Source: Methanolobus sediminis (GTDB lineage Archaea > Halobacteriota > Methanosarcinia > Methanosarcinales > Methanosarcinaceae). From it: DNA of 64,000 nucleotides. Both the position numbers and the translations under genes were made by a program. Within the stretch, counting starts at the first letter, position 1. Each line of letters starts with the position of its first letter. The notes under the pieces were generated by a model that was not told the DNA's origin, ran no database searches, and worked only from the letters and a program-made list of their open reading frames with translations. The stretch spans positions 2,356,001 through 2,420,000 of the forward strand of contig NZ_CP133592.1 in the NCBI RefSeq assembly GCF_031312595.1, given 5' to 3'. Positions 1-64,000 of this stretch are shown here, in pieces.

Positions 1-1314
1 CCTGATTCCATGACAGCTACTGAATGGGCAAAGGATGCAGTAAGCAAACTTGCTCCTGCTGAGCAGAGATGGAGCGAGGAGAAGATCTCACTTGGTAAGG
101 TCAAGTACAGAGAGATCCTTGCTAAGAAGAAGGTCAAAGGAAAGACTGATGTTGGTCTGGAAACTGCAAAGCAGATCATTGCAGACTTCGAGAGTGTAGC
201 TGTCAAGACGAAAGAAGAAATGACCCACATGGACAGGACACTGGCAGCAATGGGCGACAAGAAGGTTGACAGGTTGCCTGTATATCCTCTTGCTTGCGGT
301 GTTTTGAGGAAATTTGCTGATGTCAACTACAAGCAGTATGCCACTGACATCAATGCTTTTGTTGAAAGCGCTTACCTTGGATCCAAATATCTGGACACTG
401 ACATGTTCGTGGGACTCATTGACCTTTCTGCAACATCATCAGACTTCGGATGTAAGATCAAGTACCCTGAAGATGACACACCTTCATCCGAAGGACACCT
501 TGAGGCATACGAGCAGATAGAAGTCCCTGAGGTAAAGGAAGGTACCCGTGCCTATGAGCTTATTATGGCTTCCAAGGCAGCTACTGAGAAACTTAACAAG
601 GAACTCAACACTCCATTTGTCGGATTCCACGAAGGTCCTCTTCTTACCCTTACTCAGCTCATGGGTGCAGACCGTGTCCTGATGGATATGAAGACCCATC
701 CTGATGTAGTACTTGAGGCAGTCCAGAAATGTACGGATTACATCTGCCAGGTATCTGAACTCTTCTTTGAAGAAAGTGCCTGTAATGCGCTGTGTATCGA
801 TAACCTCTGGTCCAACAATGTGATCATGAGTGAGGAGGACTACTGGAAGTTCGACGGTAAGTTCGTATACGACCAGCACCTGCCGATCTTCAAAAAATAC
901 GACCAGCCTTACATAATACACAACTGTGCAGATGCAGTACACTTTGACACCCAGATCAGCAAATTCGGTACTCAGTTGTACAGCTACGCATACTATCCAA
1001 AGCTCAGGGGCAAGGGTTCACAGAATTATGCAGATCTTATTCCAAAGTACGGTCATGAATGTTGTATGATGGGAGAGGTCAATCCTGTAGAGTTCATGGA
1101 TAATACTCCTGCAGGTGTCCAGAAGGTAAAGGATGATACCAGGGAACTGCTTCAGGGCGTACTTCCTGTGCTCAAGGAGAGCGGACTGCAATCCAAGTAT
1201 GTAATGGCATCTGGTTGTGAGATCCCACCAGGAGGTCCTCTTACGACCGTGAAGGCAATGGTTGACACAGTGAAGGAACTGGGTCCGGACCTTCAGAAAC
1301 AGATATTCGGATAA
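1..1314 (+). CDS. UroD-fold methyltransferase, 3' part of a probable corrinoid/methyltransferase fusion (partial at window edge)
   Basis: This is a methyltransferase of the UroD family (MtaA/MtbA/CmuA superfamily), which moves methyl groups between a corrinoid and a thiol. The UroD domain begins only near residue 65 after the first Met, with DRLPVYP. The expected zinc ligands are visible as HNC (HxC) and, about 90 residues later, SGCEIPPGGP. The frame is open to the first base of the window (Pro-Asp-Ser before the first ATG at 10), and that ATG has no ribosome binding site. The charged 60-residue segment ahead of the UroD domain looks like a linker after a corrinoid domain. I therefore infer an MtsD/MtsF/MtsH-type methylsulfide:CoM methyltransferase fusion whose corrinoid half lies upstream. 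The alternative is a stand-alone enzyme starting at 10. The family is certain; the fusion and substrate are inferred. Confidence 0.85.
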   Translation, partial: PDSMTATEWAKDAVSKLAPAEQRWSEEKISLGKVKYREILAKKKVKGKTDVGLETAKQIIADFESVAVKTKEEMTHMDRTLAAMGDKKVDRLPVYPLACGVLRKFADVNYKQYATDINAFVESAYLGSKYLDTDMFVGLIDLSATSSDFGCKIKYPEDDTPSSEGHLEAYEQIEVPEVKEGTRAYELIMASKAATEKLNKELNTPFVGFHEGPLLTLTQLMGADRVLMDMKTHPDVVLEAVQKCTDYICQVSELFFEESACNALCIDNLWSNNVIMSEEDYWKFDGKFVYDQHLPIFKKYDQPYIIHNCADAVHFDTQISKFGTQLYSYAYYPKLRGKGSQNYADLIPKYGHECCMMGEVNPVEFMDNTPAGVQKVKDDTRELLQGVLPVLKESGLQSKYVMASGCEIPPGGPLTTVKAMVDTVKELGPDLQKQIFG

Positions 1315-1351
1315 GCAGGAACAATCACTTCCCCCTGCTTTTCCTTTTTTT
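1313..1351 (+). terminator. Hairpin and T-run after the first methyltransferase gene
   Basis: AAGCAGG pairs with CCTGCTT across a 14-nt loop, and a T-rich tract ending in seven Ts follows directly. The hairpin starts inside the stop codon of the preceding gene. It may separate a high-level methyltransferase transcript from lower expression of the accessory genes downstream. Confidence 0.65.
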
Positions 1352-1494
1352 ACTCATACGTGATCTGAAGATCATTTTATGAGGTCTATATCCACAGTGT
1401 GGCGAACCGCTCTGCTCCACAATATACACAGAGGGGTAAGCCACTCTGCCTCCACATTAATTCCCGCAAATCCTCCACACAAAAGGTGATAATA

Positions 1495-3429
1495 ATGAAT
1501 CTCGGGCTTGGCATAGACACTGGCGGCACATATACGGATGCCGTAATAATGGATCTTGAAGATGGATCGATAATAGATTCAAACAAATCGCTTACTACTT
1601 ACCCTGATCTGATCAAGGGCATAGTAAATTCAATTGATGGTCTCAAAGCCGAATATCTTCCTAATGTAAGATTTACTTCAGTATCCACCACACTTGCCAC
1701 CAACACCACACTGGAGGGCAAAGGGTATCCGGCTGGTCTCATACTTATTGGCTATAATATATCCAGGAAGATTCCAACAGACCATATTCTTTCCATAGAA
1801 GGCAGGCATGATGCCGATGGAAATGAAGTGGAACCTCTTGGAGACCTAAAAGATGTAAAGGAATTTGTAACAAAGAACCAGCATAAGGTCTCTTCATTTG
1901 CTATATCATCGTATTTTGGAGTACGCAACCCTGAACATGAACTCACTATAAAGGAGATCATTCAGGATATGACAGACCTTCCGGTAGTCTGCGGACATGA
2001 ACTTTCCATGGACCTTGGAGCCTATGAAAGGGCTTTGACAGCACTCCTCAATGCCCAGTTGATCCCTGTAATTGATGAGTTTATCAAGTCTGTACGGTCT
2101 GTAATGCAGGAGAAGAACATCAATTCGGTCCTGATGATGATGAGATGTGACGGATCGCTGGTCAGGATAGAAGAGGCACTGAAAAAACCAGTTGAATCCA
2201 TTTTTTCCGGACCTGCCGCAAGCCTGCTGGGAGCTGCACATCTGACAGGACTCAAGGATTGCCTGACCATTGATGTGGGAGGCACGAGTACGGATATTTC
2301 AATGATCCAGAATGGTATGCCTGCTATCAGCAGTTCCGGTGCTGTTGTCGGCGACTGGGATACAATGGTCAAGGCTATCAAGATGAATACCTCTGCCATT
2401 GGTGGTGACAGTCATGTATGGATGAAGGAAAGAACGTATATCGGACCTAACAGGGTCATACCTCTATGTCTTTGCGCTGCCGAATTCCCGTCCATAATAA
2501 GCAAACTGCAGAAAGCTGAAAGAACCTCCAGGCGCATAATGAACGACATCATCCAGCCAACAACATTCTTCATGTCCAATGGAGCAAAGTCCCATTCTCT
2601 TCACGCATCCGAACTGGAGATTGAAGAGATGGAAATATTCGATTCGATTACAGAAGAACCTTCTTCGATAGCAGATATCGCTTCAAGAACAAATAAGCAT
2701 CCTCTGATGTTCGAAGGTATCCTGAGAAGGCTCATTCAGAAAAGATATGTAAGGCAGGTGGGTTTCACCCCTACAGATGTTCTGCATGTGATCGGTGACT
2801 ATACCAGATGGGATTCAACCGCATCAATGTTGGGAGCTTCGATCATTTCTGAATATGCTTCCATGGAACCCTTCAATCTCTGTGCCAGACTCAAAGAAGA
2901 CGTAGCCAGAGGCATTGTACTCAATCTCATTGCACACTGCGCAGATAAAGTGAAGAAGGCCGACCTGGAGAAAATACTTAATGGCACAGAACTGATGAAA
3001 TTCACAATAAGGACTCCGGTGGTAATGGTGGGTGCTCCTGTAGCTGCATATGTGAATGATATGAAATATTTCATTGATGCGGATATAAGAATCCCGAAGC
3101 ATCATGATGTTGGTAATGCGGTGGGAGCCCTTGTCGGCAATGTTGTCTACAAAGAAGAGGTACTGATAAGGCCCAAAGCACCTGGCAGCTCGGAGTATCT
3201 GCTGTTCTCTGAAAAAGGAAGATACATGTTCGATGATTATCAGGAGGCTCTTGATATGGCAAATTCCCTTGTCAACAACACAGTTTCAGAGTATATGGCA
3301 GGTTACGGATTAAGTATGGACAATGTCAGATTCGATCTTGAATCTAATAACATAGGCAGCATTGGAACAATACCTCTTGAGACAAAGATCGTTGGAGTTG
3401 CTGTTGGCTCTCCAAGGAGGATAATATGA
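1495..3429 (+). CDS. Hydantoinase/oxoprolinase (HyuA)-family ASKHA ATPase
   Basis: This 644-residue protein belongs to the hydantoinaseA/5-oxoprolinase group of the ASKHA ATPase fold. The N-terminus carries GIDTGGTYTDAV (phosphate 1 loop), and the middle carries SGPAAS and TIDVGGTSTDIS (phosphate 2 motif). A segment near residues 385-430 (SSIADIASRTNKHPL...RLIQKRYVRQVG) reads like a winged-helix insert between the ATPase halves. No metal-dependent hydantoinase domain follows, so a hydantoin-degrading role is not supported. I chose the ATG with AAGGTGAT eight bases upstream over earlier in-frame starts. The gene sits between two methyl-transfer genes and overlaps the chaperonin start by 4 bases, so an ATP-dependent role in corrinoid protein maintenance is plausible but inferred. 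Confidence 0.8.
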   Translation: MNLGLGIDTGGTYTDAVIMDLEDGSIIDSNKSLTTYPDLIKGIVNSIDGLKAEYLPNVRFTSVSTTLATNTTLEGKGYPAGLILIGYNISRKIPTDHILSIEGRHDADGNEVEPLGDLKDVKEFVTKNQHKVSSFAISSYFGVRNPEHELTIKEIIQDMTDLPVVCGHELSMDLGAYERALTALLNAQLIPVIDEFIKSVRSVMQEKNINSVLMMMRCDGSLVRIEEALKKPVESIFSGPAASLLGAAHLTGLKDCLTIDVGGTSTDISMIQNGMPAISSSGAVVGDWDTMVKAIKMNTSAIGGDSHVWMKERTYIGPNRVIPLCLCAAEFPSIISKLQKAERTSRRIMNDIIQPTTFFMSNGAKSHSLHASELEIEEMEIFDSITEEPSSIADIASRTNKHPLMFEGILRRLIQKRYVRQVGFTPTDVLHVIGDYTRWDSTASMLGASIISEYASMEPFNLCARLKEDVARGIVLNLIAHCADKVKKADLEKILNGTELMKFTIRTPVVMVGAPVAAYVNDMKYFIDADIRIPKHHDVGNAVGALVGNVVYKEEVLIRPKAPGSSEYLLFSEKGRYMFDDYQEALDMANSLVNNTVSEYMAGYGLSMDNVRFDLESNNIGSIGTIPLETKIVGVAVGSPRRII

Positions 3430-5033
3430 GCACTTCACTGGAGCATGTACAAAATATGCATGCATTGGACAATATGGATGCATTGCGTCAGAGTGTACGT
3501 AATCGTATCGGGATAAAGGATGATGTTGAAGAGGATAGTCTGATATACCAGATGCTACAGGCTTCCAGGGACATCAAGGACCTCCTTGTATCATCATTTG
3601 GACCCCGTGGACAGAGTAAGATAATAATCAGTCCAACAGACGATGTTTATCTGACAAGTGACGGGAAGACGATAATTGAACAGATAGATGTATTGCATCC
3701 GGTGGTCACTTCCCTTAAAGAGCTTGCAGTATCAATGGACAGGGTATGCGGTGATGGTACAAAGACCGCGGTCATCCTTGCTGCATCCCTTATCGAGAAT
3801 GCTGCTAAACTTATGGATATCGGCCTGCATCCGACAACCATTATAAAAGGATACCAGCTTGCCCTGAACAAAACCTATGATATCCTGAATTATGAGAGTA
3901 TTCGTATCAGCTCTGAAAGGGACCTGCATTCTGTCATAGAGAATGCCAGCCTGGGTAAGGGAATTGAAGTGCATCAGGCCCGGATAATAGCTGACATCGT
4001 TCTTAAGACACTTTCTAAGATACGGGATATCCATGGTGATTCTCACATAGATCTCAATGACTATGTAAAAGTTATAAAAAAGGTAGGGTCACCCTCTATA
4101 GAATCTATTTCAGGCATGGTACTGGATGAAAGACCCGCAAGATCCGATATGCCTTTTCATCTGGAAAATGCAAGCGTCCTTATGATCAATGGCAATGTGA
4201 GATTTGAGAGCAAGATCATAAATTCCCAGCGCAATCTGAGAATAGATGACCTGGCCGATCCAAAGCTTATACTTCATGGAAAGGAAAGAAATCTGAGATT
4301 CATGTCACAGAAGATAATCGATTCAGGGGCTAATCTGGTATTTTGTGAAGGAGATGTGGATGAATCTGTTGAAGGCTCGCTTGCAAAACATGGTATTCTA
4401 CTTTTCCAGAAACTAAAGATAAGGGACATGGAGATGGTCTCAAAGGCAACAGGTGCAAGCATTCTTTCCATCAGGGATGATATAATGCCTGATCATCTGG
4501 GTTTTGCTGATGAGGCGAAGGTAGAGAAAAGGAACGATGAACATTTCCTTTTCCTTTCTGTCAGTGATCAGCTGATATCCACGATCATGATATGGGAGCC
4601 TTTCATGTATGGTCTTGAAAAGATCGAGGAAGCAGTAGATGACGCAGTCAACAATGCTGCCTTCATACTGAAAAATCCTCTTGCCGTCAGAGGAGGAGGA
4701 GATGTTGAATTTGTCCTCTCACAGATGCTCAGGCAGTATTCTTCCACCATTGAAGGGAAAGAACAACTCGCTGTTATCGAATATGCAAACGCCCTTGAAG
4801 AAATTCCCAGAACACTCGCACGAAACGTGGGTCTCAATGAAGTCGATGCGATGACAAAAATGCTCAATTCCTATAAGAAAGGGGTTGATAGCAGGATCGG
4901 CCTTAGCCGGGATATAATTGCCAATAATCCTCCTGTGTATGATTCTTTCAGCATTAAACAAATGGCTGTTATCGCGGCCACCGAAGCTGTAAGCAATATG
5001 TTGAGAATTGATAGGATCGTATTGAAAAAGTAA
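3426..5033 (+). CDS. Divergent group II chaperonin (thermosome/TCP-1 family) paralogue
   Basis: This 535-residue protein is a full-length group II chaperonin subunit. The equatorial domain shows FGPRGQSK, LTSDGKTI and GDGTKTAV. The C-terminal half shows a VDDAVNNA segment in the place of the usual catalytic Asp, then RGGGDVE, ALEEIPRTLARNVGL and a final RIDRIVLKK. All three Asp positions expected for ATP hydrolysis appear kept, so it is probably active. It departs from housekeeping thermosomes in having GDGTKT for GDGTTT, a diverged apical region and no Gly/Met-rich C-terminal tail. It has its own AAGGAGG site and a 4-base ATGA overlap with the gene before it. Noncanonical Hsp60 paralogues are known in Methanosarcina; I infer a dedicated folding role for the methyltransferases or corrinoid proteins around it. 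Confidence 0.9.
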   Translation: MSTSLEHVQNMHALDNMDALRQSVRNRIGIKDDVEEDSLIYQMLQASRDIKDLLVSSFGPRGQSKIIISPTDDVYLTSDGKTIIEQIDVLHPVVTSLKELAVSMDRVCGDGTKTAVILAASLIENAAKLMDIGLHPTTIIKGYQLALNKTYDILNYESIRISSERDLHSVIENASLGKGIEVHQARIIADIVLKTLSKIRDIHGDSHIDLNDYVKVIKKVGSPSIESISGMVLDERPARSDMPFHLENASVLMINGNVRFESKIINSQRNLRIDDLADPKLILHGKERNLRFMSQKIIDSGANLVFCEGDVDESVEGSLAKHGILLFQKLKIRDMEMVSKATGASILSIRDDIMPDHLGFADEAKVEKRNDEHFLFLSVSDQLISTIMIWEPFMYGLEKIEEAVDDAVNNAAFILKNPLAVRGGGDVEFVLSQMLRQYSSTIEGKEQLAVIEYANALEEIPRTLARNVGLNEVDAMTKMLNSYKKGVDSRIGLSRDIIANNPPVYDSFSIKQMAVIAATEAVSNMLRIDRIVLKK

Positions 5034-5045
5034 TGAGGAGATAAA

Positions 5046-6158
5046 ATGCCTGATGAAATGACCTCGAAGGAACGTTTTATCAACGCCCTTGAATTAAAAG
5101 AAGTGGACAGGGTACCACTGGGTTATTTGTGGTTCGGGGCAGGTAATGCGGTACTTGACCGGATGAATGCAAGCATGGAGGATGTTTACTATTCCTCAAA
5201 AGGGATTGCCAGAGCACAAATATTGGCAAGGGAAATGTATCACCATGACAATGTAATGTCCCCATGGGGATGCTTGCTTGTGGAAGCAGAAGCTCTTGGA
5301 GCTAAAGTAAACATTAAGCGCAATTCTTATCCTTCGATAGCAGAATATCCTTTAAAATCTGCAAAAGAATATGAGAATATAGATCCGGTTTCTATAGAGC
5401 GCTCAGAAAGGGTAAAGACCATTACAGAGTCCATATCCATCCTCAAAAAAGAGCTTGGAGATGAGGTTTTTATAAACGGTGCTCTCCTCACACCCCTCAT
5501 GCTTGCTTCCCAGTTAATGGACGGGAGCAGGATGTACATTGAAATGATGAAGGATCCGGATAATTTCCATGCACTGCTTGATGTTCTCACTGATATTTGC
5601 ATCACCTTTTCAGACATTATGCTTGATGCAGGAGCTGATGGTGCATTTATTGAGAATGGTGGCAGCACTTCGGACCTTTTCAGCCTGGAAATGGCAAAGG
5701 AATTTGGTTTTGATTATTCCAGGAGATTATATTCACACATACAGGATAGCGGCGGTTATGTGATATCACATAACTGTGCAAATCATGCATTCTATGAACT
5801 TGAAAAAGCTCTTGAACCCAATGCTTTGAATTTCTTCTTTGGGAATGTGGAAGCGCTCGATAAGAAGTATGGAGTCGATTGCCTGAAACTCCACAATCAT
5901 AAACACATTGGTTGCAGTGAAAGATATTGTTTCATGGATTTCAAGGATTTCACAGATTCAGGAATATGCCTGATGGGAAATATCAATCCCTATGCATTCA
6001 GTTCAGGAAAGATTGGCTATATCGCAGTTGAAGTAAAGAATTGTATGGATGCAGCCCCCGATAAGGGGTTCATACTATCCACTGGATGTGAGATACCACT
6101 GAATACACCTTCGGAAGAGATGGAACTTCTTTGGAAATCAGTGATTGCATCCACATAA
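5046..6158 (+). CDS. UroD-fold methyltransferase (MtaA/CmuA type)
   Basis: This is a 370-residue UroD-family protein with the normal N-terminus (TSKERFINALELKEVDRVPLG) and the zinc-binding signature SHNC ... STGCEIPLNTP. It most resembles corrinoid-linked methyltransferases rather than haem-pathway decarboxylases, since the neighbours are all methyl-transfer genes. Between the HNC motif and the GNINP loop lies a Cys/His-rich stretch (residues about 280-297, with three Cys and four His) that is not part of the usual fold signature. It has a good ribosome site (GAGGAG, 7 bases upstream) and lies 12 bases after the chaperonin gene, so it is in the same operon. Substrate unknown. Confidence 0.85.
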   Translation: MPDEMTSKERFINALELKEVDRVPLGYLWFGAGNAVLDRMNASMEDVYYSSKGIARAQILAREMYHHDNVMSPWGCLLVEAEALGAKVNIKRNSYPSIAEYPLKSAKEYENIDPVSIERSERVKTITESISILKKELGDEVFINGALLTPLMLASQLMDGSRMYIEMMKDPDNFHALLDVLTDICITFSDIMLDAGADGAFIENGGSTSDLFSLEMAKEFGFDYSRRLYSHIQDSGGYVISHNCANHAFYELEKALEPNALNFFFGNVEALDKKYGVDCLKLHNHKHIGCSERYCFMDFKDFTDSGICLMGNINPYAFSSGKIGYIAVEVKNCMDAAPDKGFILSTGCEIPLNTPSEEMELLWKSVIAST

Positions 6159-6408
6159 ATTGAAAAGTTAACAATAATCACATCAGCCTCTTTAATTAAA
6201 TCAAAGACATTAATGAAATCATGCACACAGATAATATTAATACCAACAATATATGACTCTGAGTTATGTAATATAGATTTAATGACACAATATTTACTGA
6301 TGAAGGAGGGTCGTGATCAGTTTTCAAACGCTGGTCAACGAGGCTCTATTCAAGATCATCTATTGAAACTTCATTTTGATCACAAGTCACCATTACGGAG
6401 GTAATAAT

Positions 6409-8079
6409 ATGTATGGAATAGCACTAGATGTGGGAACTAGCGGCTTTAGGGCGCAATTGATTGATCTGGAAACAAAAGAAGTTGTCAAGACCTCAATGAC
6501 AATGAAACATCCGTTGCCAGGTGGGAATGTAACCGATCATCTTGATTTTGCCATATCCATTGGAGAAGATGTGGCACATGGTATCATCATAGATGCTGTC
6601 GAGAAAATGATCGAGGGATTCGATGTAGATCCATCACAGATATCAAAGATGGCTGTCTGTGGTAATCCGATACAGCTTTCTCTTTTTCAGAATGCGGAGA
6701 TACGAGATCTGGCCTATGCAGGGAGAAATATGCAAAAAAGACTGGGTATAGAAGACGTACACCGCGATGCAAGGATATTCCCGGCCATGGAAATATTTCA
6801 TGGAAATATATACCTTGAGAACTGTGAGATCATTGTCCCGCCTGCCATTGAGCATGAGATAGGGGCTGATGCGCTTGCCATGATGGTGGAGACGGATTTT
6901 CTAGAACAGGAAGTGCCAACTCTTGTTACAGATTATGGAACGAATGCTGAGATGGCCATAAAGGTAGGTAACAGAATAATAACAGGAAGTGCTGCAGCCG
7001 GACCTGCTATAGAAGGGCAGGGTATAAGTTGTGGAATGCTTGCAGCTCCGGGAGCTATCACGGATGTTGATCTGGAAGATGGATTCTGGAGAATATCTGT
7101 ACTGAATGAGTTCATGGATGTTGTAAAAGGTCATCTCATAGACCCGGTAAGCGGAACAATACTTGTGAGGTCGGATGTAGTACCGACTGGTATTACAGGA
7201 ACAGGGCTTATTTCCATATTGTCCCTTGCGATTGAAACAGGAATCATAATCAGTCCACCTAAACTAAAGTACGGTAAGATCAAACTTGGTGAAGGTATCG
7301 AGGTATCAGAAGAAGATATCAAAGAGGCTGGCAAGGCCATAGGTGCCATAAGGGCTGCTCAACTGACCCTGATACATGAATCCGGGATCGCCTATGAAGA
7401 TCTTGAGACCATGTATATGAGCGGTGCTTCTGGAACCTATGTAGACTCTGTCAAAGCAAGAAATATAGGCTCATGCCCGGATTTTACAAAGAAAATAGTG
7501 CAATTCGGGAACACATCTCTATCCCTTGCAAGAGACATAGTTCTTGAAAAGGTGAAGCTTGATCAACTGATCGAATTGGCAGGAAACATAAAGGCTGACC
7601 ATCTTATGATGGCTACCAGTGAAACCTTCAAGAAGCTCTATGCCTGTGAACTGGGATACTGGACAGAGGGCATGTCTATGGAGATGTACAGGAAGTTTAT
7701 GAAAATGTCTAAATTGCCTGAGCTGCCTGCTCCCGTTGATGATCCTGTGCTTGAGAAAAAGGTCCTGAAAGATATCAGTGAGGACGGTACAGGCCAGGTA
7801 GAAGTGGTAGAGGACATAGGTTTTACTCTTGAAGAACTGGCAGTAGGATGTGTAATGTGCCACAGATGTGAAAAAGAATGTCCTGAGAATGCGATATCCA
7901 TACAGGAAGTAGACGGTCGCTTCCTTGCAGAGTATGATACTCTTAAGTGCCTTGGGACTGCATGCAGAAGATGTGTGAGTATGTGTCCGGTACATGCCCT
8001 TGACTACAAGGAAATAAAGCTCATAGCTGATAGACCACTTTCGGTTCTTGCAGCACAGGCTGCAGGAGGATATCAATGA
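6409..8079 (+). CDS. RamA-like corrinoid protein reductive activase (ASKHA plus 2[4Fe-4S])
   Basis: This 556-residue protein resembles RamA, which uses ATP to reduce inactive Co(II) corrinoid proteins to Co(I). The N-terminal part is an ASKHA domain (GIALDVGTSGFRAQL at the start, VTDYGTNAEMAI in the middle, MSGASGTYVD later). The C-terminus carries two cluster motifs, CVMCHRCEKECP and CLGTACRRCVSMCP. The start is fixed by a perfect GGAGGT six bases before ATG. A 250-base gap separates it from the preceding gene, so it may have its own promoter. Its last bases overlap the next gene (ATGA). It should reactivate the corrinoid domain predicted upstream of position 1. Confidence 0.92.
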   Translation: MYGIALDVGTSGFRAQLIDLETKEVVKTSMTMKHPLPGGNVTDHLDFAISIGEDVAHGIIIDAVEKMIEGFDVDPSQISKMAVCGNPIQLSLFQNAEIRDLAYAGRNMQKRLGIEDVHRDARIFPAMEIFHGNIYLENCEIIVPPAIEHEIGADALAMMVETDFLEQEVPTLVTDYGTNAEMAIKVGNRIITGSAAAGPAIEGQGISCGMLAAPGAITDVDLEDGFWRISVLNEFMDVVKGHLIDPVSGTILVRSDVVPTGITGTGLISILSLAIETGIIISPPKLKYGKIKLGEGIEVSEEDIKEAGKAIGAIRAAQLTLIHESGIAYEDLETMYMSGASGTYVDSVKARNIGSCPDFTKKIVQFGNTSLSLARDIVLEKVKLDQLIELAGNIKADHLMMATSETFKKLYACELGYWTEGMSMEMYRKFMKMSKLPELPAPVDDPVLEKKVLKDISEDGTGQVEVVEDIGFTLEELAVGCVMCHRCEKECPENAISIQEVDGRFLAEYDTLKCLGTACRRCVSMCPVHALDYKEIKLIADRPLSVLAAQAAGGYQ

Positions 8080-8390
8080 CAGAGGTAAAGGTCAATTCCA
8101 GGATATGTGGTTTCACCCATATAATCAGGGGAAAAAAGGATGGTCAAAAGATAATTGTCGATATTGATACTCCATGTGAGAAAATCAAAAAGATGTCTCA
8201 TCTGGAAGTCGACATGATGGATCTTTTCGATATAAAAGATAATATTGTTATGGAAAAGGCCAAAGAGGCAAGATGTACTGCTACATGCCTTGTACCCTGT
8301 GCAGTGATGCATGTCTGTTGTATAGAATCGGGTTTCATGTCGGGTACACTTGCCAAAGATGCAGGAAGTATCAGCATCGAATTCCTATGA
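8076..8390 (+). CDS. Small Cys-rich conserved protein (DUF6951-like)
   Basis: This is a 104-residue soluble protein with no transmembrane segment. It has an early Cys (RICGFTH), a Cys in DTPCEKIK, and a later group CTATCLVPCAV..HVCC, giving seven Cys overall. I recognise it as a small family found in methanogens and acetogens (DUF6951, from memory), with no known reaction. It overlaps the RamA-like gene by 4 bases, so the two are probably made together. The Cys clusters suggest a metal or Fe-S site and a role beside the activase, but this is inference from position. Confidence 0.7.
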   Translation: MTEVKVNSRICGFTHIIRGKKDGQKIIVDIDTPCEKIKKMSHLEVDMMDLFDIKDNIVMEKAKEARCTATCLVPCAVMHVCCIESGFMSGTLAKDAGSISIEFL

Positions 8391-8423
8391 CATATTTCTT
8401 TGTTAAGATGAAGAATATTATTT

Positions 8424-8439
8424 AGGATATAGCTATCCT
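8424..8439. promoter_or_regulatory. Palindrome just upstream of the CoM methyltransferase gene
   Basis: AGGATA and TATCCT form a perfect 6-bp inverted repeat with a 4-base centre, ending four bases before the ATG of the next gene. There is no ribosome site between it and the ATG. An AT-rich TATA-like stretch lies about 20 bases upstream, so the gene may be read from a leaderless transcript with this repeat at its start. Operator or RNA hairpin function is a guess. Confidence 0.3.
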
Positions 8440-8443
8440 GAAC

Positions 8444-9490
8444 ATGCTAGGTTTAAAAGGAAGGTATTATATTAGTGAAACTGAATCAGATATTTTAAAG
8501 AAATTCCAGGATATACTTGATAGAAAAAAGGTTGACTTTCCGCTTGCAGGTACAGTCACCACATCAGCAATACTTGATTTGATGGATATTTCAGGGGTTA
8601 GCAGGCCTGAAGCAGACAGGAATGCGGAAAAAATGGCAAAACTTGCTTCTTCGTTACACACGGTTGCAAAGTTTGAGGTCATACGCATTCCATTTGATGT
8701 GACGGTTGTCGGCGAGGCACTCGGATGTCAAATTGATATCGGCACAAAAGCAAGGACACCATCAATAATAACTCATCCTTTTGAGAAAGAACCTGAAGAT
8801 TTCGATGTACCAGTTGATTTGCTGAAAAGAGGAAGAATACCTGTTGTAATGGAAGCAATATCCCTTCTCAAAAATGATAAGGGATTACAGGTACCTATTG
8901 TTGCAGGTATTGAAGGGGCTGCTGACCTTTCTTCTCATCTTTGTGGTATAAAACCATTTTTAAAATTGACTATTAAGAAACCTGAAATTGCAAAGAGCAT
9001 CGTCGAAAAATGTATCGATGCATGTATAATCTGTGCCAATGCCTATTTTCTTTCAGGTGCGGATGCATTGGTGGTTGCAGATGCATTATCCTCTCCAGAG
9101 ATGATGGGTCCTGATGCGTTCAGGAGAATTGTAAAACCTGCGCTGACCAGATTCAATGAAAGCATAAAAGGTCATAGTATACTTCACATATGTGGAGAGG
9201 TGGATAGTATAATTCCAGATATTCTTGAATGTGGCTTTAGTGCTATAAGTGTCGAAGAGAATGTAAAGGATCTGGAATATGTGATAGATAGTGCACACAG
9301 TAAGAATACGGCGGTGATCGGAAATATTTCAACTGCAGATACTCTGTACAGAAAAACACCGGCTGATGTCAAAAAAGAGGCTTTCAGATGCCTGGATGCA
9401 GATATCGATATACTTGCTCCCGGATGTGGCCTGGTTCCAGAGACACCTTTGGAAAATCTTCTTGCTATTGTTGATGCAAGGAATATCTAG
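8444..9490 (+). CDS. Methylcobamide:CoM methyltransferase, MtaA/MtbA family
   Basis: This 348-residue UroD-fold enzyme matches MtaA/MtbA/MtsA, the MT2 step that moves a methyl group from methyl-Co(III) corrinoid to coenzyme M. The zinc ligands HxC and a distant Cys are present as HICGEVD and APGCGLVPETP, about 75 residues apart. MtaA-like landmarks include GTVTTSAILDLMDISGV near the N-terminus and VVADALSSPEMMGPDAF. Length is normal for the family. It ends the methyl-transfer island. It is separated by about 50 bases from the Cys-rich gene and may have its own promoter. Which corrinoid protein it serves cannot be told from the sequence. Confidence 0.9.
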   Translation: MLGLKGRYYISETESDILKKFQDILDRKKVDFPLAGTVTTSAILDLMDISGVSRPEADRNAEKMAKLASSLHTVAKFEVIRIPFDVTVVGEALGCQIDIGTKARTPSIITHPFEKEPEDFDVPVDLLKRGRIPVVMEAISLLKNDKGLQVPIVAGIEGAADLSSHLCGIKPFLKLTIKKPEIAKSIVEKCIDACIICANAYFLSGADALVVADALSSPEMMGPDAFRRIVKPALTRFNESIKGHSILHICGEVDSIIPDILECGFSAISVEENVKDLEYVIDSAHSKNTAVIGNISTADTLYRKTPADVKKEAFRCLDADIDILAPGCGLVPETPLENLLAIVDARNI

Positions 9491-9752
9491 TGTAACAAAA
9501 TTGGACAAAAAACAGGAAAAAGTTAGTCGGTCAATTCAACAATCTCAAAAAATAAAATATTCCATCACAGAGACCAACGAGAACTAAAAGATACACGTCA
9601 AAAAACTCAAAGTTTCACCAAAATCTCATCGGGTTCTTTCACTGCTTAAGCTACTGTATAGATAAAAAGAAGGATCGTTGGTTTAACAGGGCATTTAAGA
9701 CCAAACCATGTTAAGCCATTTGATGCTAAGGTTCAATTCGTTATCATTGTCA
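9491..9752. other. Intergenic region without a supported gene
   Basis: This AT-rich stretch separates the methyl-transfer island from a gene on the opposite strand. The reading frames are short and broken, and I see no tRNA, strong hairpin or clear promoter. A few short stretches read like decayed coding sequence, but not well enough to name. Confidence 0.4.
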
Positions 9753-9818
9753 GACGTTTCATACGGGCATTTCGCTCCATATATCAGCCAGACATTTCAT
9801 ACAGGCATTTGTCTCCAT
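9753..9818. repeat. 38-base-period tandem duplication at the end of the DUF3303 gene
   Basis: Two 28-base copies (9753-9780 and 9791-9818) match at 24 positions and start 38 bases apart. Because 38 is not a multiple of three, the second copy is read in another frame, and the stop codon of the gene falls inside the downstream copy. The C-terminus may therefore be altered from the ancestral protein. Confidence 0.6.
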
Positions 9819-10040
9819 CACTGGAAAACTATCGAAATAGCAGATATCCCTCCAGGGGAAAGTGGCAGCAAGATATGCTTCTGAGTCTTTGGCATCATAG
9901 ACCACTATGTGACGGCATGTGGACAGGTCATCCCATTCACTGACAACTTCAATGCCCGGGGGGTATTCCCACTTTTCAAAACGGCTCAGTACTTCCTCGG
10001 TATCCTTTGGATCCCACGTGATTATGTCCATGAACAACAT
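9759..10040 (-). CDS. DUF3303 family protein
   Basis: This is a 93-residue soluble protein that starts MLFMDIITWDPKDTEEVLSRFEKWEYPPGIEVVSEW in outline, the pattern of the DUF3303 family (a small ferredoxin-like alpha/beta barrel fold, function unknown). GAGGAA precedes the ATG. The last dozen residues come from a short tandem duplication in a shifted frame, so the natural C-terminus may be changed. It is alone on its strand, downstream of nothing obvious. No function can be given. Confidence 0.7.
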   Translation of the reverse strand: MLFMDIITWDPKDTEEVLSRFEKWEYPPGIEVVSEWDDLSTCRHIVVYDAKDSEAYLAATFPWRDICYFDSFPVMETNACMKCLADIWSEMPV

Positions 10041-10193
10041 TTATTCCTCACTCCCTGTTAAGTTGTATTTTGTTCACTCAATATTCGATTCCGATTAACG
10101 TGCATAGCTCAAAAAATTCTACACATATAAAAATCGGTTTTTTAAATTCATATCTCTTTTGGTTATTTATTTTTTGAAGCAATGATTGCTTCT

Positions 10194-10234
10194 GACAAAA
10201 AAAATAAGACTGGAAATTTTAGTCTTTCTTCCAG
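10194..10234 (-). terminator. Terminator of the Glu/Leu-type dehydrogenase gene
   Basis: Read on the minus strand, CTGGAA pairs with TTCCAG and is followed by TCTTA and a run of eight Ts. It lies just downstream of the dehydrogenase stop codon. Confidence 0.6.
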
Positions 10235-10245
10235 CTTAGTATGTG

Positions 10246-11379
10246 TCAGACAAATCGCGGAGCTGAGGAAAAAAGAGACCATCTTCTGTATGACATAGCC
10301 TTTTTAATTCTCTTTACTGCAATTTCCATTGCAACATCTCTTGGAATCATTCCGCTGCAAGCCACTCCCTCCAGTATTTCTCTGGTATTGCATCGCAGTT
10401 TATCTTCTATTGTCTGGAATGCAGCTGCTTCACATGCTCCCTGATATTCCATGGCTGCACAGATTACTCCCCCTGCATTGGCAATAAAATCCGGAATGCA
10501 TAAAACTCCTTTTTCGTGAAGATATTTTTCAGCTTCATGGGTAATGGGGATGTTAGCACCTTCGATCACCAGCTTTGTGTTAAGACGATGTACATTATCC
10601 TCATGAATGATATCAGGCCTAGCCGCAGGAATCCATATCTCACACTCGATATCAATAATAGATTCAGGGTCCCTGACTTCAGCGCCTGGATAATCCACCA
10701 CGCTCATGCCGTTCTTCTTTAAATTGATCAATTTAGCGATATCAAATCCTTCAGGTTTGTAGGCCGTTCCTCTGGAATCAGCTACTCCTATCAGCACAGC
10801 TCCTTTTTCGGCGAGGAAACAAGCTGCATGTTTTCCCACTGCACCAAAGCCCTGGATGACCATTCTTGCGCCTTCCATCTCAAAATCACAGTACTCGAGT
10901 GCAACATCAGCTGCATGGCTCATTCCCCATCCAGTAGCTCCTATCTCGTCAAGGGGAATACCACCTATTTCACGGGGGAGTCCTACCGCCCTTCCAATCT
11001 CGTCATGCACACAGGCCATACACCGTTCATCGGTACCCATGTCAGGACCAAATATATACTCCTGTACCTCACGTAAGGAAGATGCCAGGGCCCGAATAAG
11101 TTTCTCTTTATTTTCCTGGGGCATTTTAGGGTCACCGTAGATCACCGCTTTTCCACCACCATGTGGTAATCCGGCAACCGCATTTTTAAGGGTCATGGCA
11201 CGGGCCAGTCTGAAACATTCCTCGGTGCTTACATCCGGTGCCATGCGTACACCACCGATAGAAGGACCTACAGCTACATTATCAACTACCAGGACAGCTT
11301 TTAGACCAACCGACGGCTCATAAACATGAATAATCTTTGCCGGTCCGAGTTCATCTGCAAATCTAAAAATACCTTCCAT
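10246..11379 (-). CDS. Glu/Leu/Phe/Val-type amino acid dehydrogenase
   Basis: This 377-residue enzyme belongs to the Glu/Leu/Phe/Val dehydrogenase family, which interconverts an amino acid with its 2-oxoacid, ammonia and NAD(P)H. Seen in order are the substrate-binding segment GGVRMAPDVS, the lysine-containing KNAVAGLPHGGGKAVI, the catalytic region GPDMGTDERCM, the nucleotide fold VIQGFGAVGKHAACFL and PDFIANAGGVI. It is somewhat short for hexameric glutamate dehydrogenase (about 415-450), closer to leucine or phenylalanine dehydrogenase. ATG at 11379 follows a six-G ribosome site; the TTG one codon earlier is less likely. It is divergent from the 2-oxoacid oxidoreductase operon, which uses the product type this enzyme would make. 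Exact amino acid unknown. Confidence 0.85.
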   Translation of the reverse strand: MEGIFRFADELGPAKIIHVYEPSVGLKAVLVVDNVAVGPSIGGVRMAPDVSTEECFRLARAMTLKNAVAGLPHGGGKAVIYGDPKMPQENKEKLIRALASSLREVQEYIFGPDMGTDERCMACVHDEIGRAVGLPREIGGIPLDEIGATGWGMSHAADVALEYCDFEMEGARMVIQGFGAVGKHAACFLAEKGAVLIGVADSRGTAYKPEGFDIAKLINLKKNGMSVVDYPGAEVRDPESIIDIECEIWIPAARPDIIHEDNVHRLNTKLVIEGANIPITHEAEKYLHEKGVLCIPDFIANAGGVICAAMEYQGACEAAAFQTIEDKLRCNTREILEGVACSGMIPRDVAMEIAVKRIKKAMSYRRWSLFSSAPRFV

Positions 11380-11547
11380 CAAAACCCCCCTTTAATATAA
11401 TTAACTCCATATCTAATTATGTCCATACACATTAAAATTACTTTTGCAGATGGGAACCTATCCGAGAAGTATCAAGCCTTCATCTATTCTATTCCTTGTT
11501 TGTTGAGGGAAGCAGTACGTTTATACTATAGTCATGCATAAATTAAA

Positions 11548-12474
11548 ATGGGGGAGCTAATGCTCAAATTGAGATTTCATGGAAGGGGCGGCCAGGGAGC
11601 GAAGGTTGCCAGTCGGATACTCGGGACTGCGGCATTTATGGAAGGCTGTCAGGTTCAGGATTTCCCATTGTACGGGGCAGAAAGGAGAGGCGCTCCTATC
11701 AGTTCCTTCACACGGATATCCAGAGAAGTGATTATGGAGAGAGGGGTGATCTCTGATCCTGATGTCATTATAGTAATGGACCAGACCATTCTGTCTGACC
11801 CGCAGGCTGCACCTCTTTCAGGATTAAAGAAGAATGGAGTGGTATTCATCAATACTCCTGATAGTCCTGCACAGTTAAAGGCTGAGTATGATATTGATGG
11901 CCGGGTAATAACTCAGGACATAACAAAGATTGCTCTTGATATTGTGGGAAGTTCTATCATCAGTACCCTTGCAGGAGCTGTAGCTTCAAAGATCATCGGA
12001 ATTGGAGAAGATTCTCTTAAGAATGCCGTGGAGAAGGAATTATCCGGTATCATAACAGATTGGAAGCTGTTGGAAAAGAACATAGAGGCAGCACTGTATT
12101 GTTTCAACTCACTGGAAACTGTAGATATGAAGGCAATTGAAACTGACCATAAACAGAGTACTGTTGTAACCATTCCTTTTGAACCCGCAAGTATCTCAAG
12201 TCCTTCAATAAAAGCAACTGCTAACAGTCTTTTGAAACAGACAGGTAACTGGAGAATTTACAAGCCATTCTGGGACTACGATGTCTGCAACAAGTGTATG
12301 ATCTGTGTATCAAGATGTCCTGAGGGTTGTATCTCATTGAATGAACAGGGGTTCCCATCTCCGGATTATGATCATTGCAAAGGCTGTATGATCTGTGCAG
12401 AGGAATGTCCTAAAAAAGGTATCAAAGCTATCATGGATTCCGTTCCCGATAAAGAGGAGGTGACTGGAGAATGA
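11548..12474 (+). CDS. 2-oxoacid:ferredoxin oxidoreductase, fused gamma-delta subunit
   Basis: This 308-residue protein joins a gamma domain (LRFHGRGGQGAKVAS, residues about 8-185) to a C-terminal 2[4Fe-4S] ferredoxin domain with CNKCMICVSRCPEGC and CKGCMICAEECPKKG. It passes electrons from the thiamine site to ferredoxin. In most archaea gamma and delta are separate genes; the fusion occurs in VOR/KGOR-like forms. Start is uncertain: ATG at 11548 lies about 25 bases after a TATA-like TTTATACT (leaderless option), while ATG at 11560 follows GGGGGAG closely. It is the first gene of a tight operon with the alpha, beta and acyl-CoA synthetase genes. Confidence 0.88.
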   Translation: MGELMLKLRFHGRGGQGAKVASRILGTAAFMEGCQVQDFPLYGAERRGAPISSFTRISREVIMERGVISDPDVIIVMDQTILSDPQAAPLSGLKKNGVVFINTPDSPAQLKAEYDIDGRVITQDITKIALDIVGSSIISTLAGAVASKIIGIGEDSLKNAVEKELSGIITDWKLLEKNIEAALYCFNSLETVDMKAIETDHKQSTVVTIPFEPASISSPSIKATANSLLKQTGNWRIYKPFWDYDVCNKCMICVSRCPEGCISLNEQGFPSPDYDHCKGCMICAEECPKKGIKAIMDSVPDKEEVTGE

Positions 12475-13688
12475 AGAAGGAGATGCTCACCGGTAACACT
12501 GCAGCAGCATGGGGAGCCCGGTTAGCTGAGGTGGATTACATTCCGGCTTTTCCGATAACTCCTCAGACCGAGATAATCGAGACCCTTTCCGACTGGATAT
12601 CGGAAGGGGATATGCGCACCAGGTTCGTTACTCTGGATTCTGAGCATTCGATGATCACTGCCGCAGGAGCGGCATCGGCTACGGGTGTTAGGGTCTTTAC
12701 GGCAACATCCAGTCAGGGTTTGATGTATGGTTTTGAAATGCTTTATACCGTGGCTGGATGGAGAGTACCACTGGTAATGATCAATGTGGCCAGAGGTCTG
12801 TCTTCCCCTATTACTCTGGGTCCGGACCACAATGATATCCTTGCTGCAAGGGATACAGGATTTCTGCAGATTCATTGCGAGAACTGTCAGGAAGTTCTGG
12901 ATTCCGTCCTGATGGCATACCGGGTGGCAGAGGATGAAAAGGTACTCTTGCCTGCACTGGTAAATCTTGATGGCTTTTATCTTTCCTTTACCAGAGAACC
13001 GGTGGAAGTCCCGGACATTGACAGCGTCAGAAGATTTCTCCCATCTTACGAACCCTCACATGCATTTTTCAGGGCAGATCAGCCCATGGCTCAGGGAGTG
13101 GCGGTCCTTGGCGGTGCCTATTATTCTTATTTCAAATACCAGATGCATCTGGCAAGTCAGCAGGCACTGGGTGTCTATAAGGAAGCATGCAGGGAATTTG
13201 AAAAGGAATTTGGTCGTAAATATGACACTATCGAGCAGTACAGGCTGGATGATGCTGAATACGTACTTGTCATGATTAATTCATTCTCCACTCTGGGAAA
13301 GGCTGCTGTGAACAGGGCCAGGGAACAGGGAATAAAGGCCGGACTTCTGAGGCCAAGACTCCTGAGACCATTTCCAGAGGAGGACATCAGGAATGCCCTG
13401 AAGGGAAAGAAAAGAGTGGCTGTGGTCGATCAGAATATCAGTGTAGGCAAGGGAGGTATCCTTTTCTCCGAGCTTGCAAGCTGCCTTTATAATGAAAAAC
13501 ATAGGCCACTGCTGATGTCCTTTATCGGAGGACTGGGTGGGAAGAACATAAGTCATGAGGAATTCGCTTTCATCTTTGATCAGCTGATCAAAGGAGAAGA
13601 AGCCGAAGTTGAGACTCCACACTTGTTGTATACGCAGCATGAATGGGAAGAAATGCAAAAACTGAAAGAGATTGCAGGAAGGGTGTAA
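12471..13688 (+). CDS. 2-oxoacid:ferredoxin oxidoreductase, alpha subunit
   Basis: This 405-residue alpha subunit shows the POR alpha core: GNTAAAWGARLAEVDYIPAFPITPQTEI at the N-terminus, LDSEHSMITAAGAAS, ATSSQGLMYGFEMLY and NVARGLSSPI. A C-terminal transketolase-like domain follows (GLLRPRLLRPFPEEDIRNAL, VVDQNISVGKGG). It acts with the beta subunit to decarboxylate a 2-oxoacid and form an acyl-CoA, or in reverse to carboxylate one. It overlaps the gamma-delta gene by 4 bases (ATGA). Pyruvate versus branched or aryl 2-oxoacids cannot be settled from motifs alone; the neighbouring genes favour a non-pyruvate substrate. Confidence 0.9.
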   Translation: MKKEMLTGNTAAAWGARLAEVDYIPAFPITPQTEIIETLSDWISEGDMRTRFVTLDSEHSMITAAGAASATGVRVFTATSSQGLMYGFEMLYTVAGWRVPLVMINVARGLSSPITLGPDHNDILAARDTGFLQIHCENCQEVLDSVLMAYRVAEDEKVLLPALVNLDGFYLSFTREPVEVPDIDSVRRFLPSYEPSHAFFRADQPMAQGVAVLGGAYYSYFKYQMHLASQQALGVYKEACREFEKEFGRKYDTIEQYRLDDAEYVLVMINSFSTLGKAAVNRAREQGIKAGLLRPRLLRPFPEEDIRNALKGKKRVAVVDQNISVGKGGILFSELASCLYNEKHRPLLMSFIGGLGGKNISHEEFAFIFDQLIKGEEAEVETPHLLYTQHEWEEMQKLKEIAGRV

Positions 13689-13690
13689 GA

Positions 13691-14608
13691 ATGATCACAG
13701 AACAGATCAAATCTATCAAGGACCTTCCTCTTGAGGAGAACATGTTCTCCGGCACTCCTGCATGTGCCGGTTGTGGAGGTCTTCTGACCCTGAGGCACTG
13801 TTTGAAGATGCTGGGGGAGAAGGTTGTTATTGTAAATGCTGCAGGATGTTTCACCCTGCTCTCCATCTATCCCTTTACTCCTTTCAGGAGTTCGTGGCTC
13901 TACACGGCAATGGCCTGTGCCCCTGCGGGAGCCCAGGGTGTGAGGGATGCTCTGGATATATTACTCGAAAAGGGGAAAATAGACCCGGACGAAAATCTGA
14001 AAGTGGTGGTGTTGACTGGTGATGGTTCTGCCTATGATATGGGACTCTCATCCACATCAGGTGCTATCTATCGTAACCTTGATTTCTACTATATCTGCTA
14101 TGACAATGAAGCATACGGGAATACAGGATTCCAGGAATCGGGTTCAACTCCTTTTGCATCAAGGACCAAGACAACATCTGCAGGAAAGGAATTTGCAAAA
14201 AAGGACCTCTTTGAGATATGGAACAGCCATAAACCTCCATACCTTGCCACGATCTCTCCGGCATATCCTGTGGATTTGGCTAACAAGTTCAAAAAAGCAG
14301 AGCAGTACAAAGGTCCAAAGCTCTTCATCTCTCTTATTCCATGTCCGCCGGGATGGTCTACCGATCCTTCCCATACATTCAAGCTTGCAAAACTAGCAGT
14401 TGATACCGGAGTCTGGGCTTTGAAGGAATCCATTTCGGGCGAGGTGGAACACACAGTTGTTCCTAAGAAATTCAAGCCGGTTGAAGATTACTTGAAAGAG
14501 CAGGGCAGGTTCTCTCATCTCTTTAAACCTGTAAGGAATGAAGAAACACTGGGGAAGATCCAGGAGATGGTGAATGAATACTGGAAAAGGTATGGGATTC
14601 TTCTTTGA
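13691..14608 (+). CDS. 2-oxoacid:ferredoxin oxidoreductase, beta (thiamine-binding) subunit
   Basis: This 305-residue beta subunit binds thiamine diphosphate through LTGDGSAYDMG ... NLDFYYICYDNEAYGNTGFQ. Its N-terminal CAGCGG and the later NAAGC supply cluster-ligand cysteines typical of POR beta. ATG at 13691, two bases after the alpha stop, is preferred over a start inside the alpha gene. The 3' end overlaps the next gene by 35 bases, a sign of translational coupling. Together with the two preceding genes it makes a complete heterotrimeric enzyme located in the cytoplasm. Confidence 0.9.
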   Translation: MITEQIKSIKDLPLEENMFSGTPACAGCGGLLTLRHCLKMLGEKVVIVNAAGCFTLLSIYPFTPFRSSWLYTAMACAPAGAQGVRDALDILLEKGKIDPDENLKVVVLTGDGSAYDMGLSSTSGAIYRNLDFYYICYDNEAYGNTGFQESGSTPFASRTKTTSAGKEFAKKDLFEIWNSHKPPYLATISPAYPVDLANKFKKAEQYKGPKLFISLIPCPPGWSTDPSHTFKLAKLAVDTGVWALKESISGEVEHTVVPKKFKPVEDYLKEQGRFSHLFKPVRNEETLGKIQEMVNEYWKRYGILL

Positions 14609-15977
14609 TCCGCAGTCCATCGCCATTATCGGAGCATCGCCTACTCCCGGGAAAGCTTCTCACGTGATACTGGATAACCTTAGAAGAACAGGTTATAATG
14701 GTTCCATCTATCCGGTGAATCCCAAATATGATCATATCGACGGCATGAAATGTTACGCTTCTATCGCTGATATTGGGAAGCAGGTAGATGTAGCCATATT
14801 TGTGCTTCCCGCATCAAAAGTAATGGAAATCCTTGGAGGACCGGTTGAAAACGTCCGGGGAGCTATTATCATAAGTTCAGGTTTTAGGGAAGTGGAAAAA
14901 GGGGAGCTTCTGGAAGAGGAACTTAAAAGAATTGCTGAGGAAAAATGTATCAGGATAATAGGGCCGAATTGTCTGGGGATATATGATGCCATTTATGGAG
15001 TAGATACTTTTCTGGTTCCCGTGGAGCAGGTGAAGAGGCCAAAAAAAGGTGGATTGTCGATACTTACCCAGAGCGGTTCCTTTGCGGTTCTGATTATGGA
15101 CGAGATGGCAACGGAAGGCATAGGTGTCGCAAGGATAGTGAGCTATGGGAATAAGGTTGATGTTGACGAGGCAGATTGTCTTGATCTGCTGGCAGAGGAT
15201 GAGGCTACCAGATATGTTCTGTTGTACATAGAATCGGTGGAGAACGGAAGGGAATTTGTTGAAGCTGCTTCCAGGTGTGCTGCAAAGAAACCTGTTGTTG
15301 CCATAAAGGTCGGCAGAGGTGAGGCGGGCATGCATGCCGCCAGATCACATACCGGAGCTCTGGGTGGGAAATATGAGATATACCGGGCTGCTTTCAGGAA
15401 GGCAGGTATTATAGAGGTTGACGGATATGAGGATTTGAAGGATGCCTGCAGGGTTCTGGAGGCATATAATATTGTTGATGGCAACAAAGTACTGATCATA
15501 ACAGACGGTGGCGGGATCGGGGTAAGCATGGCAGATGCTTGTGAGGACCTCGGACTGGATGTCAGAAGACTTTCACAGGATTCAAAGAAGCGTCTAAGTT
15601 CAAAGCTTCCTGCATTCTCCGCAACGGATAATCCCATAGACCTGACCGCCAGTGCAAAAGATGATGACTATTTCACTGCTCTTGAAGAGGGTTTCTTGAA
15701 CGGTTATGACCTTGCCATTGTAACGGTGCTCTGGGGGGCACCTGCACTCTCAACTAGGGTAATTGACGGGATATCTGAAGTTCAAAACAGGTACAATAAA
15801 CCAGTGCTCATATGCAGTCCCGGTGGAGAGTTCACGAGGAATAAGTACAGGCTGTTCGAGGAAAAGGGCATGCCGGTATTCTCAACTCCGGAGGCTGGTG
15901 TAAGAGCCGCGGCTGTTCTGATTGGCAAGGGAACAGTGCGGGATAATATGTCGAAAGGAGCAGGACCATGGATCTGA
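14574..15977 (+). CDS. ADP-forming acyl-CoA synthetase, alpha subunit
   Basis: This 467-residue protein is the CoA-ligase (alpha) half of ADP-forming acetate/acyl-CoA synthetase, which makes ATP from an acyl-CoA. It starts with a CoA-binding domain (FFDPQSIAIIGASPTPGKASH) and continues with the succinyl-CoA ligase-like domain. The phosphohistidine site is visible as ARSHTGALGGKYE. The ATG is placed by AGGAG seven bases upstream, inside the beta subunit gene. It overlaps the synthetase beta gene by 10 bases. In Thermococcales such enzymes act after 2-oxoacid oxidoreductases in amino acid fermentation, which is the same gene pairing seen here. Confidence 0.92.
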   Translation: MNTGKGMGFFFDPQSIAIIGASPTPGKASHVILDNLRRTGYNGSIYPVNPKYDHIDGMKCYASIADIGKQVDVAIFVLPASKVMEILGGPVENVRGAIIISSGFREVEKGELLEEELKRIAEEKCIRIIGPNCLGIYDAIYGVDTFLVPVEQVKRPKKGGLSILTQSGSFAVLIMDEMATEGIGVARIVSYGNKVDVDEADCLDLLAEDEATRYVLLYIESVENGREFVEAASRCAAKKPVVAIKVGRGEAGMHAARSHTGALGGKYEIYRAAFRKAGIIEVDGYEDLKDACRVLEAYNIVDGNKVLIITDGGGIGVSMADACEDLGLDVRRLSQDSKKRLSSKLPAFSATDNPIDLTASAKDDDYFTALEEGFLNGYDLAIVTVLWGAPALSTRVIDGISEVQNRYNKPVLICSPGGEFTRNKYRLFEEKGMPVFSTPEAGVRAAAVLIGKGTVRDNMSKGAGPWI

Positions 15978-16681
15978 AAGTGGTTGACAGTATCATCAAT
16001 AATGCCCAGAATGAGGGCAGGGATCACCTGTTTGAAACAGAGGCCAAGACACTGATCAGCCAATGGGATATCCCAGTACCCGGTTCTGTTCTCGTAAAGG
16101 GATCGGAGTTTCCAGACATTAGTGTGGATAGCATCGAGCCTCCATTTATTCTTAAGGTGGTATCCAGGAATATTCTTCATAAAACAGAGGTGGGAGGTGT
16201 GATATCAGACCTCGGGGATATGGATGATGTAAGAAATGCCATTATCCGTATGAAAAAGGATATTGAGAAAAATGCTCCACAGGCAAGGATAGAAGGCTTC
16301 CTTCTGGAAGAATTCGTTCCTGTGGGTGTGGAGGTGATTATTGGTGGGACAAGGGATCCTCAGTTTGGTCCGGTGATGATGTTCGGTACGGGAGGTGTCA
16401 TGGTGGAACTGATGAAAGATGTTAGTTTCAGGCTTGCACCCCTGGATAAAAGCGAATCCATGGCAATGATGGAGGATCTGAGAGGCTATCCACTTCTTAC
16501 GGGATACCGGGGTTCAAAGCCAGTAGACCGGGAACAGCTGGCGTCTGTAATTATGAAAGTGTCTGATATCATTACGAAAATAAAAGAGATACGGGAAATT
16601 GAAATAAATCCGCTTTTTGCTTACGAAGATGGGGTAATGGCAGTGGATGCCAGAGTGATATTAGAATTAGAAGAAAGATGA
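15968..16681 (+). CDS. ADP-forming acyl-CoA synthetase, beta subunit (ATP-grasp)
   Basis: This 237-residue ATP-grasp protein is the nucleotide-binding half of the same synthetase. Features include PFILKVVSRNILHKTEVGGVISDL, EEFVPVGVEVIIGGTRDPQFGPVMMFGTGG and EIEINPLFAYEDGVMAVDARV, all standard for the family. Length is normal for a separate beta subunit. The start overlaps the alpha gene, so the two are probably made in equal amounts. Confidence 0.92.
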   Translation: MDLKVVDSIINNAQNEGRDHLFETEAKTLISQWDIPVPGSVLVKGSEFPDISVDSIEPPFILKVVSRNILHKTEVGGVISDLGDMDDVRNAIIRMKKDIEKNAPQARIEGFLLEEFVPVGVEVIIGGTRDPQFGPVMMFGTGGVMVELMKDVSFRLAPLDKSESMAMMEDLRGYPLLTGYRGSKPVDREQLASVIMKVSDIITKIKEIREIEINPLFAYEDGVMAVDARVILELEER

Positions 16682-16729
16682 AGAGATGGCTTTTCAGACA
16701 GGCTGTTTTCGTAAAAAGGGGTGTATGAA

Positions 16730-18403
16730 ATGGGAAAAGAAACAACTGAATTCGATTATGACAGGGAGAGAGATCAATTCAACTGGGATATTCCGGCGGA
16801 CTATAATTTCGTTGACGTTATCAGGGGCTGGGCAAAGGACAGCACAAGGATTCTGGCGATAATTGAGCACCCGGATGGCAAAGTTGAAAATGCCACATAC
16901 CAGGAAGTATGGGACAACGCAATGCGGTTTGGAAATGTCCTCCGGGATTCGGGAATCCATAAAGGTGATAAGGTTATGATCATGCTTCCCAGAAGTGTGG
17001 ATGTCTATGTTGTGAGTATAGGCATATGGGCAATAGGTGGCATTGTTGTTCCGGGCACGGTTATGTTGAGGCGGGATGATATCGAATACAGAATACGGGA
17101 TGCTGGTATCAGGGCGCTTGTTACAAGTGATGCAATGGTGGCTGCTGAGGTGGATGCTGTAAAGGATAAGGTTGCGGATATCAGGCTTTTCTTTTCAGGA
17201 GAAAGGGATGGCTGGAAAGATTATCGATTCGAAATGGACTCGGCATCGGGAAGTCTCGATCTTGAAGAACTTAAGGCTAGTGACCCTCTGGCAATTAACT
17301 ACACTTCCGGTACAACGGGTGCACCAAAAGGTGTGCTGCATACCCATTCACTAATGTATTGTTTCGACAGGCTCAACAGGCATTACTGGTGGAACACTCA
17401 ACCAAACGAACTATGCTGGGCTACCACGGAGCCGGGATGGGCAAAGTGGTACTGGGCTCCATTTGGAACGGTAATGAATACCGGTGCCACTAATTTCCAT
17501 TACTCCGGCAGGTTCGAACCGGAAAAATGGTTCGAGTTACTTGATAAATGGAAGGTTAACAGGACGTGTATGACCGCAACTGAACTTCGGTCTATGGCAT
17601 CGATAGATGATGCGGATAAGAGGTATAATCTGGAAGAGCTGAAGGTCATCCTGACTGCAGGTGAACCTTGTACACCGGGTATTGTCCGGTTCTTTGGTGA
17701 AAAGTTTGGATTATCTGTTAGGGAAGGTTATGGACAAACGGAAACCTGTGTTGTTGCCTGCACTCTGCCGGGGATGATTATAAAGCCCGGTTCTATGGGT
17801 CGGTTCACACCGGGAGTCAGGGGTGCAATTGTGGACCCAGATACGGGAGAAGAACTGCCGGTTGGGCAGAGGGGAATAATCGCTGTTGCAGGGGATCATC
17901 CTATGCTTTTTACTGAGTATTACAAGCAGCCGGAAAAAACGGCTGAATGCTTTAAAGGTGACTGGTATCTGACCGGAGACCTTGCAATGATGGATGAAGC
18001 TGGATACATATGGTTCGAGTCAAGGTCGGATGATGTCTGTATAAGTTCAGGATACAGAATCGGTCCTTTCGAGGTTGAAAGTGCTGTGGATTCCCATGAG
18101 GCTGTTCTGGAATCAGCTATGATCCCAAGTCCCGACCCGCTAAGAGGTGAGGTTGTCAAGGTCCTTGTTGTCTTAAAAGAAGGATACGAGGCATCCGGGG
18201 AGCTTGTCCGGGATATCCAGCAGCATGTCAAACACATAACTGCTCCTTACAAGTATCCTCGTGATATCGAATTTATAAGTGAGCTGCCAAAGACCATTAG
18301 TGGTAAGATTAAACGTAAAGATCTCAGGAACCTAGAATTCGAGAAGAAAAAAGATGTGATCGAGAAGCTGAAGGAAAAGGGAATGTGGGCGAGACCGGAT
18401 TGA
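16730..18403 (+). CDS. AMP-forming acyl-CoA synthetase (ACS/ACSM-like)
   Basis: This 557-residue adenylate-forming enzyme activates a carboxylic acid with ATP and CoA, releasing AMP and pyrophosphate. The motifs are YTSGTTGAPKGVLHTH (P-loop), GYGQTETC, YLTGDLAMMDE, SRSDDVCISSGYRIGPFEVE and, near the C-terminus, the catalytic lysine in TISGKIKRKDLR. The pattern is nearer the medium-chain/aryl acyl-CoA synthetases than acetyl-CoA synthetase. ATG at 16730 has AAGGGGTG six bases upstream; a GTG three codons earlier is less likely. It is the last gene of the operon, 48 bases after the ADP-forming enzyme. Two synthetases of opposite energetic direction side by side suggest acids can be both taken up and released. 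Confidence 0.9.
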   Translation: MGKETTEFDYDRERDQFNWDIPADYNFVDVIRGWAKDSTRILAIIEHPDGKVENATYQEVWDNAMRFGNVLRDSGIHKGDKVMIMLPRSVDVYVVSIGIWAIGGIVVPGTVMLRRDDIEYRIRDAGIRALVTSDAMVAAEVDAVKDKVADIRLFFSGERDGWKDYRFEMDSASGSLDLEELKASDPLAINYTSGTTGAPKGVLHTHSLMYCFDRLNRHYWWNTQPNELCWATTEPGWAKWYWAPFGTVMNTGATNFHYSGRFEPEKWFELLDKWKVNRTCMTATELRSMASIDDADKRYNLEELKVILTAGEPCTPGIVRFFGEKFGLSVREGYGQTETCVVACTLPGMIIKPGSMGRFTPGVRGAIVDPDTGEELPVGQRGIIAVAGDHPMLFTEYYKQPEKTAECFKGDWYLTGDLAMMDEAGYIWFESRSDDVCISSGYRIGPFEVESAVDSHEAVLESAMIPSPDPLRGEVVKVLVVLKEGYEASGELVRDIQQHVKHITAPYKYPRDIEFISELPKTISGKIKRKDLRNLEFEKKKDVIEKLKEKGMWARPD

Positions 18404-18856
18404 AGTGCAAATCTAGGGGGACGGTGAAAGAACTATTTACGAACTCCAATTTACTTTGCTTCTAAAAATTAATCAATTTTAGAATAGGAGGATTGGCCAA
18501 TTTTAATGGAAGGTCTTGGTACAATAATTGGCCAATATTGACAGGCAGGTCAAACACAGCAGTCACGCTTTGAACCGCGTAGTTTGTTATATAGAATAAA
18601 TTTCGGAGAACTTTCTAGTTATTGTTGTAGGTGTTCGACCTGTCTGATTCTTAATAGAGATTCTTGATATATTAATATTACGAATATATCATAAAATAAC
18701 AATAATTGCTTAAATATGAATAGAATGTGTTACACATGTATAATATGACAAATTACATTTGAAATCCTGCCATAGCTGTCATTATAATAGTCACGTAAAG
18801 CTCAATAACACGAAAAGTATTAAATGTAACACTGGCGTTTAGACTTAGTGATTATC
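18404..18856. other. 450-base intergenic region with paired palindromes
   Basis: This AT-rich region has no supported gene and lies upstream of the FmdE-like gene. It holds two copies of a 10-base palindrome (described separately) and several TATA-like stretches. No tRNA or other RNA gene is visible. Confidence 0.5.
18492..18536. promoter_or_regulatory. Two perfect ATTGGCCAAT palindromes
   Basis: The same 10-base palindrome ATTGGCCAAT occurs at 18492-18501 and 18527-18536, 35 bases centre to centre. Both stand out in a very AT-rich setting. They may be operator sites for a dimeric regulator acting on the FmdE-like gene or on the end of the preceding operon. The regulator is unknown. Confidence 0.45.
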
Positions 18857-19498
18857 ATGTCATCAGATTGTTCTACCGAAAGCACAACAAGAGAAGTTGC
18901 TTCATTTGAAGATGCTGCAAAGTTCCACGGACACGTCTGTCCGGGTCTTACTATTGGTTACATCGCAGCAAAAGCTGGCATCGAAAAACTGGAAACAGAA
19001 AGAGACATTGACGAGGAACTTGTCACCATCGTGGAAAACGATGCCTGTGGAGTAGATGCAGTCCAGGTATTGACAGGCTGCACAATAGGCAAAGGCAACC
19101 TTATTTACAAGGATCATGCAAAACAGGTATTCACATTCATCTGTCGTGACAGCGGAAAAGCTGTAAGGGTGGCCCTCCGTGCAAGTTTCAATATTGACAA
19201 TATCGATCCGAAGGTCAGCGAACTCCGTCCTAAAGTAATGTCAGGCACTGCAACTGAGGAAGAGGTGAAGGAGTTCAGGAAAGCTATGGACGGAATTTCC
19301 GTAACAATGCGAAACACTCCCGTTGACGAGATGTTCGAAGTGAAGTTCGTAGATGTAGAGATTCCTGGAAAAGCAAGGATATTCAATTCTCTTAAGTGTT
19401 CCAAATGCGGTGAAATGATGGCTGAATCAAGGGCAAGAGTGCAGAATGGTGAATATATTTGCATTCCCTGCTATGAGGAATATAATAGAGGATGGTAA
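18857..19498 (+). CDS. FmdE-like protein with C-terminal zinc finger
   Basis: This 213-residue protein matches FmdE, first noted in formylmethanofuran dehydrogenase operons. The N-terminal domain shows KFHGHVCPGLTIGYIAAKAG and ENDACGVDAVQVLTGCTIGKGN, with the His/Cys metal-site pattern of the family. The C-terminus is a treble-clef-type zinc finger, CSKCGEMMAE ... CIPCYEE. The ATG at 18857 follows a GTGAT element; a GTG at 18848 is possible. No fwd/fmd genes are nearby, so a direct link to formylmethanofuran dehydrogenase is not shown. Related proteins have been linked to molybdate or metal handling, but the role is unproven. It stands alone between a candidate regulatory region and a terminator. 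Confidence 0.88.
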   Translation: MSSDCSTESTTREVASFEDAAKFHGHVCPGLTIGYIAAKAGIEKLETERDIDEELVTIVENDACGVDAVQVLTGCTIGKGNLIYKDHAKQVFTFICRDSGKAVRVALRASFNIDNIDPKVSELRPKVMSGTATEEEVKEFRKAMDGISVTMRNTPVDEMFEVKFVDVEIPGKARIFNSLKCSKCGEMMAESRARVQNGEYICIPCYEEYNRGW

Positions 19499-19502
19499 GG
19501 CT

Positions 19503-19532
19503 GAAATTGATTCAAAGATCAATTTCCTTTTT
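19503..19532 (+). terminator. Terminator of the FmdE-like gene
   Basis: GAAATTGAT pairs perfectly with ATCAATTTC across a 6-base loop, followed by CTTTTT. It begins four bases after the stop codon. Confidence 0.75.
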
Positions 19533-19623
19533 CACATCATTACTTTTGTTTGCAATAGCTGCTAATCCAACTTTTTTAGTCAGCCCTGTAATTGTTGCTA
19601 TTACACTCCTATTAATCAAGGCC

Positions 19624-21330
19624 TTAAACAGGGATATTTGAATCAACAAGTCTTTTAGTATATTCATCAGAAGGCGAAAGCATTACTTCATGGGAATTGC
19701 CCATCTCAACGATCCTTCCATGATTCATGACTGCTATTCGGTCAGCGATCTTCAAAGTCATGGAAAGGTCATGTGAAATATAGATCATTGCAAAACCTCT
19801 CCTGTTCTGGAGTCCCTTTAAAAGACGCATTACGTTTGCAGATGTCGAAACATCCAGAGCCGAAGTAACCTCATCTGCAATAAGGAGTTTTGGCTGCATA
19901 ACCATCGCTCTGGCAAGTGCAACTCTCTGTCTCTGACCACCGCTAAGTTCACCGCAATATTTACTGAGGAAAGCATCAGTAGCCGGAAGATGAACGAGTT
20001 CAAGGACGTTTTTTGCCATTTCCAAACGTTCTTCTTTGCTTCCGATCTTATTGATATCAAGAGGTTCCTTTATTGCATCGAGCACAGTGAACCTGTTGCT
20101 TGTAGAATTGAAAGGGTCTTGAAAAACTATCTGTATGCCATTGAGCTTGTTTCCATAACACCCTTTGAATGTGTTCTCACCCATAAATGATATGTTTCCA
20201 CTCTCTGGCATGATCACGTTTGCAAGGATATGTGCAAGAGTGGATTTGCCAGAGCCTGTCTGTCCTACAATTGCAAGCACCTCTCCTTCCATAATTTCCA
20301 GATCAACATTATCAACTGCTTTCAGGTATTGTCCATCCGGGAGACTATAACTGAAATTCAGGTCTTTAGCCTGCAGAAGCTCAGCAACACCTCCTCTGTG
20401 GCAGGCAATTTCTCTTCCTCCGTCAACAGGAATCAGATAAGGTGTTGCTTCATTGCATATCTTAATCTTTTGATTACATCTTGGGAAAAAAGGACAACCA
20501 TTGAATTCAGTTCCTATGGAAATATCACCGGGGATTCCCCAGAGGTCTTTATATACGAAAATATCAGGAGTTGAGTGAACAAGTCCTCTTGTATATGGGT
20601 GTCTGGGTGACAATAGAATATCTTTAACCGGGCCAGTCTCAACAACTTTTCCTAAATACATGACAGCTACCCTTGAAGCCACAGAAGACACAAAAGTAAT
20701 ATCATGTGATATCATCAACATTGTATAAGCGTTCTTCTTCTGCAGTTCGATCAGAAGATCCCTTATCTCCTTTCTGGTAAATGCATCAAGTGCGGAAGTA
20801 ACCTCATCAAGTATCAGTAATTTAGGATTGCATGACAGGGCCATTGCCAGGAGAACTCTCTGCCTCATGCCACCGGAAAGCTGATGCGGATAGGAATCCA
20901 TCCATTTTGGGTCAAGATGGACATTTCTGAAAAGATCTTCACATTTGCTCTGTGCTTCTCCAGAGCTGATGTCAAGGTGTTTCATCATAGGTTCCATTAC
21001 CTGTACCCCGACTTTCATAACAGGATTGAGAACTTCAAGTCCGTTCTGAAAAACGATGGCAATATCCTTCCATCTCAATCTGTCCATTTCGTTTTCAGAT
21101 AAAGAGGAGAGTACATTCTCTTTGTACTTTATTTCACCTGTAATAGCCGTGTTTTCAGGCAGAAGTCCCATGATGCTAAGTGCAACGGTAGTTTTTCCAC
21201 TTCCGGATTCTCCCACTATGCCGAGAATCTCTCCCTCTTCAATTTCTAAAGAAACCCCTTCAACTGCCTTTACAGTGTGGTTTTCGGCCTGATAATGACA
21301 TTTCAGATCATTGATTTTAAGCAGACTCAT
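19624..21330 (-). CDS. Nickel/peptide ABC transporter, fused double ATP-binding protein
   Basis: This 568-residue protein is two ABC ATPases in one chain (DppD-DppF or NikD-NikE equivalents). Domain 1 has GESGSGKTT, LSGGMRQR and LLILDEVTSALD; domain 2 has GQTGSGKST, LSGGQRQR and LLIADEVTSALD. Domain 1 ends in the oligopeptide-transporter C-terminal motif with a Cys cluster (CPFFPRCNQKIKIC). It powers import through the two permeases encoded just upstream. ATG at 21330 with AAGGGAT upstream is preferred to a TTG two codons earlier. It is the last gene of the operon. In many bacteria the two ATPases are separate genes, so the fusion is a notable but known variant. Confidence 0.92.
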   Translation of the reverse strand: MSLLKINDLKCHYQAENHTVKAVEGVSLEIEEGEILGIVGESGSGKTTVALSIMGLLPENTAITGEIKYKENVLSSLSENEMDRLRWKDIAIVFQNGLEVLNPVMKVGVQVMEPMMKHLDISSGEAQSKCEDLFRNVHLDPKWMDSYPHQLSGGMRQRVLLAMALSCNPKLLILDEVTSALDAFTRKEIRDLLIELQKKNAYTMLMISHDITFVSSVASRVAVMYLGKVVETGPVKDILLSPRHPYTRGLVHSTPDIFVYKDLWGIPGDISIGTEFNGCPFFPRCNQKIKICNEATPYLIPVDGGREIACHRGGVAELLQAKDLNFSYSLPDGQYLKAVDNVDLEIMEGEVLAIVGQTGSGKSTLAHILANVIMPESGNISFMGENTFKGCYGNKLNGIQIVFQDPFNSTSNRFTVLDAIKEPLDINKIGSKEERLEMAKNVLELVHLPATDAFLSKYCGELSGGQRQRVALARAMVMQPKLLIADEVTSALDVSTSANVMRLLKGLQNRRGFAMIYISHDLSMTLKIADRIAVMNHGRIVEMGNSHEVMLSPSDEYTKRLVDSNIPV

Positions 21331-21332
21331 GA

Positions 21333-22262
21333 TCAAATCCCTTTCTTCATCTTTAATTTAGGATCAAGTATTCTCTCCATGTCCCTGCTTATGAACGCAA
21401 GACATAGCAGGAGGATAACAAGCATGAACAATGGGGGCAGCAGCCACCATTGCCAGTAAGGTGTAAAATATATGGATTTAAAGTTGGTTGCACTGTTAAG
21501 CATCATACCCCAGCTCTTGGATGTAGGATCTCCCAGTCCCAGGAATGCAAGTCCCGCTTCGGCTATGATCGCATGTGAGGATATGCTGATGACAAGCACG
21601 AACAGTACCGGCATAACCTCCGGAAAGATATGTTTTCGGAGAATGTAAAATGGACTTGCTCCGTAGTTACAGGCAGCAATGATATAGCTGTTCTTTTTTA
21701 TTGCCAGTGTCTGAGAACGCGCAATACGTGCAGGTTTGGCCCAGCTGAAAAGTACGAGTATTAGAATAACATTAAGAATGCTCGGCCCGAGAAAAGCAGA
21801 TATTACAATAAGCAGTGGAAAACTTGGAAGTGCCATTGTAACATCTATAATTCTCATAAGTGCCTGATCGGCATGTCCTCCGATGTATCCGGCCAGCACA
21901 CCGAGAGCTCCACCACCAAAACCTGAAATGAATGCCACTGCAAGGCCAATTGTAAGGCTCATTCTTGCACCATAGCATATCTGTGACCAGATATCCATTC
22001 CTAGTTCATCGGTTCCAAGAATATGAACTGTTCCCGGTGCTTCCAGGGAATCACCTGTAATCTTCTGTGGCGGGTAAAGTGTTATCACCGGGGCAAAAAG
22101 AGCCATCAGGATAATTACAAGAATTCCAATGACACCGATCTTGCCTTCTTTGCTGAATTTAGAAAACGTATTATTCAGGTTGAGACTGATCCTGTAAATA
22201 CTTAAAGCCTGAATATAAGCTATTATTCCGGCATATCCGGAGGCATTGATGTTATTCATCAT
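21333..22262 (-). CDS. Nickel/peptide ABC transporter permease (DppC/NikC type)
   Basis: This 309-residue membrane protein has about six hydrophobic segments and the BPD permease core, including DVTMALPSFPLLIVISAFLGPS and the EAA-loop region with ARSQTLAIKKNSYIIAA. The GTDELGMDIWSQICYGARMSL segment is characteristic of DppC/NikC. It overlaps the DppB-type gene by 4 bases (ATGA). Together they form the membrane channel of the importer. Confidence 0.92.
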   Translation of the reverse strand: MMNNINASGYAGIIAYIQALSIYRISLNLNNTFSKFSKEGKIGVIGILVIILMALFAPVITLYPPQKITGDSLEAPGTVHILGTDELGMDIWSQICYGARMSLTIGLAVAFISGFGGGALGVLAGYIGGHADQALMRIIDVTMALPSFPLLIVISAFLGPSILNVILILVLFSWAKPARIARSQTLAIKKNSYIIAACNYGASPFYILRKHIFPEVMPVLFVLVISISSHAIIAEAGLAFLGLGDPTSKSWGMMLNSATNFKSIYFTPYWQWWLLPPLFMLVILLLCLAFISRDMERILDPKLKMKKGI

Positions 22263-23242
22263 ATCGTAACCCTCGGGTCAAGTTTACTATATATTTTGTC
22301 AACCAGCAGGTTGCAGATAAGTATGGAAACTGCAATAACCAGAAGAATTCCCTGAATTAGTGGATAATCACGACCCACGACAGCGCTTCGAAGAGTCATT
22401 CCTATTCCAGGGTAAGAAAAAACGCTCTCCACCAGCACAACCCCTCCCATCATGATACCAATCATGAATCCTGCTCTTGTCACAACCGGAAGCAGTGCAT
22501 TTCTGAGTGCATGTCTCGTCCATACGGTCTTTTCTCCTAGACCTTTGGCCCGTGCAGTCCTGATATAATCTTTTGTGGTAACTGTGATCAATGTATTTCT
22601 CGTTAGAAGGTAGACACCGGTAAGTTGTGCCAGAGATAGTGTCATAACAGGCAGGCAGGCATGGTATAATATATCCAATAGCTGTTCCAAAGGTCCGCTA
22701 TAGTGTGCAAAGGGAGTGATAGCACCTGCAAGCGGGAATAATCTGAGATGTACGCTAAATATCAGAAGTAGTATCAGGCCAAGCAAAAACGATGGTATCT
22801 CAGCAAAAGCTATCAGGCCAGTCATCATACTCCTGTCGCTTCCTTTTTTCCGGTTCTTTGCCGAAAATGTCCCAAGGATCACGCCGGCAACCGTGCTGAT
22901 AAATGTAGAACTAAGGACAACAAACATGGTCCATGGAAGATGCAGCATTATTACATCACTGACCGGCATTTTGTAGTATATACTTCTGCCAAGGTCAGCC
23001 TTTAGCAGGTTCTTCAGATACACCAGAAATTGTTCATGAACTGGTTTGTCCAGTCCGTAGTAGCTCATGTAATACAACCGCTGTTCTTCTGTCATTATAA
23101 TGACCTCATCTCCTGAATCATCTTCGGAAGTTGTGGCGAAAGGGTCACCAGGCATCATTCGTGGAAGGAAGAAATTAATGACAAGAATTACAAAAAGGGT
23201 TATCACTAACCTGAAAACAAATGAATTCCTGTCATTTTTCAT
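22259..23242 (-). CDS. Nickel/peptide ABC transporter permease (DppB/NikB type)
   Basis: This 327-residue membrane protein shows the DppB/NikB pattern: an N-terminal membrane segment followed by PRMMPGDPF, a middle YGLDKPVHEQFLVYLKNLL region, and the EAA loop with YIRTARAKGLGEKTVWTRHALRNALLPVVT. The VLVESVFSYPGIG motif near the C-terminus is also typical. It is followed with a 4-base overlap by its partner permease gene. Confidence 0.92.
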   Translation of the reverse strand: MKNDRNSFVFRLVITLFVILVINFFLPRMMPGDPFATTSEDDSGDEVIIMTEEQRLYYMSYYGLDKPVHEQFLVYLKNLLKADLGRSIYYKMPVSDVIMLHLPWTMFVVLSSTFISTVAGVILGTFSAKNRKKGSDRSMMTGLIAFAEIPSFLLGLILLLIFSVHLRLFPLAGAITPFAHYSGPLEQLLDILYHACLPVMTLSLAQLTGVYLLTRNTLITVTTKDYIRTARAKGLGEKTVWTRHALRNALLPVVTRAGFMIGIMMGGVVLVESVFSYPGIGMTLRSAVVGRDYPLIQGILLVIAVSILICNLLVDKIYSKLDPRVTI

Positions 23243-23256
23243 ACGATCATCCTGCC

Positions 23257-24111
23257 TTAAACTTCCCAGACCATCATGCCGGTGTACACATCCGACTCTG
23301 AAAGGTACATCCCATCAGTCGCAGCGTTTTGATAGTAATCCAAAATCATTTGTTTTGTCTCATCATCAAAATCCCGGCCACGTCCTATGAAATCTATTGC
23401 ACGGTCAGCAGTTTCCTGCCAGCTTGCTTCCTCTTTCCATTCGTCATGGTTGATTTTGACAGACGGCCTGTAGCCCGCGAGATAGAGGTACATGAAGGGG
23501 AAATTCATTCCATTCATGTTGTTCTCAGACTTTTCACCGAGTATTGAGCTTCGGATATCACGGTATGCTTTATCCTCTTCTCTTCTCAGGAAGTTGCTGT
23601 AGTAACAGAACTTCTTTGAGCAGGCCATCATTCGCTCGAAGTTCTCAACGTCTCTTATTCCAGGTGTCATGGAGGCAATTACAAGATCGAACTCATTCCT
23701 GAATCCAAGCTCATCTATATCTGCTGTCCACCAAGAGCATTCAATGATGTCTATTGGGAGCGCCTCCTCCTTTACGGAATCTTTCAATCTTTCGAGCATT
23801 CCGGAAGATATGTCAAGGGAGGTCACATCTGCTCCCATTCTTGAAAGAGGAAGGGAGAGGGTTCCTGGTCCGCATCCGATGTCCAGAACCTTTGCTCCTT
23901 CCGGCTTAAAGCCGCATTCATCAAGGAATGAAAGGATCTGGTCGGTTTTCTTATGTCTTCTGTCATTTTCCATAGTTCTGGCATAGCTCACAGAACGTTT
24001 GTTCCAGACTTCTGCCATCCTGCCTTCATCCAGAATATTCAATCCGTTTCTGGAGGCTTTGTTCCAGCAATCTACAAGGTTGCTGATATTATCTTTTTGC
24101 TGCAATTCCAT
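23257..24111 (-). CDS. Class I SAM-dependent methyltransferase within the ABC transporter operon
   Basis: This protein of about 284 residues has a Rossmann methyltransferase domain: VLDIGCGPGTLSLPLSRMGADVTSLDISSGMLE (motif I to acidic loop) and FDLVIASMTPGI. It lies between the substrate-binding protein and the first permease, with 14 bases to the permease start and a 23-base overlap with the binding protein gene. The start is unsure; ATG at 24111 has GAGGG directly before it, and Met codons at 24150 and 24018 are alternatives. Its place inside a nickel/peptide importer operon suggests it modifies the imported ligand or makes a metal-binding small molecule, but that is inference. Confidence 0.82.
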   Translation of the reverse strand: MELQQKDNISNLVDCWNKASRNGLNILDEGRMAEVWNKRSVSYARTMENDRRHKKTDQILSFLDECGFKPEGAKVLDIGCGPGTLSLPLSRMGADVTSLDISSGMLERLKDSVKEEALPIDIIECSWWTADIDELGFRNEFDLVIASMTPGIRDVENFERMMACSKKFCYYSNFLRREEDKAYRDIRSSILGEKSENNMNGMNFPFMYLYLAGYRPSVKINHDEWKEEASWQETADRAIDFIGRGRDFDDETKQMILDYYQNAATDGMYLSESDVYTGMMVWEV

Positions 24112-25735
24112 CCCTCTGTATATATGAAAGAATGCTGTGAGTTCTTGCATGATGGTCGTACATATTTATCCAGCCGTCATATTTTGAAATGTGCCATGCA
24201 TCATAGCTTGTGGTATAATAGAGTGGTATTGCAGGTATGTCCTCAGCAAGCACGGTCTGCATTTCGTAGACTATCTCTTTGCGTTCCTCGTCATCAAGTT
24301 CCTGTAATTCCTGTGCTCCAAGAGCATTCAGGGTGTCGTTGTGATAACCAAAAACGGATGCAGCTGATGATACACTATTTGTTTCTGAAGTTTCATCACA
24401 GTACCTTGTACGGAGATAATCTGCATCTTTACCCCAGCCTCCAAAGCCGCTTATGGCAAGCTCAAAGTCTCCGGTTTTCAGGTTTGCATCACGGGATTTA
24501 CTTTCAAGAGCCTGTAACTGAACATCGATCCCAACTTCACTGAGTCTCTCTTTTATAAGTTCTCCAATACGGACTTCACTGCTTCCAAGTGACAATACAT
24601 ATGACAGTTTTTCCCCATCCTTATCGCGTATCCCGTCACCGTCTGTATCAGTCCATCCGGCCTCTTCAAGCAATTCTCCGGCTTTTACCGGATCGTATTC
24701 ATATGCTGTTTGGTCAGAATTGTACCATATGTGATCTTCAGGAAGTATGCCCATTTCACCAGGTTTTCCTGCACCTCTTCCTATCTTTTCTACAAGTTCT
24801 TCGCGGTCGATAGCATAAACAAATGCCTGTCTGATCTTTTTCTCATTAAGCTCTGTACATTTGTTCATGTTGAAGTAGAACTGGTATCCCCAGAAAGCAG
24901 GCTGCTGTACAACTCTGATATCAGAATCTGAAGTAAAGCGGTCAAGAGTATCTGGTGATACACTTGTGAAATCGATCTCACCCTGTTCAAAAGAAACTAA
25001 CTCATCACTGACTGGAATGAATTCAACTGCTTCAACTGCTGTGTCAGGTCCCCAGAAGTTCTCGTTTGTTACAAACCTGTACGTTCCATGTTCCAGGTTG
25101 TATTCTTCAAGAAGGAAAGGTCCGGTACCTGTAACTGCTTCCGGATCAAGGAAACTGGCAGGATCTGTTACATCTTTGTATATGTGCTGAGGTATGATCT
25201 TAAAACCGGTCATCTTGTAAAGGAATGTGCAAACCGGTTGAGTTAGTATGAATTTGACAGTATTGTTGTCCACTACCTGAACGCTGTCTACAACACCTGT
25301 TTCCATTCCGCCTGAGATGGGCACATATTCCTGCTCATAATCAAAAGTAAATTTGACGTCATTAGCTGTGAATGGCTCTCCGTCATTCCAGCTTACATCT
25401 TCACGGAGATAGAATGTATATTCTGTTCCATCTGAATTTATTTCCCAACTCTCAGCCAGCCAGGGAATGATACCAACCTCATCTCTTTCTACCAGGCTGT
25501 CGAAGATCATTCCAACCTTTGATGACCCCGGACCTCTTGGATAGATAGAGAATGGCTGCGGATAACCATAATCCCCACCGCTCAAACGAACAACATCCAC
25601 TTTCTCTGATACAGTAGCTGTGCCTGCAGTCGTAATACTGTTTTGAGTACTTTTCTGGTCAACACAACCTGCTGTCATTAAGACCAGAGATATCAGGAAT
25701 GCTGAAAATAATACCAACAACCTTTTTTTATCCAT
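24089..25735 (-). CDS. ABC transporter substrate-binding lipoprotein (family 5, nickel/peptide)
   Basis: This 548-residue protein is an extracellular solute-binding protein of family 5 (DppA/NikA/OppA). It starts with a lipoprotein signal (KKRLLVLFSAFLISLVLMTAGC), so it should be anchored outside the cell membrane. Family landmarks include FYLREDVSWNDGEPFTANDVKFTFD, VTGTGPFLLEEY and KIRQAFVYAIDREELV. ATG at 25735 follows AAGGTG by six bases; the frame runs 13 codons further upstream without a ribosome site. It opens the transporter operon. Nickel is a favoured cargo because methanogens need much nickel, but dipeptides or a metal chelate remain possible. Confidence 0.92.
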   Translation of the reverse strand: MDKKRLLVLFSAFLISLVLMTAGCVDQKSTQNSITTAGTATVSEKVDVVRLSGGDYGYPQPFSIYPRGPGSSKVGMIFDSLVERDEVGIIPWLAESWEINSDGTEYTFYLREDVSWNDGEPFTANDVKFTFDYEQEYVPISGGMETGVVDSVQVVDNNTVKFILTQPVCTFLYKMTGFKIIPQHIYKDVTDPASFLDPEAVTGTGPFLLEEYNLEHGTYRFVTNENFWGPDTAVEAVEFIPVSDELVSFEQGEIDFTSVSPDTLDRFTSDSDIRVVQQPAFWGYQFYFNMNKCTELNEKKIRQAFVYAIDREELVEKIGRGAGKPGEMGILPEDHIWYNSDQTAYEYDPVKAGELLEEAGWTDTDGDGIRDKDGEKLSYVLSLGSSEVRIGELIKERLSEVGIDVQLQALESKSRDANLKTGDFELAISGFGGWGKDADYLRTRYCDETSETNSVSSAASVFGYHNDTLNALGAQELQELDDEERKEIVYEMQTVLAEDIPAIPLYYTTSYDAWHISKYDGWINMYDHHARTHSILSYIQRDGIAAKR

Positions 25736-26127
25736 TACATAACACCTTGTATTTGTGACATATCTAAATATCAACTGTAATTCGAATTGAATATATGAAT
25801 GGAAGTCGATATTACATTATTCTATAAAAGTATTACTAAATTCTACGTCAATAGTTATTAATCAAATTTATTAGTTTTTATAGTCTTATTATCTCTACAA
25901 GTAGCCTACATACACTTTCCATTTTCATAATAGAAAACCAGCGTTAAAATCAGTGCTAAATTTAAAATCCGGTTTATTATTCGGGATGAAATGATTATTT
26001 GAGAACAAGTTATTGTTCTTTCATTTCCATCAGAAAAGATTCAATAGAATAAATATCAGGAGAATCTACTCTAAGCTGATTTCCAAGTACTCGTTTTGAA
26101 TACTGAAACAATTACATGCAGGGTTGC
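25736..26127. other. AT-rich intergenic region upstream of the ABC operon
   Basis: No gene is visible. The stretch next to the ABC operon holds TATA-like sequences on the minus strand suited to that operon's promoter. A perfect inverted repeat is listed separately. Confidence 0.4.
26002..26019. promoter_or_regulatory. Inverted repeat AGAACAA-gtt-TTGTTCT type
   Basis: GAACAA (26003-26008) pairs with TTGTTC (26013-26018) across GTTA, and the flanking A and T also pair. It lies about 270 bases upstream of the ABC operon. Its size and symmetry fit a regulator site, such as one for metal control, but no match to a known operator is claimed. Confidence 0.25.
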
Positions 26128-26162
26128 AAAAAAGAATAAACTTCAGGATATAGGCCCTGAAG
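26128..26162 (-). terminator. Terminator of the M1 aminopeptidase gene
   Basis: On the minus strand CTTCAGG pairs with CCTGAAG across 8 bases and is followed by TTTATTCTTTTTT. It lies about 45 bases after the aminopeptidase stop codon. Confidence 0.7.
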
Positions 26163-26204
26163 TCATACTGAAAAAGTAAATTGAGATATTTCTTTAAGAA
26201 TCAC

Positions 26205-29030
26205 TTAACTCAGGTCAACTTTCCCGTTAATTTCCTCATACTTAGCTACAGCATTTGGAGTATTGAGCAATATCTTCCTTATCCTGTTATACACGCTCGG
26301 ATTGTTTTCAGGGTCGAGCTTGTTCAGGAAACCGAGCATCATTTCCACAAGTGGTACATGATATTCATCTTCCATCCTGTCGATGTTACCAAGCACATTG
26401 AGAATGGTAACAGTATTATATTCATTCACCGGAGCTAGTTTTGGAATAATCTCATTTAGAAGTTCTCTGCCCTTTTCAGTTTGCAGAGACTTCTTCCTGT
26501 TAAATGCGAAACTTGCAAAGAGTGCTCTCTGGTCATTTGCCTGCTCAATCCTGAAAGTTTCTGACTTTTCAACCTGCCTAATCAGATCGGTTACATCGTC
26601 ACCGCTACTTCCTCCGATAACTCTCAGGTAAGCTTCCCAGCTGACCGGATTCTTTTCAGCTTCTTTCTGGTAATCCTGCATAAGCTCTATCTTATCCGAT
26701 GCAGAACTGTCAAGGTAAAGGCTGAAAGCGGTTAACTTATCAGTGGCGTTTTGTGCAGTTTCAAACTGCTTTTTGATAATCTTATGAATAGCCGGAGTAT
26801 CCAGTGTTGAAAGAATGGACAGGCATTTATTCTTAACCTGTCTGCACTTAATAGCATGAACCTGCTCTTCAAGGTAATCAAAACTATCAATTATCTTTGC
26901 ATTACAAGCCTCGTATAATGACATAAGGCTCTCTTCATGTTTGCTTGCTATTGCTTTGAGTAGTTTCTGTTTAACCTCGTATAGCAGCTGGTAGCTGTGT
27001 GAGAACTTATCATCTTCCACGGATTCAAAGATCGTCAGGAATTGTGCACCTGCCTTTTCCATCAGATCAAGGTCCATAATGAGTTCATGGAACAAATCTG
27101 TGAATTCTTCTGATGGCACTGCGTTGCTATCCTTGATAAGTTTCATCTTTTCAGAATCCACTATCCTGTAAAATGCAAGGAACCTGTTAATGAGGTCTGA
27201 GTCAGTTTTAGCCTGTAGTATCAATTCATCGATAGTTGCATCATGGACGATTTTTCCAAAGAATGAATAGTTACGGTTCAGCGACAGGAATGCAGGTTTG
27301 TCAACATTTTCAATCACAATTTCCTGTTCCTCGGCTTTCATACGTTCCATGACTTCCGCAAGGTCATTACCATTCTCATCCACAAGGGCTGCACATATTG
27401 GCAATTCCCAGAAGGATTTCCCTTCAGGAACTTCCTGCTTAAAGGATAAAGTGCATTTCCTTTCACCTTCACTGTATGAAGAATTAACATGAAGTACCGG
27501 GAATTGGGTTTGTTTCAGCCATATATTTGCCATATCCTTGATATCCATGCCGGAAGCCTTTTCCATCTCATCAAGCCATTCCCAGCTTGTGGCATTTGAG
27601 TGTTTGAACTTGCAGTGGTAGGAATCCAGTGCTTTTACAAAAGTCTCCTTTCCCATCATGGTCTGTATCATATTCACAAATTCAGGAGCTTTTACGTATG
27701 TAACTGAACTGATGAGGTCGTCCGGGTCATTGAAACCATCCGGAATAATTGGCATTGAAGCTGCTCCCCTGTCAAGTGCAAAGGTTCCGGAACCCGGTGC
27801 AAGAAGGGTAAGCACTTCGCCAAGACGGCTGTATTCCTCACCAAAATGGTATGCATGATACATCCTTTCAATGTGAACGGTAACCGCTTCATTAAGCCAT
27901 ATCTCAAAAGGACTCCATCCTGTAACCTCAGAGCCGTTCAGGTTGTGGTAAAACTCATGCACCTTAACTCTCATGAGATACTCAAAAGCAGTGTCTGTCA
28001 TCTCAGGGAACGGCATTATACGATTGGTACTGATCGTGGTATTTCCAACGTTTTCCATTCCGCCAAAATTGGAGTTCTGCATTCCGATTTCCCTGTAGAC
28101 AGTACCAGTGTACCTGTATCCGGGTTTAATAGTTGTAACTGCCTTTTTCAGTTCTTCCCTGATCTTTTCCAGTTTCTTGCTGGATTCTCCTTCGTTTTTA
28201 AGAAGATCTCTCTCCTTGACCATATCCATGATCTCTTTGCGCTTTTCAGGCTGGTTGTATTGTTCAGGGCCTGTGAAGAGATACATCCACATAATTGAAT
28301 CGTAAAGGACATCAAGTGACCTTCCGGCAATTACAGGGTCAGAGCCAGGAGGTACAAGCAGTTCCAGATCAAAGGTATCGCCATCCGGGTATTCAAACTC
28401 TTTTTTGAACGTGTCATATGTGCCTACACCAAGGAAGAAAAGATAGGTTGCCATTGGAGTTACAGAGTTGTCATAGACTATCATGTCCCTGCCGTTTCCG
28501 ACAGAGTGCCTTTCTGTTATGATATCTCCGTTGGTGATGAGGTTTGTATATCTCTCATCAGCAATGATGGTGGTAGTATAAGTGCACTTTGCGGTCATGT
28601 CGTCGATACATGGCACAATCCTCTGGAATCCCCACTGCTGGCACTGGGTAATCTGTTGTGGCGGAGCACCTGCCGGAGTTTCATCGTAATAAAGACCTTC
28701 CAGTATGTTATCCGTTGGCCTGCAGATAGTTTCAGTACTGATGACAATCTCAGTGTTTTCAGGTACCGCTTTCCTGAATTTTATAAGAAGGATATCGTCC
28801 TTTATCCTGTATTCATGATCAATGTCATAATCCCTGCAGCTTACCGACAGTATCTCAAGTTTCTTGCAGTTCAGCTCGAGTTTGTCAATGGTTTTGTCCA
28901 GTGTACTTAATTTAAGGTCTGATGTCACCTTCGTATGATCATCAAAAACATCGAAAACAAGGTCCATATGTATGACTTTTACATTCAGTTCCCCAAAATC
29001 TTCAGGATAATATCTGTATATTCTTTCCAT
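26205..29030 (-). CDS. M1-family zinc aminopeptidase-like protein
   Basis: This 941-residue protein is a gluzincin of the M1 family, which removes N-terminal residues from peptides. Seen are the beta-sandwich N-terminal domain, the substrate motif GGMENVGN, the zinc site HEFYH and the third ligand in WLNEAVTVH (Glu about 19 residues on), and a long helical C-terminal half. Between the N-terminal domain and GGMEN there is an extra lysine- and glutamate-rich segment of some 60-70 residues (GPEQYNQPEKRKEIM ... KKAVTTIKPGY), not typical of PepN. A cytosolic role in peptide turnover is likely, since no signal peptide is present. Confidence 0.9.
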   Translation of the reverse strand: MERIYRYYPEDFGELNVKVIHMDLVFDVFDDHTKVTSDLKLSTLDKTIDKLELNCKKLEILSVSCRDYDIDHEYRIKDDILLIKFRKAVPENTEIVISTETICRPTDNILEGLYYDETPAGAPPQQITQCQQWGFQRIVPCIDDMTAKCTYTTTIIADERYTNLITNGDIITERHSVGNGRDMIVYDNSVTPMATYLFFLGVGTYDTFKKEFEYPDGDTFDLELLVPPGSDPVIAGRSLDVLYDSIMWMYLFTGPEQYNQPEKRKEIMDMVKERDLLKNEGESSKKLEKIREELKKAVTTIKPGYRYTGTVYREIGMQNSNFGGMENVGNTTISTNRIMPFPEMTDTAFEYLMRVKVHEFYHNLNGSEVTGWSPFEIWLNEAVTVHIERMYHAYHFGEEYSRLGEVLTLLAPGSGTFALDRGAASMPIIPDGFNDPDDLISSVTYVKAPEFVNMIQTMMGKETFVKALDSYHCKFKHSNATSWEWLDEMEKASGMDIKDMANIWLKQTQFPVLHVNSSYSEGERKCTLSFKQEVPEGKSFWELPICAALVDENGNDLAEVMERMKAEEQEIVIENVDKPAFLSLNRNYSFFGKIVHDATIDELILQAKTDSDLINRFLAFYRIVDSEKMKLIKDSNAVPSEEFTDLFHELIMDLDLMEKAGAQFLTIFESVEDDKFSHSYQLLYEVKQKLLKAIASKHEESLMSLYEACNAKIIDSFDYLEEQVHAIKCRQVKNKCLSILSTLDTPAIHKIIKKQFETAQNATDKLTAFSLYLDSSASDKIELMQDYQKEAEKNPVSWEAYLRVIGGSSGDDVTDLIRQVEKSETFRIEQANDQRALFASFAFNRKKSLQTEKGRELLNEIIPKLAPVNEYNTVTILNVLGNIDRMEDEYHVPLVEMMLGFLNKLDPENNPSVYNRIRKILLNTPNAVAKYEEINGKVDLS

Positions 29031-29129
29031 AAAATTCCCTCTATAAACTGCAGGAGATTAACAGTTATGATCATCTTCTATCATTAAATTGACCCGTAAT
29101 TTGGTTTGCTTAATACTTATATGTTCGAA

Positions 29130-29399
29130 CTATCTCAAAACGCCTCTTGAAACTTTTTCAAGCATAGTAGAAAATATGCAATATCCAATAGTCCTTTGAA
29201 AACAACATTAAGCCTTTCATATCTACTTGCTATTTTCCTGAATCCTATTTTCAACCATGCAAAGAATCGTTCAATTGTCCCTCTTTTCCTATAAGACTCA
29301 TACTCAAGTCTTGTAGGTCTTCCCCTTTTTTTTGTTTCAATGAAGCTACTATCAACACATACAACATCCATGGAAGTAATATTTATAGTTTTGAGATAG
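29130..29399. mobile_element. Short remnant of an IS5-like element with inverted ends
   Basis: A 12-base sequence CTATCTCAAAAC at 29130-29141 is repeated in inverted form as GTTTTGAGATAG at 29388-29399. Between them lies only the C-terminal end of a transposase. The whole unit is about 270 bases, far shorter than a working IS, so it is an internally deleted copy that could be moved only by an enzyme supplied elsewhere. Confidence 0.6.
29135..29371 (-). pseudogene. Transposase C-terminal fragment (IS5-like DDE)
   Basis: This 78-codon frame carries GTIERFFAWLKIGFRKIASRYER, the C-terminal signature of IS5-group DDE transposases with the glutamate in TIERFF. It begins with a Met followed by VVCVDSSFIETKKRGRPT, which resembles the region around the second Asp. 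The N-terminal catalytic part is missing, so no active enzyme can be made. Confidence 0.75.
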
Positions 29400-29412
29400 A
29401 CTCAATCTCTCA

Positions 29413-30069
29413 TCAGACAAATGCAGACATGTTATTGTAATTGGCAAGGAACCACAGACCAAAAACCGCCATAAAAGCTCCACAGAAATACAGTATCCTT
29501 TCATGTGTTTTTTCTGAGAACAGCTCTTTACCCCTGGAAGAGGATGTTGAGACTGCTATAAGGAATCCAAGGTCTGCTATCCAGTGGCCAAGTATGAATG
29601 CAATAACTGCCATGATGCCTATCAGGTATTCCTGCAGGAGAATTGCACTTCCTGCTGTGAGCCACCATATGACAAGTGAGGGGTTCAAAGCAGAGGTTAT
29701 AAGTCCGGCAGATACGGGATTAGATGCCAGTTCCTGTTTATTTGATAATGTGGAAATATCTATTGTTGACACCTTTCTTGCGCTTTTTATCAGTACAAGT
29801 CCGAAAAGTATCATGATAAGCCCTCCGGTCACGGAGATATATGCCATTGCACTTTCTCCCAGAAAAGATGCTGCTCCTGCAAAGATGAGCAGGAAAAGAG
29901 CTGATTCTACCAGAGCGTGTCCAATGAACACCATCAGACCTGTTCTTCTCCCCTCCCTGAGGGATATGCTAATGGTTGCGAACATCATGGGTCCCGGGAT
30001 AAGGGCTGCGGAAATTCCAACTGTGAATCCAAGGACAAAAGCCTGTATCAGTTCTATAATGATTATCAC
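29413..30069 (-). CDS. LysE-family amino acid exporter
   Basis: This 218-residue protein has about six hydrophobic segments and the LysE/RhtB N-terminal motif GISAALIPGPMMFATISISLREGRRTG. The mid-section shows a second signature, SALNPSLVIWWLTAGSA. It should export amino acids or similar small metabolites across the cell membrane. The start is a GTG preceded by a weak site, since no ATG fits. It is monocistronic and sits next to the IS remnant. Confidence 0.82.
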   Translation of the reverse strand: MIIIIELIQAFVLGFTVGISAALIPGPMMFATISISLREGRRTGLMVFIGHALVESALFLLIFAGAASFLGESAMAYISVTGGLIMILFGLVLIKSARKVSTIDISTLSNKQELASNPVSAGLITSALNPSLVIWWLTAGSAILLQEYLIGIMAVIAFILGHWIADLGFLIAVSTSSSRGKELFSEKTHERILYFCGAFMAVFGLWFLANYNNMSAFV

Positions 30070-30244
30070 CCTGAATGCCAGATATTTTTAATATACAATA
30101 CAGACTATATATTTAACAGGTTTGGAGGGCCAGCAACTGCTTCTCTGCTTTTTTATTCGGTGTTATTACCAAAACACCTAAGTAAAGTCCCCACGTCCTT
30201 GAACTAAAAGTGCTAACTTATTTTTATAAACTGAGTTGATATTT

Positions 30245-30670
30245 TTGGCAATAAAAGACGGAGATACAATAAAAATTTCATATACCGGCACACTTGATGA
30301 CGGTACTGTTTTTGATAGTTCTGAAAACCACGATGCACCTCTGGAATTTACCGTAGGTTCAGGTCAGGTCATTTCAGGTTTTGATGAGGCTGTTAAGGGA
30401 ATGGAAGTTGGGGAAGAGAAGACATTCAGGATCGAAGCTGCAGATGCATACGGTGAACCAAATCCTGCTATGACACAGACAGTTCCAAAATCCATGCTTC
30501 AGTGTGACACCGAGATAACAGCAGGTATGACGATTGTGGTGGGTACTGCTGATGGTCAGCAGATGCCTGCAAGAATAAGTGAAGTGACAGACGAGACACT
30601 CACACTTGACATGAATCATCCTCTTGCTGGAAAGGCACTTACTTTCAGCATCAAAATTGTTGAAGCATAA
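30245..30670 (+). CDS. FKBP-type peptidyl-prolyl isomerase (SlyD-like)
   Basis: This protein of about 141 residues is an archaeal short FKBP with the insert-in-flap domain. It shows ISYTGTLDDGTVFDSS, PLEFTVGSGQVISGFDEAVKGMEVGEEKTF and a C-terminal return strand DMNHPLAGKALTFSIKIVEA. It speeds proline isomerisation and acts as a chaperone in the cytosol. There is no ATG; TTG at 30245 (or 30236) is the only sensible start. A TATA-like TTTTTATAAA lies about 20 bases upstream, so the message may be leaderless. The histidine-rich tail of bacterial SlyD is absent. Confidence 0.9.
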   Translation: MAIKDGDTIKISYTGTLDDGTVFDSSENHDAPLEFTVGSGQVISGFDEAVKGMEVGEEKTFRIEAADAYGEPNPAMTQTVPKSMLQCDTEITAGMTIVVGTADGQQMPARISEVTDETLTLDMNHPLAGKALTFSIKIVEA

Positions 30671-30690
30671 ACTTACTCAAATTAGTCTGA

Positions 30691-30727
30691 AATTGAACTC
30701 ATCTATGGGTTCAATTCTTTTTTATCT
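30691..30727 (+). terminator. Terminator of the FKBP gene
   Basis: AATTGAAC pairs with GTTCAATT across 10 bases and is followed by C and seven Ts. It lies about 20 bases after the stop codon. Confidence 0.75.
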
Positions 30728-30732
30728 CTGGT

Positions 30733-30763
30733 TATTGATTCATTGATTGATTCATTGATTCAT
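30733..30763. repeat. Short tandem repeat of ATTGATTC units
   Basis: The stretch is built from ATTGATTC-like 8-base units with 12-base phase shifts, directly after the FKBP terminator. It is a simple repeat in non-coding DNA and may vary in length between strains. Confidence 0.5.
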
Positions 30764-30837
30764 TTTGTTCCGCAGAAATCCTGCTTTTATGATTTATCGT
30801 AGATCATGAATAACTTGATGAATCCCGAAGGGTCCGG

Positions 30838-30850
30838 CGAAGCCGGCGTT
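30838..30850 (+). repeat. GC-rich hairpin CCGGC-GAA-GCCGG
   Basis: A 5-bp perfect stem with a GAA loop stands out in AT-rich non-coding DNA between two convergent genes. The same geometry with a GAA loop recurs on the other strand at 30980-30992, so the pair may act as boundary or terminator-like structures. Confidence 0.4.
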
Positions 30851-30971
30851 TTCCCACAAGATGAAATAAAAAAATCTGTGCAATACTCTGAATATGTTCT
30901 TTTTGGAACTCCTGTATTATTAGGAGCATAAATGCAATAATCTAAGGAATACTCTTCTGTATAGTATCATA

Positions 30972-31010
30972 GGAATGTGCCGCCTTCGGCGGATGGTTAC
31001 TTTATTTTTA
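30972..31010 (-). repeat. Dispersed 39-base hairpin repeat, copy 1
   Basis: GGAATGTG, a hairpin CCGCC-TTC-GGCGG, then ATGGTTACTTTATTTTTA. The same two flanks recur at 43154-43192 with a degenerate hairpin between them. Both copies lie just downstream of a minus-strand gene (here the helicase). Confidence 0.5.
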
Positions 31011-31024
31011 GATTGCATATTGTT

Positions 31025-33829
31025 TTATTTTGTAATTTTAGAAGCAGACTTTTCCCTGAGTTCTTTCAGTTTAGCATCATCAGGCTTTTCTTTCAATGCT
31101 TCATCGAACATCTCTACTGCACCCACAAAATCACCAAGACGGTGCAAAGCTATTCCCTTGTGCTTCCATACAACACTTTTTCCATATCCACGGCTTATGA
31201 GTTTGTTGAAAATAGTCAAAGCCATCTGGTTCTGTCCCAGTCGCAGGCATGTCATACCTTTATTCATCAGTGCCGTTGCATTTGAAGGCTGGAGTTGCAG
31301 GGCAGCCGAGAAACACTCAAAGGCAAGTTCATGGTCTTTTTCCTTTCCGGCCTTGATGCCTTCCTGGATCCACTCATCAGCATTCTTACGGTCACGTTGC
31401 CTGAGTTTTCTTCTTGCCCTGTTCAGTGCAGCAGTATGGTCAAATGGTCTGTCCTTTGGGTCTCTCTGCACAGGTACGTAAGTTTCATCCTTTACCGGCC
31501 TTTCAACCTTTTTTACCACTTTCTTCTTCTGAGGGATATATGCTGGTTTGCCGAGCATCTTTCTCAGGATCATTATTGCAGCATCCTTATCGAGCGGATT
31601 GTTGTTGTTCCCGCATTTTGGAGACTGGATACAGGATGGACATCCATCATAACAGGGACAGCTCTCTATGGATTTCAGTGTGACCTCAAGCATCTCAGAA
31701 ATCCTTCCATAACCACTTTCAGCATAGCCAACACCGCCGGGATGTCCGTCATATACAAAAATACCGCTGTTTCCTGAGATATCAGGATGTGATGGTGTTG
31801 AAACACCGCCAACATCATTTCTGTCAGCTAACAGATGCAACGGGTACATTGCGATAATAGCGTGCTCGATTGCATGAATTCCTCCGGCAAGGTCGCATTC
31901 ATGCTCATTTACAAGTTCGGTAAAAGAATATGGAAGTTCAAGCCATATGGCTTCTGTCTCAAGACTGAACTGTGGCATATCCAGCGAATGCTGACCAAGT
32001 TCAGTATCTGACCTTTGCTGGATCTTTCTGTAACCTGTTACCTGTTGTGTGACATCAACATCACCAAAACCAACTTTTACTTCAGGACATGTGGACAGGT
32101 CTTTTGTTTCAACAACTTCCCTGACAACAATATCCGAATCGACCATGGCTCTGGTATAGTAACCATCACTTGCCTGTTCCACATGAATCTCTTTTTTATC
32201 GTGGTCAAGTTTTGTGACACAATAGGGTTTGCCCTTGTTGATGTAGACTGCACCTTCAAAAGCTTCCCTGTACGCTCTTAGCCTTTCGATGTCTTTTTCA
32301 AGTGGTTTTCCGGTAGTTTTATCGATTATGGTATAACTATCATTTTCAATATTCCTTATTGATATTTTCATGTGTGGTGCCGGGTCACGTGAACGCTTCT
32401 CGAATTCTCCTTCCAGAAGTCCTTCTTCTTCAAGAACCTGAACAATGGTATCAAATTCCGGTCCGAAATGCTCTTTGTCTTCTGGTTTTAGTGGCAGTTC
32501 TCTTGCTGCACAGAGCAGATGACCTGCCTGAATATAGCGGTTTGAAACATTTATGACAGCTTCCTCACAATCCCGCCTGAAAAAGTCGTCCGGATTTCTC
32601 ATGTAATACTGGTCAAGAGCATTGGAATCTGCTACCAGTGTTACTATGCTTTCCCTGCCTCCACGTCCTGCCCTTCCTGCCTGCTGCCTGGCACTCATAA
32701 TAGTTCCGGGAAAACCATCCATTATACAGGCATCCAGCCCGCCGATGTCAATTCCAAGTTCAAGGGCGTTGGTTGAGATCACTCCTTCGATTTCACCGGA
32801 AGCAAGTCCTTTTTCGATATCCTCACGTTCATTGCCATGATAGCCCCCACGATAGGGGCTGATAGTTTTATCAACTCCTCTCTCTGCAAGTGTATTTCTG
32901 GCCTGTACGTACATTCTTTCAACTTTCTGTCTGGACCTTGCAAAGACAATTGTCTGAAGGTCGCTCTGTACAAAGGTTGTAAAAAGGTCAACAGTTTCCC
33001 CGAAACTGGCTTTTCTCTGGGTGAAGTTCCGTGAATTTGAGTAGAGAGGCGGGTTCCAGAATATGAATTTCTGTGCACCCTGGCCCGAACTGTCGTTGTC
33101 GATAAGCGTCATTTTCCTGCCAGTCAGGGTGGAGCTGTGTTCTACCGGATTTCCAATTGTAGCTGTACAGCAGATGTAAAGAGGATTGGCACCATAGTTC
33201 TCACATATGCGGTTAAGTCTTCTCAGGAGGTTTGCCATATGACTTCCCATGACACCACTGTATGAATGGCTTTCATCAATGATGATATAATTAAGATTGG
33301 AAAGAAACTGCCTCCATTGCTGTTTCCATTGCAGGAAGCTCAGGTGTAGCATTTCCGGGTTTGTGAATATTATTTTTGTGTTTCCATGCTTCACAGCATC
33401 TTTTTCAGCTTTGCTCATTGAACCTACAAAACGATCAATTTTGATATTCAAAGTCATTGTCTGGCTCAGTTCCCTGAAAGTATCAAGCTGATCGTTCACA
33501 AGAGCGTTCAGGGGTGATATGTATAGTGCAGTTGCGTGTGGTTCCTGCAACATGCTTTCAAAAACAGGGAGCATATAGCATAATGATTTTCCGCTTGCAG
33601 TACTGGTGGAAAGGACAATATTCTCCCGATTTCTTGTCCTCTCAACAGCTTCTGCCTGATGTTCGTATAACTGCTGAATTCCTTTTTGATTCAAAGCATA
33701 TCTTATTAATGGATTCATTTCCAGCTCTTTGTAAGATGCATCTCTGGCGGGGACATCTTCTATGTGTGTAATTTGTCCCTCATACCTTCTTGATGATTTT
33801 ATTTTTTCTATCAGCCGGGAAATATCCAT
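31025..33829 (-). CDS. MrfA/Hrq1-like superfamily 2 helicase with DUF1998 zinc site and C-terminal TPR repeats
   Basis: This 934-residue protein is an SF2 DNA helicase. Motif I is STSTASGKS, motif II IIIDESHSY, and the helicase C half shows GYHGNEREDIEKGL, ELGIDIGGLD and SARQQAGRAGRGG. The DUF1998 region ends in a four-Cys zinc site, CPCYDGCPSCIQSPKCGNNN, near residues 720-745, as in bacterial MrfA and YprA, which act in repair of DNA crosslinks. After a lysine-rich linker the last 110 residues are tetratricopeptide repeats (AFECFSAALQLQPSNATALMNKG and so on), which are not part of normal MrfA. No exonuclease partner (MrfB) is adjacent. The ATG has GGAG upstream. Confidence 0.9.
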   Translation of the reverse strand: MDISRLIEKIKSSRRYEGQITHIEDVPARDASYKELEMNPLIRYALNQKGIQQLYEHQAEAVERTRNRENIVLSTSTASGKSLCYMLPVFESMLQEPHATALYISPLNALVNDQLDTFRELSQTMTLNIKIDRFVGSMSKAEKDAVKHGNTKIIFTNPEMLHLSFLQWKQQWRQFLSNLNYIIIDESHSYSGVMGSHMANLLRRLNRICENYGANPLYICCTATIGNPVEHSSTLTGRKMTLIDNDSSGQGAQKFIFWNPPLYSNSRNFTQRKASFGETVDLFTTFVQSDLQTIVFARSRQKVERMYVQARNTLAERGVDKTISPYRGGYHGNEREDIEKGLASGEIEGVISTNALELGIDIGGLDACIMDGFPGTIMSARQQAGRAGRGGRESIVTLVADSNALDQYYMRNPDDFFRRDCEEAVINVSNRYIQAGHLLCAARELPLKPEDKEHFGPEFDTIVQVLEEEGLLEGEFEKRSRDPAPHMKISIRNIENDSYTIIDKTTGKPLEKDIERLRAYREAFEGAVYINKGKPYCVTKLDHDKKEIHVEQASDGYYTRAMVDSDIVVREVVETKDLSTCPEVKVGFGDVDVTQQVTGYRKIQQRSDTELGQHSLDMPQFSLETEAIWLELPYSFTELVNEHECDLAGGIHAIEHAIIAMYPLHLLADRNDVGGVSTPSHPDISGNSGIFVYDGHPGGVGYAESGYGRISEMLEVTLKSIESCPCYDGCPSCIQSPKCGNNNNPLDKDAAIMILRKMLGKPAYIPQKKKVVKKVERPVKDETYVPVQRDPKDRPFDHTAALNRARRKLRQRDRKNADEWIQEGIKAGKEKDHELAFECFSAALQLQPSNATALMNKGMTCLRLGQNQMALTIFNKLISRGYGKSVVWKHKGIALHRLGDFVGAVEMFDEALKEKPDDAKLKELREKSASKITK

Positions 33830-34144
33830 TTTTAGCTTGCTCCGCGCTTTGTTAAGGAGTTCATCCTTTAATATATTACACCTGAATCTATTTCTATCCC
33901 GGAAAATGTATGAATTTTACTGGAAATAAGTATTCTGTTTATCCTGAAGCGCCCAATTCCATGCAAAAATACTTTTAAAAGCAAAAAACCTCTTATTATT
34001 GTTTTTCAGGGACTCATAATCTTCTTATAATAAGATACAATTTCAAGTATGGTCGTGGATTGATGATATAAGTTTATATTTAAAATCTCGAAACGATAAA
34101 TTCCTGTATAATTTAAGTTAACTATAGATTAAGTGATGATTGAA
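33830..34144. other. Divergent promoter region between helicase and PdaD
   Basis: This 300-base AT-rich gap separates the two divergent genes. A TATA-like TTTATATTTA about 65 bases before the PdaD start is the best promoter candidate. I see no RNA gene. Confidence 0.4.
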
Positions 34145-34687
34145 ATGGTTCCAAAAAAATGCTTTTTGACAAAAGGTGTGGGTGTTCATAAGGATAAACT
34201 GGCATCTTTTGAACTGGCACTGCGCGAGGCGCTTATTCAGAAATATAATCTTGTTACCGTTTCCAGCATACTTCCTCCGAATTGTAGATTAGTATCTCGT
34301 GAAGAAGGGATTAAAAATCTTCCTGCGGGTGAGATCGTACATTGTGTTCTTGCACGTAATGAAACAAATGAACCATGCAGGCTTATAGCAGCGGCAGTTG
34401 GCACTGCAGTTCCTGTAAATGAAAATAATTATGGTTACATCTCCGAGCATCATTCTTTCGGTGAGGATGAAGAAACAGCCGGAGAATATGCCGAAGATAT
34501 TGCAGCAACAATGCTTGCAACAACTCTTGGAATCGAATTCGATTCAAATAGTGCATGGCATGAAAGGGAACAGGTCTACAAGGCAAGTGGCCATATTATA
34601 GACACTACGCACTATTGCCAGACCGCATATGGCGACAAGGATGGTAAATGGACAACTGTTATCGCTGCCATGGTATTTATTGAGTGA
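34145..34687 (+). CDS. pdaD: Pyruvoyl-dependent arginine decarboxylase
   Basis: This 180-residue protein converts arginine to agmatine, the first step of polyamine synthesis in many archaea. The Ser-Ser in VTVSSILPPNCR is the self-cleavage site that yields the pyruvoyl group. Other family marks are MVPKKCFLTKGVGVHKDKLASFELAL and GYISEHHSFGEDEE. The ATG at 34145 gives the usual MxPKK start; the frame also allows GTG at 34133. A spermidine/spermine acetyltransferase-like gene lies about 800 bases away, which fits polyamine metabolism. Confidence 0.93.
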   Translation: MVPKKCFLTKGVGVHKDKLASFELALREALIQKYNLVTVSSILPPNCRLVSREEGIKNLPAGEIVHCVLARNETNEPCRLIAAAVGTAVPVNENNYGYISEHHSFGEDEETAGEYAEDIAATMLATTLGIEFDSNSAWHEREQVYKASGHIIDTTHYCQTAYGDKDGKWTTVIAAMVFIE

Positions 34688-35080
34688 AAGGATTCACCTT
34701 TTACTACATTTTACTATGATTGTTCCCCACTCTCTCTTTTTGTTTGCAGTTACAAGATGGTCTGAGTCTCATCATTGGAATACATCTCAAGTTTTTCATC
34801 GATATTCTGTCCTATTATAAATACATTATAAAGACGGCTTTACGCATGATTTATGCATCTTCAAAGCCTTTGAAACCCTCTGTTCAGCTGTTTTTCAAAT
34901 CCGTTTTTGTATCATTTTCCATCCTATAGAATTGTTAATATTTTTTCATTTCTACAGATATTATTTCTTTAAAAATATGATATCAAGAAACGTTGCATAT
35001 CGAAAAACTTAAGTAATTTATGGTTTATCCGTAGACGTCTATAGAATATATAGATTAGTAGTAGTGATCGGAGACGTAAC
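34688..35080. other. Intergenic region before the lipoprotein gene
   Basis: No supported gene. A 10-base palindrome TAGACGTCTA lies at 35032-35041, just upstream of a TATA-like GAATATATAG, about 40 bases before the lipoprotein start. This arrangement fits an operator next to a promoter. Confidence 0.4.
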
Positions 35081-35371
35081 ATGAAGAAATTTTTAAGCAT
35101 ACTTATGGTTTTCCTGATGATCGGACTTGTAGCCGTATCAGGATGTGCAGACACAACAGAAGATACAGCAACAGATTCAGAGGACGTTGCAGAGAATGTC
35201 ACTGAAGATGCAGAACATGCAGCAGAGAACGTTACTGAAGATGTCGCAGATGTCGCAGAGAATGTCACTGAAGATGTAGAAATGGCGGCAGAGAACGTCA
35301 CTGAAGATGTAGAAATGGTGGCAGAGAACGTTACTGAAGAAACAGCTGCAAACGACACCGCAACTGAATAA
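35081..35371 (+). CDS. Small acidic lipoprotein with repeated N-V-T sequons
   Basis: This 96-residue protein starts with a lipoprotein signal (FLSILMVFLMIGLVAVSGC), so it is lipid-anchored outside the membrane. The mature part is highly acidic and consists of five imperfect copies of AENVTED, each holding an N-glycosylation sequon N-V-T, plus a final N-D-T. No enzyme domain is present. GGAG lies eight bases upstream of ATG. Methanosarcinales glycosylate surface proteins, so this may be a heavily glycosylated cell-surface spacer; that is inference. Confidence 0.75.
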   Translation: MKKFLSILMVFLMIGLVAVSGCADTTEDTATDSEDVAENVTEDAEHAAENVTEDVADVAENVTEDVEMAAENVTEDVEMVAENVTEETAANDTATE

Positions 35372-35383
35372 TATATTTTATTT

Positions 35384-35440
35384 TGATCATACCTGGCATG
35401 GAACTGATATATCAGAAATGCCAGGATAGATGATCATTTT
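35384..35440 (+). terminator. Nested hairpin after the lipoprotein gene
   Basis: Three arms are nested: TGATCAT/ATGATCA outside, CCTGGCAT/ATGCCAGG inside it, and the palindrome CTGATATATCAG at the tip, followed by TTTT. It is much longer than a minimal terminator and may also protect the 3' end of the message. Confidence 0.6.
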
Positions 35441-35514
35441 CAAAAAGATCTTTGTCTTTTTGTATGGTCATTTCGTTGTAATTGTCACCTTTATCGCAGG
35501 GCCGATATAATTAC

Positions 35515-36018
35515 TTATTTTCTCTCGGCAAGTTCTTTGATGCCTTTCTCATCCAGCCTGTACAGAAGCCACTCTTTTTGGTGTTCACCACCCATGTGTT
35601 CATAGAATTTTCTGGCAGGGTTCCAGTCAAGTACGCTCCATTCCAGTCTTCCACAGTTCCTTTCTTTTGCTATTTTACCACAATGCGCCATGAGTTTTTT
35701 GCCTACACCTTTGCCACGGTATTCGGGATAGACGAATATGTCCTCAATGTAAAGTCCCGGTCTTCCTACAAATGTAGAGTAATTATGGAAGAATACAATA
35801 AATCCGACAGCTTTGCCGTCAATCTCTGCAACAATTGCTTCTGCATATTTGTCCTTTCCAAACATTCCTTCTTTGAGACTCTCTTCAGTTGCAAGCACAT
35901 GGTCACTCAGTCCTTCAAATTCAGCCAGTGCTTTTACAAGTTTCATAATAAGGGGGACATCTTCTATCGTTGTTGCTCTCACAGTTACAGAAGTTGTGTT
36001 TTCAGGTTGCATGCTCAT
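35515..36018 (-). CDS. GNAT acetyltransferase, spermidine/spermine (diamine) N-acetyltransferase-like
   Basis: This 167-residue protein has the SSAT-like GNAT arrangement: VRATTIEDVPLIMKLVKALAEFEGL at the N-terminus, YIEDIFVYPEYRGKGVGKKLM (the acetyl-CoA loop with Gly-x-Gly-x-Gly-type motif) and LEWSVLDWNPARKFYEHMG. It would acetylate an amine using acetyl-CoA in the cytosol. The match in layout is to eukaryotic SSAT and bacterial relatives; polyamine is the favoured substrate because PdaD is close by, but thialysine or others are possible. AAAGGA precedes the ATG. Confidence 0.85.
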   Translation of the reverse strand: MSMQPENTTSVTVRATTIEDVPLIMKLVKALAEFEGLSDHVLATEESLKEGMFGKDKYAEAIVAEIDGKAVGFIVFFHNYSTFVGRPGLYIEDIFVYPEYRGKGVGKKLMAHCGKIAKERNCGRLEWSVLDWNPARKFYEHMGGEHQKEWLLYRLDEKGIKELAERK

Positions 36019-36138
36019 ATTTCCTTTCTGTTTGTTTTTAGCAATGAAATTTTAAGTCCGGGAAGCGTTAACTTCTCATTCTATCAGGTTACTAGTATTT
36101 TTATTAAACCGGTGAAGCGATGATCATTGTAAAAAGTC

Positions 36139-36338
36139 ATGAAAACATTGGGGATTATAAATAATATGCATGTTGCAAAAACAGTGGTAATCAGCCTTAT
36201 CATTTTTGTGCTGGTTACAATACTGGTAACCCAGGCATTGCAGGACAGGATTTTTTCTCACTGTTCGTAGGAATTCCGTCCGGTATCGTTGCTTTCGTAC
36301 TGAGTTTTGTATATATGTACAGGCAAAAGAGTGAATAA
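36139..36338 (+). pseudogene. Frameshifted gene for a small two-helix membrane protein
   Basis: Reading from ATG at 36139 gives MKTLGIINNMHVAKTVV followed by a hydrophobic helix (ISLIIFVLVTILVT) and a stop at 36271 region. A second hydrophobic helix (LFVGIPSGIVAFVLSFVYMY) and RQKSE then continue in another frame to a stop at 36338. The break falls near a run of six Ts. Joined, the two pieces make a sensible small membrane protein, so this is either a real one-base frameshift or a sequence error. Confidence 0.55.
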
Positions 36339-36360
36339 TCAATAACATGTAGGGAACATT

Positions 36361-37164
36361 ATGCCATTACTGACAATACTATCATGCAAGATCCTTCAGG
36401 ATGAGATCGTGCACATACTTGAAAATGACAATTCTGTAGATGAGATTCTCGTAGTTGGTAACGGTCAGGAAGAAGACTTTATCCTCAAACTCAAAAAAGC
36501 AGATCTGGAATTTTGTTTACTGTCACCTGCAAAACTCCGTTCTGATACTGAAAAGTACAGGAACGATCCTGAAAAGTACACAGTAATGATCTATATAGTT
36601 GAACTCGCATTGCATGAGTTTCCCAAGATCCTCAAAACTGAGATCTACAAGCTGATAGATGAACTTAGTACATGTTCAAATGGCATCCTGATGTTCTACG
36701 GTTTATGTGGGAATGTATTTGACAAGATAGAGTCTGATTATGCTCATCTTGAAGGATCATGTCCTGTCAGGATACTGAGGGACAATGTACGTACTGTGGA
36801 TGATTGTGTCGGTGCAACTCTTGGAGGTTGTCAGGAGTATCTGACGACGCTGAAAAAATTCAGTGAACATGGTACGTTCCTTTTCACACCAATGTTTGCT
36901 CATGCATGGCGTGAGATTATGAGAGTTGATCCTGAGAAACCTGAAAAGACTATAAAGATGCTTAAGAAGGTCAACGAAGTGACAGGATACAAGCGGGTTG
37001 CAAAGATTCAGACAGGACTCACATATACTGAGAATTTCGATGAAAAAGTGGATGAGTTCGCAGAGATATTTGATTTCGAGGTCCTTGAGATTGAAGGTGG
37101 ACAGAGTCTTTTTGAGAAATGTTATTCAGATATTAAAGAAGAGCTTCTTGGAAAATCCTCTTGA
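36361..37164 (+). CDS. DUF1638 family protein
   Basis: This 267-residue protein matches DUF1638, a family seen in methanogens and acetogens, sometimes next to corrinoid methyltransferase genes. It starts LLTILSCKILQDEIVHIL, has a central MFYGLCGN and DDCVGATLGGCQEYL, and carries conserved Cys in these motifs. No membrane segment or known catalytic motif is seen. It is close to msrA downstream (18 bases), so the two may share a message. Function unknown. Confidence 0.8.
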   Translation: MPLLTILSCKILQDEIVHILENDNSVDEILVVGNGQEEDFILKLKKADLEFCLLSPAKLRSDTEKYRNDPEKYTVMIYIVELALHEFPKILKTEIYKLIDELSTCSNGILMFYGLCGNVFDKIESDYAHLEGSCPVRILRDNVRTVDDCVGATLGGCQEYLTTLKKFSEHGTFLFTPMFAHAWREIMRVDPEKPEKTIKMLKKVNEVTGYKRVAKIQTGLTYTENFDEKVDEFAEIFDFEVLEIEGGQSLFEKCYSDIKEELLGKSS

Positions 37165-37182
37165 TAGAAACATTTATGGCTC

Positions 37183-37791
37183 ATGACATCTCACCCTTTC
37201 ATAGGTGATAGGATGTTATCAAAAGGGGAATTACCTGGCGATGGGACGTTATCACAAGAGAATTTACTACGTGATGGGGTCTTATTAAAAGAGGAATTAC
37301 TCAGCAAAGGTTATGAAAAAGCGACTTTTGCAGCAGGTTGTTTCTGGGGTGTTGAGGCAGTATTCAGAAAAGTGCAAGGCGTTGATTTTACACAGGTAGG
37401 TTATACAGGTGGAAACAAGGAAAATCCTACCTATAAGGAAGTCTGCATGGGCAATACAGGGCATGCAGAGGCTGTGGAGCTACTCTTTGATCCTTCAATA
37501 GTTTCATATGATAAATTACTGGAGCTTTTCTGGGAACTGCACGACCCTACAAGTCTTAATAAACAGGGCCCGGATGTAGGGACTCAGTATCGTTCTGCTA
37601 TATTCTATCATAATGAAGAGCAGAAGAACAAAGCTATGTCTTCTAAAAAAGAACTCGAACTATCACATCGTTTTAAAAAGCCCATAGTAACACAGATAAT
37701 GCCTGCAGGTCCGTTCTACAGGGCAGAGGAATATCATCAGCAGTATTTTGAAAAGACCGGTACTGAAGGTGGCTGCATACTTAAATATTGA
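37183..37791 (+). CDS. msrA: Peptide-methionine (S)-S-oxide reductase
   Basis: This 202-residue protein repairs oxidised methionine. The catalytic GCFWG motif is in [20 protein letters not shown], with [15 protein letters not shown] and [13 protein letters not shown] following, as in all MsrA. The first 45 residues are extra and form three imperfect copies of an 11-12 residue unit (GDxxLSKxEL...). The real start may be within this repeat (Met at residue 11). Methanogens are oxygen-sensitive, so this is a stress gene. Confidence 0.93.
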
Positions 37792-37878
37792 ATTCAGCCT
37801 GGTATTTGTATGCATCATAAATGAAAACAGTACCCAAAAGTCTATTTATTTGAATGATTATTTTAGAGTGGTGAGGAT

Positions 37879-38115
37879 ATGCAGGAATTTACACTTGAAG
37901 AGGTAGCCAGGTACAATGGTATCGATAATGAGAAAGTTTATGTTGTTTATGCAGGCCAGGTCTATGATGTAAGTGCCAGTGAGTTCTGGGAAACAGGAGA
38001 ACACATGGGCTTACATGAAGCAGGAACCGATTTAACCGAGTCCCTGGATATGGAAGCTCCACATGAAGTAGATGCATTGGACAGTTTTCCGGTTGTTGGA
38101 AAGATCAAAGAGTGA
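37879..38115 (+). CDS. Cytochrome b5-like haem/steroid-binding domain protein
   Basis: This 78-residue protein is a single cytochrome b5-like domain of the short prokaryotic type: FTLEEVARYNGIDNEKVYVVYAGQVYDVSASEFW, EHMGLHEAGTDLTESLDMEAPHEVDALDSFPVVG. The paired His positions seen in true cytochrome b5 are only partly clear here, with HMGLHEAG as the likely area. GTGAGG precedes the ATG. Role may be haem binding or redox; substrate unknown. Confidence 0.8.
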   Translation: MQEFTLEEVARYNGIDNEKVYVVYAGQVYDVSASEFWETGEHMGLHEAGTDLTESLDMEAPHEVDALDSFPVVGKIKE

Positions 38116-38220
38116 TTATAAGTCGCTTTCTAGTTTATTCTTGAGAGCTGCTATAATAGGTAATTCAAATATGAATGATGAACCTGCATCAGGTTCACTT
38201 TCAACTCTAATGGAACCTTT
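38116..38220 (-). pseudogene. Remnant of a histidine kinase C-terminus
   Basis: On the minus strand one frame reads KGSIRVESEPDAGSSFIFELP, the C-terminal G2-box of a sensor histidine kinase ATPase domain, then ends at a stop. An in-frame stop lies right before the match and no earlier kinase part is found nearby, so only a fragment is left. It is the decayed end of a two-component sensor. Confidence 0.65.
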
Positions 38221-38398
38221 CTATTTGAAGGTATTTTTAACAAAACTTAATAATATATCCGATATATATCCATACATATATGAGAAATTTAGGGTAGATA
38301 TCTAAATATTTACTTGTCATTTTTGCAAGATACTATGTCTCTGGAGCTATCTTTATAAAAGATGCTTGTTTATAGGAGGCAGCATAACAGGTGATGTT

Positions 38399-38821
38399 TT
38401 GGTACGAGTACTTGCAACAGGAACATTCGATCTGCTTCATCCGGGACATATCCATTATCTGAGCGAAGCAAAAAAACTTGGTGACGAACTTTACGTTATT
38501 GTCGCCAGAGAGTCCATGATAAGACACAAACCAAGACCAATAATAACAGATGAGCAGAGATTGGAAATGGTCAGCTCTCTGAAAATAGTAGATAATGCTC
38601 TTCTTGGTAGCGAGTCTGATATTTTTGATCCTATAATGCAGATAATGCCTGATATAATTGCACTTGGATATGACCAGGGTTTTGATGCATCTCAGCTTGA
38701 GAATGATCTGCATTCCAGAGGCTTTGATTGCAAGGTTGTCAGAATAGACAGTTCACTTGAGTGTTCTTTGTGTGGTAGTGCAAAAATCGTAAAAAAAGTG
38801 CTTGAAAGATATCAGGAATAA
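38399..38821 (+). CDS. ribL: FAD synthase, archaeal RibL-type cytidylyltransferase family
   Basis: This protein of about 140 residues joins FMN to AMP to make FAD. The nucleotidyltransferase motifs are TGTFDLLHPGHIHYL (HxGH) and ITDEQRLEMVSSL, with a Cys pair (CSLCGSAKIV) near the C-terminus as in RibL. The start is unsure: TTG at 38399 gives VRVLATGTFD at the right distance and follows GGTGAT; an AGGAGG further up has no suitable start codon in frame. It points toward the flavin genes ribH and ribC on the other strand. Confidence 0.85.
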   Translation: MVRVLATGTFDLLHPGHIHYLSEAKKLGDELYVIVARESMIRHKPRPIITDEQRLEMVSSLKIVDNALLGSESDIFDPIMQIMPDIIALGYDQGFDASQLENDLHSRGFDCKVVRIDSSLECSLCGSAKIVKKVLERYQE

Positions 38822-38867
38822 TCTGTAAAATCCTGAATAAACTAAAAATAATGTGGATAAAAAGGAA

Positions 38868-40010
38868 TCAGACAAGTGCTGCCTTGATCCTTTCCAGTCC
38901 TTCCTGTATTCTCTCAATTGATGTGGCGTAGGAAATTCTGATGAAGTTCTTCCCGCTTTCTCCAAATGCTGATCCCGGAGTAACTGCTACGTGTGCATCC
39001 AGCAGGAGTTTTTCAGCAACGGTATCTCCATCTGCGTACTCACTGACATCTGCAAATGCATAGAATGCACCGCCTGGTTTCTGGCATTTGATTCCAATTG
39101 CATTCAGGCCGTCTACAAGAATATCTCTTCTCATTTTGAACCTTTCAACCATTTCAGCTACAGGGTCCTGTGGCCCTTCAAGTGCTGCAATACCTCCATA
39201 TTGCACAAAAGTGGTTGCACTGCTGACTGAATGTGACTGTATCTTCATAATCGGTTTAATGATGTCCGGTCTTGCATGAACATAACCAAGTCTCCAGCCT
39301 GTCATTGCGTAGGCTTTTGAGAATCCGTTAACAGTGATGGTCCTGTCCTGCATTCCTTCAAATGAACCAATACTGACGTGTTCCTGGTCATAGATTATCT
39401 TCTCATAGATCTCATCTGAAAGTACAAGGATGTCATTGTCAATGGCAACATCAGCTATATTTTTAAGTGTCTGTTTATCATAAACAGCACCAGTTGGGTT
39501 TCCAGGGCTATTGACAACAATGAGCTTTGTTTTCTCATTTATGTATTCTTCAAGATCAACTGGCTTAAATCCATTTTCAGGATCAGTTGGAACCCATGTT
39601 GTGTTTGCACCTGCAAATTTTATGGCGGGGTCGTATGAAACCCATGCAGGATCAAAGAGTATTGCCTCATCATTATCGTCAAGAACTGACATCATGATTT
39701 CAAAAATAGCCTGCTTTGCACCAGGTGTGACAACTATTTCAGAAGCCTTTGCATCCAGTTTATTCTCTGTGCAAAGCTTATTAGCAATAGCTTTTTTCAA
39801 GTCAGGAATTCCTGCTCCCGGTGAATAGTGTGTCTCCCCCCTGTACATCGCATCTGCTGCTGCATCACAAATATGTTTAGGAGTATCAAAATCAGGTTCA
39901 CCTAATGTGAAACTTATAACATCGATACCATCCTCTTTCATTTTGTTGGCAGCATTTGCAGCTTTCATCGTTGCTGACTCTTCCACCCTCTTTAATCTTG
40001 ATGATGCCAT
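38868..40010 (-). CDS. Class I aminotransferase (aspartate aminotransferase family)
   Basis: This 380-residue PLP enzyme moves amino groups between amino acids and 2-oxoacids. The fold-type I marks are present: PGAKQAIFEIMMSVLD, NSPGNPTGAVYD, LSDEIYEKIIYD, the PLP lysine in VNGFSKAYAMTGWRLGY, and NFIRISYATS with the substrate-binding Arg. Archaeal aspartate aminotransferases of this size are common, but substrate specificity is not readable from the sequence. It precedes ribH on the same strand with a 67-base gap. Confidence 0.9.
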   Translation of the reverse strand: MASSRLKRVEESATMKAANAANKMKEDGIDVISFTLGEPDFDTPKHICDAAADAMYRGETHYSPGAGIPDLKKAIANKLCTENKLDAKASEIVVTPGAKQAIFEIMMSVLDDNDEAILFDPAWVSYDPAIKFAGANTTWVPTDPENGFKPVDLEEYINEKTKLIVVNSPGNPTGAVYDKQTLKNIADVAIDNDILVLSDEIYEKIIYDQEHVSIGSFEGMQDRTITVNGFSKAYAMTGWRLGYVHARPDIIKPIMKIQSHSVSSATTFVQYGGIAALEGPQDPVAEMVERFKMRRDILVDGLNAIGIKCQKPGGAFYAFADVSEYADGDTVAEKLLLDAHVAVTPGSAFGESGKNFIRISYATSIERIQEGLERIKAALV

Positions 40011-40077
40011 GCAATTAACACAACCATTTTTCAGTTTGCACTTTGAAATTTTAGTTAATAATTTTGTAGTTTAATAC

Positions 40078-40482
40078 TTACAAGCGCTGTACCAGCTTGA
40101 CAGCAGCTTCAACAGCACGCTTTCCGTAATCCACACGCTCGTGTGCTTCCATTCTGGTCATTCCCGGACCTGCAATTCCCAGTGTTACAGGCTTGTTATA
40201 TTCCAGTGAGAGATCGGTGATCTTTCTTGCTGCATGCTGCACAACGATCTCATCGTGCTGTGTTGCACCTTCGATAACAATTCCCATGGTGGCAACAGCA
40301 TCGATGTCATCACGTTCGCAGAGTTTCTTGATAGCCAGTGGCATGTCATATACTCCCGGAACCAGGATCTTTTCTACAACCTCTGCACCGAGGAACTTAG
40401 CATGCTCTTCACCAAGCATTTCCATCTGGAATGTAAGATCCCTGTTAAATTCAGCTATTACAAATCCCAATTTTATGGTCAT
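40078..40482 (-). CDS. ribH: 6,7-dimethyl-8-ribityllumazine synthase
   Basis: This 134-residue enzyme joins the pyrimidine and butanone-phosphate parts of riboflavin. The family marks are [15 protein letters not shown] and [25 protein letters not shown], with [28 protein letters not shown] near the end. ATG at 40482 follows AAGTGAT; a GTG at 40491 is less likely. It sits next to the archaeal riboflavin synthase gene, giving two consecutive steps of the pathway that supplies FAD and F420. Confidence 0.95.
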
Positions 40483-40544
40483 AATAATCACTTAAAGTTT
40501 AGATTTGAATTAATTATAATCTTCTGTTGATTTCTGTCCGGTTA

Positions 40545-41012
<468 letters not shown>

Positions 41013-41039
41013 TTACCTTTATTATTGTTCTAAGGATGT

Positions 41040-42188
41040 TTAAAGAAGTGAGTCCAGCACTTCGCTGGCAGCCTCTACTCCCGCTCCGAGTCCGGATATG
41101 ACTCCTCTCTTCTTAAGGACGACTTCAAGCTCCTGTATTGTCAGCATGATGTCCTTTGGCTGGACATTACCCATGCTTCCGATCCTGAAGATTTTGCCAC
41201 TAAGGCGGTCCTGTCCGCCAGCGATGGTGATTCCCCTCGCAAGCATATCTTTCTTGATGTCATTGCCTGTGACTCCCTCAGGAGCTTTCATGGCTGAAAC
41301 AGTGTTAGAATACTGGCTGAATTCATCGAGCTGTGGAAGCATCTCAATGCCCATTGCAGCAACAGCTGCCCTTACAGCTTCAGCACATGTTGCATGACGG
41401 TTGATCCTTGCTGGCATGCCTTCTTCCTTTACGATATGCAATGCCTCCTGAAGTCCGAAGAACAGAGGGACTGCAGGTGTGTAAGGTGTCTGTGACTTGT
41501 CACCGCTCTTCTTGTATGCCTTAAGGTCTAAGTAATATGGAAGTTCGCCTTTCTCGTCCATTGCTTCAAAAGCACGCTCACTGACAGATACCATTGAAAG
41601 TCCTGGTGGTGCTGCAAGGCATTTCTGTGAACCTACAATTGCAATGTCAACTCCCCATTCGTCGACCTTTACGTCATCGCCACCAAGGGTTGTGACACCG
41701 TCCATGATAAAGAGTGCATCATGCTTCTTTGCGAGTTTTCCAATTTCTTTTGCAGGGTTCTGTATACCTGCTGAGGTCTCGTTGTGAACAAGTGTGACGG
41801 CCTTTGCACCTTCTTCGAGTTTCTTCTCTACTTCTGCAAGGTCAAATGAGTAACCCCATTCATTTTCCAGTGGGTTTACTTTTCCATACCTGTCTGCTAT
41901 TTTCTTGAATCTCTCTCCGAACTTTCCGTTCTCAAGAGTTACCACCACGTCATCTTTTCCCACTGTGCAGCCCACAGCAGCTTCCATACCGGCACTGCCT
42001 GAACCGCTTATAATAAAAATATCATTCTTTGTCTGAAAAACATCTGCCAGAATCTCACAGCAGTCATCATACATTGCTGAGAACTCTGCTCCCCTGTGGT
42101 TTATCATAGGTTTTGACATTGCCCTGAGAACGCGAGGTGCGACCGGAACCGGTCCTGGCATCATAAGAAGTGTATCTTCAAGATCCAT
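41040..42188 (-). CDS. Class V aminotransferase (alanine-glyoxylate/serine-pyruvate family)
   Basis: This 382-residue PLP enzyme starts with the class V pattern MMPGPVPVAPRVLRAMSKPMINHRGAEFSAMYDD. The PLP lysine is in DIAIVGSQKCLAAPPGLSMVS, and AVTLVHNETSAGIQNPAKEIG and MDGVTTLGGDDV are visible. Members transfer amino groups from alanine or serine to glyoxylate or pyruvate. AGGAG lies in front of the ATG. In methanogens such enzymes are candidates for serine or phosphonate/sulfonate metabolism; the true role is not fixed here. Confidence 0.88.
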   Translation of the reverse strand: MDLEDTLLMMPGPVPVAPRVLRAMSKPMINHRGAEFSAMYDDCCEILADVFQTKNDIFIISGSGSAGMEAAVGCTVGKDDVVVTLENGKFGERFKKIADRYGKVNPLENEWGYSFDLAEVEKKLEEGAKAVTLVHNETSAGIQNPAKEIGKLAKKHDALFIMDGVTTLGGDDVKVDEWGVDIAIVGSQKCLAAPPGLSMVSVSERAFEAMDEKGELPYYLDLKAYKKSGDKSQTPYTPAVPLFFGLQEALHIVKEEGMPARINRHATCAEAVRAAVAAMGIEMLPQLDEFSQYSNTVSAMKAPEGVTGNDIKKDMLARGITIAGGQDRLSGKIFRIGSMGNVQPKDIMLTIQELEVVLKKRGVISGLGAGVEAASEVLDSLL

Positions 42189-42460
42189 TTTAATCTCCTG
42201 ATAGTGTTAGTGTAATTGAAATCTGAAACTTTTGTTTGCCTTATGGCGTGTTGTCCATGTGGCAACTTGTGCCTGATATGCAAGCCTATTATATAAACCT
42301 ATTATGGACTCCCAGTTCAATTTCTGATTCCTAAAAGGATATGCATATTTCAGTCAATTTCCATTCAGCAAATAACATCATAGAATCTTTGAATTTATAA
42401 GAAACATTCGCTTTACAAACAATTTAGCAGGATGAGCTAAATGAGGAGAATTAGAATTTT

Positions 42461-43000
42461 TTAGAATGATTTCTCGAATTCTTCTATTGTTTCTGTAATG
42501 AGTTTTATGGCAGGATTGTATTTGTTGAATCTTCTTTCTTTTTCTTCAGGCTTCATAAAGTCAAGTCTTGACGGAAGAGTATTATGTTCCAGATCGGCTT
42601 TTTTGATGTACAGAGGAATACCATTACACTCAGGAGCATGTGCAATAATGTTATTGATGTAGTCCATATATGGTACGTCTGGGAGGTGGGTTAAGAGCCG
42701 GAGACTTGTTTCAATATCATGCAGGGATTCTTCCGGAAGGTCGAGATGGGCTTCATTCATAAGTTTTTCAATTGACCAGGGAGTATCTTCTGCAATATCA
42801 TGCCAGAGAGCTGTGATTCTTGCACATTCCATCCATGAGGAACCTGGTCCTGCTGTATGAGGATAATTGCCTTCGTTCTCAAGTCTGATCATGACAGCGA
42901 TTGGATGTAGGATGTAGGGATTACCAGCGTTGTCAAGTTGGTTTTTATGGGCTTTCATCATGATCTCTAAAGCGATTTGAATGTTATTTGAATTTTCCAT
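42461..43000 (-). CDS. HD-domain protein, RelA/SpoT N-terminal-like hydrolase
   Basis: This 179-residue protein has the compact HD fold of ppGpp hydrolases: AHKNQLDNAGNPYILHPIAVM, then ALWHDIAEDTPWSIEKLM with the HD pair, and KKADLEHNTLPSRLD. It may hydrolyse a nucleotide (guanosine tetraphosphate-like or other). No synthetase domain is present. ATG at 43000 is favoured over a GTG at 43009 because AGGTG lies about nine bases before it. Alone on its strand. Confidence 0.8.
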   Translation of the reverse strand: MENSNNIQIALEIMMKAHKNQLDNAGNPYILHPIAVMIRLENEGNYPHTAGPGSSWMECARITALWHDIAEDTPWSIEKLMNEAHLDLPEESLHDIETSLRLLTHLPDVPYMDYINNIIAHAPECNGIPLYIKKADLEHNTLPSRLDFMKPEEKERRFNKYNPAIKLITETIEEFEKSF

Positions 43001-43153
43001 AAGGTTCACACCTGCTTGAATTAATTATGGAAGGATACATAGTGTTAGTGGTATGTATTTTCTCATTTTTCTTCTGGTTCTTCTTAGTACATCTGCAGAA
43101 TTATTTGTATAACTGTAATGATCTAAAATACTAATATTCTGCACAGCAGCATG

Positions 43154-43192
43154 GGAATGTGTTGCCTTTGGGGTATGGTTACTTTATTTTTA
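43154..43192 (-). repeat. Dispersed hairpin repeat, copy 2
   Basis: GGAATGTG, a degenerate GC-rich middle (TTGCCTTTGGGG), then ATGGTTACTTTATTTTTA. The last 18 bases and the first 8 are identical to copy 1 at 30972-31010. It lies downstream of the M50 protease gene. Confidence 0.5.
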
Positions 43193-43299
43193 TCTTAATA
43201 GTTGTTTTTGTGGAAATGAAAATGGGTAAAGTTTGTATCACTCACATTAAAATGATTTCTACAGAGCCAAATAATGACTAAAAATCTTTTGCGAGAACA

Positions 43300-44016
43300 C
43301 TAATATCTACGATATATCATTTTTACCAGCTGTTCTTCTCTGCTTGCATTGCCGTATATGTAAAGTGCGATCAAGAGTAACCATATATCAATGAACAGAC
43401 CTAAAATGCCTATAAGCACTGCAAATATCTTCCCGATTAAAACAGCTTTTTCAGTTGCTTTTACATAATCCATATGTATTGACAGAAAAGCACGTAGTAT
43501 TCTTCCTCCATCCATTGGAAATGCCGGTACCAGATTAAAGATACCCAGAAAGAGATTTACATATCCGAGGATGAAAACGACCAGAAACAAAGAATTTCCG
43601 TCTTTGAGGGATACCGGATTTAATGTAGAACCTAAAAAGAGAAGCAATACACCCATCATTATACTTGAAACAGGTCCGGCAGCTACGATTGTAATTACCT
43701 TTAATGGCTCATGTACTTCCTGTTTCATAACAGCAGCTCCTCCCAATAAATGAAGTCTTATCTCCTTGATACTTCCTCCGAATCTCAGAGTGAAATAAGA
43801 GTGTGCAAGTTCATGTACCAGTACGGATACAAAGAGCAAAATTGCAGTCAGTAATGAAAGGGTATATTTTATTATTTCAGATTGAATGCCTGCAAATCCA
43901 AAGGGTTGTGTCTGTGAAGAAAAAAACCATGCGAATAAAGGCAGTACGATCAGGAATGAAATATCGATCTTGATGGGTATACCAATTATTTTTCCTATCC
44001 TGTAAGCTTTATTCAT
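43300..44016 (-). CDS. Site-2-type intramembrane metalloprotease (M50 family)
   Basis: This 238-residue protein has about six hydrophobic segments. The zinc site HELAH lies in VSVLVHELAHSYFTLRFGG, and the third ligand region reads NLVPAFPMDGGRILRAFL. Both sit in membrane segments, as expected for proteases that cut transmembrane helices. There is no CBS domain inside the protein, but the gene 32 bases upstream encodes a DNA-binding CBS protein on the same strand. AGGGGA precedes the ATG. A role in regulated release of a membrane-bound regulator is inferred. Confidence 0.9.
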   Translation of the reverse strand: MNKAYRIGKIIGIPIKIDISFLIVLPLFAWFFSSQTQPFGFAGIQSEIIKYTLSLLTAILLFVSVLVHELAHSYFTLRFGGSIKEIRLHLLGGAAVMKQEVHEPLKVITIVAAGPVSSIMMGVLLLFLGSTLNPVSLKDGNSLFLVVFILGYVNLFLGIFNLVPAFPMDGGRILRAFLSIHMDYVKATEKAVLIGKIFAVLIGILGLFIDIWLLLIALYIYGNASREEQLVKMIYRRY

Positions 44017-44048
44017 TTATTTCCCCTGCAATCTGTCCTTAAGCAGAA

Positions 44049-44606
44049 TCATTCACTCAGCAATTTCAGGATATCATATTTGGTAACAACACCTGCAACA
44101 TGTCCTTTTTCCAGCACAAGGACAGCAGGATGTTTTTCAAGCATGTAAGATGCGGTTTTGATATCAGTGCCCGGTGAGAGTGTTGGAAATGAATCCCCCA
44201 TTATATCCCCTATCTTCATGTGCGAAACCTCTGAAGCTTTTTTGTCAGACATGGATCTGACGATCATGTTTTCTGATATACTGCCAACTGAAATTCCGTC
44301 CTGTATTACTGGTATCTGGGATATGTTGTATTTTTCCATGATACTGACAGCTTTATCTATACTCTCGTTAGGGTCTACGGAAATAAGTTCTCTGTTCATG
44401 ATATCCCTGAGATAAATATCCTCTTTTTCGATATCATTGAAAACATCAATGATCTTCCTGAGAGTTGATAACCTGGGATCTACATCTCCTGCTTCGATTC
44501 TTGCAATAAGTGGCTGGCTGACACCTGCGCGTTTTGCAAGGTCACTTTGTGTCAGGCCGAGATCGATCCTCTTCTGCTTAAGTTCATCTGGGGACGGTAA
44601 TTGCAT
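44049..44606 (-). CDS. HTH (Xre-type) DNA-binding protein with paired CBS domains
   Basis: This 185-residue protein begins with an Xre-like helix-turn-helix (LKQKRIDLGLTQSDLAKRAGVSQPLIARIEAGDVDPRLSTL) and ends in two CBS domains (DIMNRELISVDPNESIDKAVSIMEKYNISQIPVI and GDIMGDSFPTLSPGTDIKTASYMLEKHPAVLVL). CBS pairs bind adenosine nucleotides, so DNA binding may respond to energy charge. It lies just before the M50 protease gene and is probably cotranscribed with it. Confidence 0.9.
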   Translation of the reverse strand: MQLPSPDELKQKRIDLGLTQSDLAKRAGVSQPLIARIEAGDVDPRLSTLRKIIDVFNDIEKEDIYLRDIMNRELISVDPNESIDKAVSIMEKYNISQIPVIQDGISVGSISENMIVRSMSDKKASEVSHMKIGDIMGDSFPTLSPGTDIKTASYMLEKHPAVLVLEKGHVAGVVTKYDILKLLSE

Positions 44607-44747
44607 AGTTATTACTCATGGTAATTATAATATATAAAATCAATTCAGGAAACAGTTATGTGTAAAAAAATAAATTAAAATGTTACCGTCAAAGAATAGA
44701 ATAACAAAAATAAAATATATTAGAATAAGGAATAAGTGGGGGAATGA

Positions 44748-45209
44748 TTATTCTTCCATTCCCATAGTCATTTCAAAAGTCTCACCGTTCTCATCTGTCA
44801 CGGTCATCTTACCGTCCATGAATTTCATTTCAGAAAGAACATTACCGTCCTCATCGTAATAGGTCATGATGAAGCTTTCGTCATCCTCATTAATCGGAGT
44901 ATACATCTCCATTCTGGATACTTGTTCATCTTCAGCATTTATTTCAGCAACCATGTAGCACATTTCGATTCCGTCAATGACTTCAGTGCCAATAACTTCC
45001 ATCACCATGCTTTCTCCTGTGTTGGGATTGCTCATTGTAACCGTTGAACCTACAGGACAGACTTCATCTTCTGAGCCTTCGGTGTAGGTAATATCTACAT
45101 TATTACCTTCGTCATCCTGAATGGTAATTGTCTCTTCTTTATCGCTACATCCAGATACTGCAAGGGATAGTACCAACAATATAATGAATATTAGAAATTT
45201 ACTATTCAT
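44748..45209 (-). CDS. Acidic lipoprotein, function unknown
   Basis: This 153-residue protein has a lipoprotein signal ending at LAVSGC and a mature part rich in Asp, Glu and Met. The central sequence has repeated strand-like segments (NPNTGESMVMEVIGTEV, MEMYTPINEDDESFIM, SEMKFMDGKMTVTDENGETFEM), which suggests an all-beta, surface-exposed domain. No family recognised. A single-gene unit. Confidence 0.7.
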   Translation of the reverse strand: MNSKFLIFIILLVLSLAVSGCSDKEETITIQDDEGNNVDITYTEGSEDEVCPVGSTVTMSNPNTGESMVMEVIGTEVIDGIEMCYMVAEINAEDEQVSRMEMYTPINEDDESFIMTYYDEDGNVLSEMKFMDGKMTVTDENGETFEMTMGMEE

Positions 45210-45291
45210 AATAAGCCACCTCTTTCATAGAAGGTAGCTAAGTGTCATAATTTAAATGTATCGATTGATCATTATATTTGTTAGTATGTTT

Positions 45292-46236
45292 TTAGTTATA
45301 AAGTGTGAACAGGCCAACTACATATCCAATGTATACTCCAAGAATTACTCCGCCTTCCCATTTTTCCAGTTTCTTTCCTGTGATGCCGAAGATTATAAGA
45401 ATTACCATTAATGCGATCATAAAAGGAAAATCATAATTCAGCGATTGAGGTAATATTGTCAGTGGTCTTATCTGTGAGGATGCTCCAAGGATCAGTGCAA
45501 TATCCATTGTATTTGCACCAAGTATGTTTCCTATGGATATGTCCTGATGTCCTTTTAAGGTGGCTGAGACCGCTGTGATGAGTTCCGGTAGTGATGTTCC
45601 AAGTGCAACAAGCGTGAGGGCTATTATCATCTCAGGAACACCGAGCCATTCTGCAATGGTTATACCTGCATCAACCAGTATTCGGCTACCTATTACTACA
45701 AGTAATGCACCTGCAATAAAAAGAAGTATATCTTTCTTTAACTGGCTTAAAGGTACTTTTTCCCTGAGTTCCTCATTTCCGTCAAAAACAGCACGCTGAA
45801 GGCGGTAATTATAGTACAGGAATCCTATGAACACAAGTAACAGCAGTATTCCGTCAAATGAGCTTACCACTCCATCGTATGAAACAGCAAACAGCAGCAA
45901 AGCAGAACCAAGCATGAATCCTCCTTTGCGTGTGAAACCATTAAGTTCCACAGGTATTGCTTTGATAACAATTACTGCACCAAGCACAAGTCCGATGTTA
46001 CATATTGCAGAACCAACTGCGTTTCCTACTGTCATTTCAACATGGTTAAGATAGGCTGCCATAGCTGAAACCGTAAATTCCGGTGCAGTGGTTGCAAAGC
46101 TGACAATGGTGGCTCCTATTATGATTTTTGGGATGCCGCTTTTCTCGGAAATAATTACGGCAGACTCCACAAACCAGTCTGCTCCTTTTGTGATCATAAT
46201 AAGGCTTACAAGCAGTAATGCAACGGTTTCAAGCAT
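45292..46236 (-). CDS. Calcium/sodium:cation antiporter family protein (CaCA, YrbG-like)
   Basis: This 314-residue membrane protein has two similar halves, each with an alpha-repeat: SFATTAPEFTVSAMAAYLNH plus VGNAVGSAICNIGLV in the first, ALGTSLPELITAVSATLKGHQDISIGNILGANTMDI in the second. Those acidic motifs bind the transported ion. It exchanges sodium or protons for calcium or another divalent cation across the cell membrane. It is followed downstream by the acidic lipoprotein gene, and preceded by a VIT/CCC1 gene. Confidence 0.92.
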   Translation of the reverse strand: MLETVALLLVSLIMITKGADWFVESAVIISEKSGIPKIIIGATIVSFATTAPEFTVSAMAAYLNHVEMTVGNAVGSAICNIGLVLGAVIVIKAIPVELNGFTRKGGFMLGSALLLFAVSYDGVVSSFDGILLLLVFIGFLYYNYRLQRAVFDGNEELREKVPLSQLKKDILLFIAGALLVVIGSRILVDAGITIAEWLGVPEMIIALTLVALGTSLPELITAVSATLKGHQDISIGNILGANTMDIALILGASSQIRPLTILPQSLNYDFPFMIALMVILIIFGITGKKLEKWEGGVILGVYIGYVVGLFTLYN

Positions 46237-46354
46237 GAGGCTCTCTATATATGTCCATGTAATTTAAACATGAGTGAAAAACTGAAAAACAATAGAAAAA
46301 ATAGTAAATAGTAAATTTCACTAGAATTTCACTATCATTTACTTCAGATTTGTT

Positions 46355-46912
46355 TTACTCCAGTCCAAGTATAGTGACTGCTGCAACGATCATTATGCCC
46401 AGTCCGACCATGCGCACTGAATGTTTGATCATACTCTGCTTTGCAAGTTTACCTGAATATACTCCAAGTATTGAAAGGACTGCTATACTCATTACGACTG
46501 CTATCTCAAGTGCGTATTCGTCCAGAAGCAGGAATGGGAGTATCGGGACCAATGAGCCACAGAAACTTGCTCCGCCGTGAAATATGGAGTCGCTCCATAT
46601 TTTCTTTTTAGCTTCTTCCTCTATCTTTGTCCTGTTTAGGCTTCTTAGTAGTGGTTTTTCCAGTTCTGCCAGTTTGCCGAACTCAACGGCACTTTCAGCA
46701 AGATACGATCCTACTCCGTTTGTAAGTGCCAGGGCAACTGCTCCTCCAAGTGCGGCATTAATGACAATTGCCGGGTCATTTGCCACATGTGATGTACCTA
46801 TAACAACACCCAGAATAGCCAGTATGCCATCGATGCTGCCAAGTATAATATAACGTCCGTGTTCGGTTTTTAATTTGAAACGTTTAAATTTTGGAATACT
46901 TTTGTAGTTCAT
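46355..46912 (-). CDS. VIT1/CCC1-family membrane protein
   Basis: This 185-residue protein has four to five hydrophobic segments and the VIT/CCC1 N-terminal pattern YIILGSIDGILAILGVVIGTSHVAND, followed by GVGSYLAESAVEFGKLAELEKPLLRSLNRTKIEEEAKKKIWSD. Family members move iron or manganese ions. It shares its strand with the cation antiporter gene downstream, with a gap of 118 bases. Confidence 0.78.
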   Translation of the reverse strand: MNYKSIPKFKRFKLKTEHGRYIILGSIDGILAILGVVIGTSHVANDPAIVINAALGGAVALALTNGVGSYLAESAVEFGKLAELEKPLLRSLNRTKIEEEAKKKIWSDSIFHGGASFCGSLVPILPFLLLDEYALEIAVVMSIAVLSILGVYSGKLAKQSMIKHSVRMVGLGIMIVAAVTILGLE

Positions 46913-47041
46913 AATTATCTAAAATCCTGATTAGGTTATAGATACACACAAAGGTTTTTTTCTTTTTCGGATATTAAACAAGGTTAAGCTTATAGCAGAT
47001 GATAAAAATACACACCCGACAACTCACACAGGAATGGTCCG

Positions 47042-47917
47042 ATGAAAGTTCACCCAAGATGTTCATATTGCCTGCTTTCCAGGGTTCACCAGGAAGCAGA
47101 ACTGTCAACTGATGACGAAGAGCTGATACAAAAAGCAATTCTTGGAGGAATAGATGTGCTTAATTCACTCTATGAACCTGGAATGCCTGCGGCAGAACTG
47201 TCGACCCCAATGCACAGGAAAGCCTATGAGATCCTGGATGACAACGATCCTTATAAAAGCATGAAAGAGCTCAGCAGCAAAACTGCATCCCGCTTCATGC
47301 CGGTGATACGTTCCCATGTTTTTAACGGTGATGGGGATGATGTTGCAACATTCAAGCGTGCGGTGCTTGCGGCCGTCATAGGTAACTATTTTGATTACGG
47401 TGTAATGGGTCTTGAAGTTCCGATCGATGTTTTTGATGAAACATTTAAGGAACATTTCCAGAGGGGTCTGGACATCGATGACACCGAAAAAATGCTGGAC
47501 AAACTCAGCAATGTTGTCTATCTTGCAGATAACTGCGGTGAAATACTTATTGATACTCTTGTCTTTGAGATCATCAAAAAGATGGGAGGAAATATCACCC
47601 TTGTCGTAAGGGGTGCGCCAATACTGAACGATGTGACCATGGAAGAGATCGAAGAGTTCGGAATTGCTGATAAAGTTGACCGCGTTCTGACAACCGGATC
47701 CAATGCCATCGGTGTTCGCTTGCAGGAGGCTCCTGCGGAGCTTAAGGATGCATTTGATAATGCCTCACTTATCATCAGCAAGGGAATGGCAAACTATGAG
47801 ACCATGTCAGAAGAGAATTATAGACCAATAGCATATTTACTAAAGGTGAAGTGTGACCCTGTGGGAGAAGATATCGGGGCTCCAAAGGGCTGTTCAGTAG
47901 CCCGTCTATTTGAGTGA
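47042..47917 (+). CDS. DUF89/ARMT1-like metal-dependent phosphatase
   Basis: This 291-residue protein matches the archaeal DUF89 family, relatives of which hydrolyse damaged or side-product phosphometabolites. It starts with HPRCSYCLLSRVHQEAEL, with an N-terminal Cys pair, then VVYLADNCGEILIDTLVFEII (metal-site Asp and Asn), TLVVRGAPILNDVTMEEIEEFG and ASLIISKGMANYETMSE. Substrate unknown. It precedes the CooT-like gene by 20 bases and is likely cotranscribed with it. Confidence 0.85.
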   Translation: MKVHPRCSYCLLSRVHQEAELSTDDEELIQKAILGGIDVLNSLYEPGMPAAELSTPMHRKAYEILDDNDPYKSMKELSSKTASRFMPVIRSHVFNGDGDDVATFKRAVLAAVIGNYFDYGVMGLEVPIDVFDETFKEHFQRGLDIDDTEKMLDKLSNVVYLADNCGEILIDTLVFEIIKKMGGNITLVVRGAPILNDVTMEEIEEFGIADKVDRVLTTGSNAIGVRLQEAPAELKDAFDNASLIISKGMANYETMSEENYRPIAYLLKVKCDPVGEDIGAPKGCSVARLFE

Positions 47918-47937
47918 ACAGTAAAGAGGGAAAAAGT

Positions 47938-48123
47938 ATGTGTGAGCTAAAGGTCATCCTTGTTGATGGTGATAACCGTGAGACAGTAATGGAATCTGTC
48001 ACAAGACTTGTCGTTGACGGGGATTCAGTTACAGTTTATGGTATATTCGGAGAGAGCGAGACTGTAAAAGGGTCTGTAAAAGAGATCAACTTTGGAACAG
48101 GTGAAGCTATACTTCACAAATGA
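47938..48123 (+). CDS. CooT-like nickel-binding protein
   Basis: This 61-residue protein starts MCELKVILVDGDNRETVMESV and continues LVVDGDSVTVYGIFGESETVKGSVKEINF, the layout of CooT, a small beta protein whose Cys at position 2 binds nickel and which is linked to CODH maturation in bacteria. The ATG is chosen so that Cys is residue 2; GAGGG lies seven bases upstream. It lies about 6.7 kb from the cdh operon. A nickel chaperone role for CODH/ACS is inferred. Confidence 0.82.
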   Translation: MCELKVILVDGDNRETVMESVTRLVVDGDSVTVYGIFGESETVKGSVKEINFGTGEAILHK

Positions 48124-48235
48124 TTTTAATAGATATAAAAGACATTATACCTTTTAAAGTGGATTTCAGATTTCATTCACAATTATTGAGTTACTAATAT
48201 TCGAATTAAGGACGAAAAGATAGGAAGGAACTAAT

Positions 48236-49243
48236 ATGTCAAAAGTAAAAGTTGCAATAAATGGATATGGTACAATTGGTAAACGTGTTGCTGATGCTGT
48301 TACCATGCAGGACGACATGGAAATAATAGGTATTGCAAAGACAAGACCAAATTATGAGGCTTTCGTTGCTCACGACAAGGGTTACAATGTCTACACCTTA
48401 GCTGACAGGGTAGATGATATGAAGAGTGCAGGAATCCCTGCTGCAGGTTCAATCGATGACATGATAGCAGAGGCAGATGTCGTTGTTGACTGTACCCCCG
48501 GAGGGATTGGTGAAAAGAACAAGGCACTTTACGAGAAAGCTGGTGTAAAGGCAATCTGGCAGGGCGGCGAAAAGCACGAGCTTGCAGGCTGCTCATTCAA
48601 TGCAGAAGCAAATTACGAAGAAGCACTTGGCAGGGACTTCGTTAGGGTTGTATCCTGTAACACTACAGGTCTGTGCAGAGTTATCTATCCACTTGATCAG
48701 GAATATGGTGTAAAGAAGGTAAGAGTAACACTCATGAGAAGGTCTGCAGATCCAAATGATGTAAAGAACGGTCCGATCAATGCTATTGTTCCAAATCCTA
48801 TCAAGCTCCCTTCACACCACGGTCCTGATGTAAAGTCTGTAATCCCACACATCAACATTGCATCAACCGCTGTAAAGCTGCCAACAACACTTATGCACCT
48901 GCACACCCTGAACATCGAGATGGAAAAGGACTGCAGTACTGAAGATGTAAAGGCATTGTTTGCAAAGCAGCCACGTATAAGAATGATCGGTCAGGGTATT
49001 GGTTCCACTGCCGAGATCATGGAACTTGGAAAGGATATGGGACGTCCAAGAGGCGATATGTGGGAGAACTGCGTATGGGAAGATTCCGTCACAATGTATG
49101 AGGGAGAACTCTATTTCTTCCAGGCAATCCACCAGGAGTCTGACGTAATCCCTGAGAATGTCGATGCAATCCGTGCAATGACAGAGCTTGAGAAAGACGG
49201 CGCAAAGTCCATAGCAAAGACCAACAAGGCAATGGGACTTTAA
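48236..49243 (+). CDS. gap: Glyceraldehyde-3-phosphate dehydrogenase, archaeal type II
   Basis: This 335-residue enzyme starts KVAINGYGTIGKRVADAV and has the catalytic Cys in VVSCNTTGLCRVIYPL. It also shows VVDCTPGGIGEKNKALYEKAGVKAIWQGGEKHE and RRSADPNDVKNGPINAIVPNPIKLPSHHGPDV, as in archaeal phosphorylating GAPDH. It works mostly in gluconeogenesis in methanogens. AGGAAGG precedes the ATG. The FBPase/IMPase gene follows 34 bases later. Confidence 0.96.
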   Translation: MSKVKVAINGYGTIGKRVADAVTMQDDMEIIGIAKTRPNYEAFVAHDKGYNVYTLADRVDDMKSAGIPAAGSIDDMIAEADVVVDCTPGGIGEKNKALYEKAGVKAIWQGGEKHELAGCSFNAEANYEEALGRDFVRVVSCNTTGLCRVIYPLDQEYGVKKVRVTLMRRSADPNDVKNGPINAIVPNPIKLPSHHGPDVKSVIPHINIASTAVKLPTTLMHLHTLNIEMEKDCSTEDVKALFAKQPRIRMIGQGIGSTAEIMELGKDMGRPRGDMWENCVWEDSVTMYEGELYFFQAIHQESDVIPENVDAIRAMTELEKDGAKSIAKTNKAMGL

Positions 49244-49277
49244 TTTAAGTCTTACTAAACTTTAGTTAGATGTTTAC

Positions 49278-50105
49278 ATGCACGTGAACAATGAATTCCT
49301 GGAACTGAGTGAAAGGATAGCAAAAGCAGTGCATGTCTCCATCAAGGATATTGTCGGCACAGCTGAGGCCGGCAAAACCCTTTATACCGGTGCCGATGGC
49401 ACACCTACGAAACTCATAGATGACGTTTCGGAAAAAGCTATTTTTGAAATTCTGGGAAAGGAAGGCAGTCCTTTCAGAATTATCAGTGAAGAGGCCGGAG
49501 AAAAGATTATAGGCAATTCTCCTGCGATTCCTGATCTGACAATTATAATCGATCCGATAGACGGCACATATAATGCTGTACAGGGAATTCCATTTTATAG
49601 CGTTTCACTTGCCATAACATCAACTGACCTTAACGATATAATATTCGGATATGTTCAGAACCTTGCCAACGGGGATACGTTTTATGCGGAAAATGGTAAA
49701 GGAGCTTATTTTAATGGTGCAAAACTGAAAACATCTGGTAATTCGGATATTCATAAATTCTGCATCAGTGTTTATGGTTACAGACGCAACACTGTGGCTG
49801 CATCAGGAATTTCTGAGAATGTAAGAAGGATCAGGTCATTTGGAAGTGTGGCTCTGGATCTATGTTATGTTGCAGCAGGAAAAATCGATGCATTTGTAGA
49901 TGTCAGGGGTACAATGCGTATGACTGATATTGCAGCTGGCAAGCTCATTATTGAGGAAGCCGGTGGAATTGTTACTGATGGAGACGGTGACTCTTTAAAG
50001 TTAGAAAACCAATTATTAAGCAGGGTTTGTGTGATTGCATCCAACGGACTTGCACATGAGAGTATCTTAAAGCTTTCAACAGGGATAACAGATGAAGGTA
50101 AGTAA
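49278..50105 (+). CDS. Fructose-1,6-bisphosphatase/inositol monophosphatase family enzyme
   Basis: This 275-residue enzyme has the metal and phosphate motifs ISEEAGEKI, IIIDPIDGTYNAVQGIPFYSVSLA (DPIDGT) and RMTDIAAGKLIIEEAGG. Archaeal members often act on both fructose bisphosphate and inositol phosphate. Start is not firm: ATG has no clear ribosome site, and GTG at 49284 is possible. It overlaps the NAD kinase gene by 14 bases and follows GAPDH, fitting gluconeogenesis. Confidence 0.93.
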   Translation: MHVNNEFLELSERIAKAVHVSIKDIVGTAEAGKTLYTGADGTPTKLIDDVSEKAIFEILGKEGSPFRIISEEAGEKIIGNSPAIPDLTIIIDPIDGTYNAVQGIPFYSVSLAITSTDLNDIIFGYVQNLANGDTFYAENGKGAYFNGAKLKTSGNSDIHKFCISVYGYRRNTVAASGISENVRRIRSFGSVALDLCYVAAGKIDAFVDVRGTMRMTDIAAGKLIIEEAGGIVTDGDGDSLKLENQLLSRVCVIASNGLAHESILKLSTGITDEGK

Positions 50106-50925
50106 AATTGGTATTGTATCAAGATTCGATCAGCAGGCTGCTCTTGATATGGCCCGGAAGATATATGATGAGTTCAACTCAAAAGTGGAAATCTTCTTTT
50201 CACCGAAGACCGGACAACATCTGGGTATTACAGAGAATTGTCTTCCGGTAGACCAGATGCAGGCTGCTGGTGTAGAGCTCATCATTTCAGTAGGTGGGGA
50301 CGGTACAGTGCTCCGCAATATTTCTAAGATGGATGATCCTATTCCGGTCCTTGGTATAAATATGGGCACACTTGGTTTTCTGGTGGATGTCCCTCCTGAA
50401 GATGCCATAAAGGATATTGCTGATGTTCTTAAAGGTTTTAGTTACACGGAACGTTCACGCCTTAGTGTTCATTTGAATGGTCAACGATTAAAGGATGCTA
50501 CTAATGAGATTGTTCTTATCACTGCAAGACCTGCAAAGATACTCACTTTCAGGATCGCAGTTGATGATTCGGAAATAGAGGATATGAGGGCTGATGGTAT
50601 TGTAGTTGCAACACCTACCGGTTCAACAGCATATGCAATGAGTGCAGGTGGACCAATTGTAGATCCGCGTGTGGATGCTTCGATCATTGTACCGATAGCT
50701 CCTTTCAAGCTTTCTGCAAGACCATGGATAGTGCCGGGCAACAGTACCATCAAAGTAGAAATGACCATACCTGAAAAGGAAGCTGCGCTTGTAATTGATG
50801 GGCAGCATTCTTACAACATGGTGGAGAATGATGTTGTTACTGTCACAAGAGCTGAAAATCCTGCAAGGTTTGTGAGCAGCTCTATTCACGGATTCTATGA
50901 AAAGGTGCAGAGCAAGTTATCATGA
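50092..50925 (+). CDS. NAD kinase
   Basis: This 277-residue enzyme makes NADP from NAD and ATP. Diagnostic are ISVGGDGTVLRN, LGINMGTLGFLVDV, ADGIVVATPTGSTAYAMSAGG and VPIAPFKLSARPWIVP. It overlaps the phosphatase gene before it, as in several archaea where the two activities are fused or adjacent. Confidence 0.95.
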   Translation: MKVSKIGIVSRFDQQAALDMARKIYDEFNSKVEIFFSPKTGQHLGITENCLPVDQMQAAGVELIISVGGDGTVLRNISKMDDPIPVLGINMGTLGFLVDVPPEDAIKDIADVLKGFSYTERSRLSVHLNGQRLKDATNEIVLITARPAKILTFRIAVDDSEIEDMRADGIVVATPTGSTAYAMSAGGPIVDPRVDASIIVPIAPFKLSARPWIVPGNSTIKVEMTIPEKEAALVIDGQHSYNMVENDVVTVTRAENPARFVSSSIHGFYEKVQSKLS

Positions 50926-51119
50926 AGTTCAAGTTTGCGCAACCTTTCATATGATCCGATTTGAAATTGAAAATACATAAAATCAGCATAAAATTGCCTT
51001 CTAATTTCTAAATAAACATTGCTCTTGAACATTTGTGGGAAAACCTCAAATTATCTAAAAATACCTAACAGTTATATAATGGAACTGGAAATTGACCATC
51101 AATCAATGGAGTCAAAAGC

Positions 51120-52292
51120 ATGTCAGAAAATAAAGATTACTCAAGAAACAAGCTTATGGATTATTTGAATTTGCCACCTCTTGATATTGAGATATGTGAT
51201 GTGACACTCAGGGACGGTGAGCAGACACCGGGAGTGGTCTTTACAAGGGAGGAAAAGATCGCCCTTGCTACAAAGCTTGACTCTGTTGGCGTTGATATTA
51301 TCGAAGCAGGTTTCCCTGTGGTATCTGTTGCCGAAAAAGATGTTGTGAAAGAGATAGCTAATATGGGACTTAATTCCAGAACATGCTGTCTTGCCAGGTC
51401 AAGAGTAAGTGATGTTGAAGTTGCTGTAGACTGTGATGTTGATTTTGTCAGTATATTCATTGCAATGTCAGACCTGCACCTGAAATACAAATATCATAAA
51501 AGTTGTGAGGAGATGTTCTCCGCTGCAATGGAGGCTGTCCAGTATGCAAAGGACCACGGTGTTGGTGTAAGATTTGCAGCAGAGGACGGTACCAGAACTG
51601 ACGTTGAAGTTCTTAAAAAGGCATTCAAGGCTGCCGAGGAATACAAGGTAGACTATGTGAGCATTGCAGATACGATTGGTATACTGAACCCAAGCAGCAC
51701 ATACTATCTTGTAAGTGAGATCAAAAAGACTGTAAACACTCCAATCTGTATCCACTGCCACAATGATCTTGGAATGGCAACAGCAAATACTCTTGCTGCT
51801 GCAGAGGCAGGTGCCAAACAGCTTCATACAACTGTAAATTCGATTGGTGAGCGTGCCGGTAACGCCTCACTTGAAGAGGTTCTGGTTGCACTCAGGGTAC
51901 AGTATGGAATTGACAGGTATGATACTACAAAACTGACCGAGCTATCACAAATGGTAAATGAATATTCTGGTATTAAACCTGCAGTTACCAAGGCAATCGT
52001 AGGTGAGCATGCATTTTCACATGAATCTGGTATTCATGTCTGTGCTATTCTTGAAGAACCACGTACCTATGAATTGTTCAGTCCTGAAATGGTGGGTGGA
52101 AAACGTCATCTTATCGTAGGCAAACACACAGGTATGAAAGCCCTGAAAGGTATTGTGGAAGAGATGGGTCATACGCTTTCAAATGAGGAACTTACTGTAC
52201 TTCTTGACAGGATCAAGAACTGTACAGAAACCAAGCACGGAATTTCTCCTTCCAGACTGGAAGCTATGATAAATGAAACTAAAAATCAGTAA
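51120..52292 (+). CDS. aksA: Homocitrate synthase-family enzyme AksA
   Basis: This 390-residue enzyme of the isopropylmalate synthase family joins acetyl-CoA to 2-oxoacids, here most likely to start the chain-lengthening that leads to 7-mercaptoheptanoyl side chain of coenzyme B. The marks are EICDVTLRDGEQTPGVVFTREEK, CLARSRVSDVEVAVDCDVDFVSIFIAMSD, ICIHCHNDLGMATANTLAA and GEHAFSHESGIHVCAIL. Citramalate synthase is the main alternative. A TATA-like GTTATATAA lies about 45 bases upstream, and GGAG eight bases upstream of ATG. Confidence 0.9.
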   Translation: MSENKDYSRNKLMDYLNLPPLDIEICDVTLRDGEQTPGVVFTREEKIALATKLDSVGVDIIEAGFPVVSVAEKDVVKEIANMGLNSRTCCLARSRVSDVEVAVDCDVDFVSIFIAMSDLHLKYKYHKSCEEMFSAAMEAVQYAKDHGVGVRFAAEDGTRTDVEVLKKAFKAAEEYKVDYVSIADTIGILNPSSTYYLVSEIKKTVNTPICIHCHNDLGMATANTLAAAEAGAKQLHTTVNSIGERAGNASLEEVLVALRVQYGIDRYDTTKLTELSQMVNEYSGIKPAVTKAIVGEHAFSHESGIHVCAILEEPRTYELFSPEMVGGKRHLIVGKHTGMKALKGIVEEMGHTLSNEELTVLLDRIKNCTETKHGISPSRLEAMINETKNQ

Positions 52293-52298
52293 AAAGCA

Positions 52299-52898
52299 TT
52301 AATAATCAATTAATGCTTCTTTTTTTCTGTGAGTTTTCTTGCCAACATCATTGTCGGTAGGATACTCAATATCGTCGTCATCTTCATCCTCAAAATGCGA
52401 ATCGTCGTAATAGTTCATTTCATCATTTTCCAGTAAGATGACATAGTCAGCTGAGTTTCTAAGGGCAGTGGAAAATCCTGGTTCGACACCAAAAATGATG
52501 GTTTCTTTTCCATGTTCATTGGCTTTGTTCAGAAGCGGCTTGAAATCCGCGTCCCTAGTAACCAGTGCCATGGTGTCAATAGTTGGATTATAGACAAGTT
52601 CCATTCCTTCCACGGCAAGTCTGACATCCACATCACTTGAACATATGATCGGTTCGAATCCGTTGTTCTCGATGGCTTCTACAAGTTTATCAGATGCGTA
52701 CTGGTTCAGGAATACTCTTCCTATCTTGACATTGCCATATTCCTTCAGTACATCCCTGATCTCTTCCAGGTTTACGTTGAACTCCTTGCGCAGCACGTTA
52801 GGACCGTCGACAAGAAGGCCAATACTTCGCCTTCCTGTTTCTTTTTTTGTGCTAAGGTATTTGACTATTGAATTAAGTCCTGTTTTAACATTGGCCAT
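52299..52898 (-). CDS. NYN-domain protein (LabA/DUF88-like, TIGR00288 family)
   Basis: This 199-residue protein is a predicted PIN/NYN-fold nuclease. It starts with a short region followed by IGLLVDGPNVLRKEFNVNLEEIRDVLKEYG, then DVRLAVEGMELVYNPTIDTMALVTRDADFKPLLNKANEHGKETIIFGVEPGFS. The acidic residues in LLVDGPN, DVDVRL and TRDADF could hold the metal. The tail is rich in Asp and Glu (HFEDEDDDDIEYPTD). RNA cleavage is expected from the fold, not shown. Confidence 0.82.
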   Translation of the reverse strand: MANVKTGLNSIVKYLSTKKETGRRSIGLLVDGPNVLRKEFNVNLEEIRDVLKEYGNVKIGRVFLNQYASDKLVEAIENNGFEPIICSSDVDVRLAVEGMELVYNPTIDTMALVTRDADFKPLLNKANEHGKETIIFGVEPGFSTALRNSADYVILLENDEMNYYDDSHFEDEDDDDIEYPTDNDVGKKTHRKKEALIDY

Positions 52899-53128
52899 GA
52901 TGCCTCACTATAATTATGAATAATTATGAATATATATCATTACCGGAAAGTTGTTTTCCGATAGTTTTTGATAATTTTGATAATATACTGGGCTAATATT
53001 GATAAATATTATAACTGTTAATAATTAGGATAACATCTAATAGAATATAATAATTACTGATATGCCTCTGTAATGGCACTATTTAATAGCTTACTAAAAT
53101 GTTATCCGCTTTGTTGCAGCAAAAGGAT

Positions 53129-53551
53129 TCAATGATCCATAATCTCTGCAAGATAATGCTTTTTAATACTTGATAGTGACCTGGTTTCATCACCAAGGAT
53201 GAAGTAGTTTACAAACCTCCCACCAATTCTTTTCCTTGTGAAAAGAATTTCACCGCCATCTTTTATAAACATATCCATTACTTCTTCAAACCGGGCTTTT
53301 TCCATGTCAGAAAGTTCAATAAGACTTTCACCATCCAGAAGCCAGTTGTAAACTCGCAGCAGGTGTACTTCTCTCACACGTTTTAAGCCATCAGTTTCTT
53401 TAAAATCGTCTACATAGACAGACCTTTTAAGTTCAGGTGACCATCCAGCCAGTTTTTCCTGTATGTCAATAAACTGAATTGGTATTGCTTCGCCTTCTTC
53501 AGGCTTTGGGAAAAGTTTGACAAGGTGTGAGGCTGCAGCCACAGCGTTCAC
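53129..53551 (-). CDS. Conserved unknown protein coupled to the rhomboid gene
   Basis: This 140-residue soluble protein starts with GTG overlapping the rhomboid stop by 4 bases (GTGA), so it is translationally coupled. No motif is recognised. The sequence is mixed charged and hydrophobic (VHLLRVYNWLLDGESLIELSDMEKARFEEVMDMFIKDGGEILFTRKRI). It may be a partner of the protease, but this is only position-based. Confidence 0.6.
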   Translation of the reverse strand: MNAVAAASHLVKLFPKPEEGEAIPIQFIDIQEKLAGWSPELKRSVYVDDFKETDGLKRVREVHLLRVYNWLLDGESLIELSDMEKARFEEVMDMFIKDGGEILFTRKRIGGRFVNYFILGDETRSLSSIKKHYLAEIMDH

Positions 53552-54435
53552 CTTCTGTATCTATAATTCATGTTATCGTAATTATATCGAATTTGTGCTC
53601 TTTTTATCCTGCTTCCCATGAGTACTCCCACAAGAGCTCCACTTAGATGGGCTGTATGGGCTACCATATCATTTGAACCGAGCAGGAAGAAATCTAAGAG
53701 TATGAACAGTATCAATGCATGTGTGATCTGCATTGGGATGAAGTATACATATACTCTGATATCCGGTGCTATAATTGCAAGGGCTGCGAATATTCCCATA
53801 ATTGCTCCACTGGCTCCGACAACAGGCACATATTGTGTATTGCTTGAGAATGTTGTTATTGAATATGCTATAGCAGCTACTAAGCCCGCCGTGAAATAAA
53901 CATATATGAATATTTTTTTGCCGGCTCTCCTTTCAAATTCAGGCCCGAAGAAGAATAACACAAGCATGTTGAATAAAAGATGGGTAAAACCTGAATGAAC
54001 AAACATATGAGTTACTAAAGTCCACAGATGTTTCCCTTGAAATAGTAGGTTTGGAATTAACCACATTGATTCTTTATATCCAGGAATTATCTGAAGTATA
54101 AAAGAGAATATGCATAAATAAATAATAGCCATTGCCGGGCTGTTTTTCATGGAGTACTTTATGTTGTTTCCAACACCTTTGACTGCACTCTTGGCTGCAT
54201 ATTTTGCAGTGTCTTTTAAAGCGTCTTTGAATATATCATCCGTAGAATTTGTTCCGTATCCGGAATTTCCGCTACTAAAGTAGCCGTCCTTTTTCATCTG
54301 CTCCAGGCCATCACATGCATGCTGCTCCGGAAGCCTGTGTCTGGAACAAAACGTTTTCCCACAAAAACGGCATTTAAACGGAATAGCTTCTTCTTTGCCA
54401 CATATCCAGCATTTTTTGTCCAAATAATTCACCAT
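53548..54435 (-). CDS. Rhomboid intramembrane serine protease with N-terminal AN1-type zinc finger
   Basis: This 295-residue protein has a zinc-finger start (CWICGKEEAIPFKCRFCGKTFCSRHRLPEQHAC, eight Cys/His of the AN1 pattern), a polar linker, then six membrane segments. The catalytic pair is clear: Ser in VVGASGAIMGIFAAL and His in AHTAHLSGALVG. AN1 fingers fused to rhomboid occur in archaea and might recognise ubiquitin-like or substrate proteins, but that is inferred. It is divergent to the cdh operon and coupled to the unknown gene downstream. Confidence 0.92.
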   Translation of the reverse strand: MVNYLDKKCWICGKEEAIPFKCRFCGKTFCSRHRLPEQHACDGLEQMKKDGYFSSGNSGYGTNSTDDIFKDALKDTAKYAAKSAVKGVGNNIKYSMKNSPAMAIIYLCIFSFILQIIPGYKESMWLIPNLLFQGKHLWTLVTHMFVHSGFTHLLFNMLVLFFFGPEFERRAGKKIFIYVYFTAGLVAAIAYSITTFSSNTQYVPVVGASGAIMGIFAALAIIAPDIRVYVYFIPMQITHALILFILLDFFLLGSNDMVAHTAHLSGALVGVLMGSRIKRAQIRYNYDNMNYRYRR

Positions 54436-54825
54436 GATTTTAATGCTTCTTAAATGCTCTTTTATGGTAGAACGACATCAAATAAAACCGTTTCCTCAAA
54501 AACACGGTATCACATGGTATCGTATATCAAGAATAATCGTGACAGTTATCGGAACACTTATATGTTAAAATCGTGTATTGTTGTCACTTATTACTCATAT
54601 GTACGTATATACCTTTTTGACCAGGCTTCTGATGTGAAACATTGGATAAATGGTCACAAATAATCATGATAGATTCAGGAAACTTTTTTATAGGGGATAG
54701 TGTTATTAGAACATCCTACACTACAGTTTCAAAAATATTACGAATTAGCAAATTAGTAATAATGCATAATAATCTAGTGTTTTTTCGTAGCACTTCAACA
54801 TCTGCAAAAGGAGGACAAAACAAAC
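54436..54825 (+). promoter_or_regulatory. Long leader and promoter region of the cdh operon
   Basis: This 390-base AT-rich region lies between divergent rhomboid and cdhA genes. TATA-like stretches occur near 54555 and 54605. The ribosome site AAAGGAGG is about 11 bases from the cdhA ATG, a rather long spacing. Long cdh leaders are known in Methanosarcina and take part in regulation. Several short open frames in the leader have no ribosome site and look spurious. Confidence 0.5.
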
Positions 54826-57237
54826 ATGAGCGACTTAGAAACTGGGCACTTTTCCATTGATGATTTGGAAAATGTTCAGATCACAATCGGCAAGATCGTA
54901 GGTGCCATTGAGAAAAAGGCAAAAGAAGAAGGAGTTGAGGTAGGTCCAACTCCAAAGCCTGGCATCTCCGGTCTGAGAGACTGGGACTACACACTTCTGT
55001 CCCGTTACCAGCCAGTTTACACACCAGTATGTGACCAGTGTTGTTACTGTACCTTTGGTAAATGTGATCTTACAGGTAACAAGGAAGGTGCCTGTGGTAT
55101 CAATATGGAGGCCCATCAGGCACGTGAAACTCTTCTGAGGGTAATAACCGGTGCTGCAGCTCACTCTGGGCACGGACGTCACATACTTCACCACCTTATA
55201 GAGCTTTACGGTGAAGACAAACCAATAGATGTTGGACCTTCCAACCTGGTGGCACCAAATATTCAGCTCGTAACAGGCATAAAGCCGGAAACACTTGGTG
55301 ATCTTGAAGAAGCAATGGATTATGTTGAAGAACAGATCAACCAGCTTCTAGCTACAATTCATGCAGGACAGGAAGGAGCAGCAATTGACTTTGAGTCAAA
55401 AGTCCTTCACGGCGGTATGCTTGACCACGTAGGTATGGAAGTATCTGACCTCGCTCAGGTATCATGTCTCGGGATGCCAAAGTCAGATCCAGAGGCTCCT
55501 CTTGTAGAGATTGGAATGGGATGCATAGATGCAAGCAAGCCTGTGCTTCTTGTAATTGGTCATAATGTAGCGGGTGTAACCTACATTATGGATTATATAC
55601 ATGACCACGATCTTGAAGACAAGATCGAGCTTGGAGGTCTTTGTTGTACTGCCATCGATATGACACGTTATCAGACCGATCAGGGTCAGAAACCTCAGGC
55701 AAAAGTTGTTGGTACTCTCGCAAAGGAACTCAAGATGATCAGGTCCGGTGTTCCGGATGTTATCGTTGTTGATGAGCAGTGTGTCAGGGCAGATGTCCTT
55801 GATGAAGCTAAGAAGCTTTCAATTCCTGTAATTACTACTAACGAAAAGATCATGTATGGCCTGCGCAACAGATCAAATGATAGTGCAGCGGATATCATAG
55901 AAGATCTTTCCAGCTTTAAGGAACCTGGAGCACTTATTCTTAACTTTGATACTCTCGGGGAAGTAGCTCCGGAACTTGCTATTAAGATGGCAAAGATACG
56001 CGATGAAATTGGTATCAAGGCACTTCCAAGTGATGAAGAGCTTCAGGAACTCTCAGCAAAATGTGTTCAGTGTGGCGCATGTGAAATGGACTGCCCTGCA
56101 AACCTTCCGATAATGGAAGCCATGAGAGCAGGAGTAGAAAATGACTTCAGCAAGTTTGAGTACCTGCATGACCTGTGTATCGGCTGTGGCAGATGTGATC
56201 AGGCATGTCCGAAGGATATTCCTGTCCTCAATATGATCGAGCAGGCATCTCGCAAGCTTATAAGTGAAGAAAAAGGTCTTATGCGGGCCGGAAGAGGACA
56301 GATCAGCGACCCTGAGATCCGTGAAGAAGGTGTCAACCTTGTACTGGGAACAACACCCGGTATTATTGCAATGGTAGGATGTTCCAACTATCCTAACGGT
56401 ACAGAAGACCTGTACAAGGTCGCGGACGAGATGCTCAAGAGAAATTACATCGTCGTCATGTCAGGATGTTCCGCAATGGATCTTGGTATGTACAAGAATG
56501 AAGATGGTGAGACACTTTATGAGAAGTATCCTGCAAAGTTCCTTGCCGGTAATCTTATCAACGTAGGTTCATGTGTTTCAAACTCACACATCACAGGAAC
56601 AGCTATCAAAGTAGCTGCGATCTTTGCTCAGAGGAATGTTACAGGTAACTACGAGGAAATTGCTGACTATATCACAAACCGTATCGGTGCTGTTGGTGTA
56701 GCATGGGGTGCATACTCCCAGAAGGCAATCGCAATCGGTTCCGGTTGTAACAGGCTTGGTATCCCTGTAGTGGTAGGACCACATGGTTCCAAATACAGAA
56801 GAGCACTCATCGGCAAGCCATATGATGAGGAGTCATGGAAGGTATATGATGCAAGGGACGGCTCTGAAATGCCAATTCCCGCATCACCGGAATTCCTGCT
56901 CACAACCGCAGAATCCATTGAAGAACTCTTCCCGATGCTTGCAAAGAACTGTATCCGTCCATCCGATAACAATATGGGTAGGATGATCAAACTTACTCAC
57001 TACATGGAACTCAGCCAGAAATACCTCGGTCACATGCCAGAGGACTGGTACAAGTTCGTAAGGACAGAGACCGACCTCCCACTTGCAAAGCGTGAAGAGC
57101 TTCTTAAGATACTTGAAGCAGAACACGGATGGGAGATTGACTGGAAGCGCAAGAAGATTCTTTCAGGACCAACAATGAAATCAGATGTTTCATCCCAGCC
57201 AACAAATGTCAAGAGACTCTGCAAGGGGGAATGCTAA
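54826..57237 (+). CDS. cdhA: CO dehydrogenase/acetyl-CoA synthase, alpha subunit (CODH)
   Basis: This 803-residue subunit holds the nickel-iron C-cluster that oxidises CO or reduces CO2. The N-terminal Cys pair region ([23 protein letters not shown]) binds the B and D clusters. Two ferredoxin-like motifs, [12 protein letters not shown] and [12 protein letters not shown], are in the middle, as in archaeal CODH. Other Cys and His in [17 protein letters not shown] and [11 protein letters not shown] fit the C-cluster. Length is normal for the archaeal alpha subunit. It starts the six-gene operon and ends exactly where cdhB begins. Confidence 0.98.
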
Positions 57238-57750
57238 ATGGTAGACACAACCAAAAACACCCAGATATACGCAACCTGGGGACGAAAAATGGCAAAACCT
57301 GTCAATCCTAATGTGGCAGGTAAAATGATTGCCAAGGCAAAGAGACCTCTCCTTGTTGTAGGATCTGAGATCGTGGACAATGGACAGCTTATTGAGAAAG
57401 TTGTTGCAATTGCAAAGAAGGGTATTCCGGTAGCTGCTACCGGACACTCCATCACTGCACTGATTGACAAGGATATCGGTGCAAAATACATCAATGTTCA
57501 CTCACTTGGTCACTTCCTTGGAGATAAGAACTGGGGCGGTCTTGACGGACAGGGTCCATACGACACAGTTATTTTCCTGGGACACAAGAAGTACTATCTT
57601 GACCAGGTGCTTGCAGGTCTTAAGAACTTCACTGACTTGAAGAACCTTGCAATTGAGAGACATTTCATGCAGAACGCTACATTGTCCTTTGGAAACCTGA
57701 AACCAGAGGTACACCTTGAGGCGCTTGACGAATTAATTGAGAATATTTAA
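57238..57750 (+). CDS. cdhB: CO dehydrogenase/acetyl-CoA synthase, epsilon subunit
   Basis: This 170-residue subunit associates with CdhA in the alpha-2/epsilon-2 CODH unit. It has a Rossmann-like start ([32 protein letters not shown]) and ENIxx-free C-terminus. The family is thought to help electron flow or bind a flavin-like cofactor, but its exact role is unclear. ATG follows cdhA's stop directly, with GGGGGA upstream. Confidence 0.96.
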
Positions 57751-57778
57751 TTTTTGGTGACAATACGGAGAACTAATC

Positions 57779-59191
57779 ATGGCAGATGAATTCCCTTTTG
57801 AAATATCTCCTATGTTTGAAGGAGAGAGGATTAGAAAAGACGGTATGTATGTGGAACTCGGTGGCCCAAAATCCAAAGGATTTGAACTTGTAAGGGCAGC
57901 AGAGATGAGCGAAGTAGAGGACAACAAGTTCACTCTCATCGGTCCAGACCTTTCAGACATGGAAGAAGGTTCAAGGTATCCTCTTGCAATGGTCTACAAG
58001 ATCGCAGGAGAGCTTGTAGAAGCTGACCTCGAGTCAATCGTTGAAAGAAGGAACCACGAATTCCAGAACTACATACAGGGTTTCATGCACCTTAACCAGA
58101 GAGACGACGTCTGGATGAGGGTAAGCAAGGATGCTGTTGCAAAGGGCATGACCTCATTCGAGCCAGTTGCAAAGGCTATAATGATGCTCTTTAAGAACGA
58201 GCTTCCATTTATAGAGGCTGTAGAGGCTATCTACATCACAGATGAAGCTGAGATCGACAAGGAGATCGACAACGCAAGAGCGGTCTACAAGGCAAGGGAC
58301 GAAAGGACCCGTGACCTTCACGATGAGGATGTTGACACATTCTACGGATGTACCCTTTGTGCATCATTCGCTCCAACCAATGTTTGTGTCGTTACACCGG
58401 ACAGGATCTCACTTTGTGGTGCGATCAACTGGTTCGACGGCAGGGCAGCTGCAAAGGTAGACCCTGAAGGTCCTCAGTTCGCAATTCCAAAAGGCGATGT
58501 AATTGATGCAGCATCCGGAGAATACACCGGTGTCAATGAAGCAGCAAAGAGGCTTTCAAGCGGTGAATATGATCGTATAAAGCTCCACTCATTCTTTGAG
58601 TACCCACACACATCCTGTGGATGTTTCGAGGTAGTAGGTTTCTACATCCCTGAAGTAGACGGTATCGGATGGGTAGACAGGGACTTCGCAGGCACAGCTC
58701 CAAACGGACTTCAGTTCTCAACCATGGCAGGACAGACCGGTGGAGGTAAGCAGGTAGTAGGTTTCCTTGGAATTGGTGTCAACTATTTCCGTTCACCAAA
58801 GTTCATCGAATCTGATGGTGGCTGGGACAGAGTTGTATGGATGCCAAAGATGCTTAAGGACAAGGTAATGGCCGACATCCCAGAGGCTATCCGTGACAAG
58901 ATCGCAACCGAAGAGGAAGCAGCAGATGTCGAGAGTCTCAGAACTTTCCTTAAGGACAAGAACCACCCAATCCTTGAGAGATGGGTAGAGGAAGAAGAGG
59001 AAGCACCAGAAGAGGAAGAGGCAACTGAAGCAGCTCCACAGGCTGGCTTTGCACCGCAAATGATGCAGATGCCAACAAACTTCATGCCATCCATGCCAAT
59101 GATGAGCGGCGGTGGATCCGGCGGTGTCAAGATCATCCTTAAGAATGCAAAGGTAAGCATCGAAAAAGTGATCATTAAGAAACAGGACTAA
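57779..59191 (+). CDS. cdhC: Acetyl-CoA synthase (beta) subunit
   Basis: This 470-residue subunit makes or splits acetyl-CoA at the nickel A-cluster. Cluster-ligand Cys are in YGCTLCASFAPTNVC, SLCGAINWFDG and TSCGCFEVVGFYIPEVDGIGWVDRDF. The C-terminus has an Glu-rich linker followed by a Met/Gly-rich region and a strand-forming tail (GGVKIILKNAKVSIEKVII), usual for archaeal CdhC. GGAGA lies upstream of ATG. Confidence 0.98.
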   Translation: MADEFPFEISPMFEGERIRKDGMYVELGGPKSKGFELVRAAEMSEVEDNKFTLIGPDLSDMEEGSRYPLAMVYKIAGELVEADLESIVERRNHEFQNYIQGFMHLNQRDDVWMRVSKDAVAKGMTSFEPVAKAIMMLFKNELPFIEAVEAIYITDEAEIDKEIDNARAVYKARDERTRDLHDEDVDTFYGCTLCASFAPTNVCVVTPDRISLCGAINWFDGRAAAKVDPEGPQFAIPKGDVIDAASGEYTGVNEAAKRLSSGEYDRIKLHSFFEYPHTSCGCFEVVGFYIPEVDGIGWVDRDFAGTAPNGLQFSTMAGQTGGGKQVVGFLGIGVNYFRSPKFIESDGGWDRVVWMPKMLKDKVMADIPEAIRDKIATEEEAADVESLRTFLKDKNHPILERWVEEEEEAPEEEEATEAAPQAGFAPQMMQMPTNFMPSMPMMSGGGSGGVKIILKNAKVSIEKVIIKKQD

Positions 59192-59203
59192 GAGAGGTCT
59201 TCT

Positions 59204-59956
59204 GTGGCTAAGATAATTGCAGTGACAGGTAAAGGCGGAACAGGGAAGACGGCAACGACCAGTCTTCTCATCCGTTACCTTACTAAGGGTGACAAGATTG
59301 TCCTTGCCGTTGATGCGGACCCTGATACCAATCTTCCGGAAACCCTGGGTTGTGAACCCAGCAAGACCATTGGTGACATAAAAGAATTCATGCACGATGA
59401 ACGTGACAATCTTCCTCCTGATGTCAACAAGGAATCCATTTTAGAAGGAAAACTCTATGAGGTCCTTGAAGAGATGCCGGGATATGACCTGCTGGTCATG
59501 GGAAGGCCTGAAGGTTCAGGATGTTACTGCTATGTAAACAACCTGCTTCGTGGTATCATGAACAAGCTCGTAAGCAATTACGATATTCTTATCATCGATG
59601 CCGAAGCCGGTCTGGAACATTTCAGCAGGAAGATCTTCAGGAACGTGGATGATCTTATCGTCGTCACAGACGGGTCACGCAGGGGTCTCAGGACCGCTGA
59701 GCGTATCCGGGAACTTGTGGACGAGCTGGAAACAGATGTTTCCAACATCTATGTTATTGCAAACAAGGTCACAGATGCAAACCGTGAGAGGATCTCCAGT
59801 ACTGCTGAAGAACTCGGTCTTGAACTAATAGGAATGGTTCCCGTGGATGAGATGATAGTGGAAAGAGATCTCGCGGGAGAACCTTTATTTGATCTTCCTG
59901 ACGATTCTGTTGCAGTACAGGAAATAGAGAAGATCGCTCAGAAACTTGGTTTGTAA
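59204..59956 (+). CDS. CooC-like nickel-insertion ATPase
   Basis: This 250-residue protein is a MinD/CooC-family ATPase: deviant P-loop AVTGKGGTGKTATTSLL at the start, VDADPDTNLPETLG, and GRPEGSGCYCYVNNLL with the CxC that may hold nickel between two subunits. IIDAEAGLEHFSR and VVTDGSRRGLRTAERI follow. It probably loads nickel into CODH/ACS clusters using ATP. The start is GTG, with GAGAGGT upstream. It sits between cdhC and cdhD, the usual archaeal position. Confidence 0.95.
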   Translation: MAKIIAVTGKGGTGKTATTSLLIRYLTKGDKIVLAVDADPDTNLPETLGCEPSKTIGDIKEFMHDERDNLPPDVNKESILEGKLYEVLEEMPGYDLLVMGRPEGSGCYCYVNNLLRGIMNKLVSNYDILIIDAEAGLEHFSRKIFRNVDDLIVVTDGSRRGLRTAERIRELVDELETDVSNIYVIANKVTDANRERISSTAEELGLELIGMVPVDEMIVERDLAGEPLFDLPDDSVAVQEIEKIAQKLGL

Positions 59957-59982
59957 CAAATATATCATAAGGTGGAATGCAC

Positions 59983-61308
59983 ATGACAAAGAAAATGAAA
60001 TTATCACAGCTCAGTGATATGTTGCAGGACCTCAATGTGGAATCACTTGAAGGTGTGACCATTGAAGGTGACATTGAGCTTAATATAACAGGCGGTGGCG
60101 GACTCAATCCAGCACTTGCCTATGCGATCGGAAGTGAGATATCACAGATCTCCCTTCATATGGCAAACATTGGAAGAATACTTGGATTCCCTGCTGAACA
60201 GTTGTTCGCATCTGCTTTCGGAATGGCAGAAGCACCACAGCCACAGGCACTTCCAGCATCTCCAAAGATCCAGGAACTCCTTGCCTCCAAATTCGAGGTT
60301 TCAAAGGTAGACAACTGGAAGAACCCGATCCAGGAAGTAACACTTGGTGCAACATCAGGTGACGGTGGTTCAAGAAAGAGCACCGTGACCATTGGTGGAG
60401 AGAACGCACTTCCATATTACTTCGATGCCGAAATGCCACACAGGAACTACGTCACAATGGACGTTTTCGACATGCCGATAGGTATGGCAAAGGCAGTCAA
60501 GGGCAATTACGAGGATGTTATCAACGACCCTGCCGAGTGGGCAAAGAAGGTCGTGCGTGACTTTAACGCTGATATGGTAACAATTCACCTTATCTCAACT
60601 GACCCGCTCATCAACGACACCCCTGCAAAGGAAGCAGCAAAGGTTGTCGAGGATGTACTCCAGGCAGTTGACGTACCAATCGTTATCGGTGGTTCAGGTA
60701 ACCCTGAGAAGGATCCTGAAGTTCTCGAGAAGGCAGCAGAAGTTGCAGAAGGAGAGAGAGTACTCCTTGCATCCGCAAGTCTGAACCTTGACTACGAGAG
60801 AATTGCAAAGGCAGCAATGGACTACGGACACAATGTCCTTTCCTGGACACAGCTTGAGATCAACGCTCAGAAAGAGCTTAACAGGAAGCTTATGAAGCAG
60901 TGTAATGTCCCAAGGGACAGAATTGTAATGGACCCAACCACAGCAGCACTTGGTTACGGTCTTGACTACGCTTACACCAACATGGAGCGTATAAGGCTTG
61001 CAGGTCTTATGGGCGACGATGAACTGACATTCCCGATGTCATCCGGTACCACCAATGCATGGGGTGCCCGTGAGGCATGGATGGTCTCATCACCACTCAA
61101 CCAGGACTCTGACTGGGGACCAAGGGAATACCGTGGACCTATCTGGGAGATTGTCACAGGTCTTGCACTTTCACTTGCAGGTAACGATATGTTCATGATG
61201 ATGCACCCAACATCCGTACAGGTGCTCAAAGAGATCACACAGACACTCTACGGCTCCATCGAGTCCGAAGAGATAGACATCACCAACTGGATCGGAGCGG
61301 AGGTGTGA
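59983..61308 (+). CDS. cdhD: Corrinoid iron-sulfur protein, delta subunit
   Basis: This 441-residue protein is the small subunit of the corrinoid Fe-S methyl carrier between tetrahydrosarcinapterin and the A-cluster. Marks are [81 protein letters not shown] and WGAREAW. ATG at 59983 has GGTGGA at a good distance; an ATG two codons earlier (59977) overlaps that site and is less likely. Confidence 0.97.
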
Positions 61309-61311
61309 TAA

Positions 61312-62721
61312 ATGAAAATTAACAGTCCACTCGAAGCTTACAAATTCCTGCCAGCCACCAACTGTGGTGAATGTGGTGAAGCTACATGTATGGCCTTTGC
61401 AGCACACCTTATTGACAGGTCACACAAACTGACCGACTGTAAGCCAATCCTTGAAGCAAAATTCAAGAAGAAGTATGAAGAGCTCGATGCACTCCTTGCT
61501 CCTGAGATAAGGGAAGTCGAGATCGGTGTCGGTGACAAGATCGTAAAGATCGGTGGAGATGATGTTCTCTACAGGCACAAACTTACATTCTTCAACCAGA
61601 CAGCATACGCATACGATGTAACCGATAGCATGGATGAGAAAGACCTCGTTGAGAGGGTAAAGTACATCCAGGACTTCAAGAAGTTCTATGTAGGAAACTT
61701 CCTCACCGTCGACATGGTTGCAGTACGCTGCACATCCAAGGACCCTGCAAAGTTTGCAGCAGCAGTCAAGAAGGTCGTTGAGACAACAGACCTGCCAATC
61801 ATTCTCTGTTCATTCGACCCTGCAGTCTTAAAGGCTGGTCTTGAGGCATCCAAGGGAAGAAACCCACTGCTCTACGCAGCAAACAAGGACAACTGGAAAG
61901 AAGTCGGGGAACTTGCACTTGAGTACGATGTACCTGTAACACTCTTTGCACCAAATGATCTTGACATGCTCAAGACACTGGCAAAGACCTTTGCAGAAAT
62001 GGGTACCGAGAAACTTGTACTCGATCCGGGAACATTCCCAACCGGCAAGCAGCTCAAACAGACCCTTACAAACTTCCTCAAGGTACGCAGAGCTGGAATT
62101 GACGGTGACCGCGAGATCGCTTACCCAATTATGGCAGTTCCATTTACAGCATGGATGGCACACGATGATCCTGTAAGTGCATCTTACTGGGAAACAGTGG
62201 TTGCTTCAGTATTCACCATCAAGTACGGTGACATAATGATCCTTCACAGCACAGAACCATATGCAATGCTGCCTGAACTGCACATCCGTGACACGATCTA
62301 CACTGACCCAAGAAAGCCGGTTACAGTAGATCCTGGAATGTACAAGGTAGGAGAGCCAACTGCAGATTCACCGGTTCTGGTCACAACCAACTTCGCTCTT
62401 ACTTACTACACAGTAGAGAGTGATATTGCATCCAACAAGATCGACTGTTTCCTCTGGGCAATCGATACCGATGGTATCGGTGTAGAGGCCGCAGTAGCCG
62501 GTGGACAGCTTACCGCCGAGAAGATCAAGAAGGGAATCGAGGATTCAGGCTTTGACCTTAAGAAGGACACAAGCCACAACACTGTCATCATCCCGGGACT
62601 TGCAGCACGTCTGCAGGGTGATGTGGAAGACGCAACAGGTGCTAATGTGATGGTAGGTCCTGCAGACTCCGGTAGGATCCCTGGCTGGATGGAAAAGAAC
62701 TGGCCACCACAGAAGAAATAA
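61312..62721 (+). CDS. cdhE: Corrinoid iron-sulfur protein, gamma subunit
   Basis: This 469-residue protein is the large corrinoid and Fe-S subunit. The N-terminal 4Fe-4S motif is NCGECGEATCMAFAAHLIDRSHKLTDC. The rest is a TIM barrel and a C-terminal corrinoid-binding part (ATGANVMVGPADSGRIPGW). GGAGGTG lies five bases before ATG. It is the last gene of the cdh operon, followed by a strong terminator. Confidence 0.97.
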   Translation: MKINSPLEAYKFLPATNCGECGEATCMAFAAHLIDRSHKLTDCKPILEAKFKKKYEELDALLAPEIREVEIGVGDKIVKIGGDDVLYRHKLTFFNQTAYAYDVTDSMDEKDLVERVKYIQDFKKFYVGNFLTVDMVAVRCTSKDPAKFAAAVKKVVETTDLPIILCSFDPAVLKAGLEASKGRNPLLYAANKDNWKEVGELALEYDVPVTLFAPNDLDMLKTLAKTFAEMGTEKLVLDPGTFPTGKQLKQTLTNFLKVRRAGIDGDREIAYPIMAVPFTAWMAHDDPVSASYWETVVASVFTIKYGDIMILHSTEPYAMLPELHIRDTIYTDPRKPVTVDPGMYKVGEPTADSPVLVTTNFALTYYTVESDIASNKIDCFLWAIDTDGIGVEAAVAGGQLTAEKIKKGIEDSGFDLKKDTSHNTVIIPGLAARLQGDVEDATGANVMVGPADSGRIPGWMEKNWPPQKK

Positions 62722-62740
62722 TACTATATATCTAAAAATT

Positions 62741-62783
62741 AAGATGCTATAATTTTTGCATAGCATCTTTTCTTCACTTTTTT
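62741..62783 (+). terminator. Terminator of the cdh operon
   Basis: AAGATGCTAT pairs perfectly with ATAGCATCTT over 10 base pairs, followed by TTCTTCACTTTTTT. It lies about 20 bases after the cdhE stop codon and marks the operon end. Confidence 0.85.
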
Positions 62784-62876
62784 GCTTATTATTTCGCTAT
62801 TTTGATTTTATTTTAAATGATGGTTTCTGAACAAAAAATTATTATATTATTTGTATGTCGTTTTATCTGGGATAAA

Positions 62877-63224
62877 ATGGACTTGATTGTAAGAACTCAC
62901 AACAGCATTGAACTTACACGTAACGGGATGCATTGTGTCATTATGGGTGACATTGAGGATGTGAAAGATGAGCACATTGAAAAGATGGCAGAATGGGCAA
63001 ACTGTTTGTGGGATTATTCTAAAATAAGCATGTGGAAAAAATCAGAGTCAATAAGTTCTGGTTACTTTATACGTGATTGTGAGGAAGGACAATATAAAGT
63101 TCATGTTCTTGATGATAACCAAAAAGCAGATGTCTTTGGCGGAACCCGCAAAGATAGTCCTCACAAGCTGGATAACTGGGATAAAAAAGAGCTGCTTGCT
63201 TACGTAGACTGGTTTATAGAATAA
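62877..63224 (+). CDS. Unknown 115-residue protein
   Basis: This protein starts MDLIVRTHNSIELTRNGMHCVIMGDIEDVKDEHIEKMAEWANCLWDYSK in outline and ends in a compact charged tail (WDKKELLAYVDWFIE). No family is recognised. It has no signal or membrane segment. ATG at 62877 is more likely than an ATG twenty codons earlier, since the earlier part is odd and lacks a ribosome site. It follows the cdh terminator. Confidence 0.55.
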   Translation: MDLIVRTHNSIELTRNGMHCVIMGDIEDVKDEHIEKMAEWANCLWDYSKISMWKKSESISSGYFIRDCEEGQYKVHVLDDNQKADVFGGTRKDSPHKLDNWDKKELLAYVDWFIE

Positions 63225-63265
63225 TATAAATTGACTGCAGTTTAATCTGGAATTAAAAACTGCAA

Positions 63266-63445
63266 TTAAAAACCGCAATCGTCGATCAATATTTCCTGGA
63301 AATATTCCTTGTTAATATCTGCAGTAATTTTAGATTCAAGATAATTCAGGAATTCACATTTTCCTGTTTTCTGGAAAATAATGCAGCTTGTACAGTAGAT
63401 TTTTTTGTTTTCTTCAGAATACCCAAGTTCTTCTATCATACACAT
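63266..63445 (-). CDS. Tiny Cys-containing protein (59 residues)
   Basis: This short frame starts MCMIEELGYSEENKKIYC and contains CTSCIIFQKTGKC and a final DDCGF, so six Cys in 59 residues, two of them as CxxC. GGAGTG lies about eight bases before the ATG, inside the preceding gene. The start overlaps the zinc-ribbon gene's end by 10 bases, a sign of coupling. A metal-binding function is plausible; no family is recognised. Confidence 0.5.
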   Translation of the reverse strand: MCMIEELGYSEENKKIYCTSCIIFQKTGKCEFLNYLESKITADINKEYFQEILIDDCGF

Positions 63446-63603
63446 GCTTTCACTCCGTCATCGTTTATTCTGATCGTAACAAGATCTTTTGCGGAAGTAA
63501 TCCTTCCGCAATCCTTACAGTAGTAGAATACATTCGATCCTATCAGCTGTCTTTTAAGTTCGGTATTGCAAAATTCACAACACAGGTTCTCTTCTTGTTT
63601 CAT
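63436..63603 (-). CDS. Tiny zinc-ribbon protein (55 residues)
   Basis: This protein starts MKQEENLCCEFCNTELKRQLIG and has a second knuckle CKDCGRIT, so a CxxC...CxxC zinc ribbon about 15 residues apart. GGGAG lies five bases upstream of ATG. A longer start at 63630 is possible but lacks a site. It sits between two other tiny genes on the same strand. RNA or protein binding is possible. Confidence 0.6.
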   Translation of the reverse strand: MKQEENLCCEFCNTELKRQLIGSNVFYYCKDCGRITSAKDLVTIRINDDGVKACV

Positions 63604-63652
63604 TGTTTCTCCCACGCTTAAAATTGGCAATTATAGGCCGATATGTCTGCCT

Positions 63653-63823
63653 TTATTTCGCACCCATTCCACCTATCATGAAACGTGCAAAATCTATATC
63701 ATCTTCATCCATATTGTTTCTAAACTGGCCGTTTTTTATCAGCTTGAGACTGGTTTCAGATGCACCAGTTGTGATATTTGCATTACTTACATACATGTCC
63801 GTACACTTTTTAATATTTTTCAT
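63653..63823 (-). CDS. Tiny protein (56 residues), first of a three-gene run
   Basis: This frame starts MKNIKKCTDMYVSNANITTG and ends MDEDDIDFARFMIGGMGAK. It is preceded by GGAGAG about five bases before ATG, so it is well placed for translation. No family recognised. It is followed 50 bases later by the zinc-ribbon gene on the same strand. The upstream region to the window's right edge is very AT-rich and probably holds the promoter. Confidence 0.55.
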   Translation of the reverse strand: MKNIKKCTDMYVSNANITTGASETSLKLIKNGQFRNNMDEDDIDFARFMIGGMGAK

Positions 63824-64000
63824 TATATTCTCTCCTTTTTTCTCTTCTCAAGCTATAATACTCCATGCATTGATATATACAAGATGCATATAATCTATGT
63901 ATATATGTGATATCTATATAGGCTCATATGTTTGGGGCATATTCTGTTGTAAACATATTCTATGATCGATGAATTGCGTTTTTAAGGATTATTTTCACTT

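Follow-up and report, generated by a model that had tools for sequence, protein, structure and literature searches.

A small acidic lipoprotein carrying an array of candidate N-glycosylation sites in Methanolobus sediminis and its relatives

The window analyzed here, a 64,000-nucleotide stretch of the 2.8-Mb genome of Methanolobus sediminis, encodes a small acidic lipoprotein with an array of N-X-S/T sequons. Comparison with its relatives indicates that these sequons are very probably under selection across a genus-wide family whose members differ in their repeat units. Our best reading, which we hold with about even confidence, is that the protein is a polyanionic bristle, N-glycosylated and fixed to the membrane surface by a lipid anchor. 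The constraint on the sequons can be read from the sequences themselves; occupancy of the sites and the bristle role are candidates.

The gene (window positions 35081-35371, plus strand) was confirmed by its open reading frame, translation, and orthologues. It encodes 96 amino acids and is preceded by a Shine-Dalgarno-like GGAG (35070-35073, plus strand) that is conserved upstream in close relatives. A minus-strand ORF at 34969-35358 is a shadow of the repeat. The upstream neighbor encodes a pyruvoyl-dependent arginine decarboxylase (PF01862), and the downstream neighbor, on the opposite strand, a GNAT acetyltransferase. The protein starts with a Sec-type signal peptide, MKKFLSILMVFLMIGLVAVSG (M1-G21; 35081-35143), which is near-identical across 13 aligned Methanolobus members, followed by Cys22 (35144-35146), the predicted lipid-attachment residue. 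S20, G21, and C22 are invariant in the 13 aligned rows; one further member outside this alignment (L031) has SEC at the lipobox. The motif, VSGC, is of the archaeal [LVI][AS]GC type with a conserved Cys. The first-pass annotation had called the product a lipoprotein, and judging from this lipobox it very probably is one, placed on the outer face of the membrane. The mature chain of 75 residues contains 27 Asp/Glu and no Lys/Arg, aromatic residue, Leu, or Gln, and has a predicted unmodified mass of 7.9 kDa and a pI of ~4.05.

The sequons follow an exact 11-residue spacing (Asn39, Asn50, Asn61, Asn72, and Asn83), set by five units of the AENVTEDVEMV-like type. The first four carry AENVTED (35189-35209, 35222-35242, 35255-35275, and 35288-35308, all plus strand), and the fifth carries AENVTEE (35321-35341, plus strand). 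The earlier description of five AENVTED units is right for N-V-T, which all five hold; the full heptapeptide is shared by four. It also omitted a sixth sequon, NDT at Asn91 (35351-35359, plus strand), which is kept in all four closest sequences. Its wording that nearly the whole mature chain could be glycosylated is fair as to extent because the units cover residues 37-87 of 96. At the DNA level, Tandem Repeats Finder reports a 33-bp unit in 4.6 copies (83% matches, score 202). All six Asn of the mature chain lie in sequons vs 1.0 expected on shuffling (P 0.0005), and its sequon density is the highest among 1434 ORFs (60 aa or longer) from a 464-kb sample of the genome, made up of the window and a further 400 kb. 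Three ORFs of that sample, all large (1170 to 1445 aa), contain a 75-residue segment of equal or greater density.

Two observations from the same genome concern other genes. At L059, a pair of adjacent, large, secreted-looking minus-strand ORFs (1657-5994 and 6072-9584) reach up to 9 and 8 sequons per 75 residues, the densest segments of the sample, and may be surface glycoproteins. At window positions 37183-37791, the N-terminal extension of a peptide methionine sulfoxide reductase (PF01625, beginning at residue 46) consists of about three 11-residue (33-bp) repeats, at 37205-37301.

A genus-wide profile search found a full-length member of the family in 21 of 27 Methanolobus genomes. The remaining genomes include one with a 41-residue stub (L026), two with only the solute-binding protein that adjoins the gene in some relatives (G003 and G011), and three with nothing. 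Close orthologues occur in the two named relatives, Methanolobus vulcani and Methanolobus bombayensis, at 81-83% identity. Among the matches listed, similar proteins with another signal peptide also occur in two further genera of the organism's family (L028 in genus g11 and L037 in genus g2). Our counts rest on 30 loci that were read (L009-L038), of which 23 were kept as family members, two of them from other genera. The stub was dropped, as were L032, L033, L034, L035, L036, and L038, which are other lipoproteins or weak matches; two of these, L035 and L036, are small acidic proteins, each with two sequons. A second g11 member with two sequons (L047) and one interrupted by N (L048) stand outside the counts. 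Low-scoring contig matches from a Sphingomonas MAG and an Oscillibacter MAG were taken as composition matches. The genus also has short variants that consist of only a signal peptide, Cys, and a short acidic tail: the stub, which is alone in its genome, and two others (G021 C21:9172-9294 and G026 C1:275072-275167) whose genomes have a full-length gene elsewhere.

The 23 members keep the lipobox signal and the composition and do not keep the repeats. Lys/Arg are absent from 22 of the 23 and Phe/Trp/Tyr from all; the repeat unit may be AENVTED, AEDV, ENATEE, DENMTEE, or ANETVAD, or there may be none. Between species, the mature chain ranges from 64 to 130 residues among the 21 Methanolobus members, 16 of which have at least three sequons, two have one (L015 and L017), and three have none (L018, L024, and L030). 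On a poorly supported PdaD tree, the sequon-poor members are scattered among sequon-rich species. Our literature search, which covered papers available without subscription, found no description of the family. It is without a name and undescribed in the literature searched; the feature is real and very probably selected.

Several comparisons bear on selection for the sequons. Of the 100 Asn in the 23 members, 83 form part of an N-X-S/T sequon (77 with Thr, 6 with Ser) and 17 do not; shuffling within each chain, repeated 2000 times, gave a mean of 16.3 and a maximum of 31. The enrichment is specific to Asn and to the +2 position: Ser or Thr stands at +2 of Asn with a frequency of 0.83, of Asp and Glu 0.14 each, of Ala 0.08, and of Val 0.05 (0.00-0.15 for every non-Asn residue counted at least 20 times), and at other offsets from Asn with a frequency of 0.06-0.12. 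Because the enrichment is absent from the other common residues and offsets, the sequons are very probably selected. The pattern holds when each 7-residue context is counted once (Asn 48/65, Asp 24/159, Glu 59/355) and when AENVTED-bearing and non-Methanolobus members are left out (52/67 Asn in sequons). The triplets are diverse: NVT, NET, NAT, NTT, NDT, NMT, NES, NIT, and NST. In the own-genome background, the share of Asn in sequons is 24/165 for 11 other lipoproteins found by a lipobox-based search and 306/2753 for 211 soluble proteins; the gene caller used for the soluble set preferred the longer opposite-strand shadow ORF over the focal gene. A comparison of the four closest genes gives 21 synonymous and 8 non-synonymous changes for Asn and Thr codons within sequons and 24 and 77 for the other mature codons (Fisher 3.2e-6). 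This contrast supports constraint on the sequons without proving it, because gene pairs are treated as independent and Thr has more synonymous codons than Asp/Glu. The P values are too optimistic, since neither repeat copies nor related species are independent of one another.

Glycosylation cannot be the sole role of the family, as three members have no sequon and keep the acidic, low-Lys/Arg composition. Sequon density falls as the Asp/Glu fraction rises (Spearman -0.68 across 23 members; -0.47 after removal of the sequon residues; -0.41, P 0.06, when only the 21 Methanolobus members are taken). That sequon-poor members are richer in Asp/Glu is a weak hint that glycans and carboxylates may substitute for each other between members.

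The machinery for N-glycosylation appears to be present. The genome encodes two STT3/AglB homologues (C1:1911845-1913104 and C1:1971500-1972756; the two matches have E values of 4e-29 and 1.6e-17), so that this exported chain with constrained N-X-S/T sites is accompanied by an oligosaccharyltransferase. According to the parts of the published reports drawn on here, lipobox proteins of Haloferax are listed among AglB-dependent N-glycoproteins (PMC8241124), Methanosarcina mazei has an AglB candidate and carries glycans on its surface proteins (PMC4350412), and AliA/AliB are archaeal lipoprotein lipidation factors (PMC12186497). In the bristle reading, the protein would be exported by Sec and lipidated on Cys22, as its lipobox predicts. 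The mature chain would then extend, or form a loose helix as in a low-confidence model, between the membrane and the S-layer, where AglB may modify the N-X-T sites, given the selection on the sequons and the two STT3 genes. The resulting coat of glycans and carboxylates could serve as a spacer and a cation-holding layer. It would probably lie around lipid-anchored uptake proteins, because the gene in relatives adjoins an amino-acid-binding lipoprotein and a promoter palindrome is common to both. The interpretation in the first-pass annotation, with a spacer or sink as its candidate role, is supported in part.

Could the 11-residue unit instead be a helix-forming hendecad? The protein would then be an acidic amphipathic helix or coil that bears no glycans and acts by its carboxylates, through interaction with cations or the membrane surface, and N-V-T would be a passenger of the unit. 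Family scans gave no firm lead: no Pfam or NCBIfam family matched the focal protein over its curated cut-off, and the Apolipoprotein (PF01442; 20.5 bits vs 90 required, E 0.00041) and Lpp/OprI alanine-zipper (NF040598; 15.1 bits vs 43 required) matches were rejected. The weak apolipoprotein match is nonetheless in the direction of a helix, as is the hydrophobic moment, which peaks at 98-100 degrees in the repeat-bearing L009, L015, and L037, a value reached by none of 500 shuffles. In L013 and L028, the moment is also above all shuffles, but it is greatest at 86 and 80 degrees, which does not match a helix. AlphaFold2 models a helix at 34-94, but with low confidence (mean pLDDT 52.6, pTM 0.19). 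Sequon-free members exist, as this explanation allows. However, L020 and L023 have no significant periodicity (54 and 495 of 500 shuffles reach their values) and still have 5/5 and 6/7 of their Asn in sequons; periodicity and sequons are thus separable. The sequons, moreover, occur as many different triplets. Altogether, we consider an unglycosylated helix unlikely.

The other main alternative arises from the gene's neighborhood. Directly downstream in 6 of the 21 Methanolobus members is a gene for an amino-acid-type solute-binding lipoprotein (SBP; PF00497, SBP_bac_3; E 2.3e-45 for the L012 neighbor), and in genus g11 the SBP is beside the small lipoprotein locus in 4/4 genomes, and the two have almost identical signal peptides; in one of these genomes (G061), the small gene can be read for no more than 52 residues, counted from where the match begins. 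Upstream of the focal gene is a 17-bp palindrome, TCTATA-GAATA-TATAGA (35038-35054), a putative operator that overlaps or adjoins the TATA box; its distance to the ATG is 43 bp here and 40 bp in most relatives. TCTATA-N5-TATAGA occurs at 30 sites in 14 of 27 Methanolobus genomes, including two in the own genome. Seven sites are 40-43 bp before a small lipoprotein, six are 40-41 bp before the SBP (counted from an internal ATG in L030), five (L103-L107, in five Methanolobus genomes) are 53-54 bp before an LMW-phosphatase/ArsC-like gene (PF01451), and 12 are elsewhere. Most other PdaD-linked members have a near version, and the promoter block is conserved. The palindrome is not over-represented genome-wide in the 27 genomes, where a reversed control pattern has more than 30 sites. 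Its fixed position before three gene types suggests that it is a shared operator.

Three further observations concern the palindrome. Its place before the LMW-phosphatase/ArsC-like gene hints at a small regulon. The exact palindrome of the window is also found 88 bp before another lipoprotein (L095, G002 C1:1312651), the start of which presumably resembles a fasciclin-type protein. One site inside an ORF (G000 C1:344905) was set aside.

This arrangement could mean that the small protein is a dedicated accessory of the SBP, under a common regulator, that tethers it, spaces it, or guides substrate by charge. The pairing in all four g11 genomes and the same palindrome 40 bp before both genes are in its favor. 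Yet M. sediminis keeps the lipoprotein and its palindrome and lacks this SBP (the sole PF00497 match in the genome is a 608-residue ORF), so the partnership is not obligatory; no such SBP was found in the fetched flanks of 15 of the 21 members, and the palindrome precedes the phosphatase gene as well. A role as dedicated SBP accessory is therefore improbable. The small lipoprotein and the adjacent SBP have near-identical signal peptides within a genus and different ones between genera (L012/L024 and L046/L052), which suggests that they evolved in concert or were duplicated more than once. The small protein could then be a mere copy of the SBP's signal peptide and acidic linker, with a tail that drifts through slippage of the repeats and serves no specific function. 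Such an origin would fit this sharing, the freely differing units and varying length, and the five Methanolobus genomes without the gene and one with a stub, but it is very unlikely given the tightly kept composition, the conserved promoter block, and the sequons kept through synonymous change.

We return, then, to the N-glycosylated bristle. In a more specific form, the protein would be a dedicated N-glycan carrier, in which a lipid anchor and an N-X-T array in a polyanion are conserved across the genus Methanolobus and also occur in two related genera, the promoter palindrome is shared with amino-acid uptake, and species trade glycan sites for carboxylates; we put this forward only tentatively, as possible but doubtful. 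If the sites are occupied, the protein would offer a minimal natural substrate for archaeal N-glycosylation, with six like sites in 75 residues on a lipid anchor, and a methanogen would be shown to build a glycosylated bristle layer beneath its S-layer. Such a protein may be easily overlooked in standard tryptic proteomics because the mature chain has no Lys/Arg and hence no internal cleavage.

Among known systems, the Lpp/OprI lipoproteins (NF040598) are likewise small and mostly repeated helix, but the match is far below cut-off and the focal mature chain lacks Lys/Arg. To our knowledge, no peptidoglycan partner is to be expected in a Methanolobus. The lipobox N-glycoproteins of Haloferax volcanii are also archaeal and AglB-dependent; they differ in having few sites per protein, with no comparable whole-chain sequon array in the parts of the report drawn on here (PMC8241124). 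A further parallel in kind is bacterial. Neisseria Lip (Ngo0983) and Laz (Ngo0994) are lipoproteins with AAEAP pentapeptide repeats that are reported as glycoproteins, at least in the sections of the source used here (PMC9239064). The focal protein was rejected as a Lip/H.8 type, as it has no AAEAP pentapeptides and its unit is 11 residues; the proteins are not homologous, and the sequences showed no homology, as was to be expected. Neisseria has an outer membrane and uses O-linked glycans on Ser in AAEAP, whereas the focal protein is archaeal and its candidate sites are the Asn of N-X-T. As described in those sections, they share with our protein a low-complexity, Ala/Glu-rich repeat domain adjoining the lipid anchor, and in both cases a repeat lipoprotein and a folded lipoprotein have a common N-terminal signal. 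The kind of protein, a low-complexity and probably glycosylated lipoprotein, is thus already known from Lip and Laz, as far as that source describes them (PMC9239064).
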